64,000 nucleotides of DNA, from positions 43,798-107,797 of the forward strand of contig JAGDVP010000008.1 of NCBI GenBank assembly GCA_023255735.1, written 5' to 3'. Each line of letters begins with the position of its first letter. Positions within the stretch are counted from its first letter, which is position 1. This document shows positions 1 through 64,000 of the stretch, piece after piece. The stretch is from Halothiobacillus sp. GTDB taxonomy: Bacteria; Pseudomonadota; Gammaproteobacteria; Halothiobacillales; Halothiobacillaceae. Under the pieces are notes generated by a model. It was not told the DNA's origin. It ran no database searches and worked only from the letters and a program-made list of their open reading frames with translations. The position numbers were made by a program, and so were the translations under genes.

Positions 1-17
1 GTGCTAACCCCGCACCC

Positions 18-97
18 CCACCCCAACCCTCCCCCATGAAGGGCGGAGGGAGCTAAAACCCCAGCCCTCCCCCGTGAAAGGGGCGGGAGTTAAAACA
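18..97. repeat. Two tandem copies of a G/C-rich palindromic intergenic repeat (CCCCA[A/G]CCCTCCCCC-loop-GGG..GGG-AG.TAAAAC)
   Basis: Direct reading: 'ccccaaccctcccccatgaagggcggagggagctaaaac' followed by 'ccccagccctcccccgtgaaaggggcgggagttaaaac'; a related degenerate stretch follows at about 125-155. Confidence 0.75.
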
Positions 98-194
98 ACT
101 CCTCCTTGTGGGCAGGATGCGCCTAAATCCCCCTCCCCCTTTTTACGAGGAGGATACAAGTTAATGCCTATCCATCTTCTAAATTTGCGGGCGA

Positions 195-1613
195 CTAATA
201 CGCATTCTTGTGGACAAAACCGCGCAGTAACGTTAAAAAAATAATTTTCAAATCAAAGCCCAGCGACCAGTGCTCAATGTAATACAAATCATATTCCACG
301 CGCTTTTGCATTTTTTCCAGCGTATCCGTTTCGCCGCGCCACCCATTCACCTGCGCCCAGCCCGTAATACCCGGCTTGACCTTGTGACGCAGCATGTAGC
401 CATCCACTTGAACCTTATAGGCCTCGTTGTGCTCAATCGCGTGCGGGCGGGGGCCCACAATCGACATCCGTCCTTGCAACACATTAATAAACTGGGGGAG
501 TTCATCTAGGCTGGTGCGCCGTAAAAATCCGCCCAATCGCGTCAAACGCGGATCACCCCGCGTCGCTTGCGGCACCTGCCCTGCGGCATCCGCTTGCCAG
601 CGCATCGAGCGAAACTTATAAATCGTAAAGGGTTTTCCATCCCAGCCTTGGCGCGTTTGCCGAAAAAAAACCGGGCCAGGCGAGGTGAGTTTTACGCCCA
701 AAGCAATCAAAATGAGCAGCGGGCTGATAGCCAATAAAATCAGCAATGCCAGCACGCGATCCTCAATACCCTTAACGATGCGATTAGCGCCCGTCATGGG
801 CGAGGCGGTTAAATCAATCATCGGCACATTCATCACTTGAGATATGCCGTGATTAATTAAAAACAAGCCGAATAAATCGGGCACAAAGCGCACATTCGCG
901 GTCGAGAAGCGTAATTTTTCTAACACGCTTTTTAACTGCTGGCTTTGATCGAGCGGCACCGCAATCCACACCTCATCCACCGGGTGGCTTGAAACATAAG
1001 CCAACAACTCATCGAGCGGAGCCACGGCTTGCGCAGCAAGCACGGATTCTTGCGGGTTGCTGCAAAACACCGCCACCACATTAAACCCCGCCCAGCGCTC
1101 GGTTGCCGCCCGCTCAATTAAATCACGTGCCTGAACACCACAGCCCACCACCACCGCCGCGTGATAATTGAGCCCGCGCTGGCGAATGCGGCGCAGCAAA
1201 AAATACACCCCCAGCCGAGAGGCCACCAAAGCCACCCCACCCAGCAACCACCATTGCGCCAACCAAAGCCGCGAAAACGTTTCGGCCTCTTTAGCCAACA
1301 CCAAGCCAATCAGCAAGGCCACAAACACCAGCATCCAAGCGCTTAACACCCGCAATGCCGGCGATGCCAAGCTCCGCGCACGCCAAGAGTCATAAACCCC
1401 AAACAAGGGAAACACCACCAGCACAAGCAAGCCAGCCACTAGAATCAACGTGCCGTAGGCAACTGGCAAAGGCAACACATGCCAATCAAAACGCCAGCCG
1501 AAAACCAGCAAACCCGCTGATGCCACCAGCATCACATCCAGCAGGCGTGAAAACCAGGCGATAATTAAAGCGTTCGATCGAAAATTCAAAGCAGCCATTA
1601 AATACTCAGTCAA
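195..1613 (-). CDS. Undecaprenyl-phosphate glycosyl-1-phosphate transferase (WcaJ/WbaP-like polyprenyl glycosylphosphotransferase)
   Basis: N-terminal TM region and C-terminal bacterial sugar transferase motifs (FFRQTRQGWDGKPFTIYKFRSM, RRTSLDELPQFINVLQGRMSIVGPRPHA, KPGITGWAQVNGWRGETDT). Confidence 0.93.
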   Translation of the reverse strand: MTEYLMAALNFRSNALIIAWFSRLLDVMLVASAGLLVFGWRFDWHVLPLPVAYGTLILVAGLLVLVVFPLFGVYDSWRARSLASPALRVLSAWMLVFVALLIGLVLAKEAETFSRLWLAQWWLLGGVALVASRLGVYFLLRRIRQRGLNYHAAVVVGCGVQARDLIERAATERWAGFNVVAVFCSNPQESVLAAQAVAPLDELLAYVSSHPVDEVWIAVPLDQSQQLKSVLEKLRFSTANVRFVPDLFGLFLINHGISQVMNVPMIDLTASPMTGANRIVKGIEDRVLALLILLAISPLLILIALGVKLTSPGPVFFRQTRQGWDGKPFTIYKFRSMRWQADAAGQVPQATRGDPRLTRLGGFLRRTSLDELPQFINVLQGRMSIVGPRPHAIEHNEAYKVQVDGYMLRHKVKPGITGWAQVNGWRGETDTLEKMQKRVEYDLYYIEHWSLGFDLKIIFLTLLRGFVHKNAY

Positions 1614-1707
1614 TAAAAAAGCGTGAGCGGGGTAAAGTTAAAAAATGCACGCTATTAATTGCATTTTAAATAAATGGCAAGCGCTAGATTTAAAAGCTTC
1701 GATTCAC

Positions 1708-2850
1708 CTATTGCCTCAGCAGTTTTTCGTACAGTGCTATTGTTTCAACCGCCATGCGCTCTAAGTTAAAATGCGCCAAGGCTCGCACTTTACCAGCCGC
1801 ACCTAATCGCCGAGCGAGATCCGTGGAATTAATTATTTGGTTCAGCGCATCGGCCAATGCATCCCTATCACCCGGCTGCACAGTCAATGCGCACAAATCA
1901 TGAGGCGCGACGTCATTCACTCCGGTGCCCAAATCCGTATTGACAATGGGTTTACTGCATAACATCGCCTCGGTCTGAACAATACCAAACGCTTCGGTTG
2001 TCGCCACCGAGGGTAGGCAGAACATATCGCAGGCATGGTAGTAAACGGGTAGTTCCTTGTCAGGAATTGAGCCTGCGAACACCACCTGACCAACCGATTC
2101 AGTCGAAAGCCGTTCGGCTAATTGTTTCAACTCCGATGTCAATGACCCTTCACCCCCAAGTATGAGCACCGCTGGCACTCGCCTCATGGCATGAATCAAC
2201 ACGTCAAAACCCTTGTAGTACACATGCCGCCCCAGCGCGAACACGATAGGCCGCCCCGCATATTGAGCACGAAGCTTGTTAACCTGCTCAGTGACTCCGG
2301 GTGTTAACTCGAAGGCTGCAGGATCAATGCCGTATGGAATGACATAACGGTGTGCCGAATCGGCAAAGATATCAATCTGGGGGGATGCCGTATGCGTCTT
2401 TGTGGCTCCGATCACCGCATCGGGCTTGCGCAAAAACCGTGGTGCCAGCCATCGATAAATCGAGCCTAAAAAACGCTGTTTCACAATATCGCTGTGCCAA
2501 CTCACCACAAAGTTAGGCCGACCGGCAATAAAACGAGCAACAAGATGCGCAAAGGGGTCGGGCCAATGCTGGTGTACCACATCGAAAGGATTTTGCTTGG
2601 CCAATTGCCGCGCTCGCAGCATCAACCCAAGAGCAAGCGGCTGGCTAGAAAAACGCGCTTGTACATAAACAGGCTCAATTTGCACCCCATCGACACGGCG
2701 CGGTTTTGAATTTGCATCCAAGGTGTAGGCCAAAACAGTCACCTCCGCGCCCTGCGCCGCCTGCGCCCGCGCGAGTGCCTCAACATGCCGCTCAATACCT
2801 CCGGTACGCTCAAAAGCAAATTTACCGAAGTGCAGAACACGAATACTCAT
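1708..2850 (-). CDS. Glycosyltransferase family 4
   Basis: 380 aa, GT4 features: GGIERHVEALARA, ALGRHVYYKGFDVLIHAM, SVATTEAFGIVQTEAM. Confidence 0.9.
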   Translation of the reverse strand: MSIRVLHFGKFAFERTGGIERHVEALARAQAAQGAEVTVLAYTLDANSKPRRVDGVQIEPVYVQARFSSQPLALGLMLRARQLAKQNPFDVVHQHWPDPFAHLVARFIAGRPNFVVSWHSDIVKQRFLGSIYRWLAPRFLRKPDAVIGATKTHTASPQIDIFADSAHRYVIPYGIDPAAFELTPGVTEQVNKLRAQYAGRPIVFALGRHVYYKGFDVLIHAMRRVPAVLILGGEGSLTSELKQLAERLSTESVGQVVFAGSIPDKELPVYYHACDMFCLPSVATTEAFGIVQTEAMLCSKPIVNTDLGTGVNDVAPHDLCALTVQPGDRDALADALNQIINSTDLARRLGAAGKVRALAHFNLERMAVETIALYEKLLRQ

Positions 2851-2859
2851 GCCTTCACC

Positions 2860-4050
2860 TTAACCAAGCTGCTTGTATACAGCCATTGTTTGCTCTGCGC
2901 ATTTAGCCCAAGTAAATGCCTTAGCGCGATCGAAGCCAAGCTGGATATGCCGAGATCTCAATGCAGCATCATCCAAGAGGTTCAGAAGCGCATAGCGAAT
3001 TTCATCCACCGACAGTGGATTTACCTCAATAGCAGCGCCTGCGGAAACTTCTGGCATTGAGGTGACATTTGAAGTGAGTACCGGTGTGCCACTCGCAAAC
3101 CCTTCCAAGACGGGCAAACCGAAGCCTTCATAAATTGAGGGATAAACGAATACTGCTGCTGAAGCATACAAATCCAAAATTTGGGCACGGGGCAAGTACC
3201 CCGTCCGAATCACCTCACCTCGCAGCTCCATGTGTTGAATCTGACGTTGCAGATCAGAGTCCTTCCACCCCCCGCCCCCGGCCAGTACCAAGGGATACGC
3301 AAGACGGACACCTTCTGGCAGAGCACTATAAGCGGCCAGTAATCGCTCTAGGTTTTTCCTCGGCTCCAAAGTGCCAACCGATAAAACAAAACCACGATAG
3401 CTCAAATTAAATCGACGCAGAGTATCGAAGGTTTCAATCTCAGATCGAGGATGAAACGCCATATCCGTTCCAAGATGGGTGACGACAATTTTTTCACTGG
3501 AAACAGAAAACACGTCCAGAATCTCATCCCTCACAAAAGCGGAGACCGTCACGATGAAATCCGCACGATCAACAGCCAACTTCAAATGTCGGTTCATGAA
3601 CGCCACCCGCTCAGGAGGATGAAACTCTGAATAGCGAATGTGAGATAAATCATGGATAGTAATAACCATCTTCCCGGAATATTTAATCGGAATATAATTC
3701 GGCTCGTGGTAAATAAAGCCAGATTGTCCATAGTGTTTTAGTGCCTTCGATACCTGCCACTCACGAAACATGTGTCGCAAAGGATAAACACTGGGAATCG
3801 AGCGCACTATTTTTTTAAGCTCATTTTTTGCGAATAATGTCTTACTTGGTGTTGTCGCAGGCAGCGGAATTTCACGCACCCCAGACAACCAAGTGAGCAA
3901 CTGCTCATCTTGCATAACATGCCGCCCCAAAAAACCAGCCATATCAACCACATCTTGGAGCTTAACTAAGGCGTTAACTAAATGTTGAGTATAAAAACCG
4001 ATCCCAGTCCGCGCACCGACCATGGATTGCAGATTGAATAATAATTTCAC
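2860..4050 (-). CDS. Glycosyltransferase family 4
   Basis: 396 aa; VGTLEPRKNLERLLAAY and PSIYEGFGLPVLEGFASGTPV (EX7E). Confidence 0.92.
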   Translation of the reverse strand: MKLLFNLQSMVGARTGIGFYTQHLVNALVKLQDVVDMAGFLGRHVMQDEQLLTWLSGVREIPLPATTPSKTLFAKNELKKIVRSIPSVYPLRHMFREWQVSKALKHYGQSGFIYHEPNYIPIKYSGKMVITIHDLSHIRYSEFHPPERVAFMNRHLKLAVDRADFIVTVSAFVRDEILDVFSVSSEKIVVTHLGTDMAFHPRSEIETFDTLRRFNLSYRGFVLSVGTLEPRKNLERLLAAYSALPEGVRLAYPLVLAGGGGWKDSDLQRQIQHMELRGEVIRTGYLPRAQILDLYASAAVFVYPSIYEGFGLPVLEGFASGTPVLTSNVTSMPEVSAGAAIEVNPLSVDEIRYALLNLLDDAALRSRHIQLGFDRAKAFTWAKCAEQTMAVYKQLG

Positions 4051-4946
4051 GATGGATTGCCATTAGAATTACCTATAAACATCCACGCCAGTGTTTCTTC
4101 CAACGGCCGAGGTTTCGGGCAATCTACCAACGACTCCAACCTAGATCGGCTGCCACGCAGCACAGGGATTTCATTCGCACGAACAAAAGCGGGATTAACC
4201 CGCACATCGATGCCATAACCCGCCAACCGCCCCACCTCATTCAACACAGCACGCAGGGTAACCGCGCGGCCACTGCATACATTCACCGCCTGAGAATGCG
4301 CATCGGATTCCAGCAAGGCCACATAGGCCGCAACCGTATCCCGAACATCTGAAAAGTCTCGGCTGACATCTAAATTACCGAGCTCGATAACCGATTCTTT
4401 ACGCTTAAAGTGCCCAACGATCTTTGGAATCAAAAACTGCTCAGTTTGCCCGACACCCGTGTAGTTAAACGGCCGCGCAATCAGCATCGAGCACCGCTCG
4501 AAATAAGCATGCACCATGTGCTCCATCGCCAATTTACTGGTCGCATAATGGTTAACGGGCGCGGGGCACACCGATTCATCAATGATCTCGACATCCGGCG
4601 TGCCATAAATATTGGCCGAGCTGGCAATCAACACGCGGGGCGGTTGCGCCAAGTCCACCAGTGCAGATAAAAGATTAAGCGTACCGAACAGATTCACGCG
4701 ATAAAAATCATCCGGCTTGCCGTGCCCCACAAAGGCGATGCCGGCCAAGTGAACGACATGCGTGGGGCAAACGGCACGCACAGCCTTTTTAACGGCTTCG
4801 GCATCGGTCAAATCAACAGAAAGGCTTAAATCTGCCCCGCTATCCGCATGGCCAAACCCCACAACACGAAAGCCTCGCGCTTTAAGTGCAGCAACCATGT
4901 ACCGCCCCGTAAAACCCGAGGCACCGCTAACCAAGGCAGTATTCAT
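4047..4946 (-). CDS. rmd: GDP-6-deoxy-D-mannose reductase-like NAD-dependent epimerase (GDP-D-rhamnose synthesis)
   Basis: SDR-E fold GASGFTGRYM, YATSK, RPFNYTGVGQ; adjacent to gmd; 4-nt overlap with the downstream glycosyltransferase. Confidence 0.78.
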   Translation of the reverse strand: MNTALVSGASGFTGRYMVAALKARGFRVVGFGHADSGADLSLSVDLTDAEAVKKAVRAVCPTHVVHLAGIAFVGHGKPDDFYRVNLFGTLNLLSALVDLAQPPRVLIASSANIYGTPDVEIIDESVCPAPVNHYATSKLAMEHMVHAYFERCSMLIARPFNYTGVGQTEQFLIPKIVGHFKRKESVIELGNLDVSRDFSDVRDTVAAYVALLESDAHSQAVNVCSGRAVTLRAVLNEVGRLAGYGIDVRVNPAFVRANEIPVLRGSRSRLESLVDCPKPRPLEETLAWMFIGNSNGNPS

Positions 4947-4997
4947 TTTAAAAACTCAGGTAAGAAGATGCCGCACACGCAACCGCTTCAAAAATCA

Positions 4998-6038
<1,041 letters not shown>

Positions 6039-6073
6039 TTATCCTGAGTCAATTTTAAAAATTTGTGGTTGGC

Positions 6074-9000
6074 TTAACTTGCTGTCTGATCAGAAATCCA
6101 AGTTTTGTAGGCTGGGCTTTTATTTAAAATAGCGTTCAGCACTTGGGTGGCGCTATCATTCCATGTTTGATGCGGCATAGCAGCACTGCTCGGATGTTGG
6201 TTCTGCTCAAAAAGGGCTAACCAATCCTGTACCGCCGTGGCTATTACCTCGGGCTCGCGGCTGTCTGCAAAGAAATAAGCCTGATTAGCGGTTACTTCAC
6301 GGAATACTGGAATATCGCGTACCAGCAGGGGCAACCCATGATGGGCGGCCTCAATCAGGGGCAAGCCAAAACCTTCTCCATGGCTTGCCGCGATCAGGCA
6401 ATTGGCATGCGCGTACATCTGCTCCAAATATTCGTCGCTAATGCCTTCTAACCAAAATAAGCGACTATCTCGCTCAGGATGCACACGAAGTAGCTCGACA
6501 AGGGACTCGACCATCCAGCCTTGTTTGCCAACAATGACCAAGTTAGTATCAATTCCTTGTTGCCAAAGCAGATCGAAGGCGTGCAGGGTTTGCAGATAGC
6601 CTTTGCGCGGCTCGATGGTGCCTACCATAAGAAAAGTGGGGCGCGCTTTGAGTGTTGCTAAGGTTTTTGGCGCATCGCTGGGCAGGCCGCGTGAGGGGGC
6701 GCTGTTATCAATATCCGCACCGTGATGAAACCAATGCAGATGAAATGGACGCTCACGCTTCTCGCCAAACACTTGTAACCACTCATGAAACTCATCGGCT
6801 ACATGGCGGGATACGCAAAAAACGCCATCGAACTTTGAGATGGTTTGCAGCCAGCGTTGATGACCTTCGCGTGATCCTTCTGGAAATACTTCGGGCATGG
6901 TAACGGGGAGCAGATCATGCACCACAAAATAGCAGCGTACTCCGCGCAGGCGCCATGTCTGGAGCGTCCCTTCTTGTGCAACAACTATTCCCTGCGCTAA
7001 ATCCAAGCCTAAGTAGATGTCACCCTGCCATGCCTCGACCGGGGTATCTCCCGTCCAATCGTCAGGAATATTCAAAAACCGGCTCATAAATTTGCGCGCA
7101 TAGCGGAAACCGGGCTGATCGCTCGTGGCATAGACGGGCTCAACCGCCCATCCATTTGCCTCGCCCAAAGTAATTTCTCGCAACAAGGCGCGGGTAACGC
7201 GTTGTATTCCGGTGCCTAAATCGACGTTAACTAACTCAGAAACATCCAGCAGCAGTTGTGGTTTACGTGGTTTGGGCGGGCAATTGGCCGCCAATGTGTG
7301 GGTAAATGGGAAGAGCTCGCTCGGTGCAAGTGCGGGTGTGAGGTGGGGTAGTGCTTGGGTTATGCCTTGCACGCCTAAATTGGCTTTGATGTAGGCCGCC
7401 TCAATCGCAGCGGCATATTGATCGGCACAATGGCGTGGGTTGTGGTGCTTGCGAATATGCGCGAGTGCACGCGCGCCCAGCGCCGTGCGGTGCGGCGCAT
7501 CTTGCCACAGGCGGTGCAAAGCCTCGATGAGTTGCGCGTCGCTAAATTCATCGGGTAGTAGGCACACGGCATCGGCTGGCAAATCAGCCATCGAGCCGTT
7601 GGCGTTGACGATGGTAGGCAGGCCGTAGTTCATACAATCCAGCACCGTGCCCGAGGTTTCGCCGCGCGAAAGGGTGCGCAGTTGTACTCCCGCATCGGCA
7701 GCGGCAAGCCAAGTGCGGTACGTGCTCACATCCGCCCAGCCGGTAATAGTGATGCGGTCTTTGGCCGGGCTTTGGGCGATTTTGCGCAAAAGCGCCTGCC
7801 CGTAGTCTCCGCCGTGATTTTCACCCACGAACACCAAGCGGCAGTTTGCATCCTTGGCAAGCGGTGAGGCTAACCATGCATCGAGCAGGCGGTGGTTCAA
7901 TTTGGTAGGGCCGAGCCCCCCAAAACTGCACACGACGAAATCCGTTTCTGCCAACTCCAGTTGTTGGCGGGCTACGGCCTTGCCATCTTGCTCGGCTGGT
8001 TGGCGCAAGTGAGGAATCAAGGCCCAATCATCCGCAGCATGTGCTCCGTAGAACTGTTGCGCGAGCCGGCGCGAAAAGTCGGAGTGAACAATAATGCCTA
8101 AGGCATGTCGAAGGACGGATAAGTTACACGGCCAAGCCCAAACAACGGCCGTATCTGAGGCAGTGTAGCGATCCTTTACGGCCTGCCAGCCATGACTTGC
8201 CAATAGGGTGTTTGGCAAGAAATCTGTGACCCCTTTGGAATCCATATACCACACGATGCCCGAAAGGAAAAAATCATGCAGCACGACAATTCCGGGAATT
8301 TCTTCCAGAAGGCCGAACATATAGGCGTGAAACTCAGAATTACCAAAATGATAAATCACCCGGTCAAACTGGTTGGAATGGGTGCGGAACCAAGTTACAT
8401 CGCGTATCGGCGCATTGGCCTGCACCCAGGCATCCTCAACCCGTTCTTGCGCCACAATAACGGTAATCTCGTAGTGCCGCGCCAGCTCGGGCAACAGCTC
8501 GGCGGCATAATCGGCAATGCCGGTTTTCTCGGGCGGCAGGGGGGATACAAACGCCAAGCGGGGGCGTTTGGGTAGCGGTAGGGTAATCGCGGGTTTTTGA
8601 TATTCGCGGTGAAGCGCCTCTAAGGCGTTCCAGGCGCGTTGGGCACTGGCTTGCCAAGAGAATATTTTGGCCTGTGCCAAGCCGTGGCGCTCCAGCTCTT
8701 GGCGAAATGCGGGGTTGCCCAAAACCTCGGCCATTTTGGTGGCCATGGCGGCATCATCACGCGGGGCAAATAGAGCATCTGCCCGCCCCAGCACTTCGGG
8801 CAGGCTTGAACTGTTGGCGGCAATCACCGCCTTGCCGCAGGCCATGGCCTCAAGCACCGGCAGGCCAAAGCCTTCGTGCCAGGAGGGGAAAACAAACAGG
8901 GTGCAAGCGTTGTAGAGAGCCAGCAAATCATCTTCAGGAACATACCCCGTTAAAACAAGTTCATCCCCACCAAGACCTTGGTTTTTAGCGAGACTTAACA

Positions 9001-9826
9001 GTCGATCACGATCTAGCTCCTGAATTGCGCAAACTACGACAAGTTGGTTTGTTAAGCGCAGTGGCTTAGGAAGGATTGCAAAAGCACGTATTAAGCCCTC
9101 AATATTTTTGCGGTGGTCAATCCCGCCTGTGTACATAATAAATGGGCGATTAATTCCATAATCACTCTTAAGGCGTGCATGCTCTCCTTCTGTCAAGTCG
9201 ATAGGATGAAATTGGACATCACAAGCCGTGGAAATGTTAGTTACTGCTCGCTCAGGAAAATTTAAGTGTTCTTTTGCCTCGCGACCAGAGGACTCAGAAA
9301 TAGAAAGTAGAAGATCAGCGCGTTTTAAGTGATCGAGCTTGCCTAAATACCAGCGCTCCATCGCTGGATTTGGTTCAAGGTATGCTTGGCGATGAATCAA
9401 CGGGATGAGGTCGTAGAGTACTACTGCGGTAGGAATGGCATTTTGCAAGCTATGCACACTGGTTACCGCGCCCTCCCCATTCCATTCCTCAAAGAGTGAG
9501 GGGATAAAAATCACATCCGGCTCGAAACTGGCATAAAACGCCTCAACCATCAGCTCGGCCGCTTTGCGGCGGGCGTCGTTGTCGGCAACGTGCCCGCCCA
9601 CGGGGCCGGCTACGTCAAATACCCGAATCGCGTCAAAGGGCAGCAGCTCGGCAAAGGCGGCGCGTATCGGCTCGATAGTGTCGGCATAGGCGGCGTTCAG
9701 CACGAGCAGTAGTTCATGTTCACCGCGCTGGCGAGCCATTTCTTGCACCAGCGCCAAGGTGTAGCGGCCAATACGGCGAAACCGGCTCGCGGTTTGCGCG
9801 CCTTGCATGTCAATGACGATGCGCAT
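6074..9826 (-). CDS. Large multidomain glycosyltransferase with three tandem GT4-like modules
   Basis: 1250 aa; module 1 GGIDHRKNIEGLIRAF...PSWHEGFGLPVLEAMACG; module 2 RPRLAFVSPLPPEKTGIADYAAELLPEL...LSRGETSGTVLDCMNYGLP; module 3 VGTIEPRKGYLQTLHAF...ASHGEGFGLPLIEAAHHG. Confidence 0.9.
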   Translation of the reverse strand: MRIVIDMQGAQTASRFRRIGRYTLALVQEMARQRGEHELLLVLNAAYADTIEPIRAAFAELLPFDAIRVFDVAGPVGGHVADNDARRKAAELMVEAFYASFEPDVIFIPSLFEEWNGEGAVTSVHSLQNAIPTAVVLYDLIPLIHRQAYLEPNPAMERWYLGKLDHLKRADLLLSISESSGREAKEHLNFPERAVTNISTACDVQFHPIDLTEGEHARLKSDYGINRPFIMYTGGIDHRKNIEGLIRAFAILPKPLRLTNQLVVVCAIQELDRDRLLSLAKNQGLGGDELVLTGYVPEDDLLALYNACTLFVFPSWHEGFGLPVLEAMACGKAVIAANSSSLPEVLGRADALFAPRDDAAMATKMAEVLGNPAFRQELERHGLAQAKIFSWQASAQRAWNALEALHREYQKPAITLPLPKRPRLAFVSPLPPEKTGIADYAAELLPELARHYEITVIVAQERVEDAWVQANAPIRDVTWFRTHSNQFDRVIYHFGNSEFHAYMFGLLEEIPGIVVLHDFFLSGIVWYMDSKGVTDFLPNTLLASHGWQAVKDRYTASDTAVVWAWPCNLSVLRHALGIIVHSDFSRRLAQQFYGAHAADDWALIPHLRQPAEQDGKAVARQQLELAETDFVVCSFGGLGPTKLNHRLLDAWLASPLAKDANCRLVFVGENHGGDYGQALLRKIAQSPAKDRITITGWADVSTYRTWLAAADAGVQLRTLSRGETSGTVLDCMNYGLPTIVNANGSMADLPADAVCLLPDEFSDAQLIEALHRLWQDAPHRTALGARALAHIRKHHNPRHCADQYAAAIEAAYIKANLGVQGITQALPHLTPALAPSELFPFTHTLAANCPPKPRKPQLLLDVSELVNVDLGTGIQRVTRALLREITLGEANGWAVEPVYATSDQPGFRYARKFMSRFLNIPDDWTGDTPVEAWQGDIYLGLDLAQGIVVAQEGTLQTWRLRGVRCYFVVHDLLPVTMPEVFPEGSREGHQRWLQTISKFDGVFCVSRHVADEFHEWLQVFGEKRERPFHLHWFHHGADIDNSAPSRGLPSDAPKTLATLKARPTFLMVGTIEPRKGYLQTLHAFDLLWQQGIDTNLVIVGKQGWMVESLVELLRVHPERDSRLFWLEGISDEYLEQMYAHANCLIAASHGEGFGLPLIEAAHHGLPLLVRDIPVFREVTANQAYFFADSREPEVIATAVQDWLALFEQNQHPSSAAMPHQTWNDSATQVLNAILNKSPAYKTWISDQTAS

Positions 9827-11043
9827 TAACGCTCCTCCTTGTTATGTTGCATCATTGCGTTGCTCAATCGAGCATGAATTTGCTGCGCATATTGGCCTAG
9901 ATTAGATAATTGCTTGGATTGATCGATCTTGGGGCTTAAATTTGTTTTGATATAAAAATTTCTTAATCTGGGGTACAACCCTAACCGATAAACGATGGAT
10001 TTCAGCCAATTCTTCAATCTGGGGCGATTATTTATTACCGAAAACATGCGGCGTAAGATTTTTTTAATCAACGCCTTAAACCGCGCTTTAAAGCCTTCGT
10101 TGGGCAAGCGCCGCAATTGTAGGTTAAACCAACGTAGTGGTTTGGTTAACCGCCAGGATCGGCTGGCGTACACACCCATTAATTGACCATGAAATTGATC
10201 GGCCTTAACTCCAGCGTCAATCGCCTTAGCTTCAGCGTCAACACTCTTCGCCAAAGCCGCATGGCATAACGACTCTAGCGCCGAAAAGCGCTGCGCAATG
10301 GAAGAATCGAAGCGTATTGCCAAATTATAATGATCCAGCCCGATGTTGCGTTCAAATTCAGAATCGAACAAACCAAGCGCAGACTTGCGCCCCGGTTTTT
10401 GGGCCACAATCGAATAATCGGGGCTAACTCCAGATAACACATCCAATAAACCGATATCCCTGCGCGTCTGCAGTTCTTCTGGCTCTTGCAGTCGCACAAT
10501 TTTGGTGCGATAAAACCCGACATACTCCGGTAAATAAGACAGCAATAAGGGTGGGATTGGGCGCTGATGCGTGGGGTCAAGGTAGAAGTTGGTCGCGCCC
10601 ACGGTTAGGTTTTCGGGGTTTGGGGTTTCTAAAATTAAAAGCCCACCCGGCTTGAGCACCCGAAAGGCCTCGTGCACCAACGTTCGCAAGGTCTCGAACG
10701 GAATATGCTCCACCACATGAAAGGCCGATACCACAGCGAGGCTATCATCGGCGCAGGCATTAAGTGCCGCAATGGCATCTTGATTTGTGGCAGGCAAACC
10801 AAGCTCATAGCAGGCCGCCAACATACCATCATCTAAATCGACCCCGCGTGCGGCAAAGCCCTGCTCCGTTAAAAGCTCAAGCCACTCGCCTCGACCGCAG
10901 CCTAAATCCAGCGCCTCAGGCTCAGGGTACAGCGTCAATAAAGGCTGCAAAAAAGACAAATAAGCCATCAAACGGCTTTTGATCAGCGCCCGTGAGCCAC
11001 GATGCTTATCTTCAAAGGCCCGATAAAAATCAGAATCTCTCAT
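9826..11043 (-). CDS. Class I SAM-dependent methyltransferase with C-terminal extension
   Basis: LDLGCGRGEWLELL, SAFHVVEHIPFETL, LKPGGLLILETPNPEN; C-terminal MGVYASRSWRLTKPLRW motif; stop/start overlap (TAATG) with the downstream glycosyltransferase. Confidence 0.88.
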   Translation of the reverse strand: MRDSDFYRAFEDKHRGSRALIKSRLMAYLSFLQPLLTLYPEPEALDLGCGRGEWLELLTEQGFAARGVDLDDGMLAACYELGLPATNQDAIAALNACADDSLAVVSAFHVVEHIPFETLRTLVHEAFRVLKPGGLLILETPNPENLTVGATNFYLDPTHQRPIPPLLLSYLPEYVGFYRTKIVRLQEPEELQTRRDIGLLDVLSGVSPDYSIVAQKPGRKSALGLFDSEFERNIGLDHYNLAIRFDSSIAQRFSALESLCHAALAKSVDAEAKAIDAGVKADQFHGQLMGVYASRSWRLTKPLRWFNLQLRRLPNEGFKARFKALIKKILRRMFSVINNRPRLKNWLKSIVYRLGLYPRLRNFYIKTNLSPKIDQSKQLSNLGQYAQQIHARLSNAMMQHNKEER

Positions 11044-11076
11044 AAATTACCCATAAGAAGTTTAAGTAACCCAAAA

Positions 11077-11461
11077 TCAGTGTTCGCTGTAAAACCGACA
11101 ATCGGGTGGTGCAATCGCCAAAATCGATGACGCTTGCGTCGGCGAAGTTAGAGAGACTGTACCGCTGGTGCACAAGCCATTGAAGCTAAAAATAATGGGA
11201 TTTTTCACTTCAATGACCCAATTGGCGCGCAAATTGGGCAGCAACTGCGGTACCGTGCTTTTTGATAGCGTAAACCCCCGCCCCTCGCTATAAGCGCGCA
11301 ATGATAACGAATTAAGGGATTAATTGGTGTTAATCCAGTCATAGGCTGCCATCACGGCAATGCCAATCAACGACTATGGCTTCAAGCAAGCCAAAGCCGC
11401 CGTGCCGCTTATGCAACCCGCTGTGGCGCGGGGTATTTGCTGCAAAATAAGGCGCCGGCAT
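11077..11461 (-). pseudogene. Remnant of a type IV pilin/pseudopilin-like gene (prepilin N-terminal motif, frameshifted and stop-containing)
   Basis: Minus strand from ATG at 11461: MPAPYFAANTPRHSGLHKRHGGFGLLEAIVV, then a frame change gives LIGIAVMAAYDWINTN*SLNSLSLRAYSEGRGFTL...; the 74-aa ORF 11077..11301 is its 3' part. Confidence 0.55.
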
Positions 11462-11467
11462 GTGGGG

Positions 11468-12892
11468 CTAACCTTGAATGATTTGGGCAATTTTTTGGGT
11501 GTGGCTTGCGCATCGCCCCTCGGAATGTCGCGATTCAACATTCAACCGCAATAACGGCTCGGTGTTGGAGCCCCGCAAATTAAACCGCCAATCGTCAAAC
11601 GCTAGGCTTATGCCATCGGTGCGATCAATTTTTGGGTTTTGATTGGCAAAATGCGCCAACACGCGCTCAATGGTGCCCGGCACGTCATCAACCCGGTAAT
11701 TGATTTCACCACTGCAGGGGTAGGCGGCCATGCGCTCATCCACCAGTTCCGCCAGTGTTTTACCGGTTTTGCTCATCAACTCTGCAATAAGTAGCCAAGG
11801 GATCATGCCCGAATCACAGTAGGCAAAATCGCGGAAGTAGTGATGTGCGCTCATCTCGCCGCCGTAAATGGCATCTTGCTCGCGCATGATTTGCTTGATG
11901 AAGGCGTGGCCGGTTTTCGATTGAATGGGGATGCCACCCGCTTGCGTAACTTGCTCGATGGTGTTCCAGGTAAGGCGCGGGTCATGGATGATTTTGCCGC
12001 CCGGGTGTTTGGCTAGCAGGGTTTGTGCCAATAACCCGACTAGGTAATAACCTTCGATAAAGCGGCCTGTGTGGTCGAAGAAAAAGCAGCGGTCAAAATC
12101 GCCATCCCATGCGATACCGATATCCGCGCCCTGCTCGATAACCGCTTTTGATGTGGCCGCGCGCATTTCGGGTAATAAAGGGTTGGGTACGCCGTGGGGG
12201 AAGTTGCCATCCGGTTGTTCATGGATGTAATGAATATCGAACGGTAGGTTTTTTTCCAGCATCCGCATAACAAGCCCTGCGCCGCCATTGCCCGGATCGG
12301 CGACAATTTTGAGCGGTTTAAGGCTGCGGTGGTCGATATAGCTGAATAGGTGTTCGATGTAAGCGGTTTTATCTGTGTCAAGCGTGATGCGGGCATTTGA
12401 GCTGGCTGTGCTCGCCCCCCCGCCCCAGCCCTCCCCCACCCGGGGGGAGGGGGTTAACTCTGTATCACTGGCTTTGTGGGCGGCAAAGTGTAAAGCGACA
12501 CGATCTCGAATGGCGAACAGGCCGGTATCGCCACTGATGGGGCGTGCGCCTGCACGCACGACCTTCATGCCGTTGTAGCCTTTGGGGTTGTGGCTGGCGG
12601 TGATCATAATGCCACCGCCCACGCCATCTGCTTCGCGATGGAAGGTTTGAAAATAAACTTCTTCGGTGCCGCACAGGCCTATGTTGATGACATTGGCGCC
12701 AGCTTGAGCAAGACCCCGCATGAGGGCTTCGGCCAGCATTGGGCTCTCTAAACGAACATCAAACCCCACGACTACGGTACCGGGGTTAATTTCATCCACA
12801 AACGCCCGCCCAATTTGATAGGCGAGTTCAGCATTCAGTTGTGCTGGCACTTGGCCGCGAATGTCGTAGGCTTTAAAGCAACTCAAATCCAT
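11468..12892 (-). CDS. manB: Phosphomannomutase/phosphoglucomutase (start reassigned from 12934 to 12892, MDLSCFKAYDIRG)
   Basis: MDLSCFKAYDIRGQVPAQLN, GGIMITASHNPKGYNGMKVV, GIAWDGDFDRCFFFD, GEMSAHHYFRDFAYCDSGMIP, RGSNTEPLLRLNVE. Confidence 0.95.
   Translation of the reverse strand: MDLSCFKAYDIRGQVPAQLNAELAYQIGRAFVDEINPGTVVVGFDVRLESPMLAEALMRGLAQAGANVINIGLCGTEEVYFQTFHREADGVGGGIMITASHNPKGYNGMKVVRAGARPISGDTGLFAIRDRVALHFAAHKASDTELTPSPRVGEGWGGGASTASSNARITLDTDKTAYIEHLFSYIDHRSLKPLKIVADPGNGGAGLVMRMLEKNLPFDIHYIHEQPDGNFPHGVPNPLLPEMRAATSKAVIEQGADIGIAWDGDFDRCFFFDHTGRFIEGYYLVGLLAQTLLAKHPGGKIIHDPRLTWNTIEQVTQAGGIPIQSKTGHAFIKQIMREQDAIYGGEMSAHHYFRDFAYCDSGMIPWLLIAELMSKTGKTLAELVDERMAAYPCSGEINYRVDDVPGTIERVLAHFANQNPKIDRTDGISLAFDDWRFNLRGSNTEPLLRLNVESRHSEGRCASHTQKIAQIIQG
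12414..12459. repeat. G/C-rich palindromic repeat inserted in frame within manB
   Basis: 'ccccccgccccagccctcccccacccggggggagggggttaac' shares the 15-mer CCCCAGCCCTCCCCC with the repeat at 59-73 and encodes LTPSPRVGEGWGGGA on the minus strand. Confidence 0.75.
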
Positions 12893-12893
12893 A

Positions 12894-14345
12894 TCAAGAA
12901 CGCCCATAGTTGTCTTGCGCGCGAACAATGTCATCTTCGCCTAGGTAGTCGCCGCTTTGCACTTCGATCATGACCAAATTGAGTACGCCGGGATTTTCTA
13001 GGCGGTGCATGTGGCCTGCGGGAATGAAGGTGGATTCGTTCGTGTTGAGTAAAAACACCTTGTCGCCATTGGTGACGCGCGCCATGCCATTCACCACAAT
13101 CCAGTGTTCGCTGCGGTGGTGATGCATTTGCAAGGAAAGCGTGGCACCGGGTTTAACTTCGATCCGCTTCATCTTGAAGCGCTCGCCTTCTTCGAGCACG
13201 GTGTACGTACCCCAAGGGCGGTGCACGGTTTGATGCAGCAGATGGCTTTCGTGGCCGCGTTGTTTGAGTTCGGCTACCACCTCGCGCACATCTTGGGCAT
13301 GATCTTTGTGCGCGATTAATAACGCATCGGGCGTATCTATGATAATTAAATCATCAACCCCTACCGTGGCGGTGAGCCGGTGCGGGCTGCGCACAAGACA
13401 ATTGTGCGTTTTAATGGCAATCACTTCGCCATCAAGGACATTGCCATTGGCATCAGCCGGTACGGTTTGTGCTACGGCGGGCCATGAGCCAATATCAGAC
13501 CAGCCCATATCGGAGGGCACAACGGCGACGCGCTCGGCGTGCTCCATGATGGCGTAATCGATCGAAATATCGGCCATGCGCTCAAAGTCTTCAGGCGAAA
13601 ATTCCACCATATCCATGCCGGCTACGTGCATTTGCTTGGCATGCGCAACGGCCGCCTGGCAGGCAATAAGCAATTGCGGCGCATAGCGTTCAAATTCGGC
13701 GAGTATCTGGCTTGCTTTGAAGCAGAACATGCCGCCGTTCCAAAAATATCGTCCAGAATCAAGGTAGGTTTGAGCCACTTGGCGATCGGGCTTTTCGACA
13801 AATTTTTGCACACGATAAACCGCGCCGCCTTCGGTGTTAAGAAGGTCGGCCGCTCGCTCGATATAACCAAAGCCTGTTTCTGGTGTTTTAGGCTCGATGC
13901 CAAAAGTAACCAGCCAGCCTTGCCGCGCAGTGATGGCCGCCGTGTGAACTGCTTGCGTAAAAGCCGATTGATTCTCAATGAGGTGATCGGCCGGCAAAAC
14001 CAACATCAGCGCATCAGCACTGGTTCGTGCTTGCAAATCTAGTGCGGCCAACGCAATAGCCGCTGCGGTGTTTTTCCCTACGGGTTCTAGTAATAACCGG
14101 GGTAGATTGATTTTGGAAGCATGCAGCGCATCAGCGGTAATAAATCGCAAAGACTCATTGGTGATGACAGTGAGGGGGGCAATATCCGGTAATTGACTCA
14201 CGCGGCTAACCGTTTTATCAAACAGCGTTTCGCCATCCATTAACGGCATAAATGGCTTAGGAAACGTCTGGCGAGAGGCCGGCCACAAACGGGTACCCGC
14301 GCCACCACTCAAAATAAACGGATAAATCATGAAAATAGCACCCAT
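12894..14345 (-). CDS. manC: Bifunctional mannose-1-phosphate guanylyltransferase/mannose-6-phosphate isomerase
   Basis: PFILSGGAGTRLWPASRQTFPKPFMPL; FVEKPD; C-terminal cupin HRPWGTYTVLEEGERFKMKRIEVKPGATLSLQMHHHRSEHWIVVNG. Confidence 0.96.
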   Translation of the reverse strand: MGAIFMIYPFILSGGAGTRLWPASRQTFPKPFMPLMDGETLFDKTVSRVSQLPDIAPLTVITNESLRFITADALHASKINLPRLLLEPVGKNTAAAIALAALDLQARTSADALMLVLPADHLIENQSAFTQAVHTAAITARQGWLVTFGIEPKTPETGFGYIERAADLLNTEGGAVYRVQKFVEKPDRQVAQTYLDSGRYFWNGGMFCFKASQILAEFERYAPQLLIACQAAVAHAKQMHVAGMDMVEFSPEDFERMADISIDYAIMEHAERVAVVPSDMGWSDIGSWPAVAQTVPADANGNVLDGEVIAIKTHNCLVRSPHRLTATVGVDDLIIIDTPDALLIAHKDHAQDVREVVAELKQRGHESHLLHQTVHRPWGTYTVLEEGERFKMKRIEVKPGATLSLQMHHHRSEHWIVVNGMARVTNGDKVFLLNTNESTFIPAGHMHRLENPGVLNLVMIEVQSGDYLGEDDIVRAQDNYGRS

Positions 14346-14464
14346 ACGCTTGAATCAATAAAGTGGGCTTATTATGCCACAAGCCAGCACGAACTCGAAC
14401 AAAACCATGTCATTCAAAGCATGCACGCCCACCTTATGCTTTGCCCTTTAACCCTTCGGACAAT

Positions 14465-15013
14465 TTAATCGAATAAGACAGCTTCGGATAGGCTTGTACC
14501 TGCCGCATCTTTAGCAGAACGCAGCGCAGGAGACTGCAAAGGCCAGTCAATAGCCAGCGTCGCGTCATCCCATTGAATGCAGCGCTCATATTCTGGTGCG
14601 TAATAGTTGGTGGTTTTGTAGAGAAAGTCCGCTGTTTCACTAAGCACTAAAAACCCATGCGCAAAGCCGGCGGGCACCCAGAGTTGGCGGTGGTTTTCGG
14701 CTGAAAGCTCCACCCCGACCCATGCGCCGAAGGTGGCCGAGCTTTTGCGAATATCCACCGCCACATCGAACACGGCGCCCGATACCACGCGCACGAGCTT
14801 GCCCTGCGGTTGCTTGAGTTGATAATGCAGGCCGCGCAGCACGCCTTTGGCGGAGCGCGAGTGGTTATCTTGCACAAATTGCACATCTAGGCCCGTGGCC
14901 TCGGCAAACTTGCGTGCATTGAAGCTTTCCATAAAAAAGCCGCGCTCATCGCCGAATACCTTGGGCTCCAAGATCAGCACATCGGGGATTTTGGTTGAAA
15001 TGACCTTCATCAC
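14465..15013 (-). CDS. rfbC: dTDP-4-dehydrorhamnose 3,5-epimerase
   Basis: FGDERGFFMESFNARKF, VLRGLHYQLKQPQGKLVRVVSGAVFDVAVDIRKSS, WVPAGFAHGFLVLSE. Confidence 0.97.
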   Translation of the reverse strand: MMKVISTKIPDVLILEPKVFGDERGFFMESFNARKFAEATGLDVQFVQDNHSRSAKGVLRGLHYQLKQPQGKLVRVVSGAVFDVAVDIRKSSATFGAWVGVELSAENHRQLWVPAGFAHGFLVLSETADFLYKTTNYYAPEYERCIQWDDATLAIDWPLQSPALRSAKDAAGTSLSEAVLFD

Positions 15014-15906
15014 TACCTGCGTTCATTCAGAATTTGCTGCAAAAACTGTCCATAACTATTTTTTTCCAATGATTTGGCTAGAGTCTCGAGATCACTGTCT
15101 GTAATCCAGTTTTTTCGCCAAGCAATCTCTTCGGGGCAGGCTATTTTCAAACCTTGGCGCTTTTGAATGGTTTGAATGAACTGGCCTGCCTCTAATAATG
15201 AATCGTGTGTACCTGTGTCCAGCCAAGCATCACCGCGGCCGAGCATTTGCACATTCAGCAAACCATCCGAAAGGTATGAACGATTGATATCGGTAATTTC
15301 AAGCTCTCCGCGTGGGGATGGTTTTAATTTCTTGGCACGATCAACCACCGTATTATCGTAAAAATAGAGCCCAGTGACTGCGTACCTACTGCGTGGAGAT
15401 AAGGGTTTTTCCTCTATATCCACAACGCCGCCCTGCAGATCAAACTCAATCACGCCATAACGCTCAGGGTCATTGACGGGGTAGGCAAAAATTGTGCCCC
15501 CACTCGTTTGAGTGCAAACCGTAGTGAGGCGTTTTTGTAAATCGTGCCCGTAAAATAAGTTATCGCCCAACACGAGTGCGGCGGGTGCGTTGCCCAAAAA
15601 TTCGGCACCGATGGTGAAGGCTTGCGCCAGGCCATCTGGCGAGGGTTGCACGGCATACTCAAGGTTAATGCCCCACTGGCTGCCATCGCCCAAAAGCTGG
15701 GTGAAACGCGGCGTATCTTGCGGGGTGGAAACAACCAGAATATCGCGAATGCCCGCCAGCATGAGGGTGCTTAACGGATAGTAAATCATGGGCTTATCGT
15801 ACACGGGCATAAGCTGCTTGCTCACGGCCAGCGTGACCGGGTGCAGGCGCGTGCCACTGCCGCCGGCGAGGATAATGCCTTTGCGTTGGGTTTGATGAGT
15901 TTTCAT
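15013..15906 (-). CDS. rfbA: Glucose-1-phosphate thymidylyltransferase
   Basis: [56 protein letters not shown]. Confidence 0.97.
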
Positions 15907-15919
15907 GCGGTTTTAATTT

Positions 15920-16810
15920 TCATGGCGTTTTGATTTCTTCCAGCATGCGCGCAACCCCGGCCTGCCAATGCGGCAGGGTGATGCCAAAAGCGGCTTTAAT
16001 TTTATGGGTATTTAAGCGCGAGTTGTGCGGGCGCTGGGCGGGGGTGGGGTATTGGCTGCTGGGGATGGGGTTGATTGAGTTTACTTTAAGTGCTTGGCCC
16101 TGCGCCCGCGCGGTATGGATCACAAACTCTGCATAATGATGCCACGAGGTTTCACCCGCAGCGGCTAAGTGATAAACACCGGCCAGATCGGGGTTGTGCC
16201 GGATGGCGCGAATGGCGTGCGCGGTCACGTCGCTAATCAGCGATGCCGCCGTGGGCGCGCCGATTTGATCGTTAATCACATTCAACTGTTCCCGCTCGGC
16301 CGCTAAACGCAACATGGTTTTGGCAAAATTATTGCCCCGCGCGGCATAAACCCAACTGGTACGAAAAATAAGATGCGCGCAACCGCTTGCGATGATGGCC
16401 TGCTCGCCCGCCCATTTGGTTTGGCCATACACCGACAAGGGCGCTGGGGCATCGGCCTCTACCCAAGGCGTGCTGCCGCTGCCATTAAACACGTAATCGG
16501 TGGAGTAATGAATAAGCAAGGCGCCGCTTTGTTTCGCCGCCTGCGCCATCACGGCGACGGCTTGATGATTGATGCGATCGGCAAGATCAGCCTCGGCTTC
16601 TGCCTTATCAACCGCCGTGTATGCGGCTGCATTCACAATTACATCCGGCGCGATGGCGGCCAGGGTGGCGGCTATGCCTTCAAGGTTATTCAAATCGCCA
16701 CCGTGCTCGGTGCTGTGGCGATCTAGCGCGGTTAGGTTGCCAAGAGGCGCCAAGGCGCGCTGCAATTCCCAGCCGACTTGGCCGTTTTTGCCAAATAATA
16801 GAATGTTCAA
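15920..16810 (-). CDS. rfbD: dTDP-4-dehydrorhamnose reductase (start reassigned to TTG at 16810, (M)NILLFGKNGQVGWEL)
   Basis: ILLFGKNGQVGWELQRAL, STDYVFNGSGSTPWVEAD, RTSWVYAARGNNFAKTM. The upstream ORF extension overlaps the DUF2442 gene and is not family-like. Confidence 0.93.
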   Translation of the reverse strand: MNILLFGKNGQVGWELQRALAPLGNLTALDRHSTEHGGDLNNLEGIAATLAAIAPDVIVNAAAYTAVDKAEAEADLADRINHQAVAVMAQAAKQSGALLIHYSTDYVFNGSGSTPWVEADAPAPLSVYGQTKWAGEQAIIASGCAHLIFRTSWVYAARGNNFAKTMLRLAAEREQLNVINDQIGAPTAASLISDVTAHAIRAIRHNPDLAGVYHLAAAGETSWHHYAEFVIHTARAQGQALKVNSINPIPSSQYPTPAQRPHNSRLNTHKIKAAFGITLPHWQAGVARMLEEIKTP

Positions 16811-16829
16811 ACGAGCACCTCGTTGGACT

Positions 16830-17087
16830 TCATGCGGCGAGGCCGGTTTGCTTTTGCAGCAAGGTATACAAAAACTCAGGTGCAAAATCAGCACCATTTG
16901 CCCACACAACCGTGCCCAGAATGTCATTTTGAGTGGCCGTCATAAACAGCGCTTTATTTCTTAAGGGCTCAAAAACCTCACCCCAAAGCTCATCAGTGAG
17001 ATCCACTACGCCCGATACACCATTATCAAACTGCACAAACAATTGAAATTGAGGGCGGGGCTCTACAAACTGGGTGTGTAAAAACAT
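16830..17087 (-). CDS. DUF2442 domain protein (start reassigned to 17087)
   Basis: MFLHTQFVEPRPQFQLFVQFDNGVSGVVDLTDELWGEVFEPLRNKALF...GTVVWANGADFAPEFLY. Confidence 0.75.
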   Translation of the reverse strand: MFLHTQFVEPRPQFQLFVQFDNGVSGVVDLTDELWGEVFEPLRNKALFMTATQNDILGTVVWANGADFAPEFLYTLLQKQTGLAA

Positions 17088-17091
17088 CAGG

Positions 17092-17220
17092 TTACTCCAG
17101 CGGGGCAATTGGCTTAATGGGTTTGCGCGCTTGCGCCAATGCCCAATTTTCTAACAATTCAGCTTGATTAAGATCGAGCCAATCGAAGAATCTATTTACG
17201 ATCTTTCTGCATAACCTCTT
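17092..17220 (-). pseudogene. 3' fragment of a DUF4160-type gene, truncated by a repeat-rich stretch
   Basis: Minus-strand frame: KRLCRKIVNRFFDWLDLNQAELLENWALAQARKPIKPIAPLE*, immediately upstream of DUF2442. Upstream the frame runs into the repeat (PSNPPLPLFS). Confidence 0.55.
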
Positions 17221-17221
17221 T

Positions 17222-17345
17222 GAAAAAAGGGGCAAAGGGGGATTTGATGGCCGCGACATGCATCCATAACACCAAAATCCCCCTCAATCCCCCTTTTGCA
17301 AAGGGGGAAGCCTACCTAATTCAATCCCACTTTTACAAAGGGGGC
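17222..17345. repeat. Intergenic repeat cluster of AATCCCCCTTTTGCAAAGGGGGA type
   Basis: 'ccccctcaatcccccttttgcaaagggggaagcc' and 'caatcccacttttacaaagggggcggcc', plus an inverted partial copy 'aaaaggggcaaagggggattt'. Confidence 0.7.
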
Positions 17346-17404
17346 GGCCTATTAGCCATATCCCGAGCCGCAATGCGCCGTTCAGCGAAATTACAAACAG
17401 GCTC

Positions 17405-18475
17405 TCAGGCATTTAAGGTATCGCCGTACTGCTGCGCTGTCCAATCGCGGTAGCTGCCGCTGGTGATGTGGGCAACCCAATCTTGATTGGCCAAATACCA
17501 GCGCACCGTTTTGCGAATGCCGGTCTCAAAAGTTTCGGCCGGCTTCCAGCCGAGCTCCCGCTCCAATTTGCTGGCATCAATGGCGTAGCGGCGATCATGC
17601 CCTAAGCGATCGGTCACAAAGCTGATTTGCTCGGCATACGATTGACCATCCGGGCGTGGCTGCTCTTCATCCAAAATGGCGCAGAGGGTTTTCACCACAT
17701 CCAAATTGGCTTTTTCATTCCAGCCGCCCACGTTGTACACCTCACCTAAACGCCCGGCTTCAAGCACGCGGCGAATGGCGCTGCAATGATCTTTCACATA
17801 CAACCAATCACGAATCTGCTGGCCATCGCCATAAATCGGCAAGGGTTTACCGGCAAGCGCGTTGTGAATGCACAGCGGAATGAGCTTTTCGGGGAAATGA
17901 TACGGGCCATAATTGTTGGAGCAATTGGTCGTTAGCACCGGCAAGCCATAGGTGTGGTGGTAGGCGCGCACGAGGTGATCGGATGCCGCCTTGCTGGCCG
18001 AATACGGGCTATTGGGCTCATAGCGATGATTTTCTGTGAAGGCGGGCGCGGTTTTCTCAAGCGAACCGTACACCTCATCGGTCGAGACATGCAAAAAACG
18101 GAATGCAGCTTGTGATGCGGCAGGCAAGCCAGACCAGTACGCACGCACCGATTCCAACAAGCGAAACGTGCCCACCACATTGGTTTGAATAAAAGCCTCG
18201 GGCCCTGTGATAGAGCGATCGACATGGCTTTCTGCCGCGAAGTTAATCACGGCGCGCGGCTGGTGCTCGGCGAGCAAGCGGGCGACGAGCGCGGCATCGC
18301 CAATATCGCCTTGCACAAAGTGGTGGCCCGGATGGTTCGCTAAACTGCCGAGCGTTTCAAGATTACCGGCATAGGTGAGTAAATCGAGGTTAACCACCGG
18401 CTCGTCGCAAAGAGCCAGCCAATCGAGCACAAAATTACCGCCAATAAAGCCGGCACCACCGGTCACTAAAATCAT
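17405..18475 (-). CDS. rfbB: dTDP-glucose 4,6-dehydratase
   Basis: [74 protein letters not shown]. Confidence 0.97.
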
Positions 18476-19221
18476 GATTCAGGCTGCTCCAAAGTTTTTA
18501 CATGAAAATCAGGCAGGTGATTCATTTTGCCGTGTTTTAACTCATACACACGGCTGCACAGGCTGCCCAGCATCGCGTGATCGTGCGAGGCAAATACAAA
18601 AATTTCCGCATTCGCAATTAAATCGTGCATGCGTGCTTTGGCTTTTTCTTGAAAGCCCGCATCGCCGGTGCCGAACATTTCATCCACCAATAAAATTTCG
18701 GGCTGAAAGCTGGTGCCCACGGCGAACATTAACCGCATCGACATGCCAGATGAATAGGTGCGTACCGGCAAGTTTAAAAAATCGCCCAGTTCGGTGAATT
18801 CTTCAATTTCGGGGATTTTACTGCGCGCTTCTTTCAACGACATACCCATCAGCATGCCCATCCGCAGGATATTTTCATAGCCGGACAGCTCAGGATCCAT
18901 GCCCGAACCAATCTCCAGCACGGTGGCGATGCGCCCTTCCCGAATTATTCGCCCCGAATCCTGGGTATAAATGCCCGCCATGGTGCGCAGTAACGTGCTT
19001 TTGCCCGCGCCATTGTGGCCAACAAGACCGATGGCATCGCCACTTTTAAACTCAAAGCTCACCTCATTTAAGGCGGTAACGGCAACGGTATGCCCAGCTT
19101 CTGCCGCGATTTTGCCGCCGGTGGCAATCCGCATAAATTGATGCCGCAACGATTGCGCGCGCGCGTTATAAATGGGGTAGCGAACCGACACGTTCTCAAA
19201 CACTAAGTGCGCCATATTCAA
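18472..19221 (-). CDS. wzt: ABC transporter ATP-binding protein for polysaccharide export (Wzt-like, short form)
   Basis: [58 protein letters not shown]; coupled to the permease gene. Confidence 0.9.
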
Positions 19222-20009
19222 ATCCAGTACGGAATGCGCGTGCGGCGCGAATTAAACATCACAAGCGTGACCGCCCAGCCCAAAATTGCCATCACAATCG
19301 CCACCGGCCATACAAAATCGGGGCTGGGGTGCCCCAAAAGAGGATCACGCACGATACTAATAAAATAACTAAATGGGTTAAGCCACACAATCCAACTACC
19401 CACGCCCAGTTGCTCTGCCTTAAACAGCACAGGTGACATAAAAAACAGCAGCGGCATAAAGTTAGCAATCGCGGTTTCGGTATCGCGGTAGCGCGCGGCG
19501 AACATGCCGATAAATAAGCTCATCCAACTTAAATTCAACACCACCAAGAAAAATCCGGGAATGACTAACCAAGCACCCCAATGCCAATCCGGCGGGTAAA
19601 TCAAAAACACGATCAAAATCACGATCGCGTTGTGCGCAAGGTTAATGAGATGCCGCAAGATCAATTTAATCGGATAAAAAAACAGCGGGATTCGTAAATT
19701 GCGGATGAGCTGGGCATTTTGAATAAACAGCTGGCTGCTTTCAGTCACAATCCCCGCGATAAAGCCCCAGAGAATTAAACCAACGGTGAGCAGGGGGATG
19801 AAGGTCGCTTTGTCCATTTTGAACAAGGTGCTCCAGACAAACCCTAAGCCCCCCACCCCAATGGCCGTGCCCAAGGTAAGCCAGAATGGCCCCAACATGC
19901 TGCGCTTGTAACGCGCTTTGGTATCACTCCAAGATAAAAATAAAGCAGCGGGCAGCCTGCCTAATGCTTCAAAAATATCGCGACGGGTTTCGATCCAACG
20001 AGAGGACAT
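19218..20009 (-). CDS. wzm: ABC-2 type polysaccharide export permease (Wzm-like)
   Basis: WSDTKARYKRSMLGPFWLTLGTAIGVGGLGFVWSTLFKMD; multiple TM segments; adjacent to wzt. Confidence 0.9.
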   Translation of the reverse strand: MSSRWIETRRDIFEALGRLPAALFLSWSDTKARYKRSMLGPFWLTLGTAIGVGGLGFVWSTLFKMDKATFIPLLTVGLILWGFIAGIVTESSQLFIQNAQLIRNLRIPLFFYPIKLILRHLINLAHNAIVILIVFLIYPPDWHWGAWLVIPGFFLVVLNLSWMSLFIGMFAARYRDTETAIANFMPLLFFMSPVLFKAEQLGVGSWIVWLNPFSYFISIVRDPLLGHPSPDFVWPVAIVMAILGWAVTLVMFNSRRTRIPYWI

Positions 20010-20205
20010 AGCAGCTCATTTCAAAAGGGATTGGGCAGCATCATAACGGAAAGCGGTCATAAACGGCACCATTGCGACGCCCCAATAGTTCGCTCATAAA
20101 AAACCGTATCCTTTGACGGTATTTTTTCACAGGCTGACGGTATCAACACTGTCGCACCGTCAAAAATGGGCGGCTGCACAGGAATGACTTAGCATGCTAT
20201 AGGCA

Positions 20206-20241
20206 TAAAAAAACCCGCAATCCTAGTAGGAATGCGGGTTT
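20206..20241 (-). terminator. Rho-independent terminator downstream of the tRNA cluster
   Basis: Hairpin AAACCCGCATTCC-TACTA-GGATTGCGGGTTTTTTTA read on the minus strand. Confidence 0.8.
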
Positions 20242-20285
20242 AGTTAGGGTTTTAAAACTTTTTCAGACGTTATAAAACCATCGAT

Positions 20286-20362
20286 TGGCGCAGCGGACGG
20301 GACTCGAACCCGCGACCCCCGGCGTGACAGGCCGGTATTCTAACCAACTGAACTACCGCTGC
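20286..20362 (-). tRNA. tRNA-Asp(GTC)
   Basis: Cloverleaf GCAGCGGTAGTTCAGTTGGTTAGAATACCGGCCTGTCACGCCGGGGGTCGCGGGTTCGAGTCCCGTCCGCTGCGCCA; CCA encoded. Confidence 0.97.
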
Positions 20363-20372
20363 TAATTTGATG

Positions 20373-20448
20373 TGGTGGGTGATGAGAGGCTCGAACTCCC
20401 GACCTACGCCTTGTAAGGGCGCCGCTCTACCAACTGAGCTAATCACCC
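20373..20448 (-). tRNA. tRNA-Val(TAC)
   Basis: GGGTGATTAGCTCAGTTGGTAGAGCGGCGCCCTTACAAGGCGTAGGTCGGGAGTTCGAGCCTCTCATCACCCACCA; anticodon loop CTTACAA. Confidence 0.93.
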
Positions 20449-20449
20449 G

Positions 20450-20525
20450 TGGAGCGGGAAACGAGATTCGAACTCGCGACCTCAACCTTGGCAAGGTTGC
20501 GCTCTACCAGCTGAGCTATTCCCGC
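20450..20525 (-). tRNA. tRNA-Gly(GCC)
   Basis: GCGGGAATAGCTCAGCTGGTAGAGCGCAACCTTGCCAAGGTTGAGGTCGCGAGTTCGAATCTCGTTTCCCGCTCCA. Confidence 0.97.
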
Positions 20526-20572
20526 ACATCATCCAGCGGCTTTTGAGGGCTGCTGTTTGTCACAGAGCGCGC

Positions 20573-20600
20573 ATTATACAAACCAAATCCGAGTGTGCAA
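20573..20600 (-). promoter_or_regulatory. Sigma70 promoter of the tRNA operon with GC-rich (stringent-type) discriminator
   Basis: Minus strand TTGCAC-N16-TATAAT followed by GCGCGCTC. Confidence 0.65.
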
Positions 20601-20685
20601 GTTTTTTTTCTTGGGCTTTGCACGGCTTACCCTTAGGAGGGTTCGGTCTGGGTGAGTAGCTTTTTGTTTTAGTTGGGCTTTATGC

Positions 20686-21775
20686 TTAGCTAGGCGGGTT
20701 TTCTTGTGACGCAGGTTCGCTGCTCTTAACGGCAGGGCGATACAATCCCATCACCAACCAATCGATTTGGGGCTGGGGTGCTTTGGCCTCTGAACACACA
20801 ATCAGCTCGCCCTTCGATGTGATCATCAGCAAAACGATACCGCGATTTTTGTAGGTGGCCTGATAGTCGTCCCAAGTAAAGCCTTCGGTCATGCGTGTGG
20901 TGACAATTTCTGCTTTTTCTTGGATGAGCTGCATTAAATCGCCCATGGAAACATGGGGGCCAAATAGGCTGCGGCCGGTAAAGGCATACGATAACCGTTG
21001 CTGCGCATTACCCGTGGCTTCTTGCTGTGTTTGCAGCACATAGACGTGGCCTGCGCCAAATTCGTGCCGATAGCGCACTGCGGCGAGGCTGTTGATTTCG
21101 GGCAGGATGGAGGTGGCGAACATATTGCCGATGCCCATTAAATCGAGCCGATTATCGGCCGCTTCTGAGACGGGGTTGCCATAAAATGTCTCCAAACCTT
21201 CCATGCGGGCTTGCCTGATTTCGCTGTAGTCGCTATCGGCGATAACGGCTCGGTAGCCCTGTTTTTTTAGGGCCCCAGCCAACCTGCGTGAAAAGACATT
21301 TGCGCCCACCAAAAGCACGCCTTTGTCTTCAGGCAATGCCTCGCCGATTAAGCGCGCCAGCGGCCGTGCCGTGAGCGATGCAGTTACCACCGTGCCCAAG
21401 ATGACGATGAAGGTGAGTGGCACTAACACTTCGGCGCCCGCAATGTTTTGCTGATCGAGCTTCAAAGCGAATAACCCTGAAATGGCTGCCGCGACGATGC
21501 CACGCGGGCCTATCCAGGCAATCATGAGCTTTTCACGCCATTTAAGGCCACTGCCGATGGTGCAAAACCAAACTTTTAACCGCCAGCGACTCCAGCGGGA
21601 ATAATCAATCGCCCAAAAGCTCGTTGGGCCGTAATAACCCGGTCATCGGCCCTAAAGCTAGGCCGATGAGCAGTAAAAATGGAATTGCGGGCACTTTAAT
21701 TCGCCACGCCAACCACTGCGCGAAAATGCCTGCCACAACAATGCCGGTTAGGGTCACCAAAATCGTTTGATGCAT
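20686..21775 (-). pseudogene. CPA1-type cation:proton antiporter with C-terminal NAD-binding (TrkA-N-like) domain, disrupted by an in-frame TGA and a large internal deletion
   Basis: N-part MHQTILVTLTGIVVAGIFAQWLAWRIKVPAIPFLLLIGLALGPMTGLLRPNELLGD then TGA then LFPLESLAV. After a junction, another frame gives WRLKVWFCTIGSGLKWREKLMIAWIGPRGIVAAAISGLFAL. Confidence 0.85.
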
Positions 21776-21818
21776 TGGGTTTGCTCTATAAAAACAGGAG
21801 AACAGATTGAATAAAAAT

Positions 21819-22904
21819 CTACGATTTTGCGCGAACAAGCCCTTGCTTTGCCGAGAATGCCAACATACGCTCTAAAGAACGCACGGCGTTTTGGCGGATG
21901 GCTTCGGGCACGAGAATCTCATGGCCGGCGGGTGTGATAAGCGCGTTGAGCACGGCCGATAAACCATTCATCGCCATCCACGGGCAATGCGCGCAAGAAA
22001 CGCAGTGGCTACCATCGCCCGTGGGCGCTTCGATTAAGGTTTTATGCGGCACGGCTTGCTGCATTTTGTAGAAAATACCGTTGTCGGTCGCCACAATGAG
22101 CTCGCTTTGCGGCCGCTCGATGGCAGCACGAATCAGCTGGCTGGTTGAACCCACCACATCGGCCAAATCCACCACCGCCTTGGGCGATTCGGGGTGCACC
22201 AGCACAGCCGCGTTGGGATGCTGGCGTTTTAAATCCAGCAAGGCTTGCGCCGCGAACTCATTGTGCACCAAGCAATCGGCTTGCCAGAGCAGCATATCCG
22301 CGCCCGTTTGCTCTTGAAGATAACGCCCCAGATGGCGATCGGGCGCCCAGAGGATTTTTTCGCCCTGCGCTTTTAAGTGCGACACAATCGCCAGCGCGTT
22401 GGAACTTGTCACCACCCAATCGGCGCGCGCTTTAACCGCCGCCGAGGTGTTGGCGTACACCACCACGGTGCGCTCAGGGTTAGCAGCGCAAAAGGCGGTG
22501 AATTCATCCGCTGGGCAGCCTAAATCAAGCGAGCATTCCGCGCTTAAAGTGGGCATAAGCACCCGTTTTTCGGGGCTTAAAATTTTCGCGGTCTCGCCCA
22601 TAAACCGCACGCCGCACACGAGCAAGGTTTTGGCCGAATGTGCGGCGCCAAACGCCGCCATATCGAGCGAATCCGATACCCGCCCGCCGGTTTCTTCAGC
22701 GAGCTTTTGCAGCGTTGCATCCACATAAAAATGCGCGATCATCACCGCATCTTGGCGGATTAATTCCGCTTTGATCTGGGTGATGAGCTCAGCTTCTTGC
22801 GTGGGTGACAATTTGGCTGCGGGCACCGTGTGGCGGGCGAGCGCATTGATGCGCGCTTGCAGCAGAGCGGGGATTTGGGTGGCGGCATCGAGCTGGGTGG
22901 ACAT
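21819..22904 (-). CDS. nadA: Quinolinate synthase
   Basis: [68 protein letters not shown]. Confidence 0.96.
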
Positions 22905-23061
22905 GATCGTCTCCTAAGTAACAAATCAATGGCTTACACCATTGTTTGTGTTGCGGCATCCTACCCCAAACGGCAACGCTGAATAAATCAGCGTTTTCTT
23001 AAGTTTGAGGCCTGTGGGTTTGTATCCCCGCATCAAAGGCGCAAGGGTCGAGCCCGGCTGC

Positions 23062-24852
23062 TTACTCCGCTTTTTCGACCATAGGTTTGCGCACGCGAAT
23101 CGACAACTCTTTGAGCTGCGCTTCATCCACCTCGCCGGGGGCACTGGTGAGCAGGCAGGCCGCCGATTGCGTTTTGGGGAAGGCGATCACGTCGCGAATC
23201 GAGGTGGCACCACTCATCAGCATCACCACGCGATCAACCCCGAACGCCAGACCCGCCATGGGCGGCGCGCCGAATTTAAGCGCATCCAAGAGGAAGCCAA
23301 ATTTTTCCTGCGCTTGTTCTGGGCTAATGCCCAAAAGTTCAAACACGCGTTTTTGCAGGGTTTGATCGTGAATACGCACCGAACCGCCGCCCAGCTCAAA
23401 ACCGTTCAACACAAAATCATAGGCGCGCGAGCGCACGGCTTCGGGGTTGGTGGCAAGCAAGGCCAAATCATCCTCATTTGGCGCGGTAAACGGGTGATGA
23501 ATGGCGTAATAACGGCTATCTTTTTCATCGAATTCAAACATGGGGAAATCCGTAACCCACAGCGCGCGAAAGCCTTGCTCAACCAAGCCTAAATCTTGGC
23601 CGATTTTGACACGCAGCGCGCCCAAGGATTCATTGACGATTTTGGCTTTATCGGCACCGAAAAATACCACATCGCCCGTTTGTGCCCCGGTGCGGTGCAT
23701 GATGCCGGCAATGGCATCATCGGTTAAAAATTTGAGAATCGGCGACTGCAAGCCTTCGCGACCCGCCGCGGCATCGTTGACTTTAATGTAGGCCAAGCCT
23801 TTGGCACCGTAAATCGAGACAAACTTGGTGTAATCATCAATCGCGCTGCGGGGGAGCGCATTGCCGTTGGGCACGCGCAGGGCAGCGATACGGCCGCGTG
23901 GGTCGCGCGCAGGACCTGAGAACACTTTGAAATCCACATCGACCAATAAATCTGCCACATCCACCAATTCAAGCGGGATGCGTAAATCGGGTTTATCGGA
24001 ACCAAAGCGGCGCATAGCCTCTGCCCAAGTTAAACGCGGCAAGGGATTGGGCAGCGCTAATTCAATGGCTTGGGCGAAGATATGACGCATCATGTCTTCC
24101 ACCAGCGTCATCACTTCTTCTTCATCCAAGAAACTGGTTTCGATGTCGAGTTGGGTGAATTCGGGCTGGCGATCGGCGCGCAGGTCTTCATCGCGAAAGC
24201 ATTTCACGATTTGGTAGTAGCGCTCGATACCCGCCACCATCAGCAATTGCTTGAAAATTTGCGGCGATTGCGGCAGGGCAAAAAACTCGCCCGGATGCGT
24301 GCGCGAAGGCACGAGATAGTCCCGCGCACCCTCGGGCGTGGCGCGCGTTAATACCGGGGTTTCTACATCCATAAAGCCGGCATGATCAAGATACTGGCGC
24401 ATAGCACGGGTCACTTGATGGCGCAATTTCAGGCGCGCGAGCATCTCGGGGCGGCGCAAATCCAAATAACGGTAGCGTAAACGATGCTCCTCACTCACGC
24501 GTTCGTCGTCGATTTGAAACGGCAACGGCTCTGAGCGATTGAGCACGGTGAGCCCCAAGCCCAACACCTCAATTTGGCCGCTCACGATATTGGGGTTTTC
24601 AGTGCCGGCCGGGCGGCGGCGCACGCGGCCGCGCACTTGAATCACAAATTCACTGCGCAGGCTTTCGGCCGTGGCGAACACGGTCAGATCATCGGGATCA
24701 AACACAATTTGCACCATGCCGTCGCGGTCACGTAAATCCACAAAAATCACCCCGCCGTGGTCGCGGCGGCGATTCACCCAGCCCACCAGGGTAATTTCTT
24801 GATCTAAAAGCGCCAAATCAACTTGGCCCGCCGTGTGGCTACGCATACTCAT
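23062..24852 (-). CDS. aspS: Aspartyl-tRNA synthetase (start reassigned to about 24852 or 24846)
   Basis: [98 protein letters not shown]. Confidence 0.97.
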
Positions 24853-24892
24853 GAGGGGGTTATTCCGTGCAAAATTCAAATAGGGCGGCAGT

Positions 24893-25570
24893 TTAGCCGG
24901 ATACGCTCGGGTTTTCGAGTGGGGATTGCGCAGGCTGTACGCGCGATACGTAGTTTTTCGGGGTGACGACACCGAGCGAAATGACCATGCGAAAGCCTTC
25001 TTCCACGCTCATATCCAGCGGGATAATTTCATGTTCGGGCACCATAATGACAAAGCCAGAGGTGGGATTGGGCGCGGTAGGCACAAACACCGTGATGACT
25101 TTTTGCGCGGTTTTTTCTTGCACTTCGCCCACCGGATCACCCGCTAAAAACGCCAGCGACCAGCAATCTTTGCGCGGATACTCCACCAGCACCACCTGCC
25201 GAAATGAGCGCGAATCTTGCGAGACAAAGGTTTCAATCACCTGTTTTACCGCCGAGTACACACTGCGCACCAGCGGAATACGATTCAAAACCGACTCGCC
25301 GAAAGTGATGAGCTTGCGCCCTAAAAAATTGGCTACCAAGGCGCCGGTTAATAAAACCAAAAACACGGCCAGCACGGCGCCTAAACCGGGAATATTAAAA
25401 CCGAACACCGCCTCGGGGCGGTAGGCGGGCGGTAAGAACAAAATGGTTTGATCCATGAAGCTGACAATCGCATTAATCACCCAGAACGTAATGGCCAGCG
25501 GCGCCCAAACGAGCACGCCAGCCACCAGCCATTTGCGCGTTGTCGATACTTTACGGTGCACATCACTCAT
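24893..25570 (-). CDS. DUF502 family membrane protein
   Basis: [85 protein letters not shown]. Confidence 0.9.
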
Positions 25571-25580
25571 CGGTTCACAC

Positions 25581-26045
25581 TCAACTTAAAACCCCAACCC
25601 GAATAAAAGAAGCCAGCACCACGAGCAAACTTAAACTCGCCACCATTGTGAGCGGGGTGCGAAGGCCAAGATACACGCTGGCCGAATCCACCGCGACCAG
25701 CGTGGCGCGATCGACCTTCCAGCTTAATAACAGCAATAAAATCAGCAGCGTTAACGACACCACAGGCCAGGGAATCAAGACGATAGCCCAAGCCATCAGC
25801 GCAGGGCTCACCCCCCAAAGCAACCTCTTGTATTCGCTGGCACCCGCTTTCGCTATCGCCACCCCCCAGTGCACCCCGCCTAAAAAAGAGAGGATAACGG
25901 CGGCATAAATTTCAACGGCTTGCACCCACAGCGCATGCGTGGATGGAGCCAAGCCCCAGCTTGCCGCGGCCAGCCCAATAAAGGGGATTAACCCGGCAAA
26001 ACCCAATAAAACCAGCAAAGATCGGCTCATAGTTGGCTTATTCAC
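25581..26045 (-). CDS. DUF3429 family membrane protein
   Basis: LLGFAGLIPFIGLA, YAAVILSFLGGVHWGVAIA, GVSPALMAWAIVL. Confidence 0.8.
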   Translation of the reverse strand: MNKPTMSRSLLVLLGFAGLIPFIGLAAASWGLAPSTHALWVQAVEIYAAVILSFLGGVHWGVAIAKAGASEYKRLLWGVSPALMAWAIVLIPWPVVSLTLLILLLLLSWKVDRATLVAVDSASVYLGLRTPLTMVASLSLLVVLASFIRVGVLS

Positions 26046-26118
26046 TCACCTAGGGATGAAACACGCCAATGAGTTTGCCACAAATATCCTCGGCATACCG
26101 GCCTGATTTCGTGCGCAT

Positions 26119-26158
26119 AAAAAACCGCCGCCCCAAAGATAGGGGCATGCGGCGGGTT
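26119..26158 (-). terminator. Rho-independent terminator downstream of the chemotaxis receptor gene
   Basis: Minus strand AACCCGCCGCATGCCCCTATCTTTGGGGCGGCGGTTTTTTA. Confidence 0.7.
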
Positions 26159-26176
26159 TGGGCAATGCTTGTAAAA

Positions 26177-28186
26177 CTAAATCTTAAATTGCGCAACCAA
26201 GCTCGATAACGCGTGCGCTTGGGCGGCGACATCGGTGCCGGCGTGCGAGATTTCGCCCCCGCGCGCCGCAGTGGCACTGGCGGTTACATTGATCGATTCA
26301 ATGTTTTGCTTCATGCCGCTTGCAACCGCTGTTTGCTCCTCGGCGGCAGCGGCAATGCGCACACTCATATCGCTTAACTTGCCAAAGCTTTGGCTGATAT
26401 TTTCGAGCATCTCATTGGCTTGGGTTATTGCATCCAAACTTTGATGGCTGACTTTGCGGCCATCGCCCATCGCCGCCACGGCCTGATTTGCGCCGGTTTG
26501 TAGCTGATTAATAATGCTTGAAATTTCTTGTGTGGAGCGCTGCGTGCGGGTAGCGAGCGAGCGCACCTCTTCTGCTACCACCGCAAACCCTCGCCCCTGC
26601 TCGCCCGCGCGCGCGGCTTCAATGGCGGCATTAAGTGCCAGCAAGTTGGTTTGGTCGGCAATCCCCCGGATCACATCCAGCACTTTGCCGATCACCTGGC
26701 TTTGCGTCGAGAGCTCTTGGATTTTGCCTTCAGCCAAGGATAAAACTTCGTCTAGCTGCGCGGCACTTTGCGTGCTCACCTGCACTTTAGTGAGCCCTTC
26801 ATGCAGCTGCTCGTTGGCCGATTGCACGGCAGCGCTGGCTGTTTCGGCACTGCGCGCCACGTCGGTTGCGGCTTCCAGCGTTTGGCTCATTCCCGTCACC
26901 AAGGCTTCGGTATCGCGCGCCTGACGGGTTGCACCGATTTGCGCTTGCGCCGAGGTGTTCTTAAGGCGGCTGGCCGATTCATTTAATGCCTGCGTGGTTG
27001 AAACAACTTGGGTCACCAGTTGATGCGCCGTTTGCGCAAAGGTGTTGAACGCCAGGCTCACCTCGGCAATTTCATCTTGGCCGTTAATGGGCAAACGGCG
27101 GGTTAAATCGCCATCCCCTTCGGCAATATCGCGCATGCGCTCGGCCACACGCCGCAGCGGCGATGAAATACTCAACATAGACAGCAGCGCTAAAATACCC
27201 ACCACCACAATCCCCAACACCACAAGCCCCACTTGGCCTTGGGTGATGCGGGTAATGGTGGCATCTAAAACCTGCGATTGGCCATCGATTTGCTGGCGCT
27301 GGCGATCAACAATCGCTTGCACCGTGGCTTCAACTTGGCTAAAGGCGGGGTCAAGCTCGGTGCGCACTAAATAGGCATCCATCCGCCACTCGGGTGATTT
27401 TTGCAGGGCAAAGGCTTTATCTGCCTGCGTGATGAATTCGGGTAATTTCTTGAGCAATTGATCAATCGCATCTTGCTGCTCGAAGGTTAAAATAGGGCCG
27501 TAGTTTTTATTAATTTCTTGCGTGCGCTTCAAGGTTTCAGCCGAATACAGCGTGAAATTATTTTCAAGCGCGGGGCTACGAAATGCCATAAAACCGCGCA
27601 AGCCGGCCACCACATCGCCCCATTCACCGCGCAGGCGGGCTAAATCCAGCACCAAGGGTCGGCGGGGGATGTTGCCGGCCTCGGCATCGGCTTCGGCACT
27701 AATTAAGGTGCTCATGAGCCCCGAAATTTGAATCGCCATCGGGTTCACATTCTGGTTGGCGTACTCCATGCCGGGCAGGTTCTGCTTATCGTCGGCCGAA
27801 ATTTCCATCACCCGATCGGCCTTGGCAACAAACTGCTTAAGCTCGGCATCAAGGGTATCCATCTGGCTATTGGTGTGCTGCTTCAACAAGGCTTGTGCTT
27901 TGCCGATGCCGGCAATCGCCGCATCAAAGCGCGCACGATCCGATGGGCTTTTGCTCTGCAAAAACAAACCAACCGAAGCCATCGACCGCTCAAGCTGGAT
28001 GCGAATGGCATCGGCGGCAAAGGCCGCAGGCTGGCGCTGCTCAATCACCTCGGTCGCAACCCCTTTGATGCGCCCCATGTTTAAGTAGGTGAGCACCGCC
28101 ATCGAAAACAGCACGAGCAAAATCAGGCCATAACCAAACAAATTTTTTTGCGCAATCGAAAAGCGGGCAATCCAGTGACTCATCAA
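26177..28186 (-). CDS. Methyl-accepting chemotaxis protein
   Basis: TM, HAMP ([28 protein letters not shown]) and signalling hairpin [51 protein letters not shown]. Confidence 0.96.
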
Positions 28187-28281
28187 AGCGGTTCCTTAAA
28201 TTTATAGTTAACCCAAGCTAAAAGAGGGTGCTGTTTTGCTATCGGCGGTCGCGGCTTAAACTTGAATCCAAACCGCCCGCC

Positions 28282-28902
28282 CTACCACCAATATTCAGGG
28301 TAGGCGCGTTTAGGGGCGAGATTATTAAAAACCAACGCCACGCCCAACAACACCAAGGGCGCCATTAAGCCGGGAAACAGCACAAACCCATAGCCCATGG
28401 CGTGCACCTGCGGGCTGCCGATTACCGCGACCAATGCCGTGGCGCCGCCCGGCGGGTGCAGGGTGCGGGTGGCGTGCATCAAGGCAATGGCCAACCCCAC
28501 CGCCAAGGCGGGCGCAAGCACCTGCACCATCAGCAGGAGCAAAAGCGGCGAAACACCCCACGCAGGAGCCAGTGCATCCACGAGCACTGCGTGCACGCTC
28601 ACGCCCACCAAGGCCGATAACGCATGCCCGCCAATTAAGTTGCGCGGTTGCGCTAAGGGGCTGCGAATGGCGCCGAATACCAACACCGCCGAGGCGCCGA
28701 TGGAGCCGATAATCAACACCCGATCGAATCCACTAAAAACCAGCGCGCATAACCCCACGCCCAAAAGGCCAATAAACCCGCCTAAGCCCGACAAGACGAT
28801 TTCAGATAACGACACACGCGGCGGCGAGCCATGGCTGCGCCCGCGCCATTTATGCCAGAACGTGCGCCACGCGCTGGGCGGCGGCGATTCGCTCATAGCC
28901 AA
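28282..28902 (-). CDS. HPP family membrane protein
   Basis: IGASAVLVFGAIRSPLAQPRNLIGGHALSALVGV, HPPGGATALVAV. Confidence 0.92.
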   Translation of the reverse strand: MAMSESPPPSAWRTFWHKWRGRSHGSPPRVSLSEIVLSGLGGFIGLLGVGLCALVFSGFDRVLIIGSIGASAVLVFGAIRSPLAQPRNLIGGHALSALVGVSVHAVLVDALAPAWGVSPLLLLLMVQVLAPALAVGLAIALMHATRTLHPPGGATALVAVIGSPQVHAMGYGFVLFPGLMAPLVLLGVALVFNNLAPKRAYPEYWW

Positions 28903-29555
28903 TCATCCCAATGAAAACGCTCAAAAAAATCGCGCCGCATTACCACACCAATCAAGCGGTTGCCCTCATCCACCACCGGCAGACGTTTTTCTTCCACGGC
29001 ATGAAACGCACGGGCAATATCAACAAAACTGCCTGCGGCATTAAGCACCGTGGCGGGCGTGGTCATCACCTCGCGCACGGTGGTGGCCTCGCAGTAATCA
29101 AGAAACCGTTGATCGTGCGCCATAAGCCGAAAAACAAGGGCGAAAAACGTATCGGCACCATACCCTTGCAAAAAATTCCACTCGCTGACATCGCCCAACA
29201 CACAGCCCTGCTCATCGACCACGGGTAAGGTGTGGGCATGCATCAAGGCCATCTGCTCGGCGGCTTGGGTAAGCGTTTGCGTGGGACGCAAGGCCGATAC
29301 ATCGCGGCGCATCAGGTGCGACACATCCATTTTTGAGAATAGGCGTTGTAGGGCGTGCTCGTGGGCGAGGGTGTAAATTTCCCGAAAATCATCCAAGGTG
29401 ATGTCGATATAACCCGACATCGAGCGCAGGGCGGCAAGCACATCTTCATCGGGTAATCGGGCGCTGGGGGATTCGCTCATGGGCGGCTCCTGCCAAAAAA
29501 GAAGTGGCGCATCATAGCGAGCAAGGCTAAGCAGGGTGAAGTCAAAAAGCCCCAA
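28893..29555 (-). CDS. CBS-domain protein
   Basis: Paired CBS motifs MRRDVSALRPTQTLTQAAEQMALMHAHTLPVVDEQGCVLGDVS and VREVMTTPATVLNAAGSFVDIARAFHAVEEKRLPVVDEGNRLIGVVMRRDFF; overlaps the HPP gene. Confidence 0.9.
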   Translation of the reverse strand: MGLFDFTLLSLARYDAPLLFWQEPPMSESPSARLPDEDVLAALRSMSGYIDITLDDFREIYTLAHEHALQRLFSKMDVSHLMRRDVSALRPTQTLTQAAEQMALMHAHTLPVVDEQGCVLGDVSEWNFLQGYGADTFFALVFRLMAHDQRFLDYCEATTVREVMTTPATVLNAAGSFVDIARAFHAVEEKRLPVVDEGNRLIGVVMRRDFFERFHWDDWL

Positions 29556-29589
29556 GGCATCCCAAAGATTTTTTATCTAAGCGCTCACG

Positions 29590-29784
29590 TTAAATGGGTT
29601 TAGCACTGATGCCGTGCATTAAAAAAGCCACAAACCCCGCCACGCCGAAAAGAATAAGCACCACCACCAGCCATTCTGAACTGCTGCCCTTGCGGCTCTC
29701 GCGCAGCATGTGCCCCGCGCGCGGCCATAAAAACACGAGCATCACCACGATAAAAATCGCCGACATGATTTTCATCCAATCCAT
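29590..29784 (-). CDS. Small membrane protein (start reassigned to 29784, MDWMKIM)
   Basis: MDWMKIMSAIFIVVMLVFLWPRAGHMLRESRKGSSSEWLVVVLILFGVAGFVAFLMHGISAKPI; two TM segments. The longer ORF would overlap the terminator at 29820-29845. Confidence 0.65.
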   Translation of the reverse strand: MDWMKIMSAIFIVVMLVFLWPRAGHMLRESRKGSSSEWLVVVLILFGVAGFVAFLMHGISAKPI

Positions 29785-29819
29785 CGCGCACCCCGCTCTA
29801 ATCTGCCTGCATCTAAAAC

Positions 29820-29845
29820 AAAAAGCCCCGTTCAACGGGGCTTTT
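29820..29845 (-). terminator. Rho-independent terminator of the BI-1 family gene
   Basis: AAAAGCCCCGTTGAACGGGGCTTTTTG on the minus strand. Confidence 0.8.
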
Positions 29846-29879
29846 AAGCACAATGAAACCCGCCTTGAATCGCGCTGAA

Positions 29880-30545
29880 TTAATCTCGACTTGCGCCCAG
29901 CAAATTCAACAAGCTCACGAAGATGTTGTAAATATTAAGGTATAAGCTCACGGTCATCACCAGATAATTATCTTCGCCGCCATTCACCATGCGGCTGGTA
30001 TCAAACAAGATAAACCCGCTCATGAGCAGAATAACCGCCGCAGACAAGGCCATCGATAAGGCAGGCAAATGGAAGAACAAATTACCGAGCATCGCCAGCA
30101 ACACCACAATCAAGCCGACCATTAAAAAACCGCCCATAAACGAAAAATCGCGCCGCGTGGTGAGCGCATAAGCCGATAGCGCCAAGAAAATCGCACCCGT
30201 GCCGCCCAGCGCGGTCATCACGATTTGATCGCCCCCCTCCATGTGCAGGTAGTAGTTAATGGTCGGGCCCAAACCCAGCCCCATCAAGCCAGTAATGGCA
30301 AATACCGTCAGCAAGCCCGCGCTTGAGTTCGCGGTGCGCGGCAGCACAAACCAAATTAAGGCCATTGAACCAAACATGGCCACCAATGAAATCATGTTGG
30401 GCACGCGCAACCACATGGCCACGCCCGCCATCGCAGCACTCCAAACTAAAGTCAGCGACAGCATTAAATACGTATTACGAATCAGCTGGTTGGTGGCAAG
30501 CAACGATTCACTTCGGCCGGTCACGGTGGGATTTTGCAGACTCAT
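29880..30545 (-). CDS. Bax inhibitor-1/YccA family protein
   Basis: About 7 TM; NTYLMLSLTLVWSAAMAGVAM, ALGGTGAIFLALSAYALTTRRDFSFMGGFL, VSLYLNIYNIFVSLLNLLGASRD. Confidence 0.95.
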   Translation of the reverse strand: MSLQNPTVTGRSESLLATNQLIRNTYLMLSLTLVWSAAMAGVAMWLRVPNMISLVAMFGSMALIWFVLPRTANSSAGLLTVFAITGLMGLGLGPTINYYLHMEGGDQIVMTALGGTGAIFLALSAYALTTRRDFSFMGGFLMVGLIVVLLAMLGNLFFHLPALSMALSAAVILLMSGFILFDTSRMVNGGEDNYLVMTVSLYLNIYNIFVSLLNLLGASRD

Positions 30546-30650
30546 GGTGCGCTCCTATAAAAATCGAACATGGTTTTAGGACACAATAGCACACCCTCAA
30601 GTTCAATGAAGCGGCGCGGCAGGTTCAGTTTGGGCTAACATGGCAATCCG

Positions 30651-31532
30651 TTGTTAAAAGGTAGCTTGTTTGTGGCCAAACCCCCGATTGTTGCACGATC
30701 TATTTTAATTACCGGTTGCTCTTCGGGCATTGGCTTGTGCGTGGCGCGCGGCTTGGCTGATCGCGGCCACCGGGTGGTTGCCAGCGTGCGCGATGCTGAT
30801 GATGTTGCCCGCTGGCCGCATCCCGACATTCCCGTGGTTTGGCTGGATTTAAATGATGACGCCTCAATCGACGCGGGGCTTGCCGCCACGCTTAAAGTTA
30901 CGGGCGGTCGCTTGGATGCGCTTTTTAATAATGGCGCGTTTGGCCTGCCCGGCGCGGTGGAGGATTTATCCCGCGATGCCTTGCGCGCCCAATTTGAAAC
31001 CAATGTGTTCGGCTGGCAAGTGCTCACCAATCGGGTGATTCCGCTCATGCGCGCGCAAGGCTTTGGTCGCATCATTCAAAACAGCTCCGTGCTAGGCTTT
31101 GCCGCCCTACCGTTTCGCGGCGCGTACGTGGCCAGTAAATTTGCGTTGGAAGGCTTAAGTGACACCCTGCGCATGGAATTAAAAGGCACAGGCATTGCGG
31201 TCAGCCTGATTGAACCTGGGCCCATCGAATCGCGCTTTCGTGCCAATGCCCAAGCCGCTTTCACCCGGTTTATTCCGCTTGAAACCTCGGTGCATGCCAA
31301 TGCCTATCAAAAGCAACTGGCGCGCTTGAGTAAACCAGGGCCGGCAGCACCCTTTACCCTGCCGCCCGAAGCCGTGCTAAAGCGGGTGATTCACGCACTA
31401 GAATCCCCCCGCCCCCAAGCACGCTATCCGGTTACGGTGCCCACGTATTTGTTTGCCACCTTGCGCCGCCTGCTGCCCACCCGCGCGATGGATTGGGTGC
31501 TTTTGCAAGCCTCGGGCGGAGGGCGGCGCTAA
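30651..31532 (+). CDS. Short-chain dehydrogenase/reductase (SDR)
   Basis: ILITGCSSGIGLCVARGLADRGHRVVASVR, NNGAFGLPGAVED, YVASKFALEGLSDTLRMEL. Confidence 0.93.
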   Translation: MLKGSLFVAKPPIVARSILITGCSSGIGLCVARGLADRGHRVVASVRDADDVARWPHPDIPVVWLDLNDDASIDAGLAATLKVTGGRLDALFNNGAFGLPGAVEDLSRDALRAQFETNVFGWQVLTNRVIPLMRAQGFGRIIQNSSVLGFAALPFRGAYVASKFALEGLSDTLRMELKGTGIAVSLIEPGPIESRFRANAQAAFTRFIPLETSVHANAYQKQLARLSKPGPAAPFTLPPEAVLKRVIHALESPRPQARYPVTVPTYLFATLRRLLPTRAMDWVLLQASGGGRR

Positions 31533-32978
31533 ATGCCGGAGCTCTTCGATTTGCACCACCCGCAATGGGCCGCGCTGTATGTCATCTTTGAGTGGCTGAT
31601 TCGACTCATCGCGCTGTTCGTGGTGCCACTGCGCCGCCCACCGGTGACCGCGACGGCTTGGCTTTTGATGATTTTTTTTCAACCGGTTTTAGGCATTATT
31701 TTTTATCTATTTGTTGGCCGCCCTCGGGCATCAAAAGCGCGGCAAGCCAAAATCGATACGCTTGAAAGAGCTTTGGCACCGAATGTTGCACATTTGCAAC
31801 AACAGCATATTTGGCACCGGCAAACCGCCTTGCCTGAACGCTGGCGCCCGGTGATGCAATTAGCGCAACATTGGCGCGTGTTCCCTGAATTTGGCGGTAA
31901 TTCGGTGACTTTAATCGACACCGTGCCCAGTTTTATCACCCAATTAACCCATGATATAGATGCTGCCCAGCATTCCGTGCATCTGCTTTTTTATATCGCC
32001 GCCCGCGATGCCACCACCGAACCGGTATTTTTAGCTTTGCTGCGCGCGGTCGCCCGCGGGGTGGAGGTGCGCTTATTGGTGGATGATTTTGGGAGCAAAC
32101 AATTTATTCAACCCCTGCTCGAATTGGAACACCAGGGCATTCGCGTTGGGCGCGCTTTTTTGCGCAGCAAACTCCCGCGCCGAGCCGCCCGATTTGATTT
32201 GCGCAACCACCGCAAACTCGGTGTGATTGATGGCGCCATAGGCTTCGCCGGCTCCATGAACCTGATTCGCCCCGATTTCAAACCCCCCATAATTTATGAA
32301 GACATTATGCTGCGCCTGCAAGGGCCGGTCGTGCTGGAATTACAAACCATATTTGCCGGTGATTGGTACATCGAACGCAACGCCCTTTTGACCGGCGCGC
32401 ACTATTTCCCCAACCCAATCGCCACCGGTGATGAGGTGTGCATCGGTTTACCCAGTGGGCCTGAATACCCCGATCCCGTGCAGCAACAGCTCCTCTTGGC
32501 GCTCATTCACGCCAGCATTGAATCCATCCGGCTCGTGACCCCCTATTTTGTGCCCGATGAACCCATGCTGCTGGCACTAAAAACCGCCGCACAACGCGGG
32601 GTAGCGGTGGAGCTGATTTTATCTGAACGGCTCGATCAACGCCTCGTGCAATGGGCGCAAGAATCCTATTACGAAGAACTCTTAGGGGTGGGCGTGGTGA
32701 TTCGTCGTTATGGCGCCGCTTTTTTACACACCAAGTTCGCCCTGTTTGATAACCACATCTCATTGATTGGGAGCGCCAATCTCGATGTGCGCTCCTCGCT
32801 GCTCAATGCCGAGTTGGGCCTGCTTTTTTACGCCCCGCAAACCGCCCACCTATTAAACGACCTGCTCGAACGGTATAGGGAAACCGCGCGCACTCTGAGC
32901 TTAGCGGCTTGGGTTTTACGCAGCCGACACGAGATTTTATTGCAAAACATAGCGCGACTCACCACGCCGCTACTCTAA
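31533..32978 (+). CDS. cls: Cardiolipin synthase (phospholipase D family)
   Basis: Two HKD motifs: NHRKLGVIDGAIGFAGSMN and HTKFALFDNHISLIGSANLDVRS. Confidence 0.94.
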   Translation: MPELFDLHHPQWAALYVIFEWLIRLIALFVVPLRRPPVTATAWLLMIFFQPVLGIIFYLFVGRPRASKARQAKIDTLERALAPNVAHLQQQHIWHRQTALPERWRPVMQLAQHWRVFPEFGGNSVTLIDTVPSFITQLTHDIDAAQHSVHLLFYIAARDATTEPVFLALLRAVARGVEVRLLVDDFGSKQFIQPLLELEHQGIRVGRAFLRSKLPRRAARFDLRNHRKLGVIDGAIGFAGSMNLIRPDFKPPIIYEDIMLRLQGPVVLELQTIFAGDWYIERNALLTGAHYFPNPIATGDEVCIGLPSGPEYPDPVQQQLLLALIHASIESIRLVTPYFVPDEPMLLALKTAAQRGVAVELILSERLDQRLVQWAQESYYEELLGVGVVIRRYGAAFLHTKFALFDNHISLIGSANLDVRSSLLNAELGLLFYAPQTAHLLNDLLERYRETARTLSLAAWVLRSRHEILLQNIARLTTPLL

Positions 32979-32989
32979 CCGCCCAAACC

Positions 32990-33016
32990 AAAAAAGAGCC
33001 TTGCGGCTCTTTTTTA
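32990..33016. terminator. Bidirectional terminator between cls and the Sel1 gene
   Basis: AAAAAAGAGCC-TTG-CGGCTCTTTTTT. Confidence 0.8.
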
Positions 33017-33035
33017 TTTATTTCAACTCAAAAAG

Positions 33036-33893
33036 TTAGCGCGAAGCCACTTTCTCATATTCATCCAGCGCCGCGTTGAGCCGGTTTTTCTCACGAATTT
33101 TCGCCGCCAAATTTTGACCCTGCGCAATTTGCGCCTCCGTCATCTTGGGCGATAAATCTTTTATTGCGCCCACGGCCGCCGCATTACCCTGCTCCGCCAA
33201 AGGCCGCAGCAAGCCATACGCCGCCACCAAATCGGGCTTGGGCACGCCGTTACCTTCTAAATACATTAAGCCCAAATTGTATTGAGCCGGGGCGTAGCCT
33301 TGCACGGCAGCCGCGCGATACCATTTAATGGCTTGGGCGTAATCTTGCGTCATGCCGTTACCCGATAAATACATCGACGCTAAATTGCTTTGCGCCCGAT
33401 CGTAGCCCGCATCAGCCGCCAGCCGGAACCACTTAGCCGCCACGTTAAAGTCTTGCTTAACCCCCTCGCCGTTGTAATACATGGTGCCAATTGCAAGCTG
33501 CCCCGGAGCAAAACCTTGGTCGGCCGCTTTTTGGTACCAGCTTAAGCCTTGCACCGCATCTTTCGGCACGCCTTGACCCACGCAATACATATGCCCTAAA
33601 ACATACTGGGCGAACACATCACCTTTTTCCGCCTTCGGCAACCAGCGCCCCAAGCCATCACCGGCATATAAATCTTCGGTTTTCGCTTGCGGCACAGCCA
33701 CTGCCGCCGCGCCGACGGCTGCCGCACCCACCGCCGCCTTTTTAACAGGATGAGTCGATTTTGCCGGGTGTTTGGGTTTCGCTTTTTCAAGCGACTCAGC
33801 GGCATAAGCCATTGATGAAGCCAGGAACAGAGAACCGGCCATTAACCCCGCAAGAACGGCTAATCGCCGCGCACGCAAACTCGCTTTTTTCAT
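33036..33893 (-). CDS. Sel1-like repeat protein with signal peptide
   Basis: Repeated AQYVLGHMYCVGQGVPKDAVQGLSWYQKAADQG-type units. Confidence 0.92.
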   Translation of the reverse strand: MKKASLRARRLAVLAGLMAGSLFLASSMAYAAESLEKAKPKHPAKSTHPVKKAAVGAAAVGAAAVAVPQAKTEDLYAGDGLGRWLPKAEKGDVFAQYVLGHMYCVGQGVPKDAVQGLSWYQKAADQGFAPGQLAIGTMYYNGEGVKQDFNVAAKWFRLAADAGYDRAQSNLASMYLSGNGMTQDYAQAIKWYRAAAVQGYAPAQYNLGLMYLEGNGVPKPDLVAAYGLLRPLAEQGNAAAVGAIKDLSPKMTEAQIAQGQNLAAKIREKNRLNAALDEYEKVASR

Positions 33894-34120
33894 ACAGCAC
33901 CTACATTAAACTGAACGATTATTAACATCTAGTGTGCTTAGTTTGACGGGTTTATCGGCAACACTCAACTCTGAGAACACAAACAACAGATAAAACCTGA
34001 GCTTTGGCTGGCAACTCGCTATTTTATAGTTACTTTTCATGCTACAGCACAGCTCATCCTGCGACAAAATAGCGCGAAACTTTCCCTAATTATTGGGCGC
34101 ATCCCCTACAATGCCATACT

Positions 34121-35800
34121 ATGAGTTTTATCCCCGAAGCATTTATTGATGATGTCTTGGCGCGCACCGATCTCGTCGAGCTCATTCACGCCCAAGTTCC
34201 GCTCAAAAAAAAGGGGCGGGAATACACCGCCTGCTGCCCATTTCATCAGGAAAAAACCCCCTCGTTTTATGTCAACCCCGATAAACAGTTTTATCACTGC
34301 TTTGGCTGCGGCGCACATGGCAATGCCATCAGCTTCCTTATGGATTATGAACACCGGGATTTTCGCGGTGCGATTGAACAGCTGGCCGCCCAAGCGGGCA
34401 TGACGCTGCCAATCACCGAGATCGATCACGCCGCACTAGATGCCAAAGCCCAATGGCATGCGGCCATGGCGCATGCCAACACCCACTACAAAAACCAGCT
34501 ACGCGCCTGTGATGAGGCCATAGACTACCTCAAAGCGCGCGGCGTACAAGGCGAAACCGCCGCCCTCTTTGATCTTGGTTTTGCCCCCAATGGCAACAGC
34601 TTGCTGGCGAGCTGCGCCAATGCCCCGGCTATGCGCACCGCCTTTGAGGAACTGGGGTTAATCATCCCCAAAGACGATGGTGAGCGCTATGACCGGTTTC
34701 GTCGCCGCATCATGTTTCCCATTCGCGATAAGCGCGGCCAAGTCATTGGGTTTGGCGGGCGTATCATCGGCGCGGGTGATCCCAAATACCTAAACTCTCC
34801 TGAGTCTGAGCTGTTCCACAAAGGCCAAAACCTCTACGGCTTGTATGAAGCAAGGCTAGATAATGCCAAGCCACCCCGCCTCATCATTGTTGAAGGCTAT
34901 ATGGATGTCGTGATGCTGGCACAACACGGCATTCGCAATGTGGTTGCCACCATGGGCACCGCCACCACCGATGAGCAAATCCAGCGGCTCTACCGCACCA
35001 GCCCAAGCTTAATTTTTTGTTTTGATGGCGACAACGCCGGTCGCCGCGCCGCCACCCGCGCCCTGCATGCCGCCTTGCCGCATTTAACCGATGGCCGCGA
35101 TTTACGATTTTTATTTCTGCCCGATGGCGAAGACCCAGACAGCTTTGTGCAAACTCATGGCCGCGCCGCCTTCATCGCGCAGGTTGAGCAAGCCAGCCTC
35201 TCGTTCGATAGCCTCATCTTGCAATTACTCGATCAACTCGAACCCGGCAACGATACCGCCAGCCGCGCTAAAAAAACCAAACTCGGCCAGCAATGGTTAG
35301 CCCCCCTGCCCGCCGGCGCGCTCAAAAAAATCACCGAGCGGCGAATTAACGAGCACACCGGCCTGTGGCGTTCAGCCAGCAAATTCACACCCAAAGCGCA
35401 GCCCCCACAGCCCGCCCGCGTAAAGCCCATGACGCTTGATAAAGAAATTTTAATTTTAGCGCTGATACTCAAGCACCCCGATTTATCGTCGATAATTCTT
35501 AAGCCCACCGCTTGGCATAATGAGCACATTCCGGAACGTTTTTTGCACACCGCCCAACAACCGGCCACACACCGCGCGCTCAAAGCTCGTGCGTTTTGGT
35601 CTTCAGAGGAACTTGCACTGGCAGAAGAATGCGACTTTCAAGGCATCAGTGACCCCGATCAAGCCCGGGTTATGCTGGAAGATACCCTCGTGCAACTCAA
35701 GCGCGCCACGAGGGATTCGGCCAGCAAAAGCGGCGCACGCGCTGCGCTTGCGCAATTTATTGCAAGCTATAGAGATCAAACCCCCGCCGTGGGGGATTGA
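34121..35800 (+). CDS. dnaG: DNA primase
   Basis: CHC2 zinc finger YTACCPFHQEKTPSFYVNPDKQFYHCFGCGAHGNAISFLM; RRRIMFPIRDKRGQVIGFGGRI; TOPRIM VEGYMDVVML. Confidence 0.97.
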   Translation: MSFIPEAFIDDVLARTDLVELIHAQVPLKKKGREYTACCPFHQEKTPSFYVNPDKQFYHCFGCGAHGNAISFLMDYEHRDFRGAIEQLAAQAGMTLPITEIDHAALDAKAQWHAAMAHANTHYKNQLRACDEAIDYLKARGVQGETAALFDLGFAPNGNSLLASCANAPAMRTAFEELGLIIPKDDGERYDRFRRRIMFPIRDKRGQVIGFGGRIIGAGDPKYLNSPESELFHKGQNLYGLYEARLDNAKPPRLIIVEGYMDVVMLAQHGIRNVVATMGTATTDEQIQRLYRTSPSLIFCFDGDNAGRRAATRALHAALPHLTDGRDLRFLFLPDGEDPDSFVQTHGRAAFIAQVEQASLSFDSLILQLLDQLEPGNDTASRAKKTKLGQQWLAPLPAGALKKITERRINEHTGLWRSASKFTPKAQPPQPARVKPMTLDKEILILALILKHPDLSSIILKPTAWHNEHIPERFLHTAQQPATHRALKARAFWSSEELALAEECDFQGISDPDQARVMLEDTLVQLKRATRDSASKSGARAALAQFIASYRDQTPAVGD

Positions 35801-35910
35801 ATCTTGACTCATCGCCTTTATTAATTAATGCAACGATATTGCGGCAAATATTTTTTCAGCCGCTATAATCCTCGGTTCGAAAATTTACGCTAATCAGGTC
35901 AAAGCCGCCC

Positions 35911-37728
35911 ATGTATGAAGATAAGCAGGCCAGCATCAAAACACTCATCGCACACGGCCGCGAGCAGGGTTACCTAACCATTGCGGAAATCAGCGATCAT
36001 TTGCCCGAATCGCTCATCGATGCCGATCAGATAGAAGACATTATCGGCATGATTCAAGAAATGGGCATCACCGTCTCTGAAGTTGCCCCCGATAGCGATG
36101 ATCTTGGCTTAGCCGATGAGGCGCGCGTCTCCAACGATGAAGATGCCACCGAAGAGGCCGTGGCCGTACTCGCCTCGCAAGTCGATGCCGAGTTTGGCCG
36201 TACCACCGACCCGGTGCGCATGTACATGCGCGAAATGGGCACGGTCGATTTACTCAATCGCCAAGGCGAGATTGAAATTGCCAAGCGCATCGAAGAAGGC
36301 TTGCTCGATGTAACCCGCGCGCTAGCGTTTTATCCGCCCACCATCGAAATGCTGCTTGAATCCTACGCCCGCGTTGAAGCCGGCGAGATGCGCCTGCAAG
36401 ATGTGATTGTCGGCATTATCGAGCCCGATATTGAAATCCCCATTGAAGCAGATGAACCCCCGCTGGATATAGTGGATGGCGAAGTCGTCGTGCCCGACGA
36501 CGACGAGGAAGCTGAAGCGGAAGAAGAAGCAGTGGTCGATAACAGCCTAGACCCGGAATTGGTGCGCACCCATCTGCTCGCCATCAAAGAACTGGCTGTG
36601 CATTTAGATGACCGCAAGCCTGAATATCTTGAGCAACTCGCCGATCAGCTGGTTCAGCTCAAACTAAACCCCAATTTTAATGAAAAATTATTGGCACAAA
36701 TTCGCCAAGCCATCGCCCGCATTCGCCTGCTCGAAAAGCAAATCATGCAACAAGCGGTTGAAAAAGGCGGCCTTAAACGCGAAACCTTTATCGAAGCCTT
36801 CCGCAGCCACGAATCCGATATAGGCTGGGTAGAGCTTGCCACCAAAGGCAAGCCCACCGCCAAATTCATCCTCGTACAACCCGAAATCGAGCGGTTACAA
36901 AAGCGCCTCAACACCGTCGCGCGCGATAGCAAACTCACCGTCGCGCAAACCCGTGAAGTGCATCGCCTCATCACGCTGGGCGAGGCCAAAGCCCGCCGCG
37001 CCAAAAAAGAGATGATCGAGGCGAACTTACGTCTTGTCATTTCGATTGCGAAAAAATACACCAACCGCGGCCTGCAATTCTTAGATTTAATCCAAGAAGG
37101 CAATATTGGCCTCATGAAAGCGGTGGACAAATTCGAATATCGGCGCGGTTATAAATTCTCCACCTACGCCACCTGGTGGATTCGCCAAGCCATCACCCGC
37201 TCGATTGCCGATCAGGCGCGCACCATTCGCATCCCCGTGCACATGATCGAGACCATCAACAAGCTCAACCGCATCAGCCGGCAAATGCTGCAAGAAATGG
37301 GGCGCGAACCCTCGCCAGAAGAACTGGCCGTGCGCATGGATTTACCCGAAGATAAAATCCGCAAAGTGCTCAAAATCGCCAAAGAACCCATCTCGATGGA
37401 AACCCCCATCGGCGAAGACGACGATTCCAACTTAGGCGATTTTATCGAAGATCAAAGCGCCATCTCGCCAATGGACTCCGCCACCAACGCCAGCTTGTCG
37501 GAAATTGTGCGCGAGATATTAGCCTCACTCACCCCGCGTGAAGCCAAGGTGCTCATGATGCGCTTTGGCATTGGCATGAACACCGACCACACGCTAGAAG
37601 AAGTCGGTAAGCAATTTGATGTTACCCGCGAACGCATCCGACAAATCGAGGCCAAAGCGTTGCGTAAACTGCGCCACCCCTCACGCTCTGAGCGCTTGCG
37701 TAGCTTTATCGAAATGAATATTGATTAA
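35911..37728 (+). CDS. rpoD: RNA polymerase sigma factor RpoD (sigma70)
   Basis: [113 protein letters not shown]. Confidence 0.98.
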
Positions 37729-37773
37729 ATTTCGGTAAAATACCCAACCGGCGGCACCCGCCGCCCCAAATTC

Positions 37774-37850
37774 GGGCCCATAGCTCAGTTGGTTAGAGCA
37801 GGCGACTCATAATCGCTTGGTCGTAGGTTCAAGTCCTACTGGGCCCACCA
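37774..37850 (+). tRNA. tRNA with CAT anticodon, best interpreted as tRNA-Ile2 (lysidine-modified k2CAU)
   Basis: GGGCCCATAGCTCAGTTGGTTAGAGCAGGCGACTCATAATCGCTTGGTCGTAGGTTCAAGTCCTACTGGGCCCACCA; the anticodon arm GGCGACTCATAATCGCTTGGTC matches recalled E. coli tRNA-Ile2 rather than elongator or initiator Met. Confidence 0.9.
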
Positions 37851-37857
37851 AATACTT

Positions 37858-37890
37858 AAAAATACACGGTTTTTTAGCCGTGTATTTTTT
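37858..37890 (+). terminator. Rho-independent terminator after tRNA-Ile2
   Basis: AAAATACACGG-TTTTTTA-GCCGTGTATTTTTT. Confidence 0.85.
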
Positions 37891-37959
37891 ATTTGTATGC
37901 ATTCTGCCCTGCGCACAACAAATGGCACTGGCGCACCGCTTGGTGCGCAGTCAATCGGG

Positions 37960-38535
37960 CTAAGTCAAGGCTTGGGTGTTTGCGCGCGAAGGCGCCTCCT
38001 CCTGTCGCCATTGGCCGGGGGCTAAATCACCCAGTGCATAATCGCCGATGCGGATGCGAATCAGGCGTAAGGTCGGATTGCCGACGGCGGCGGTCATGCG
38101 GCGCACTTGGCGGTTGCGGCCTTCAGTAATGGTGAGTTCAAGCCAGCGGGTGGGAATGGCTTGCCGCTGGCGAATCGGCGGGGTGCGCGGCCAAAGCCAA
38201 TCAGGTTCGGGCATTGCCCGCGCCTCGGCTGGGCGGGTTTTGCCGTCTTTAAGCACCACCCCCGCGCGCAGCCTTTGCAGTGCCGCCTCGGTGATTTCAC
38301 CTTCCACTTGCGCTAGGTAGGTTTTAGGTTGTTTAAAATCGGGATGGGCAAGCTTTGCTTGCAAGCGGCCATCGTCGGTGAGCAGCAGCAAGCCTTCGGA
38401 ATCTCGATCAAGGCGGCCGGCGGCATACACCCCCGACAGCACGATAAAATCAGCCAAGGTGCGGGCACTGGAACCTTGCTCCGGCGTGAATTGTGAGAGC
38501 ACATCAAATGGTTTGTTGAAGGCAATAAGCTGCAT
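37960..38535 (-). CDS. rluE: 23S rRNA pseudouridine synthase, RluE/RsuA family (start reassigned to about 38535)
   Basis: [82 protein letters not shown]. Confidence 0.85.
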
Positions 38536-38554
38536 GAGGGGGATGACCGCAAAT

Positions 38555-39541
38555 TTAAGCGGCATGAATCTTGGGTTCTTGCACGCGCGGCAGCCGTTGC
38601 CAGCGGGCAATGCGGTATTCATCAATGCCCGCCGCGCGGAGTAACTCGGGCAACTGTTCACTAATCCCAAGCCAAGGCGCTGGCGTCACCTTAAGCGGCA
38701 GATCGCACACAATGCCGGTGAGTCGACGCGATAGCCGCACCAACGGTTCATGCTCAATCAGGAGTTTTTGCACCCGCGGTGCGCTGCGAAATTTCATGCC
38801 ATAGACGGCGGCTAAATTGGCATAAATGCCATCGAGTGTGCCGTGCTTTTTCAATAAGTTACCGGCTATGCGCGGGCCGATGCCGGGCACGCCGGGAATG
38901 TTATCGGCGGTATCGCCCGTCAAGGCCAGCCAATCGGCTATTTGCTGCGGCTTCACGCCAAAATGGCGTTCCACATCGCCATAGGCCAGTACCATTTGGC
39001 GCATGGGGTTAAACCAGCGGTCATCGGGGCCGAGCAATTGGGCTAAATCTTTATCGCCGGTGATGATGGTAATGGCGCGCGTGCGCCGCCGTAGCTGGGC
39101 AACGAGGGTGCCGATGACATCATCGGCCTCATAGCCTGGGTGGTCGATGGCATACAGCCCTGCGGCCTCTGCCAACGCGCGACAGCGCGGCAATTGCGCG
39201 GTCAGCTCGATGGGTGCGGGCGGGCGATGGCCTTTGTATTGGGCATAAATACTTTGGCGAAACTCGCGGCTGGTGGGCGCATCAAAGGTGCACACAATCA
39301 ACGGGCCGTCCTGCTCATGCGGCACCACGGCAGGCGTTAGGCGCGCATCAAACACCGATTCCAGCAAGCTCAAAAGCGCATCGGCAAAGCCCTGCAGCGC
39401 ACCCACTGGCTGGCCTTGGGCGTCAACCAAGGTTTTATCGCCACCATGCCAAGCGCGCCAAATCTGCGCGTGCGAATCAATCAGCCATGCGCGGCTGGTT
39501 GGGGCGCCTGCAGAAGCCGATATGGGCGCCACCCCAATCAT
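38555..39541 (-). CDS. 5'-3' exonuclease (FEN1/Pol I N-terminal exonuclease family)
   Basis: [93 protein letters not shown]. Confidence 0.92.
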
Positions 39542-40794
39542 GAGGGCTGCGGATAGGGCTGATAGGCGGTGCGCGCTACGCCATCGCGTGCGGCAGCTTC
39601 GGCCACGGCGCGGGGCAGGCGTTCGATCAAGCGCGCATCAAAGGGCTTGGGCAGAATATATTGGCGGCCAAATTCCAGCGCGCCGACGCCATAGGCCGCG
39701 CACACCGCTTCGGGCACGGGCTCCCGCGCTAATGCGGCCAGCGCAGTGACGCAGGCGATTTTCATGTTTGGGGTAATGCGGCGGGCTCTGCAATCGAGCG
39801 TGCCGCGAAAAATAAACGGAAAGGCCAGCACGTTGTTGACTTGATTAGGGTAATCGCTGCGCCCGGTCGCCATAATCAGATCATCGCGCACGCTATGAGC
39901 CAGCAGGGGGCTAATTTCCGGGTCGGGATTGGCGAGCGCAAACACCACGGGGCGCGGCGCCATGCTGGCCAGCATCTCGGCGGTGAGTAAATTGGGGGCA
40001 GAAAGGCCGATAAACACATCGGCACCCAAAAGGGCATCCGCGAGGGTTCGATCGGTGGTATCAGCCGCCACCGCGGCGTGATGGGCGGGCAGGTCTGTAA
40101 GGCCTGTGTGCAACACGCCCACTTTATCAACCACCCGCAGTTGCGCACGATTGAGCCCCATATCAAGCAATAGCCGCAAGGTGGCGGTGCCCGCCGCGCC
40201 AGCGCCGACCAGCACCAGCCGAATCTCCTCAAGTTTTTTTCCCTGAATGTGCAGGGCATTAACCAAGCCCGCTGCGATAATAATCGCGGTGCCGTGCTGA
40301 TCATCGTGGAAGACGGGAATATCCATCGCCTCAATCAAGGCTTGCTCGATTTCAAAGCAGCGCGGCGCGGAAATATCTTCTAAATTGATGCCGCCAAAGC
40401 TTGCCCCTAGGCGGCGCACGGTGTCGATAAACTCGGCGGGGTTTTGGGTTTCTACCTCTAAATCGACCGCATCGATATTAGCAAACTGCTTAAACAACAA
40501 TGCCTTGCCTTCCATCACGGGTTTGCTGGCCAGCGCGCCTAAATTGCCCAGCCCCAAAATAGCCGAGCCATCGGAAATCACCGCCACCAAATTACCCTTG
40601 TTGGTGTAGCGATAAGCATCGGCAGGGTTGGCGGCAATGGCGCGCACGGGTTCGGCCACGCCCGGCGAATAGGCCAGCGCTAAATCTTGCGCGGTAGCGG
40701 TGGGTTTGGTAATGGCCGTAGCGGTTTTACCCGGTGTTGGGTGCTCGTGGTAGGCAAGGGCGGCAAGGCGCAGGGCGGTTTGGGCTTCAGTCAT
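39538..40794 (-). CDS. NAD(P)-dependent malic enzyme, short form without a PTA domain (start reassigned to about 40794)
   Basis: MTEAQTALRLAALAYHEHPTPGKTATAITKP, LALAYSPGVAEPVRAIAANP, NKGNLVAVISDGSAILGLGNLGALASKPVMEGKALLFK, DDQHGTAIIIAAGLVNAL. Confidence 0.95.
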   Translation of the reverse strand: MTEAQTALRLAALAYHEHPTPGKTATAITKPTATAQDLALAYSPGVAEPVRAIAANPADAYRYTNKGNLVAVISDGSAILGLGNLGALASKPVMEGKALLFKQFANIDAVDLEVETQNPAEFIDTVRRLGASFGGINLEDISAPRCFEIEQALIEAMDIPVFHDDQHGTAIIIAAGLVNALHIQGKKLEEIRLVLVGAGAAGTATLRLLLDMGLNRAQLRVVDKVGVLHTGLTDLPAHHAAVAADTTDRTLADALLGADVFIGLSAPNLLTAEMLASMAPRPVVFALANPDPEISPLLAHSVRDDLIMATGRSDYPNQVNNVLAFPFIFRGTLDCRARRITPNMKIACVTALAALAREPVPEAVCAAYGVGALEFGRQYILPKPFDARLIERLPRAVAEAAARDGVARTAYQPYPQPS

Positions 40795-42655
40795 GGGTGG
40801 GGTCTTGGTTGCAATAGGATATAGGTGGGTGAATCGGAACAATCGCTGAATGCGCCGGTTTGATAGCGCCCGGCTGGTTTAGCAAGGCCACAAATGCATC
40901 CGGCATGATGGGACGGCTGTAATAATACCCTTGTGCGATGGGGCAGTTAAACGATTTGAGTAATTGTATATCGGCGGCGGTTTCCACGCCCTCGGCGACG
41001 GTGGTGAGCCCCAGTTCTTGCGCCATGCGCACAATGCCGCCCAAAAGCGCGGCCTGACGCGGCTGGGTGGCGGCATTATCGACAAACGAGCGATCAATTT
41101 TTAAGGTTGTAATGGGCAGTTTTTGCAGGTACGAGAATGAAGAATAGCCGGTGCCAAAATCATCCAACGCCACGGATAGACCCAGCGCGCGCAGGCGGTG
41201 GAGCTGTTCAATTACCCAATCAAGCCCGCTCATAAGCGCCGATTCGGTCACTTCAAGCTCAAGATACTGCGGGTCGATTTGATACTGCTTGAGCAAAGCG
41301 TGAATTTCATCAACTAAACTTCCGCCCTTGGCGCGCATTAATTCAAACTGATAACCCGACACGTTCACCGCCACCATCACCGCGCGCCCGCATTCGCGCT
41401 GCATGCGTTGAATAAATTGCAATGCTTGCTCAATCACAAGGAGCCCAATCTGTTCAATTTGGCCTTTTTCTTCGGCCAGCGGGATAAATTCCGCAGGCGA
41501 AACCCAGCCCAGCGTAGGGTGATCCCAGCGCAGTAAGGCCTCGCAGCCCACCACCCTTTCGCGACTTAAATCGACTTTCGGTTGGAATTGCAGAAATAAT
41601 TGCGCAGGGTTGTGGCGCAGCGCGAGACTGAGTTCCCGTTCGACCAAATTGCGGCGCAACGCGGTATCAGCCATAATTTGATTAAACTCAACGAGTAAAT
41701 TGCAGCGCTTGTGCAGGCTGGCAAGCGCAAACCCGGCGCGCCTTATGGCGGCATCAATCGCCGCGGCATCGAGCGCACCCGGCTGCACGGGCGAATACCC
41801 GCCGCGCCCGTGCAAAGACACATCAAAATCAAACTGCGCCACCGAGGTAAACACCGCTTGAGCCAAGCGATCAAACACCGGGCGCACCGCATCGCCGGTG
41901 AACGGCAACACGCACAAAAAAGTTTGCCCGCCCCACACGCCGCACAGCCCCAAGTGATCCTCCATCACCCTATTTAAGCGCGTGGACACGGTGCGAAGGA
42001 ACATATCCACCGATTCCACCCCTTCCATCAGCAAGAGCTGATCGGTATCGGTCACCTCAATTAAGGCGCAAGTGATGCCCTGGTGCGGCTCAAGCGCCAT
42101 CGTATGGATGCGCTCGGTAATCGCCCGCCGATTTAAAAGCCCGGTCACCGAATCATGCGCCGCCAGAAAAGCTAAATCGTGCTCTTTGGCAATTAACGCC
42201 TCGGTTTGCGCGCTGATCGTTTGACCAAACTCATTGAGCTGTTGGCGGGCTTTGGTGTGCAATAAGCGGGTATTTAAGGCGGTTTTAATGCGCTTTAAGG
42301 TTTCATCAAAATCAAAGGGCTTGGTAATAAAATCGATTGCACCGGCATCCAGTGCGGCCTGCCGCGTTTCCCGATCGGTTTGCGCGGTGAGCACAATAAC
42401 GGGCAGGTAATCATCACAGGCTAAATGGGCGCGCAGGGCGGCCATCACGGCGTGGCCGTCCATATCCGGCATGCGAATATCCAGCAGCAACAAATCGAAG
42501 GCTTCTGCTTGCCACCGTGCCACCGCGCGGCGTGCACTTTGCTCGGTAAACACGGCGGTGTAGCCCGCCATAGCTAAAAGCTCGGCCAAAACGGCTAAGT
42601 TGGCGGCATTGTCATCCACAATCAGGATGCGTGCATTGCCTATCGTCTCATCCAT
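40787..42655 (-). CDS. Response regulator with degenerate GGDEF and intact EAL domains (predicted c-di-GMP phosphodiesterase)
   Basis: REC ILIVDDNAANLAVLAELL; GGDEF-like WGGQTFLCVLP; EAL CEALLRWDHP, ALDDFGTGYSSFSYLQKLPITTLKIDRSFV. Confidence 0.94.
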   Translation of the reverse strand: MDETIGNARILIVDDNAANLAVLAELLAMAGYTAVFTEQSARRAVARWQAEAFDLLLLDIRMPDMDGHAVMAALRAHLACDDYLPVIVLTAQTDRETRQAALDAGAIDFITKPFDFDETLKRIKTALNTRLLHTKARQQLNEFGQTISAQTEALIAKEHDLAFLAAHDSVTGLLNRRAITERIHTMALEPHQGITCALIEVTDTDQLLLMEGVESVDMFLRTVSTRLNRVMEDHLGLCGVWGGQTFLCVLPFTGDAVRPVFDRLAQAVFTSVAQFDFDVSLHGRGGYSPVQPGALDAAAIDAAIRRAGFALASLHKRCNLLVEFNQIMADTALRRNLVERELSLALRHNPAQLFLQFQPKVDLSRERVVGCEALLRWDHPTLGWVSPAEFIPLAEEKGQIEQIGLLVIEQALQFIQRMQRECGRAVMVAVNVSGYQFELMRAKGGSLVDEIHALLKQYQIDPQYLELEVTESALMSGLDWVIEQLHRLRALGLSVALDDFGTGYSSFSYLQKLPITTLKIDRSFVDNAATQPRQAALLGGIVRMAQELGLTTVAEGVETAADIQLLKSFNCPIAQGYYYSRPIMPDAFVALLNQPGAIKPAHSAIVPIHPPISYCNQDPTHD

Positions 42656-42657
42656 CG

Positions 42658-45600
42658 CTAGTTTCTCGCACCCAGCACGCGGGCTGCCGTGGCATCAAAT
42701 AAAGTCATTAATTCGGGCAAGTTTAACGGTTTGGTGAGATAGCCCGCAAACAAGCCCGATGCCTGCGCCGCCCCCATTGAGGGCACCGTGGCATCGGCTG
42801 AGAGCGCTAAAATGGGAATCTCGCGGGTCTCAGTCCATTTTTTCAAGCGCGCCGCCGCCTGATGGCCAGAAATACCGGGCAAGTTAATGTCCATTAAAAT
42901 TAAATCGGGGTGCGGGGTGGCAAGCGCGAGCTCCAAGCCTTGCTCGCCGGTGTGTGCTAACACCAACGTGACATCATCGCGCTCATCGACAATATCCTGC
43001 ATTAGTACGCGGTTATCGGCGTTGTCTTCCACATAAAGCACCCGAATTTGGGGGGTATTGTGCATCAAGTCTGGAGCTGCTGGCGCCGCCGCTGGGGCGG
43101 CCGGGGCATCCAGCGCGGCCAGCGCATCGGCTTGGCTCATCGGCAGCCACAGGGTGAAGGTGGTGCCAACGCCCGCCTCGCTTGTAAACTCAAGCGTGCC
43201 GCCCATGAGCTCCACCAGCTGCTTGGTTATCATCAAACCAATGCCGGTGCCTTCAATGTGGCTACTTTCTTGGCCTAAGCGCTCAAAGGCGCGAAACAGC
43301 CGATGCTGTTTGTCTGCCGCAATGCCAATGCCCGTATCCTCGATGGCTAAGCCGATCAAAGTGCCCGCATCGCCCATTTGCCGCGCCGGTAAGCAGCGGA
43401 TAAATACCTTACCTTGGGGGCGATTGTATTTAATGGCATTGGTAAGCAGGTTGAGTAACACCTGTTTGCTGCGGGTTAAATCCACCCGCACCACGCCACA
43501 CGGCACGCCTTGTAGGCAATTAATCAGGCTGATGCCTGCGGTGCTGGCCACCTCATCCACCATGAGCATGGCCTCATCAACTAATCCTGCCAGATCAATC
43601 GGTTCAAGTGATAGGGTGATTTCACCGGCCTCAATTTTGGCTAAATTCAGCACATCGTTAACCAAGCTCAGTAAATGCTGGCCGGCTTTCAGAATGTGCG
43701 CCACAAAGCCTTGCTGTTTTTCAGATAATAGCTCCTTGCGGCTCGCGGCCATGAGCTGGGCAAAGCCCAAAATCGCATTCAGTGGGGTGCGCAGCTCATG
43801 CGACATGCTTGATAAAAAAGCCGATTTACTTTGGTTGGCGCGCTCGGCCTGCTCTTTGCTGACCACCAGCGCTTGCTCAAAACGCGCGCGTTCCTGCCGC
43901 TCGCGCAGGCTCGTTATCATAATGGCGCAGGTGCTCGTCAGGGGCGCCAAAAATTCGGCCAATTCATGGCTTACGCCTTCGCTGCGATTGGCAATGGCCA
44001 CCACACCCACCAGTTCATCACCCTTAAAAAGCGGAATCCCAAGGTAGTTATCAAGCAAGGGATGCCCCGGCGGAAAACCGCCGCGCCGCGCATCACCCGC
44101 CAAATGGGGCACCACCACCGGCTCTTGCGATTTCATCACCAAGCCAATTAAATTATTGGGATTGCAAAACAGCATATCCCCGGCCATGACGCGCGCAAAC
44201 AAAGCATCCGACTCGGCGCTCCAAGATAGATTGGTGATGGCATGAATTTTAAGGCAGGGATCGGGCTGAATGCCAAACAGTACCTCGCCGATAAAGCCAA
44301 ATTCCGCACCGGTGACGCCAAGCAATTGCGCCAGCATCATAGGCCATGACTCTTGATTCGTTTGCGTATCCAGAAACGATTGCACCACGTGATTCACGCC
44401 ATCGAGCAACTGGCGCTGGCGCACGAGCTTGGCTTGGGCTTGGGTAGCAAGCGTCACGTCTTGCGTGACCCCCACAATCTCGACCGGCTGGCCGAACTCA
44501 TCACACAGCACATGGCCTTTAGCACGAAGGCAGCGGGTGCGATCATGGGTTAAATACTCAAACTCAAAATGGCGCGCTTCGGCAGCGGCGGCGGCAAACT
44601 CCGCATCAATGGCCGCGTGAAACTCTGGCGCGATGAGCGCGCGCAGCGCTGCATGTGGGAGCATTTTTGTGTTTTCAGGCAAACCCAAAATCCGCGCAAA
44701 GCCTGGGCTAATCTCGATTTCACCGCGAGCGGGGCTCAACGACCAAAAGCCGATTTGGGCAAATTGCTCACCCAGCACACGGATCTCATCGGCGCGCGAT
44801 AAGGCTTGCGCCATGTTGCTTAAATTGGTGACATCTTGCCCAAGGGTAACCACGCCCACCGTCAGGCCGTTTTCATCCCGTAGCGGCGATTTAGTGGTTT
44901 CAAATACGTGGGGCTCACCGTGCAATACGACGGGGGTACGAAAGGTGTGTGCCTCGCCTGTCGCCATGACCTGCGCGTTGGCCACTTCATTCATTGTCAC
45001 GGCGGATGCGGGGAGAAATTCACGCGAATTTTTACCCAGCAAATCGGCAGGCTTTTGGCCGAGCCCTGCCGCAAAGGCTTGATTGGCGAGCAGCAGCACG
45101 CCGTCGCGATCCACCGCTGCAATCGGGTTAACCGAGCTATCAATCACCGAGCGCAGCAAAGCGCGCTCGGTGGCTAACGCCGCCTCAGCAGCGGCTTGCT
45201 CACTTAAATCGGAAATAAACCCCACAAAGTGGCTTGCGCCCTCAATCTGAATTTCACTCACCGCGAGTTGAAACGGGAACGTTGAGCCATCTCGGCGCAG
45301 ACCGCGCACCGCACGCCCCACCCCAATCACTTTTGGCTCGCGCGTCGCCAAATACTGCAACAAATAGCCATCATGCGCCGAGCGCCACGGCTCGGGCATC
45401 AGCATCGAGACGTTTTGCCCGATAAGCTCAAAGGCGGGGTAACCAAACAAACGCTCGGCACTGGGGTTGGCCGCCTCCATCACGCCCTCGGCGTTAATCC
45501 GCACGATGCCGAGCGCCGCCGTTTGCAAAATGGCCTTCAGCTCTAGCCCCATGGCGGCGAGCGGTTTTTGCTGCGCCATAAGCCTGACTGAATCGAGCTG

Positions 45601-46098
45601 AAACTGCAAGGTGGCCGAGAGCTGCACGGCAAAATCATCCAGCAATTGAATTTCATCTTTGCTCAGCGCACGCGGCTTGGTATCCATAATGCACAAGGTG
45701 CCGACCGCATAAGCGCCATCCAGCACCAAAGGCGCACCGGCATAAAAGCGGATGCCGAGCGCCCCTGTCACCATGGGGGAATTTTGTGAGCGCGCATCTT
45801 GCGTGGTGTCGCTAATCACCAAGGGCGCAAACGGCGGCAGCAAGGCATGCGAGCAAATCGCTAAATCGCGGGCTATCTCGCGCATCGGCAAGCCATGCAC
45901 CGCACGAAATCGCTGATGGGTTTCATCCGCCAGCGCCATCAGCGCAATGGGCGCGCCAAACACGCGCCGCAGAATGTCTACCTTGCGCGTAAACACTAAA
46001 TCATCGGCAGAATCAAATAGCGCCAACTCCTGCAGCACCCGCAACCGCGCCGCTTCATTCGCGGGGCGGGGCGCTTTCATATGATTGGGTTCATCCAT
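42658..46098 (-). CDS. Hybrid sensor histidine kinase (GAF-PAS-PAS-PAS-GAF-HisKA-HATPase-REC)
   Basis: N-terminal GAF; NPSAERLFGYPAFELIGQNVSMLMPEPWRSAHD (PAS); FLSSMSHELRTPLNAILGFAQLM; GIGLMITKQLVELMGGTLEF; C-terminal REC ILMDINLPGISG. Confidence 0.95.
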   Translation of the reverse strand: MDEPNHMKAPRPANEAARLRVLQELALFDSADDLVFTRKVDILRRVFGAPIALMALADETHQRFRAVHGLPMREIARDLAICSHALLPPFAPLVISDTTQDARSQNSPMVTGALGIRFYAGAPLVLDGAYAVGTLCIMDTKPRALSKDEIQLLDDFAVQLSATLQFQLDSVRLMAQQKPLAAMGLELKAILQTAALGIVRINAEGVMEAANPSAERLFGYPAFELIGQNVSMLMPEPWRSAHDGYLLQYLATREPKVIGVGRAVRGLRRDGSTFPFQLAVSEIQIEGASHFVGFISDLSEQAAAEAALATERALLRSVIDSSVNPIAAVDRDGVLLLANQAFAAGLGQKPADLLGKNSREFLPASAVTMNEVANAQVMATGEAHTFRTPVVLHGEPHVFETTKSPLRDENGLTVGVVTLGQDVTNLSNMAQALSRADEIRVLGEQFAQIGFWSLSPARGEIEISPGFARILGLPENTKMLPHAALRALIAPEFHAAIDAEFAAAAAEARHFEFEYLTHDRTRCLRAKGHVLCDEFGQPVEIVGVTQDVTLATQAQAKLVRQRQLLDGVNHVVQSFLDTQTNQESWPMMLAQLLGVTGAEFGFIGEVLFGIQPDPCLKIHAITNLSWSAESDALFARVMAGDMLFCNPNNLIGLVMKSQEPVVVPHLAGDARRGGFPPGHPLLDNYLGIPLFKGDELVGVVAIANRSEGVSHELAEFLAPLTSTCAIMITSLRERQERARFEQALVVSKEQAERANQSKSAFLSSMSHELRTPLNAILGFAQLMAASRKELLSEKQQGFVAHILKAGQHLLSLVNDVLNLAKIEAGEITLSLEPIDLAGLVDEAMLMVDEVASTAGISLINCLQGVPCGVVRVDLTRSKQVLLNLLTNAIKYNRPQGKVFIRCLPARQMGDAGTLIGLAIEDTGIGIAADKQHRLFRAFERLGQESSHIEGTGIGLMITKQLVELMGGTLEFTSEAGVGTTFTLWLPMSQADALAALDAPAAPAAAPAAPDLMHNTPQIRVLYVEDNADNRVLMQDIVDERDDVTLVLAHTGEQGLELALATPHPDLILMDINLPGISGHQAAARLKKWTETREIPILALSADATVPSMGAAQASGLFAGYLTKPLNLPELMTLFDATAARVLGARN

Positions 46099-46276
46099 AA
46101 ATATTGCTTTTACCTCGCAATGTGCTGGCCATGCGTGTTCGGCTCCGCCCAGCGTGGGGCGTCAAATGTCAGAACAGTTGCCCTGTCAGTCACAATAACA
46201 AAAAAACCGAAATGGCAATCGAGCAATTCCGGTTTTAATTCAGCGCGTAACAATTATTTACATTAACGCGGGGGCA

Positions 46277-46927
46277 TCACTGCGCGGGCACAATCAAAAT
46301 ATCCACCCGGCGATTTTGCGCCCGGCCTTGTTCAGTGGCGTTGCTGGCAATGGGCTTGGTCATGCCGTAACCAATGGCCTGAATCCGATTATAAGGCACG
46401 CCATATTGCGATAAGGCGCTGGCCACACTTTGCGCCCGGTTTTGCGACAACTGCTGGTTATACGCGGCAGAACCGGTGGAATCGGTGTTGCCCTCTACCC
46501 GCACCATCGTGCCGGGGTATTGATTAATGCTTTGCGCCAAATTTTGCAGCACAGGCATAAATTGCGGATTGAGCGTGGCGCTGTTGGTGGCAAAGGTAAT
46601 CGCCTCGGGCGCTTGCAAATGAATGCCATCGCCTTGGCGCTGTACTTCAACCCCAGTATTAGCCATTTGCTGCTGCAATTGCGCGGCTTGCTTATCCATT
46701 TGGTTGCCAAGCAAGCCCCCAATCCCCGCGCCCACCGCCGCGCCAATCAAGGTGCCGCCCGTTTTGTTGCCACTGCCGGCAATTAAATTACCCGCCAACG
46801 CGCCCACACCCGCGCCCACGGTGGCACCCGTTGTGGTGCGGCCATATTCACCCTGATAGGGGTTTTGTGCGCAACCCGCTAATACGGTTAAAGAGGCCGC
46901 CAAACTCATCATCATGATTTTTTTCAT
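46277..46927 (-). CDS. OmpA-family lipoprotein with glycine-zipper region (YiaD-like)
   Basis: Lipobox LTVLAGCAQN; glycine zipper GAGVGALAGNLIAG; OmpA VRVEGNTDSTGSAAYNQQLSQNRAQSVASAL. Confidence 0.93.
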   Translation of the reverse strand: MKKIMMMSLAASLTVLAGCAQNPYQGEYGRTTTGATVGAGVGALAGNLIAGSGNKTGGTLIGAAVGAGIGGLLGNQMDKQAAQLQQQMANTGVEVQRQGDGIHLQAPEAITFATNSATLNPQFMPVLQNLAQSINQYPGTMVRVEGNTDSTGSAAYNQQLSQNRAQSVASALSQYGVPYNRIQAIGYGMTKPIASNATEQGRAQNRRVDILIVPAQ

Positions 46928-46963
46928 CGGTCATTCCTCAGCGTGTGATTAAAAAATTTAAAT

Positions 46964-48082
46964 TTACCCGTCTACTCTCGGCAGGTTTGCGAGCGCTGTC
47001 AACAAAGCCGCCACGTGATCGACCGTGTGCGCCGCGCTGAATGTTACCCGCAACCGCGCCGAGCCTGCGGGCACGGTCGGCGGGCGGATGGCGGGCACCC
47101 AAAATCCCGCTTGTGCCAGAGATTGCGCGGCAGCTAACGCCGCCGAACTTGCCCCGATCAGCACGGGCTGAATCGGGGTATCTGAGGCCATAAGGCGCCA
47201 GCCCGCCGGCATACCCTGCTTGAACTGCTCAACCCGCGCGCGCCACGCGGCGCGCAAATCATCGCCCGCTTGCACCAAGCGCAAGCTGGTTTGGGTGGCA
47301 AAAGCCAAAGCCGGCGGCTGTGCGGTAGTGAACACATAGCTGCGGGCGCGTTGCATAATCACCTCGATGGGTTGCGCGGCGCCAGCGATAAACGCGCCCG
47401 CCGACCCAAAGGCCTTGCCGAGCGTGCCCACCTGCAACAGATAGTCCGGCACGCCGCGACAGGTTAAGCCCAACTGCGCGAGCGAGCCCCGCCCCGCCCC
47501 GCCCCAAACACCAAATCCGTGGGCATCATCAACCACAAGCCAGGCATCAAATTCTTCCGCCAGCGCCATTAATGTCGATAACGGCGCCACATCGCCATCC
47601 ATGCTAAAAACCCCATCGGTGAGGATCATTTTCACCCCCTCGGCCCGCATTAATTGCCGCCTTGCATCGTTCATATCCGCGTGACGATAGCGTAACAGCG
47701 TAGCGCCTGAAAGCTTGGCGGCATCATTGAGCGAGGCATGGTTGAGCTTGTCCGCAATCACCGTGTCACCCCGCCCCACCAAGCCGCCCACCACGGCTAA
47801 ATTGGCCATATAGCCCGTGGATAAAAGCAAGGCACGCGGCACGGCCAGCCAATCAGCCAGTAAGAATTCCAGCTCAGAATGCGGCTCAAAATGGCCATTC
47901 ACCAAGTGCGCCGCGCCCGCGCCCACGCCCCAGCGCGCCGCGCCCTGCTGCAAGGCCGCCACGAGCCTTGGGTGATTGGCTAACCCCAAATAATCGTTAC
48001 TGCAAAACGTGATGCGCGCCTGCCCATTGATTTGCATCACCGCAGCTTGCGGGCTTTGCGCTATATGCAGTTTGCGCTCCAA
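46964..48082 (-). CDS. bioF: 8-amino-7-oxononanoate synthase
   Basis: SNDYLGLANHPRLVAAL, STGYMANLAVVGGL, LVVDDAHGFGVWGGAGRGSL, VGTLGKAFGSAGAFIAG. Confidence 0.93.
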   Translation of the reverse strand: MERKLHIAQSPQAAVMQINGQARITFCSNDYLGLANHPRLVAALQQGAARWGVGAGAAHLVNGHFEPHSELEFLLADWLAVPRALLLSTGYMANLAVVGGLVGRGDTVIADKLNHASLNDAAKLSGATLLRYRHADMNDARRQLMRAEGVKMILTDGVFSMDGDVAPLSTLMALAEEFDAWLVVDDAHGFGVWGGAGRGSLAQLGLTCRGVPDYLLQVGTLGKAFGSAGAFIAGAAQPIEVIMQRARSYVFTTAQPPALAFATQTSLRLVQAGDDLRAAWRARVEQFKQGMPAGWRLMASDTPIQPVLIGASSAALAAAQSLAQAGFWVPAIRPPTVPAGSARLRVTFSAAHTVDHVAALLTALANLPRVDG

Positions 48083-48174
48083 GCCTTCAGCGCGGCGGGC
48101 ATTTAACCACTGTGTCCAATCGCGGGTTGTGATAACTTCAATCCTCTTAAATAACCTTAAAACAGCCTATTTTT

Positions 48175-50136
48175 ATGCGCTTGCCCGTTAATATTTTTCT
48201 GTGGACTTTTGGCGCCACCCTCTTGCCCGTTCTGGCCTTGGTGTGGGGGGTTACGGCCTTTAGTGAGCATCGCTTTCAGGCCGAAGTCAATCGAGAAATC
48301 GGCGATAACATCCAAGCACTCACCGGTGAAATTAATAACCGCCTGCGCTACGAGCGCGAAGTGCTGCGGGGCATCGCCCACGCCCAACCCATTCAAACCA
48401 TGCTCAATGTGCTCACCGCATCAGCGCAAGGCATTCGCCACCCCGATTTAACCTCCGATCGCATTCGCGCCAATTCATTTCTCGCCGGCCTGCAGCGCAC
48501 CGTGCCGGGCTTGGGCAGTATTCGCATACTCGATGCGGCGGGCAATACCGTGGTTAAAACCACACTGGGGCGCGCCGCCTCGCCCATGTTCCCCAGTTTA
48601 AGCCAAGTCAATTATGTGGAAGAAGAACTGGAAAATCCGGCCTTTTTACAGCAGCTTAAAAATTTACCCATGGACGAGGTGAGTTTTGTCATGCTGCCCG
48701 CCTCGCTTTGGGATGCCGCGCCCGACCAATACCCCAGCATGCTTTACGGCGTGTATCCGCTTAGAAATTTTGGCAGCGAGCGCGCGGGGTATGTGGTGCT
48801 GAACACCTATGGCGAGTACCTTGATCAAATTTTAACGCTGTCACCCAAGCCCCGCGGCAGCCATGTGATGGTGATCGAGCACGACCCCGGCAACGCCCAG
48901 CGCGATGGCCTGATTTTATATAACGATCAAACCAACCGCGCGTTTACCACACCAATGGAAGCCAACCCGCAAACCCCGCCCACCTACGCACAAGCACTGG
49001 ATAAAGGCGCGTTTTGGCAATCGGCGGTGGCCCAATCCGATGGCCTGTATTTATCCCGCAGCGGCAAAACCCGAATCTATTTTCAAGAATATCACCCCTA
49101 TCCCAATAGCCTCGTTTCTTGGTTTATCAGCCTAAGGGTGCCCGCCAACGTCACCTCAGCGCCGTATGAAGATATTCATCAAAGCTTATGGGGGTTTACC
49201 GTGCTGGCTTTGGGCATGAGCTTGCTCTTGGCCGGCCTAGGCGCGCGCTACTTTTCCCGCCCCATTGTTCGCTTAGGGCGCAGCCTCAAACTATTTGCCG
49301 ATGGCAATCGCGAACACAGCATTCCGGTTGATTCGCGCACGACCGAAGTGCGCCAGCTTCAGCAATCTTTTTATTACTTAACCGAGCACTTAACCTTTGA
49401 GGCTCAAAAGCGGCAAGCGGCTGAACGCCAAATGCTGCAACAAGCCAAACTCGCCTCCATTGGCGAAATGGCCGCCGGCATTGGCCACGAAATTAACAAC
49501 CCCCTAAACAACATCCTCACCTTAACCCGCTTAATTGAGCGCCAAACATTGCCGGAGCAAACCCTGCTTCGCACCGATATTGAGGATTTACGCACCGAGG
49601 CACTAAGGGTCGGGCATATCGTGCGCGGCGTCATGAATTTTGCCCGCCAGCTGCCGCCGGAGCATCAGCCCACCGACACGGGCCCTTGGCTGTGTGAGCT
49701 CATCGATCGCCTGCAACCCGAAGCCATTGAAGCCGATGTGCATCTCAATTTGAACTTAAGCGACCCGCCGTGCAGCGCCAGCTTCGACCCCAACCAAATC
49801 GGCCAAGTGGTGATTAACCTCGTGCGCAATGCCATTCACGCCTCCCCCGCCGAAGGCACCATCACCATTCAAACCGAGTGCCAGCCCGAACATTTTCTTG
49901 TTATCGTGCAAGATGAAGGTTTGGGGATTGAAGCCAGCGCGCGCGATAAAATTTTCGACCCATTTTTCACCACCAAACCCGTCGACAAGGGCACCGGTTT
50001 AGGTTTATCCATAAGCCTTGGCATCGTGCAGTATCATGGCGGAAAATTAAGCGTCGAAAACCGTACCGACCGCACCGGCGTGCGCGCGATCTTGCAATTA
50101 CCGCGCGAGAAATCCACCCCGCGCGTGGGCGATTAA
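48175..50136 (+). CDS. NtrB-type sensor histidine kinase with extracytoplasmic sensor domain and HAMP
   Basis: [33 protein letters not shown] (H box), [21 protein letters not shown] (N box), [20 protein letters not shown] (G box). Confidence 0.95.
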
Positions 50137-50192
50137 CGTATAGCGCTTGCCTTCAACCTGTTTGCCTTCAACCTTGAAAACTTAAAATAATT

Positions 50193-51572
50193 ATGAGCCA
50201 AACCCCCACCATCGCCTTTGTCGATGACGACCCCCGCGCCAGCGAACTCTTTGCGCGTTTTGCCAAAACCGAAGGGCTGAACGTTCACGGATTCCAATCG
50301 GTAAGCGCCGCACAGACTTGGCTTGAAAAAAATGCCGCCGATTTAATTATTTCCGACCTTAAAATGCCCGGATTATCGGGGCTAGAATTTTTGCAATGGG
50401 TGCGCAACCGCGACCAAGCCATCCCCTTCGTGCTCATCACCGGCTTTTCAACGCTCGATAACGCCATTGATGCCCTGCGCTTGGGCGCCAATGATTTCAT
50501 CAAAAAACCCTACGATATTGATGAACTCGTGCAACTCGCCCACCGCATGCTGCGCCCAGATGCCGCCGCGCAAGAACCCGACCCCAACACGATGAGCCGC
50601 GCCATGCTGGGCAATTCGCCCGCCATTGCCGGGGTTTATCGCATCATCGATAAAATCCGCGACGTGCGCATTAACGTCATGATCGAAGGCGAATCGGGCA
50701 GCGGCAAAGAGCTCGCCGCCCGCGCCATTCACGATCGCTCTGATTTCGCAGCCATGCCCTACATCGTCATCGACTGCGGCGCGCTCACCGATACCCTGCT
50801 TGAAAATGAACTTTTTGGCCACGAAAAAGGCGCTTACACCGGCGCATCCAGCACCAAACAAGGTTTGCTCGAAGTCGCCAGTGGCGGCACCGTATTCTTA
50901 GATGAAATCGGCAATATCTCCGATGCCATGCAAGTTAAATTACTGCGCGTGATCCAAGAGCAACAAATCACCCGCGTCGGCGGCGTTACCCCCATTAAAA
51001 TTGACGTACGCTTCATCGTCGCCAGCAACCGCGATTTAGCGCAAATGGTGAGCGAAGGCAGCTTCCGCCACGATTTATACCACCGCCTGCACGTCGTGCG
51101 CCTGCGCATTCCGCCCTTGCGTGAACGCCGCGAAGACATCCCCGTATTAATTGACCACTTCATCCGCCATTTTGCCTCGCGCTACAACCGCCCCGCCGAA
51201 CGATTCGAGGCCGGCTGCCTTGAGCGCATCGAACACTACCCCTGGCCGGGCAACATCCGTGAACTCAAAAACATGATCGAACGCGCCGTGGCGCTCTCAA
51301 GCGGGCCTGAAATAAGGCTCGATTCAGAATCGCAAACCACGCCACCCTGGGCCACCCCGCGCACCAAGGCACGCCAAGCAGACACGCCAGACACCCTAGC
51401 GGGCGACTACCCCACGCTCGAGGTGCTCGAGCGGCGCTACATCGAAAAACTGCTCAAAGAATACGAAGGCAACCGCGAAAAAACCGCGCAAACGCTCGGC
51501 ATCAACAAATCCACCTTGTGGCGCAAACTGCAAGGCTATGATCAATCCTTATCAGACGACCTACTCCCTTAA
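50193..51572 (+). CDS. Sigma54-dependent response regulator (NtrC family: REC-AAA+-Fis HTH)
   Basis: IAFVDDDPRASELFARFAK, EGESGSGKELAARAIHDRS, ELFGHEKGAYTGASSTKQGLLEVASGGTVFLDEIG, WPGNIRELKNMIERAV, C-terminal REKTAQTLGINKSTLWRKL. Confidence 0.97.
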   Translation: MSQTPTIAFVDDDPRASELFARFAKTEGLNVHGFQSVSAAQTWLEKNAADLIISDLKMPGLSGLEFLQWVRNRDQAIPFVLITGFSTLDNAIDALRLGANDFIKKPYDIDELVQLAHRMLRPDAAAQEPDPNTMSRAMLGNSPAIAGVYRIIDKIRDVRINVMIEGESGSGKELAARAIHDRSDFAAMPYIVIDCGALTDTLLENELFGHEKGAYTGASSTKQGLLEVASGGTVFLDEIGNISDAMQVKLLRVIQEQQITRVGGVTPIKIDVRFIVASNRDLAQMVSEGSFRHDLYHRLHVVRLRIPPLRERREDIPVLIDHFIRHFASRYNRPAERFEAGCLERIEHYPWPGNIRELKNMIERAVALSSGPEIRLDSESQTTPPWATPRTKARQADTPDTLAGDYPTLEVLERRYIEKLLKEYEGNREKTAQTLGINKSTLWRKLQGYDQSLSDDLLP

Positions 51573-51677
51573 CCCTGCCTTGAAGCTGTTTTGCCCGCAA
51601 CAGGCTATCGGCAGGGTGCAAACTTAGCAACATCCCGCCATAGAAAAATTCATTTAATCGGGGAAATTTATTATGGC

Positions 51678-51717
51678 GCAAATTGCCGTACAAAAATTGC
51701 AGTTTGCAATTTGCAAT
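51678..51717. promoter_or_regulatory. Candidate enhancer/UAS region for the sigma54 activator
   Basis: Palindrome GCAAATTGC (51678-51686), inverted repeat ATTGCAgttTGCAAT (51696-51710) and a second tandem TTGCAAT (51711-51717). Confidence 0.5.
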
Positions 51718-51764
51718 GTGGCGAATGACTCACCCAAAAATTGAAAAAACAACAGGTTAAAAGT

Positions 51765-51780
51765 TGGCACAGGCTATGCA
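51765..51780 (+). promoter_or_regulatory. Sigma54 (-24/-12) promoter of soxYZ
   Basis: TGGCACAGGCTATGCA; the GG and GC dinucleotides have the correct 10-nt spacing, about 46 nt upstream of the soxY ATG. Confidence 0.75.
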
Positions 51781-51826
51781 ATAGGGTAAACGTGGTCTTC
51801 CACGCAACATTGAGGAGTTCAGATCT

Positions 51827-52297
51827 ATGCAATCTAATCGTCGTGTATTTTTAAAAGGCAGCATGGCTGCCAGTGCTGTTGGCTTGGCTATTGGTGCCGG
51901 CCTTTTAACCCCACGTGCAGTCATGGCTGCGGCATGGCCCCAAGCGGCTTACGATGCCAAAGGCTTCGATGATGCTCTGAAAGGCATTTTCGGCGTTTCA
52001 GGTGCCACTGAGTCTAAAGACATCACCGTGAAAGCCCCTGACATCGCGGAAAACGGCGCCGTGGTTCCTGTCACCGTTGAGTCTGCGGTTGCCGGCACCG
52101 ACAACATCGCAATCATGGTAAAAGGCAATCCAAATCCTTTGGTTTGTAACTTCAAATTCGATGGCGCTCAGCCCTTCTTGTCTACCCGTATCCGTATGGG
52201 CAAAACAGACAACGTGATCGGGGTTGCCCACGCTGGCGGCAAACTGTACATGGCTGAGAAGCAAGTTAAAGTCACCATCGGCGGCTGCGGCGGCTAA
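51827..52297 (+). CDS. soxY: Thiosulfate oxidation carrier protein SoxY
   Basis: Tat-type leader SNRRVFLKGSMAASAVG; C-terminal swinging-arm motif VTIGGCGG. Confidence 0.96.
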   Translation: MQSNRRVFLKGSMAASAVGLAIGAGLLTPRAVMAAAWPQAAYDAKGFDDALKGIFGVSGATESKDITVKAPDIAENGAVVPVTVESAVAGTDNIAIMVKGNPNPLVCNFKFDGAQPFLSTRIRMGKTDNVIGVAHAGGKLYMAEKQVKVTIGGCGG

Positions 52298-52354
52298 TTG
52301 CAAAAGCAGTTACTGTTCCGGTCATTGAATTACGAATTAATGAGGTATTGATAA

Positions 52355-52660
52355 ATGTCATCAATCAAAATGCGTATTAGCGCCGCTGGCGACGTTCTGG
52401 ATGTTAAAAGCCTGATTGAGCAGGTTATGGAATCTGGTCGGATGAAGGACAAGGCAACGGGTCAATTGATTCCTGCCAACTACATTCAAACATTGACTGT
52501 CGCTGTGAACGACAAAGTCATGGTTGAAGCCAACTTGTCTGTCGCGGTTTCTAAAAACCCCTACATCAACGTGAAAGTTCCTGGCAAAAAAGGCGATAAA
52601 GTCACCATCGCTTACACCACGAACGAAGGCAAAACCGACACCCAAACCGAAACAGCCTAA
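52355..52660 (+). CDS. soxZ: Thiosulfate oxidation carrier complex protein SoxZ
   Basis: MSSIKMRISAAGDVLDVKSLIEQVMESGRMKDKATGQLIPANYIQ; directly after soxY. Confidence 0.96.
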   Translation: MSSIKMRISAAGDVLDVKSLIEQVMESGRMKDKATGQLIPANYIQTLTVAVNDKVMVEANLSVAVSKNPYINVKVPGKKGDKVTIAYTTNEGKTDTQTETA

Positions 52661-52703
52661 TTTGCTGCGCCGGTTCGCGCTGCAATAAGTGCAGCGCACG
52701 TTG

Positions 52704-52733
52704 TAAAAAAACCCGCATCACTGCGGGTTTTTT
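52704..52733 (+). terminator. Rho-independent terminator after soxZ
   Basis: AAAAAAACCCGCA-TCAC-TGCGGGTTTTTTG. Confidence 0.85.
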
Positions 52734-52808
52734 GTTGCGCGCAGGCGAGGTTAATTTCAAGCATCCCTCGTAGACCCACGCCTCAAACGGCCTACGCTGG
52801 GGCATGTT

Positions 52809-54278
52809 TTATATCCGTTTTGTCGCATTAATGCCGATTTTTCCATCGGCAAAATGGAGTGTTAGCGCAATGGGCGCGGGGCTTTGCGATAAGGCGGCTG
52901 TTAAATCGACAGATTGGGTGATTACGCCTTGGGCGGATTCGACGACGCTGTAGCCGCGCTCTAACACGCGCTGTGGGCTCAATGCGTGCAAAACATTTTG
53001 GGCCGTTGTGAGGCGGTGATTTTGGATTTGCTGGCGTTGCAGCATGGCGCGGTTCAAGTTTTGCTGAATTTGCCTGAGCGTTTGTTGCAGGGGGATTAAA
53101 GAATCGCGGGCGCGATCGGGGGGGAGGCTTTGACTTAACTTGTCGAGCCGGCGTCGGTGTTGGCGCAATTGCTCGGTATAGGCCGTTTGCAAGCGCGTGC
53201 GCATCCCTTCTAGCCATGATTGATTGGACTGCAACCAACGGACGGGGCTAACCCGTGCCAACCGTTGCACCAAGGCGGCGAGTGGCGCGGCTCTAGTTTG
53301 CCCTTGGCGGCGTATCGCGCGGGCAAGCCGCAGCTCAAGCGCAAGGCGCTGGCGGTGCCCCGCCGGCAGGCTCATGGGTTGCAAACGGCTGGTGGCTTGA
53401 TCGAGCCTTTGACCGAATGCGTTCATTTTATTCTGCATCACGTCGATCAGGCGCGCATGACATTGCATCACCTGCTGCTGCATATCGAGGCTCGTCACGG
53501 CGGTGGCTAATTCGGCGGCAGCGGTGGGGGTGGCGGCGCGCACATCGGCCACAAAATCACATAAGGTAAAATCAATTTCATGACCAACGCCACTCACCAC
53601 CGGAATTGGGCAGCGATGAATCGCCCGCACCAGTGCTTCATCGTTAAACGCCCATAAATCGCTCATCGAGCCACCGCCCCGCACAATGAGTGCCACATCA
53701 AAGCCTGACTCGGCCGTGATGCGCTGCACGGCGGAAGTCAATTCGCCCGCTGCGCTGTCGCCTTGCACGGCGGTGGCAAACAAGGTGATGCGGGCTTGGG
53801 GTAAACGGCGTGCCAACACCGCGATCACATCGAAAATGGCGGCGCCCGCCGCTGACGAAATCACCACAATATGCCGTGGCAGCACGGGCAACGGGCGCTT
53901 GCGAGCGGCATCAAATAAACCTTCCGCCAGCAGTTTTTTCTTGAGCGCCTCAAATAAAACGGCTAACTGACCATCCCCCGAGAGCTCAATACGACTCACG
54001 ATGAGCTGGTAATCGCCGCGGGGTGCATAAAGCGACACGGACCCCGTAACCACCACGGCATCGCCATTAGCGAACACGGTTTTGCAGCGCAGCGCCTGCC
54101 CGCGAAAAAACGCGCAGCGTACTTCGGCGCCAGCATCTTTGAGCGTGAAATACCAATGCCCAGAGGCGGCTTTGACGAGCGAGCGCACTTCGCCGGATAC
54201 CGACACACCGGATAAATTCGCCTCCAGCAGTTGCTTGGCAAGCTCGTTGAGTGATGAAACCGAGAGTATGGCCGCCAC
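52809..54278 (-). CDS. xseA: Exodeoxyribonuclease VII large subunit
   Basis: SVSSLNELAKQLLEANLSGVSVSGEVRSLVKAASGHWYFTLKD, IVISSAAGAAIFDVIAVLARR, VSGVGHEIDFTLCDFVADVRAATPTAAAELA. Confidence 0.97.
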   Translation of the reverse strand: MAAILSVSSLNELAKQLLEANLSGVSVSGEVRSLVKAASGHWYFTLKDAGAEVRCAFFRGQALRCKTVFANGDAVVVTGSVSLYAPRGDYQLIVSRIELSGDGQLAVLFEALKKKLLAEGLFDAARKRPLPVLPRHIVVISSAAGAAIFDVIAVLARRLPQARITLFATAVQGDSAAGELTSAVQRITAESGFDVALIVRGGGSMSDLWAFNDEALVRAIHRCPIPVVSGVGHEIDFTLCDFVADVRAATPTAAAELATAVTSLDMQQQVMQCHARLIDVMQNKMNAFGQRLDQATSRLQPMSLPAGHRQRLALELRLARAIRRQGQTRAAPLAALVQRLARVSPVRWLQSNQSWLEGMRTRLQTAYTEQLRQHRRRLDKLSQSLPPDRARDSLIPLQQTLRQIQQNLNRAMLQRQQIQNHRLTTAQNVLHALSPQRVLERGYSVVESAQGVITQSVDLTAALSQSPAPIALTLHFADGKIGINATKRI

Positions 54279-54294
54279 GCGTGCGCCTCGCTGA

Positions 54295-55593
54295 TTAAGA
54301 TGACAACGATAAACGCAAAGCCAGGGCGGCCAGCGTCACAAGTAAGACCGGCGCGGTGAGAATCCCGCCGACTTTCATGTAATAACCCCAGGATACTACA
54401 AGGTTTTTTCGCGCCAGCACATGCAGCCACAATAAAGTCGCTAAGCTGCCAATCGGCGTGAATTTGGGGCCTAAATCGCAGCCAATGATATTGGCGTACA
54501 CCATGGCGCTGTGAATAACGCCCGAGGCTTGGCTCGCATCAATGGCGAGCGTGCCGATTAACACCGCCGGTAAATTATTCAGCACAGCGGAGAGCAGCGC
54601 CATCACCACCCCCGTGCCCAAGGTGGCCACCAGCAAGCCCTGATCAGCAAAGTGATTTAAAAGCGTGGTGAGATCCTGCGTTAAACCGGCGTTTTTAAGG
54701 CCATAAACCACCAAATACATGCCAAGTGAAAACACCACCACCGCCCAAGGCGCATGGCGCAGCACTTCAAAGGTATTGATGTGCTGGCCGCGCCGCGCCA
54801 CCGCCCACAACACGATCGCGCCCACCGCCGCCACCGCGCTGATCGGTACACCGAACCGATCGAGCACCAAAAACCCGAACAGCAAACCCGCGAGCACCCA
54901 CCATCCGGCCACAAACACCGCCCGATCCACAATCGCGCTGGACGGGCGGGGCAGTGCCGCCCGATCGTAGTGGCGGGGAATATCGTGCCGAAAATACGCC
55001 CATAAAACCGCAAGCGAGGCCAGCACCGCCACAAGGGTTACCGGCAGCATCACCAAGGCGTACTCGGCAAAACTCACCGAAAAGTAATCGGCCACAATGA
55101 TGTTGACTAAATTGGAAATAATCAGCGGCGAGCTTGCGGTATCGGCAATAAAACCGGCGGCCATCACAAAGGCCAGCGTGCTGGCTGGCGAGAAGCGCAG
55201 CGCCAGCATAATGCCCATCACAATGGGGGTGAGGATGAGCGCGGCGCCATCATTGGCAAACAGGGCGGAAACCAGCGCGCCAAGCAGCACCATCCATACA
55301 AACAAGCGGTGCCCACGCCCGCCCGCCCGATGCGCGATATGCAGCGCTGCCCAAGCGAAAAACCCGGCTTCTTCGAGCAATAAACTAATGATAATTAATG
55401 CGATAAAAGTGAACGTGGCATTCCAAACAATATGCCACACCAGCAAAATATCCCCCGCATGCACCACGCCCAAAGCCCATGCCACCGCCGCACCCAAGGC
55501 CGCGCTTGTGCCAATCCCGAGCGTGAATCGGCCAATTTTGGGCTGCCACAGCACTAAAACGAGTGTGGCGAGAAAAACCGCCAGCGCCATCAT
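54295..55593 (-). CDS. ArsB/NhaD-type transporter (arsenite efflux membrane protein-like)
   Basis: [89 protein letters not shown]. Confidence 0.9.
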
Positions 55594-56483
55594 TGGAGAA
55601 ACGCCGCGCCGCGCACACCCGATGAATCACCAAACAAAGGCGCCACCAAGCGCGTTTCAACGGCATCGGAGAATACCCATTGTGACCACAGAGCCGGCAC
55701 CTCGGTATATAACTCAGCCACATTCGACAACCCGCCGCCCAGCACAATCACCTCGGGGTCGAACAAGTTAATCACCTGCGCCAGCGCGCGGGCAAGCCGA
55801 TCGATATAACGATTGAGTGCCGCCCGAGCTGCCGCCTCGCCCGCTTGCGCTTGGGTGATGATGTCGGCGCCAGCCATCGATTGCCCCGTTACCTCAGCAT
55901 AATCGCGGGCTAGGGCAGGCCCCGACAACCATTGCTCAATGCAGCCCTGCTTGCCGCACCAACACAAAGGGCCTGGATACTCCGCCTTATTTTGCCAAGG
56001 CAGCGGGTTGTGCCCCCATTCACCGGCAATGGCATGATGCCCGGGGATAAGCTCGCCGCTCACCACCAAGGCACCGCCCACGCCCGTGCCTAAAATCACG
56101 CCAAATACCGAGCTTGCGCCCGCCGCCGCGCCATCACGCACCTCGGAAAGCGCCAAGCAGTTGGCATCGTTCGCCATCGCCACTGGGCGGTTCAAACGCG
56201 CTTCGATGTCTTGCTTTAAGGGTTTGCCATTCAGCACCACCGAATTGGCATTTTTAATTAAACCTGAGCGCGGTGAGATCGCGCCCGGCGTACCCATACC
56301 AATGGAAGCCACCCTACCGACCGCCACTTCGGCCTGCTGCACCAAGCGGGTGATAGCCGCCAGTGTACCGGCGTAATCGCCCTGCGGAGTAGGCAAGCGC
56401 TCGCGGAACACAAATTGCCCCGCCACATCCAAAACAGCGACCTCGATTTTGGTGCCGCCTAAATCAATTCCCAGCCGCAACAT
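55590..56483 (-). CDS. ROK family sugar kinase (fructokinase/mak-like; start reassigned to about 56483)
   Basis: [80 protein letters not shown]. Confidence 0.94.
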
Positions 56484-56487
56484 GCCG

Positions 56488-56985
56488 CTATAACGCGGCC
56501 AAGGCCGCGGCGTAATTGGGCTCATCGGCAATTTCGGGCACAAGCTCAACGAAGCTTACGCGATTATCCGAATCCAGCACCACCACCGCGCGCGCCGCCA
56601 AATGCGCCAAAGGGCTATCGGTCATCAGTACGCCATAATCACGAAGAAACTCAGGATGGCGGAAGGTGGATAAATTTATGACCCGATCCAGCCCCTCGGC
56701 ACCGCAAAAACGGCTTTGTGCGAACGGCAAATCAGCCGAAATACAGAGCACGACAACATCCCCGCGTCCGCCCGCTTGCGCATTGAACGCACGCACCGAT
56801 TGCGCGCAGGTGGGCGTATCTAAACTTGGGAAAATATTCAGGATTTTTTGCTTGCCTGCAAAATTAGCCAAGCTCACTTCGTTTAACTCAGCATCTGTGA
56901 GCGTAAACGCCGGCGCGGGGGTACCCACCACCGGCAAATGACCCGCCACAGTCACGGGATTGCCTAAAAAAGTAACACGACTCAT
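56488..56985 (-). CDS. tpx: Thiol peroxidase
   Basis: [67 protein letters not shown]. Confidence 0.96.
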
Positions 56986-57013
56986 ATCAAAATCTCCTCA
57001 AAAAACAGGCGAA

Positions 57014-57484
57014 TTAATTTCGCAGCGTGGCAGTTAATCGTTTGGGGCGCAGGAGCAAATCCAAGGCATCGTTAATGGATTGAACCACTACATCAGCTGC
57101 AGCCAAGGTAATTTGCGCGGCGCCTTCGGCTTGAATCACCGCCAACCCAAGGGCGGCCGTGTGCAACATTAAGGCATCGTTGCGGCCATTGCCTACGGCA
57201 ATGGTGTGCGCAGCGCCCAACTCATGCACAAAACCTGCTTTGGCCACATCTTGCGTGCCGGGTTCTAAAATCTTTAAGCGCACGGGCAGGCCAGCAAGCT
57301 CAGTGGCAGCGCTGCCAAAGGTATCGGCAGTAATCACATGCACAGTGAGGGTGTCCGAAAGCGCAGTTAGGCGCTCTGCTACCCCTTTGATTAAGCGGCC
57401 ATCTTCCGCGAGCGTGCCGTTGTAATCCAGCACCAGATCAGTGAAGGCGCCTTCAAGGCCTCCGGGAATATTAATCGCCAGCAT
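57014..57484 (-). CDS. HAD-superfamily hydrolase (soluble P-type ATPase-like; start reassigned to about 57484)
   Basis: DLVLDYNGTLAEDGRLIKGV, AVGNGRNDALMLHTAALGLAVIQAEGA. Confidence 0.85.
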   Translation of the reverse strand: MLAINIPGGLEGAFTDLVLDYNGTLAEDGRLIKGVAERLTALSDTLTVHVITADTFGSAATELAGLPVRLKILEPGTQDVAKAGFVHELGAAHTIAVGNGRNDALMLHTAALGLAVIQAEGAAQITLAAADVVVQSINDALDLLLRPKRLTATLRN

Positions 57485-58595
57485 CGGCATCCTCCACCAC
57501 AATATTCGGGCCATCATAGCCATAGGTTCGCACGCGGCGACCCAAAACCGCCGCCATTTTGCGCGCCGTTTGCCGGTAACTTACCGCAATAGGCGAATCC
57601 GGCGCGCGCACCACGGTGGGCAAACCTTCATCTAAATCGGTTCGGATGGTTAAGTCGAGCGGCAAGCGACCGAGCACCTCTATGTGAAATTCCGCTGCCA
57701 ACTTCTCGCCACCACCGGCACCGAAAATTGCCTCGGCATGACCGCATTGGCTGCAAATATGCACCGACATATTTTCAACAACCCCGAGCACCGGCACGTT
57801 GACCTTATCGAACATGGTGATCGCCTTGCGCGCATCCAGCAGGGCAATATCTTGCGGTGTGGTGACAATCACACTGCCCGCCACCGGCACTTTCTGTGCG
57901 AGAGTGAGCTGAATATCGCCGGTGCCGGGCGGCATATCCACAATGAGGTAATCCAGATCGTTCCAGCGGGTATCGTTTAAAAGTTGCATTAAGGCGGAGG
58001 TGACCATCGGCCCGCGCCAGACCATAGCTTGCGCATCCTCGATTAAATAACCAATCGACATGGTTTGCAGGCCATGCGCCATAATCGGCTGCATGGCGCG
58101 GTGCTCATCTACGCGGGGCGTTTCATGACAACCCAGCATCAAAGGTTGACTTGGGCCATAAATATCAGCATCGAGCAGACCCACGTTCGCGCCTTCAGCC
58201 AAAAGCGCCAGCGCCAAATTCACGCTGGTGGTGGATTTACCCACCCCGCCCTTGCCCGATGCCACCGCGATAATATTGCGCACACCCGGCAGGGGTTTGC
58301 CGCTTTGGCTGCTGCCGATGGGGCTTAAAAACGCCAGCGTGGTTTTAACGTGCTTCACGCCATCAATGTGCCGCGCTACCTGCTCAATCTCTGCGGTGAG
58401 TTCGGCCTCGTACCCCTGAAAAGGATAATCCAGCACACAGTCAATTTCTGCCGTATCGCCCCGCACCTCGGCTCGTTCGATAAAGCCCGCCTGCGCGAAG
58501 GATTGTGCATTATGCGGATCAATCAGCGCACCGAGCTTTGTTTGCAACCGGGCGGATTGTTCCGTATCAATTTTTTTCCCAAATAGGCCAAACAT
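57471..58595 (-). CDS. apbC: Iron-sulfur cluster carrier protein ApbC/Mrp
   Basis: IIAVASGKGGVGKSTTSVNLALALLAEGANVGLLDADIYGPSQPLMLG, YLIVDMPPGTGDIQLTLAQKVPVAGSVIVTTPQDIALLDARK, ENMSVHICSQCGH. Confidence 0.97.
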   Translation of the reverse strand: MFGLFGKKIDTEQSARLQTKLGALIDPHNAQSFAQAGFIERAEVRGDTAEIDCVLDYPFQGYEAELTAEIEQVARHIDGVKHVKTTLAFLSPIGSSQSGKPLPGVRNIIAVASGKGGVGKSTTSVNLALALLAEGANVGLLDADIYGPSQPLMLGCHETPRVDEHRAMQPIMAHGLQTMSIGYLIEDAQAMVWRGPMVTSALMQLLNDTRWNDLDYLIVDMPPGTGDIQLTLAQKVPVAGSVIVTTPQDIALLDARKAITMFDKVNVPVLGVVENMSVHICSQCGHAEAIFGAGGGEKLAAEFHIEVLGRLPLDLTIRTDLDEGLPTVVRAPDSPIAVSYRQTARKMAAVLGRRVRTYGYDGPNIVVEDADAGD

Positions 58596-58772
58596 TTAAC
58601 CCCCTAAATTTAAATCTGGCGCACCCAAACGCGCCCATCATTTAAGCCATGAGCTGCCTTAACGCAGGCAATGTACACCCAAGATACTTAAAGTAGATGT
58701 TTTTGGGTGTGAAGCTCGGTGATTTTTTGCCAAGCGATACAGCTAAAGGGGGGGATGGGGCGCCTTTGGGCG

Positions 58773-58939
58773 CTAGCAGCCTGTCGGACTTGACCATTCG
58801 TCACGAAAAAAAGTCCAGCTTGATGGCTCATTCACGATTTTGAGGCGAATGGTTACTCCATTGAACGAAAAACCGGGGGGAATAGAGCCAAATCTGGCTT
58901 TTTTGTCGTAGAACTGCGTTAAGTCCGACAGGCTGCTAG
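58773..58939. mobile_element. 167-bp non-autonomous MITE-like element with 19-bp perfect terminal inverted repeats
   Basis: Left CTAGCAGCCTGTCGGACTT (58773-58791), right AAGTCCGACAGGCTGCTAG (58921-58939); internal inverted repeat ACCATTCG/CGAATGGT (58793-58800, 58846-58853); no transposase ORF. Confidence 0.75.
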
Positions 58940-59538
58940 GCGTTCGTGGGCTCATCGGGTGGATCATCTGGGTGGCTCATTAAGCCGCAGACTGCGCGGC
59001 GCTCTGGGCGATGATGGCGTTTTTTGTCGGGCAAATCATCGTACAGTCGATCACGCAGTTCGATAAAAAATGCCTCAATTACCGCCAAAGGCGCCACATC
59101 GACCTTAGCAATCGTGCGTTGGTAAATTTTTTCTGAACTCTGGCGGATATTTTCGATTAAAGGCCATGCGCGGGGCGTGAGCTGAATAATTTTGCAGCGA
59201 CGATCCACGTCCGATTGAATCCGCTCCACCCATTCATCTTTAGATAGACGATCGAGCATGGCAACCAATGATGGCCCCTCAACCCCCAACTCATCGGCCA
59301 ATTCAGATTGAATCATGCCTTGAGGATGCAAAGATAATATCGCCAAGGTACGCCATTTAGCCTGGCTTAACCCATGATGAGCCAGCTCTGCATCCATGAG
59401 CTGTCGCCATAATTGGGTAACGCGCATCATGAGAATGGGCATACGATTTTCAGCGCAAATATCAATGACTGGGCTAGACATAGTGAGGGTACACAACTCC
59501 ATGTTCGGTGCTAGAAAGGCATGTTGAATAGAGTACAC
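58936..59538 (-). CDS. MarR-family transcriptional regulator (3' end lies in the MITE-like element)
   Basis: RVTQLWRQLMDAELAHHGLSQAKWRTLAILSLHPQGMIQSELADELGVEGPSLVAMLDRLSKDEWVERIQSDVDRRCKIIQLT. Confidence 0.93.
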   Translation of the reverse strand: MYSIQHAFLAPNMELCTLTMSSPVIDICAENRMPILMMRVTQLWRQLMDAELAHHGLSQAKWRTLAILSLHPQGMIQSELADELGVEGPSLVAMLDRLSKDEWVERIQSDVDRRCKIIQLTPRAWPLIENIRQSSEKIYQRTIAKVDVAPLAVIEAFFIELRDRLYDDLPDKKRHHRPERRAVCGLMSHPDDPPDEPTNA

Positions 59539-59572
59539 CAGTCTTTAAAAATTCCATAAATGAGCGAACTAT

Positions 59573-59588
59573 TAACCTATTCAGGTTA
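59573..59588. promoter_or_regulatory. Candidate operator upstream of the marR gene
   Basis: Perfect inverted repeat TAACCT-attc-AGGTTA about 35 bp upstream of the annotated ATG. Confidence 0.45.
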
Positions 59589-59597
59589 TTTCAAGCC

Positions 59598-59629
59598 TAA
59601 AAAAGCCGCCCGAACTGGCGCTGGGCGGC
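59598..59629 (-). terminator. Rho-independent terminator after rpoS
   Basis: Minus strand GCCGCCCAGCGCCAGTTCGGGCGGCTTTTTT. Confidence 0.75.
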
Positions 59630-59693
59630 ATTAATTTATCAAATCTTATGCGCTTTGGAGCTTAAGTCAGCCCACTTAGGCGCATTGCCTGAC

Positions 59694-60731
59694 TTACTGG
59701 GCGAAAATCGTATCGGCAGTAACCCCGGCATTTTTGGCGAGTTGCTTGAGCTTGCGCACGGCTTCTAGCTGAATTTGCCGGACACGCTCGCGCGTTACCC
59801 CGAGCAATTCACCCACCTCTTCTAGCGTTTGCGTCTCATAACCGCGCAAGCCATAGCGCCGCATGAGCACTTCACGCTGCTTGGATTCAAGCTTGGACAA
59901 CAAATTATTTAACAGCGCATGTACCCCATTATCCTGCAAAATCTCATCGGGCTGGTTGCAGGCTTCATCGGGGATTAAATCCAACAACGAAAACTCACCA
60001 TCCCCTTTAAGCGGGCTATCGAACGATGATTGACGCTCGTTGTATGCCATTACTTTCAGCACATCATCCACGGGGCGATCTAAGTGATCGGCAATTTGCT
60101 CAGCCGTGACCTCAGAATTTTGATTTTGGGCGAGCTTGCGTGCGGCGCGATTAAAACTATGCACTTCTTTAACCACATGCACCGGCAATCGCACCGTGCG
60201 CGATTGATTCATTAAACCGCGCTCAATGGTTTGGCGAATCCACCACGTGGCATACGTAGAAAATCTGAATCCACGTTCGGGATCAAATTTTTCAACCGCG
60301 CGCATCAAGCCCAAGTTGCCCTCTTCGATTAAATCGAGCAAATCAAGACCGCGATTCATGTAACGGCGGGCAATTTTAATCACCAAGCGCAAATTGCAAA
60401 CAATCATTTTTTGCCGCGCAGATTCATCACCCGCTTGGGCTTGCCGAGAATAACTAATTTCTTCAGCGGCGGTGAGCAGGCGCTCAGTTTCCACATCGCG
60501 CAAGTATAAACGCACGGGATCAACGGATTCTGAATCCGAGGCGGTAAAAATTTTGGCAAAATCAGGCGTGTCTTCAGCCGCGAGCTCGATTTCATCGGCA
60601 ACCTCGGATAAATCCAAGGCACCATCCAGCTCGTCGTCTGCCTCAAGAAGATGCTGCGCGCCATCATCTGGGGCTAAAGATAAATCACGCAAAATTTCTA
60701 GCGATTCGGACGGGGGCGATAATCTGGCCAT
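59694..60731 (-). CDS. rpoS: RNA polymerase sigma factor RpoS
   Basis: [119 protein letters not shown]. Confidence 0.96.
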
Positions 60732-60862
60732 AACTTAAACCTCGCGCAGAGAATACTTGAGTGAAACTGTTGTATAACTTTTGCACAGTATTGGGCACTA
60801 AACAAGCCAAAAACCACAAATTCAGAACAAATAATTTTTAAGAGCGCTCAAAAAATACACAA

Positions 60863-60881
60863 ATGTACAACTATTGTACAT
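60863..60881. promoter_or_regulatory. 19-bp palindromic operator candidate between rpoS and the ATP-grasp gene
   Basis: ATGTACAA-cta-TTGTACAT, perfect 8-bp inverted repeat with 3-bp spacer. Confidence 0.55.
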
Positions 60882-61063
60882 GAGATAACCCCGCAATCGA
60901 AAAGTTCGCAGCAGAGGCAAAATAAGTCGACGCAAGCCTTACAAAGCTCAAGCACAGGAAACGCCGCCAAAGAAAATTAGCTCTTTTTCTGCAGGGCGAT
61001 GAACACAGGCCGGTTACCGTGATATTTTGTGCCCATCACCCACGCACTGATTGAGAATGGCTT

Positions 61064-62329
61064 ATGGATTTTTCACCCTCTGTGGCCGAGCCACCATCGA
61101 CACACTATTTGGGATTAGCACCTTTTTTGCGCGCCAGTATTGCAGGGGAAGACCTGCGCGCCATGGCCAAAGCCGCATTGGAACAGGTGGGGCAAAATCC
61201 AGCGGCGGCGAATCTCTGGCTTAACCTTTCAACGTTAATGTTCAGCTTAGGCCAGCGGGAGGCGGGCTTTGCCACACAAAATCAAGCGCTGGCGCTAGAG
61301 CGACTCTTTGAGATAAAAGCGACCACGCAACCGGCCACCTTGCGTTTACTGGTTTTAATGGTTGAAGGTGATGTGGCGGCCAACACGCCGCTCGATTGCT
61401 TGCTTGAAGGCAGCAATATTGATTTGCTGCTGTATTTTATCGCGCCGGCTGCCCCCCTGCCCTCGCCTGTGCCCGCGCATGATGCGGTATTCATTGCCCT
61501 CGGGGATGCGCCAGAGCACCGCCCCCTGCTCTCAGAACTCGCATCCAAGCTCGCGCACTGGCCAAAGCCCGTGTTGAATCAAGCCAACGCCATCCCCAAC
61601 ACCGAGCGCGCGCAAGCCAGTCGATTACTCAAAGGGATTAATGGAGTGCTTGTACCATCAACTCAAGCATTCAGCTATGCGGCACTAAGCCGTGGTATCG
61701 CCCACGCCGCTAACCTTGCCCGCGCTGCTGAACCGCTTACCTTTCCGCTGATTATTCGCCCGCACGACTCGCATGCGGGACGAGATTTAGACAAAATTGA
61801 ATCGGCAGACGCGTTGCAAGCCTACCTCGCCCGGGTTGCGGCAGAGCAATTCTTTATCGCCCCGTTTATTGATTACCGCAGCCAAGATGGGCTCTATCGC
61901 AAATTTCGAATTGCCTTGGTGCAGGGGGAAGCGTTTATCGTGCACCTGGCGATTTCAACCCACTGGATGATTCATTATGTGAACGCCGGCATGTATGAAG
62001 ACCCGCAAAAAAGGGCAGAAGAAGCACAATTTATGGCGCAATTTGCCGCTTTCAAACAACGCCATCAAGCCGCATTAGCCGCCATTTCGACCCGAATGGG
62101 TTTAGATTACGTTTGCTTTGATGGCGCTGAAACAAGGGATGGCAAGTTGCTGATTTTCGAAATCGATCACGTGATGGTTGTGCACGCGATGGACTCAACC
62201 ATGCTCTTTCCCTACAAGGCCGAGCCCATCAAACAAATTCAAACGGCCTTCCGACAAATGCTCATAAATCGGGTGGCCACGCACACCGCGCGCTTAAGCG
62301 CCGCCCAATCGCCCCAACCGGTGCGTTAA
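61064..62329 (+). CDS. Uncharacterised protein with TPR-like N-terminus and RimK/glutathione-synthetase-like ATP-grasp C-terminus
   Basis: NPAAANLWLNLSTLMFSLGQREAGFATQNQAL; FPLIIRPHDSHAGRDLDKIESADALQAYLARVAAEQFFIAPFIDYRSQDGLYRKFRIALVQGEAFIVHLAIS; LLIFEIDHVMVVHAMD. Confidence 0.75.
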   Translation: MDFSPSVAEPPSTHYLGLAPFLRASIAGEDLRAMAKAALEQVGQNPAAANLWLNLSTLMFSLGQREAGFATQNQALALERLFEIKATTQPATLRLLVLMVEGDVAANTPLDCLLEGSNIDLLLYFIAPAAPLPSPVPAHDAVFIALGDAPEHRPLLSELASKLAHWPKPVLNQANAIPNTERAQASRLLKGINGVLVPSTQAFSYAALSRGIAHAANLARAAEPLTFPLIIRPHDSHAGRDLDKIESADALQAYLARVAAEQFFIAPFIDYRSQDGLYRKFRIALVQGEAFIVHLAISTHWMIHYVNAGMYEDPQKRAEEAQFMAQFAAFKQRHQAALAAISTRMGLDYVCFDGAETRDGKLLIFEIDHVMVVHAMDSTMLFPYKAEPIKQIQTAFRQMLINRVATHTARLSAAQSPQPVR

Positions 62330-62331
62330 TC

Positions 62332-63450
62332 ATGCCCACATCCACCACCATCAACCCAAACAATGCGCGCAATTTTTCTGGTGGGCCAGGTGCCTTGCCG
62401 CAATCGGTGCTCACCCAAGTTCAGGCGGCCATTCAAAATGTACCGGAAGTAGGCTTATCCATCCTTGGCATCAGCCACCGATCAGACTGGTTCGCAGCCA
62501 TCGTGCAAGAGCTCGAAGATACCATCCGCGCGCTTTTGGGGCTGGATAACACCTTTCATGTCTTGCTGCTTCAGGGCGGTGCCACGCAGCAATTTTCCAT
62601 GGTACCCATGAGCTTGCTTACCGGCAAAACGCAATTACCCGAATACCTGCACACCGGCTATTGGAGCAGCAAAGCACTGGGTGAAGCCCGCCGCATCACG
62701 CCCTTGCGCGTTTTATGGGATGGCGAGTCCGCTCGTTTCTCGCGCCTCCCCCTTGATGAGGAGCTGACCTTCTCGGCCGACGCGCCCTATTTGCACTACA
62801 TTTCCAATGAAACCGTTGAAGGCTTGCAGTTTAAGCGGGTGCTCGGGCGGGATGATGTGCCGCGCGTGTGCGATATGTCATCAGATTTTTTATCTAAACC
62901 CTGCGAAGCTTCGCGCTTTTCGCTGATTTATGCCCATGCGCAAAAAAATATTGGCCCTGCGGGTGTAACTGTGGTGATCATCCGCGATGAATTACTGCAC
63001 AACATGCCCGATAATTTACCCGGCTGGCTCGATTATCGCAGCCACATTAAAGCCCACTCCAACTACAACACCCCGCCGGTATTTGCCATTTATGTGGTTT
63101 TGCTCATTGCCCGCTGGCTCCGCCAAGAGATTGGCGGGCTTGCCAACATGGCGCTCATTAACGAGCGCAAAGCCGCACTGCTATACGCCGCCCTAGATGA
63201 AAGCGATGGGTTTTATCGCGGGCGCGCGGCCAAGCCAGATCGCTCGATGATGAATGTGGCTTTTAATTTACCAAATGAGCACCAAGAACGCGCCTTTTTA
63301 GCGGCCAGTCGGCAAGCCGGGTTTGCGGGATTAGCGGGGCATCGGGCGGTGGGCGGGGTGCGCGCCTCTATTTATAATGGCCTCGAACTCAACGCGGTCG
63401 CGCAATTAACCGAATTTATGCGAGATTTTGCGCAAAAGGCCAAGCGATAA
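62332..63450 (+). CDS. serC: Phosphoserine aminotransferase
   Basis: NFSGGPGALPQSVLTQ, GLSILGISHRSDWF, LLLQGGATQQFSMVPMSLL, DMSSDFLSKP, YAHAQKNIGPAGVTVVIIRDELL. Confidence 0.94.
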   Translation: MPTSTTINPNNARNFSGGPGALPQSVLTQVQAAIQNVPEVGLSILGISHRSDWFAAIVQELEDTIRALLGLDNTFHVLLLQGGATQQFSMVPMSLLTGKTQLPEYLHTGYWSSKALGEARRITPLRVLWDGESARFSRLPLDEELTFSADAPYLHYISNETVEGLQFKRVLGRDDVPRVCDMSSDFLSKPCEASRFSLIYAHAQKNIGPAGVTVVIIRDELLHNMPDNLPGWLDYRSHIKAHSNYNTPPVFAIYVVLLIARWLRQEIGGLANMALINERKAALLYAALDESDGFYRGRAAKPDRSMMNVAFNLPNEHQERAFLAASRQAGFAGLAGHRAVGGVRASIYNGLELNAVAQLTEFMRDFAQKAKR

Positions 63451-63467
63451 TCCCGTATAATTCGATT

Positions 63468-63938
63468 ATGAATGTCCAGCCCGAACGCCCGCTCTCTGCC
63501 ATTACCGTTGCCGGTATTGTGTACCGCAACCATCAATTTTTAATGGTCGAAGAGCGCATTGCGCATCAAAATAAACTTAATCAACCCGCCGGGCACGTTG
63601 AGCCCGGTGAGAGCCTGCTTTGCGCCGTACAGCGCGAAGTGCTCGAAGAAACCCGCTACCGCTTCCACCCCGAAGCCGTCCTCGGTATTTACCACAATAA
63701 CCCGCCCGATGGCCGCCGTATTTTGCGCGTTGCCATCATAGGCGCAGTTGAACCAGAACCCGATCAAGCCGCCTTAGACACCGGTATTCTTGCCGTACAT
63801 TGGCTAAGCCCTGATGAGATCGCCGCAAGGCAAAGTGAGCTGCGCTCGCCTTTTGTCGCCCGATGCATCCAAGATTATCTGCGCGGGCAACGCTTTGATT
63901 TAGCCCTATTGCACTCCATTACCGGAACCACCCCATGA
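63468..63938 (+). CDS. nudJ: NUDIX hydrolase (NudJ-like)
   Basis: Nudix box GHVEPGESLLCAVQREVLEETRYRF; directly upstream of mnmA. Confidence 0.9.
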   Translation: MNVQPERPLSAITVAGIVYRNHQFLMVEERIAHQNKLNQPAGHVEPGESLLCAVQREVLEETRYRFHPEAVLGIYHNNPPDGRRILRVAIIGAVEPEPDQAALDTGILAVHWLSPDEIAARQSELRSPFVARCIQDYLRGQRFDLALLHSITGTTP

Positions 63939-64000
63939 CACAAGCCCCCCTCAAGGCGCCACAAGATACTCGCGTGATGGTCGGTTTATCCGGCGGAGTC
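63935..64000 (+). CDS. mnmA: tRNA-specific 2-thiouridylase MnmA (5' end only, truncated by window)
   Basis: MTQAPLKAPQDTRVMVGLSGGV, PP-loop start; NUDIX-mnmA gene order; 4-nt overlap with the NUDIX gene. Confidence 0.75.
   Translation, partial: MTQAPLKAPQDTRVMVGLSGGV

Follow-up and report, generated by a model that had tools for sequence, protein, structure and literature searches.

A predicted sigma54-dependent promoter ahead of soxYZ in Halothiobacillus and a proposed two-component switch distinct from TspS/TspR

Here, we analysed a 64,000-nt stretch of Halothiobacillus sp. DNA (hereafter, the window) and its counterparts in related genomes. Our analysis indicates that positions 51765-51780 are very probably the -24/-12 element of a sigma54 promoter which drives the two-gene soxYZ unit and is controlled by the kinase and response regulator encoded next to it, a pair that belongs to a lineage separate from the TspS/TspR system. 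The first-pass annotation had proposed sigma54 control of soxYZ through this adjacent pair, and comparative sequence evidence supports the proposal, namely, footprints that extend across the family and the class, a unique palindrome, IHF-like sites, and the presence in the genome of ihfA and of a single copy of rpoN. The elements of the locus are as follows.

48175..50136, + strand: sensor histidine kinase of 653 aa, with two membrane helices flanking a predicted double-Cache periplasmic sensor, followed by HAMP, HisKA and HATPase domains
50193..51572, + strand: sigma54-dependent response regulator of 459 aa, with REC, AAA+ (GAYTGA loop) and Fis-type HTH (HTH_8) domains
51678..51686, + strand: possible outer activator half-site GCAAATTGC, kept in part of the genus
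51696..51717, + strand: candidate upstream activator sequence ATTGCAGTTTGCAATTTGCAAT, made up of TTGCA repeats in palindromic order with a 7-bp period, from phylogenetic footprinting
51747..51759, + strand: IHF-like site AAACAACAGGTTA, differing from WATCAANNNNTTR at one position, from family and class-wide comparison
51765..51780, + strand: sigma54 promoter -24/-12 element TGGCACAGGCTATGCA, from sequence match and family conservation
51791..51804, + strand: predicted transcription start (51791) and hairpin CGTGG-TCTT-CCACG at the 5' end of the transcript, from the family alignment
51827..52297, + strand: soxY, thiosulfate carrier with a twin-arginine-type signal
52355..52660, + strand: soxZ
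52708..52734, + strand: probable intrinsic terminator after soxZ, AAACCCGC-ATCACT-GCGGGTTTTTT, read directly from the sequence and unlisted by the terminator scan

In the mechanism that we envisage, the kinase would sense a periplasmic signal, presumably thiosulfate or another reduced sulfur compound, through its double-Cache domain and, as expected from its family, would phosphorylate the regulator. The regulator, in turn, would bind the TTGCA palindrome, which precedes the -24 box by about 50-70 bp, as the co-conservation of regulator and palindrome suggests, the DNA would be bent, probably by IHF, and the AAA+ domain would open RpoN-RNA polymerase at a +1 position near 51791.

The kinase-regulator pair and its candidate operator

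Structure prediction (mean pLDDT 84) places a double-Cache domain between the membrane helices within residues 1-380 of the kinase, with 2p7j and 3lid as the best fold matches in the PDB and the DctB sensor ranking lower. The earlier label "NtrB-like" is inexact: besides a predicted double-Cache sensor, this membrane-bound kinase carries HAMP, HisKA and HATPase domains, and it is better described as DctB/AtoS/ZraS-like. The regulator itself had been described correctly as a sigma54-dependent response regulator with a GAYTGA loop, given its REC-AAA-HTH_8 architecture. The sigma54-contact loop reads GAYTGA throughout the genus of the window and GAFTGA in the other genera of the family (L059-L083), a single F to Y change specific to one lineage. 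In overall design, that is, a membrane kinase with a periplasmic sensor, a REC-AAA-Fis regulator and a sigma54 target promoter, the system resembles those of the NtrC/AtoC/ZraR/DctD type, but it scores far below their curated cut-offs and differs from them in its sulfur-oxidation target and its TTGCA site. The identity of the predicted target genes is clear, with soxY and soxZ scoring above the TIGR04488 and TIGR04490 equivalog cut-offs, respectively, and with SoxY ending in GGCGG.

The family alignment defines a 22-bp palindrome, RTTGCAnnTTGCAAnnTGCAAY, at 51696-51717. In two genera, genome searches recover this palindrome about once per genome, at soxYZ, and reversed-pattern controls yielded zero matches in all genomes but one. 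In two other genera of the family (g3 and g4), the palindrome is degenerate and TTGCA-type half-sites remain. The IHF-like site at 51747-51759 coincides with a conserved CAAnnnnTTA block of the same alignment; the gap between it and the downstream -24 box is only about 7 bp, which is close for IHF. As judged by sequence and conservation, a candidate upstream activator site and a candidate bending site both accompany the predicted promoter.

The arrangement extends well beyond the family. Among the 369 genomes sampled for regulator orthologues, proteins with approximately 51-60% identity to the window regulator were detected in many other gammaproteobacterial families, and the kinase-regulator-soxYZ synteny recurs across many of these. 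A SoxY match was found downstream in 17 of 26 inspected regulator loci (tblastn), and a SoxY-like start precedes the contig end in four more. We compared 18 regulator-to-soxY regions from other families, a few of which share a family and so are not fully independent, with shuffled sequences. These regions contain 86 TTGCA/TGCAA sites (17 +/- 4.4 in the shuffles), and an IHF-like site is present, with no more than one mismatch, in 15 of them (4.05 +/- 1.6 in the shuffles).

The TTGCA array goes with soxY, not with the regulator gene. In four members of the genus, the regulator and soxY are separated by other DNA, and both the array and the promoter remain beside soxY; in the two of these members that were read, the intervening DNA includes a zinc-ribbon metallopeptidase-like gene in the opposite orientation (L119, ~2244-3323; L120, ~2610-3683). 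Downstream of regulators without an adjacent soxY (L129, L140, L146, L126), no TTGCA array was found. The prediction that a soxY distant from the regulator should bring the array with it held in three of five genomes: G150 has two such soxY loci, one of them on the regulator's own contig at a distance of about 73 kb, both with array and promoter, and the same elements precede the soxY that stands apart from the regulator in G093 (L211) and G116 (L222). In the remaining two genomes, G163 and G370, which do have the regulator, the sole soxY detected belongs to a soxXYZ unit without the array, so that some members of the regulator clade must serve other targets. None of the eight soxXYZ loci checked is preceded by a TTGCA array; thus, the TTGCA rule applies to soxYZ units.

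The regulatory scope in this genome seems to be narrow. The soxB (C8) and soxXA (C29) genes are located elsewhere in the genome (G000), and neither has a -24/-12 box or a TTGCA array; likewise, no -24/-12 element or TTGCA array was found ahead of soxB in the nine genus genomes in which its start was found. Judging from these sequences, the switch appears to serve soxYZ alone in this organism.

Could a sigma54-dependent soxYZ promoter nevertheless respond to another enhancer-binding protein of the same genome? Six further strong sigma54-activator proteins are encoded there, and the binding of TTGCA by the adjacent regulator is something that we only infer. However, the TTGCA array, soxYZ and a regulator of the adjacent type co-occur across families, and the recognition helix of this regulator, INKSTLWRKL, is near-invariant in its clade and unlike those of the other regulators of the genome. 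We therefore consider a different activator unlikely and take the adjacent regulator to be the probable one.

The -24/-12 element ahead of soxY

In TGGCACAGGCTATGCA, GG occupies positions 51766-51767 and GC positions 51778-51779, 10 nt apart, and the end of the element is separated from the soxY ATG (51827) by 46 nt; both the exact spacing and the distance of about 46 nt had been given in the first-pass annotation, and both are accurate. The genome encodes RpoN along with an enhancer-binding protein containing a GAFTGA-type loop. By itself, the motif is not significant: TGGCACN6TGCA has one exact match in the window (51765-51780) and three in the 2,062,673-bp genome, to be compared with about four per genome expected by chance at 50% GC according to our own arithmetic. 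Furthermore, a position weight matrix built independently, from the promoters of other families, ranks the site only fifth among all window positions. One of the exact genomic matches, G000:C8:65850, sits between convergent genes and was taken as fortuitous.

These figures are what one would expect had the match before soxY arisen by chance, too, with transcription of soxYZ starting at a sigma70-type promoter or reading through from the regulator gene. Against this, an element starting 60 to 68 nt before the soxY ATG is in place in all 24 family genomes in which soxY was detected (of 27; the 24 span 4 genera), where the alignment shows it to be retained although the flanking DNA has diverged. 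An element scoring at least 9 of 12 is also present in 17 of the 18 regions from other families, compared with 1.05 +/- 0.97 in the shuffles, and the promoter scan detected no sigma70-type match between the regulator stop codon and soxY. It is because of this position and conservation, and not of the motif alone, that we judge TGGCACAGGCTATGCA to be real, and a chance match appears very improbable.

A hairpin can form exactly at the predicted start (+1) of the soxYZ transcript in almost every one of the 24 family genomes; its loop letters vary and its stem is retained, with GTGG/CCAC replaced by GTGT/ACAC in one genus; this covariation was judged by eye because MAFFT misplaced the loop gaps. 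The hairpin could be a stabiliser of the mRNA 5' end or a repressor site. As a class-wide feature it was rejected, given that a stem of at least 4 bp was found in only 6 of 17 cases (15% expected), so that the start-site hairpin is a feature of the family.

The same genome contains further apparent sigma54 sites. A second probable sigma54 sulfur module (L152, G000:C8:58000-76000; positions 6090-13955 of that locus) contains two pairs of SoxA-like/SoxX-like cytochromes, along with a sigma54 regulator whose receiver appears degenerate and two genes for SoxH-like metallohydrolases; its four transcription units have one -24/-12 element each, and a search for a common operator found no shared 8-mer. 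Another exact sigma54 consensus, TGGCACACCTCATGCA, lies on the minus strand of L154 (G000:C16:10000-20000) at positions 5720-5735, 73 nt ahead of an operon for a membrane protein and a cytochrome c that has no NCBIfam family match. Its flanks are like those of the soxY promoter, with GTTAAAAG before and ATGCAATA after the element, and a 5-bp hairpin then stands near the start.

Relationship to TspS/TspR and other systems

Acidithiobacillus caldus possesses a sigma54-dependent two-component system, TspS/TspR, upstream of its sox-II cluster (Li et al. 2017, as summarized in passages of PMC6335251 and PMC12194929), with thiosulfate proposed as the signal in the same passages and TGTCCCAAATGGGACA given as the TspR activator site in that of PMC6335251. 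In our sample, exact copies of TGTCCCAAATGGGACA occur in two genomes, both from the same family, where the site separates a sigma54 regulator from soxXYZA-x-soxB, the gene order published for TspSR. The likeness to the window is evident: a sigma54 two-component pair directly upstream of sox genes, a palindromic activator site and a -24/-12 promoter. The window shares the position of the pair upstream of sox genes with such a promoter, a likeness of arrangement only.

By contrast, the proteins and their sites set the two systems apart. The TspR-type regulators share 36-37% identity with the window regulator (299-304 bits), and the genomes that carry them encode, elsewhere, a homologue of the window regulator with 48-50% identity (419-421 bits). 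In the phylogenetic tree, TspR falls outside the window clade, and forcing it inside is rejected by the AU test (p = 0.0004), with long branches outside the clade calling for some caution in the tree placement. The recognition helix of TspR is ISRKQLRTKM, compared with INKSTLWRKL in the window clade. The TspR site, TGTCCCN4GGGACA, has its counterpart at soxYZ in TTGCA repeats; upstream of sox in G000 we found the TTGCA array instead, and the TGTCCC palindrome is absent from G000 and three further family members. TspS has about 500 aa and a short sensor, compared with 653 aa and a double-Cache sensor in the window kinase. Finally, TspSR drives soxXYZA-x-soxB, and the window system is predicted to drive soxYZ alone. 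Thus, despite the sigma54 pair upstream of sox genes, the activator site and the -24/-12 box that the window system has in common with TspSR as described in PMC6335251, we reject orthology: sequence identity, phylogeny, the AU test and the differences in binding site and in sensor make it scarcely credible that the window system is a TspS/TspR orthologue moved to a split sox locus. The comparison with acidithiobacilli made in the first-pass annotation holds only by analogy, since the TspR-type regulator beside soxXYZAB differs in lineage, binding site and sensor.

In the two Acidithiobacillus-like genomes G052 and G197 (L198 and L200), the closest homologue of the window regulator adjoins no sox genes; in L198, this homologue is paired with its own kinase, of a 699-aa type, before genes for a small exported protein and a porin-like protein.

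A neighbourhood of the same kind, with a sigma54 regulator and a histidine kinase beside soxYZ, appears in lucinid-symbiont Thiohalomonadales, in which soxB/soxAX occupy a separate locus, as in the gene map of PMC11237559. This regulator quite possibly belongs to the window clade. In the portion of that source dealing with the locus, the description is a remark on the gene map, and a promoter, an activator site, phylogeny and distribution do not figure in it.

Implications for sox regulation

To our knowledge, little is known of how thiosulfate oxidation is regulated in bacteria other than alphaproteobacteria and acidithiobacilli. Our search of the open literature turned up neither the TTGCA operator nor a description of this system in Halothiobacillus, the work of Li et al. 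2017 being known to us via reviews. Sigma54-dependent two-component control of sox is already known from Acidithiobacillus, and what appears to be new is a widespread, separate variant with a TTGCA operator. The title of the Li et al. study reportedly refers to "some chemolithotrophic bacteria", and the study may span more taxa than the reviews state.

On balance, we lean towards the view that sigma54 control was recruited to Sox at least twice. TspSR would represent one such case, in acidithiobacilli, and an unrelated double-Cache kinase and regulator with a TTGCA operator would be a main, widespread switch of SoxYZ across sulfur-oxidizing Gammaproteobacteria. In the organism studied here, this switch would uncouple the supply of the carrier from that of the SoxB and SoxXA enzymes, whose genes lie elsewhere and lack it.

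What emerges is a single defined switch, for which operator, promoter, start site and sensor domain have all been predicted and which is conserved across many sulfur-oxidizer families; these probably include the genus of the laboratory model Halothiobacillus neapolitanus. Regulation is predicted even where the regulator and soxYZ stand apart. Together, these observations suggest that the amount of SoxYZ is adjusted separately from that of the Sox enzymes.
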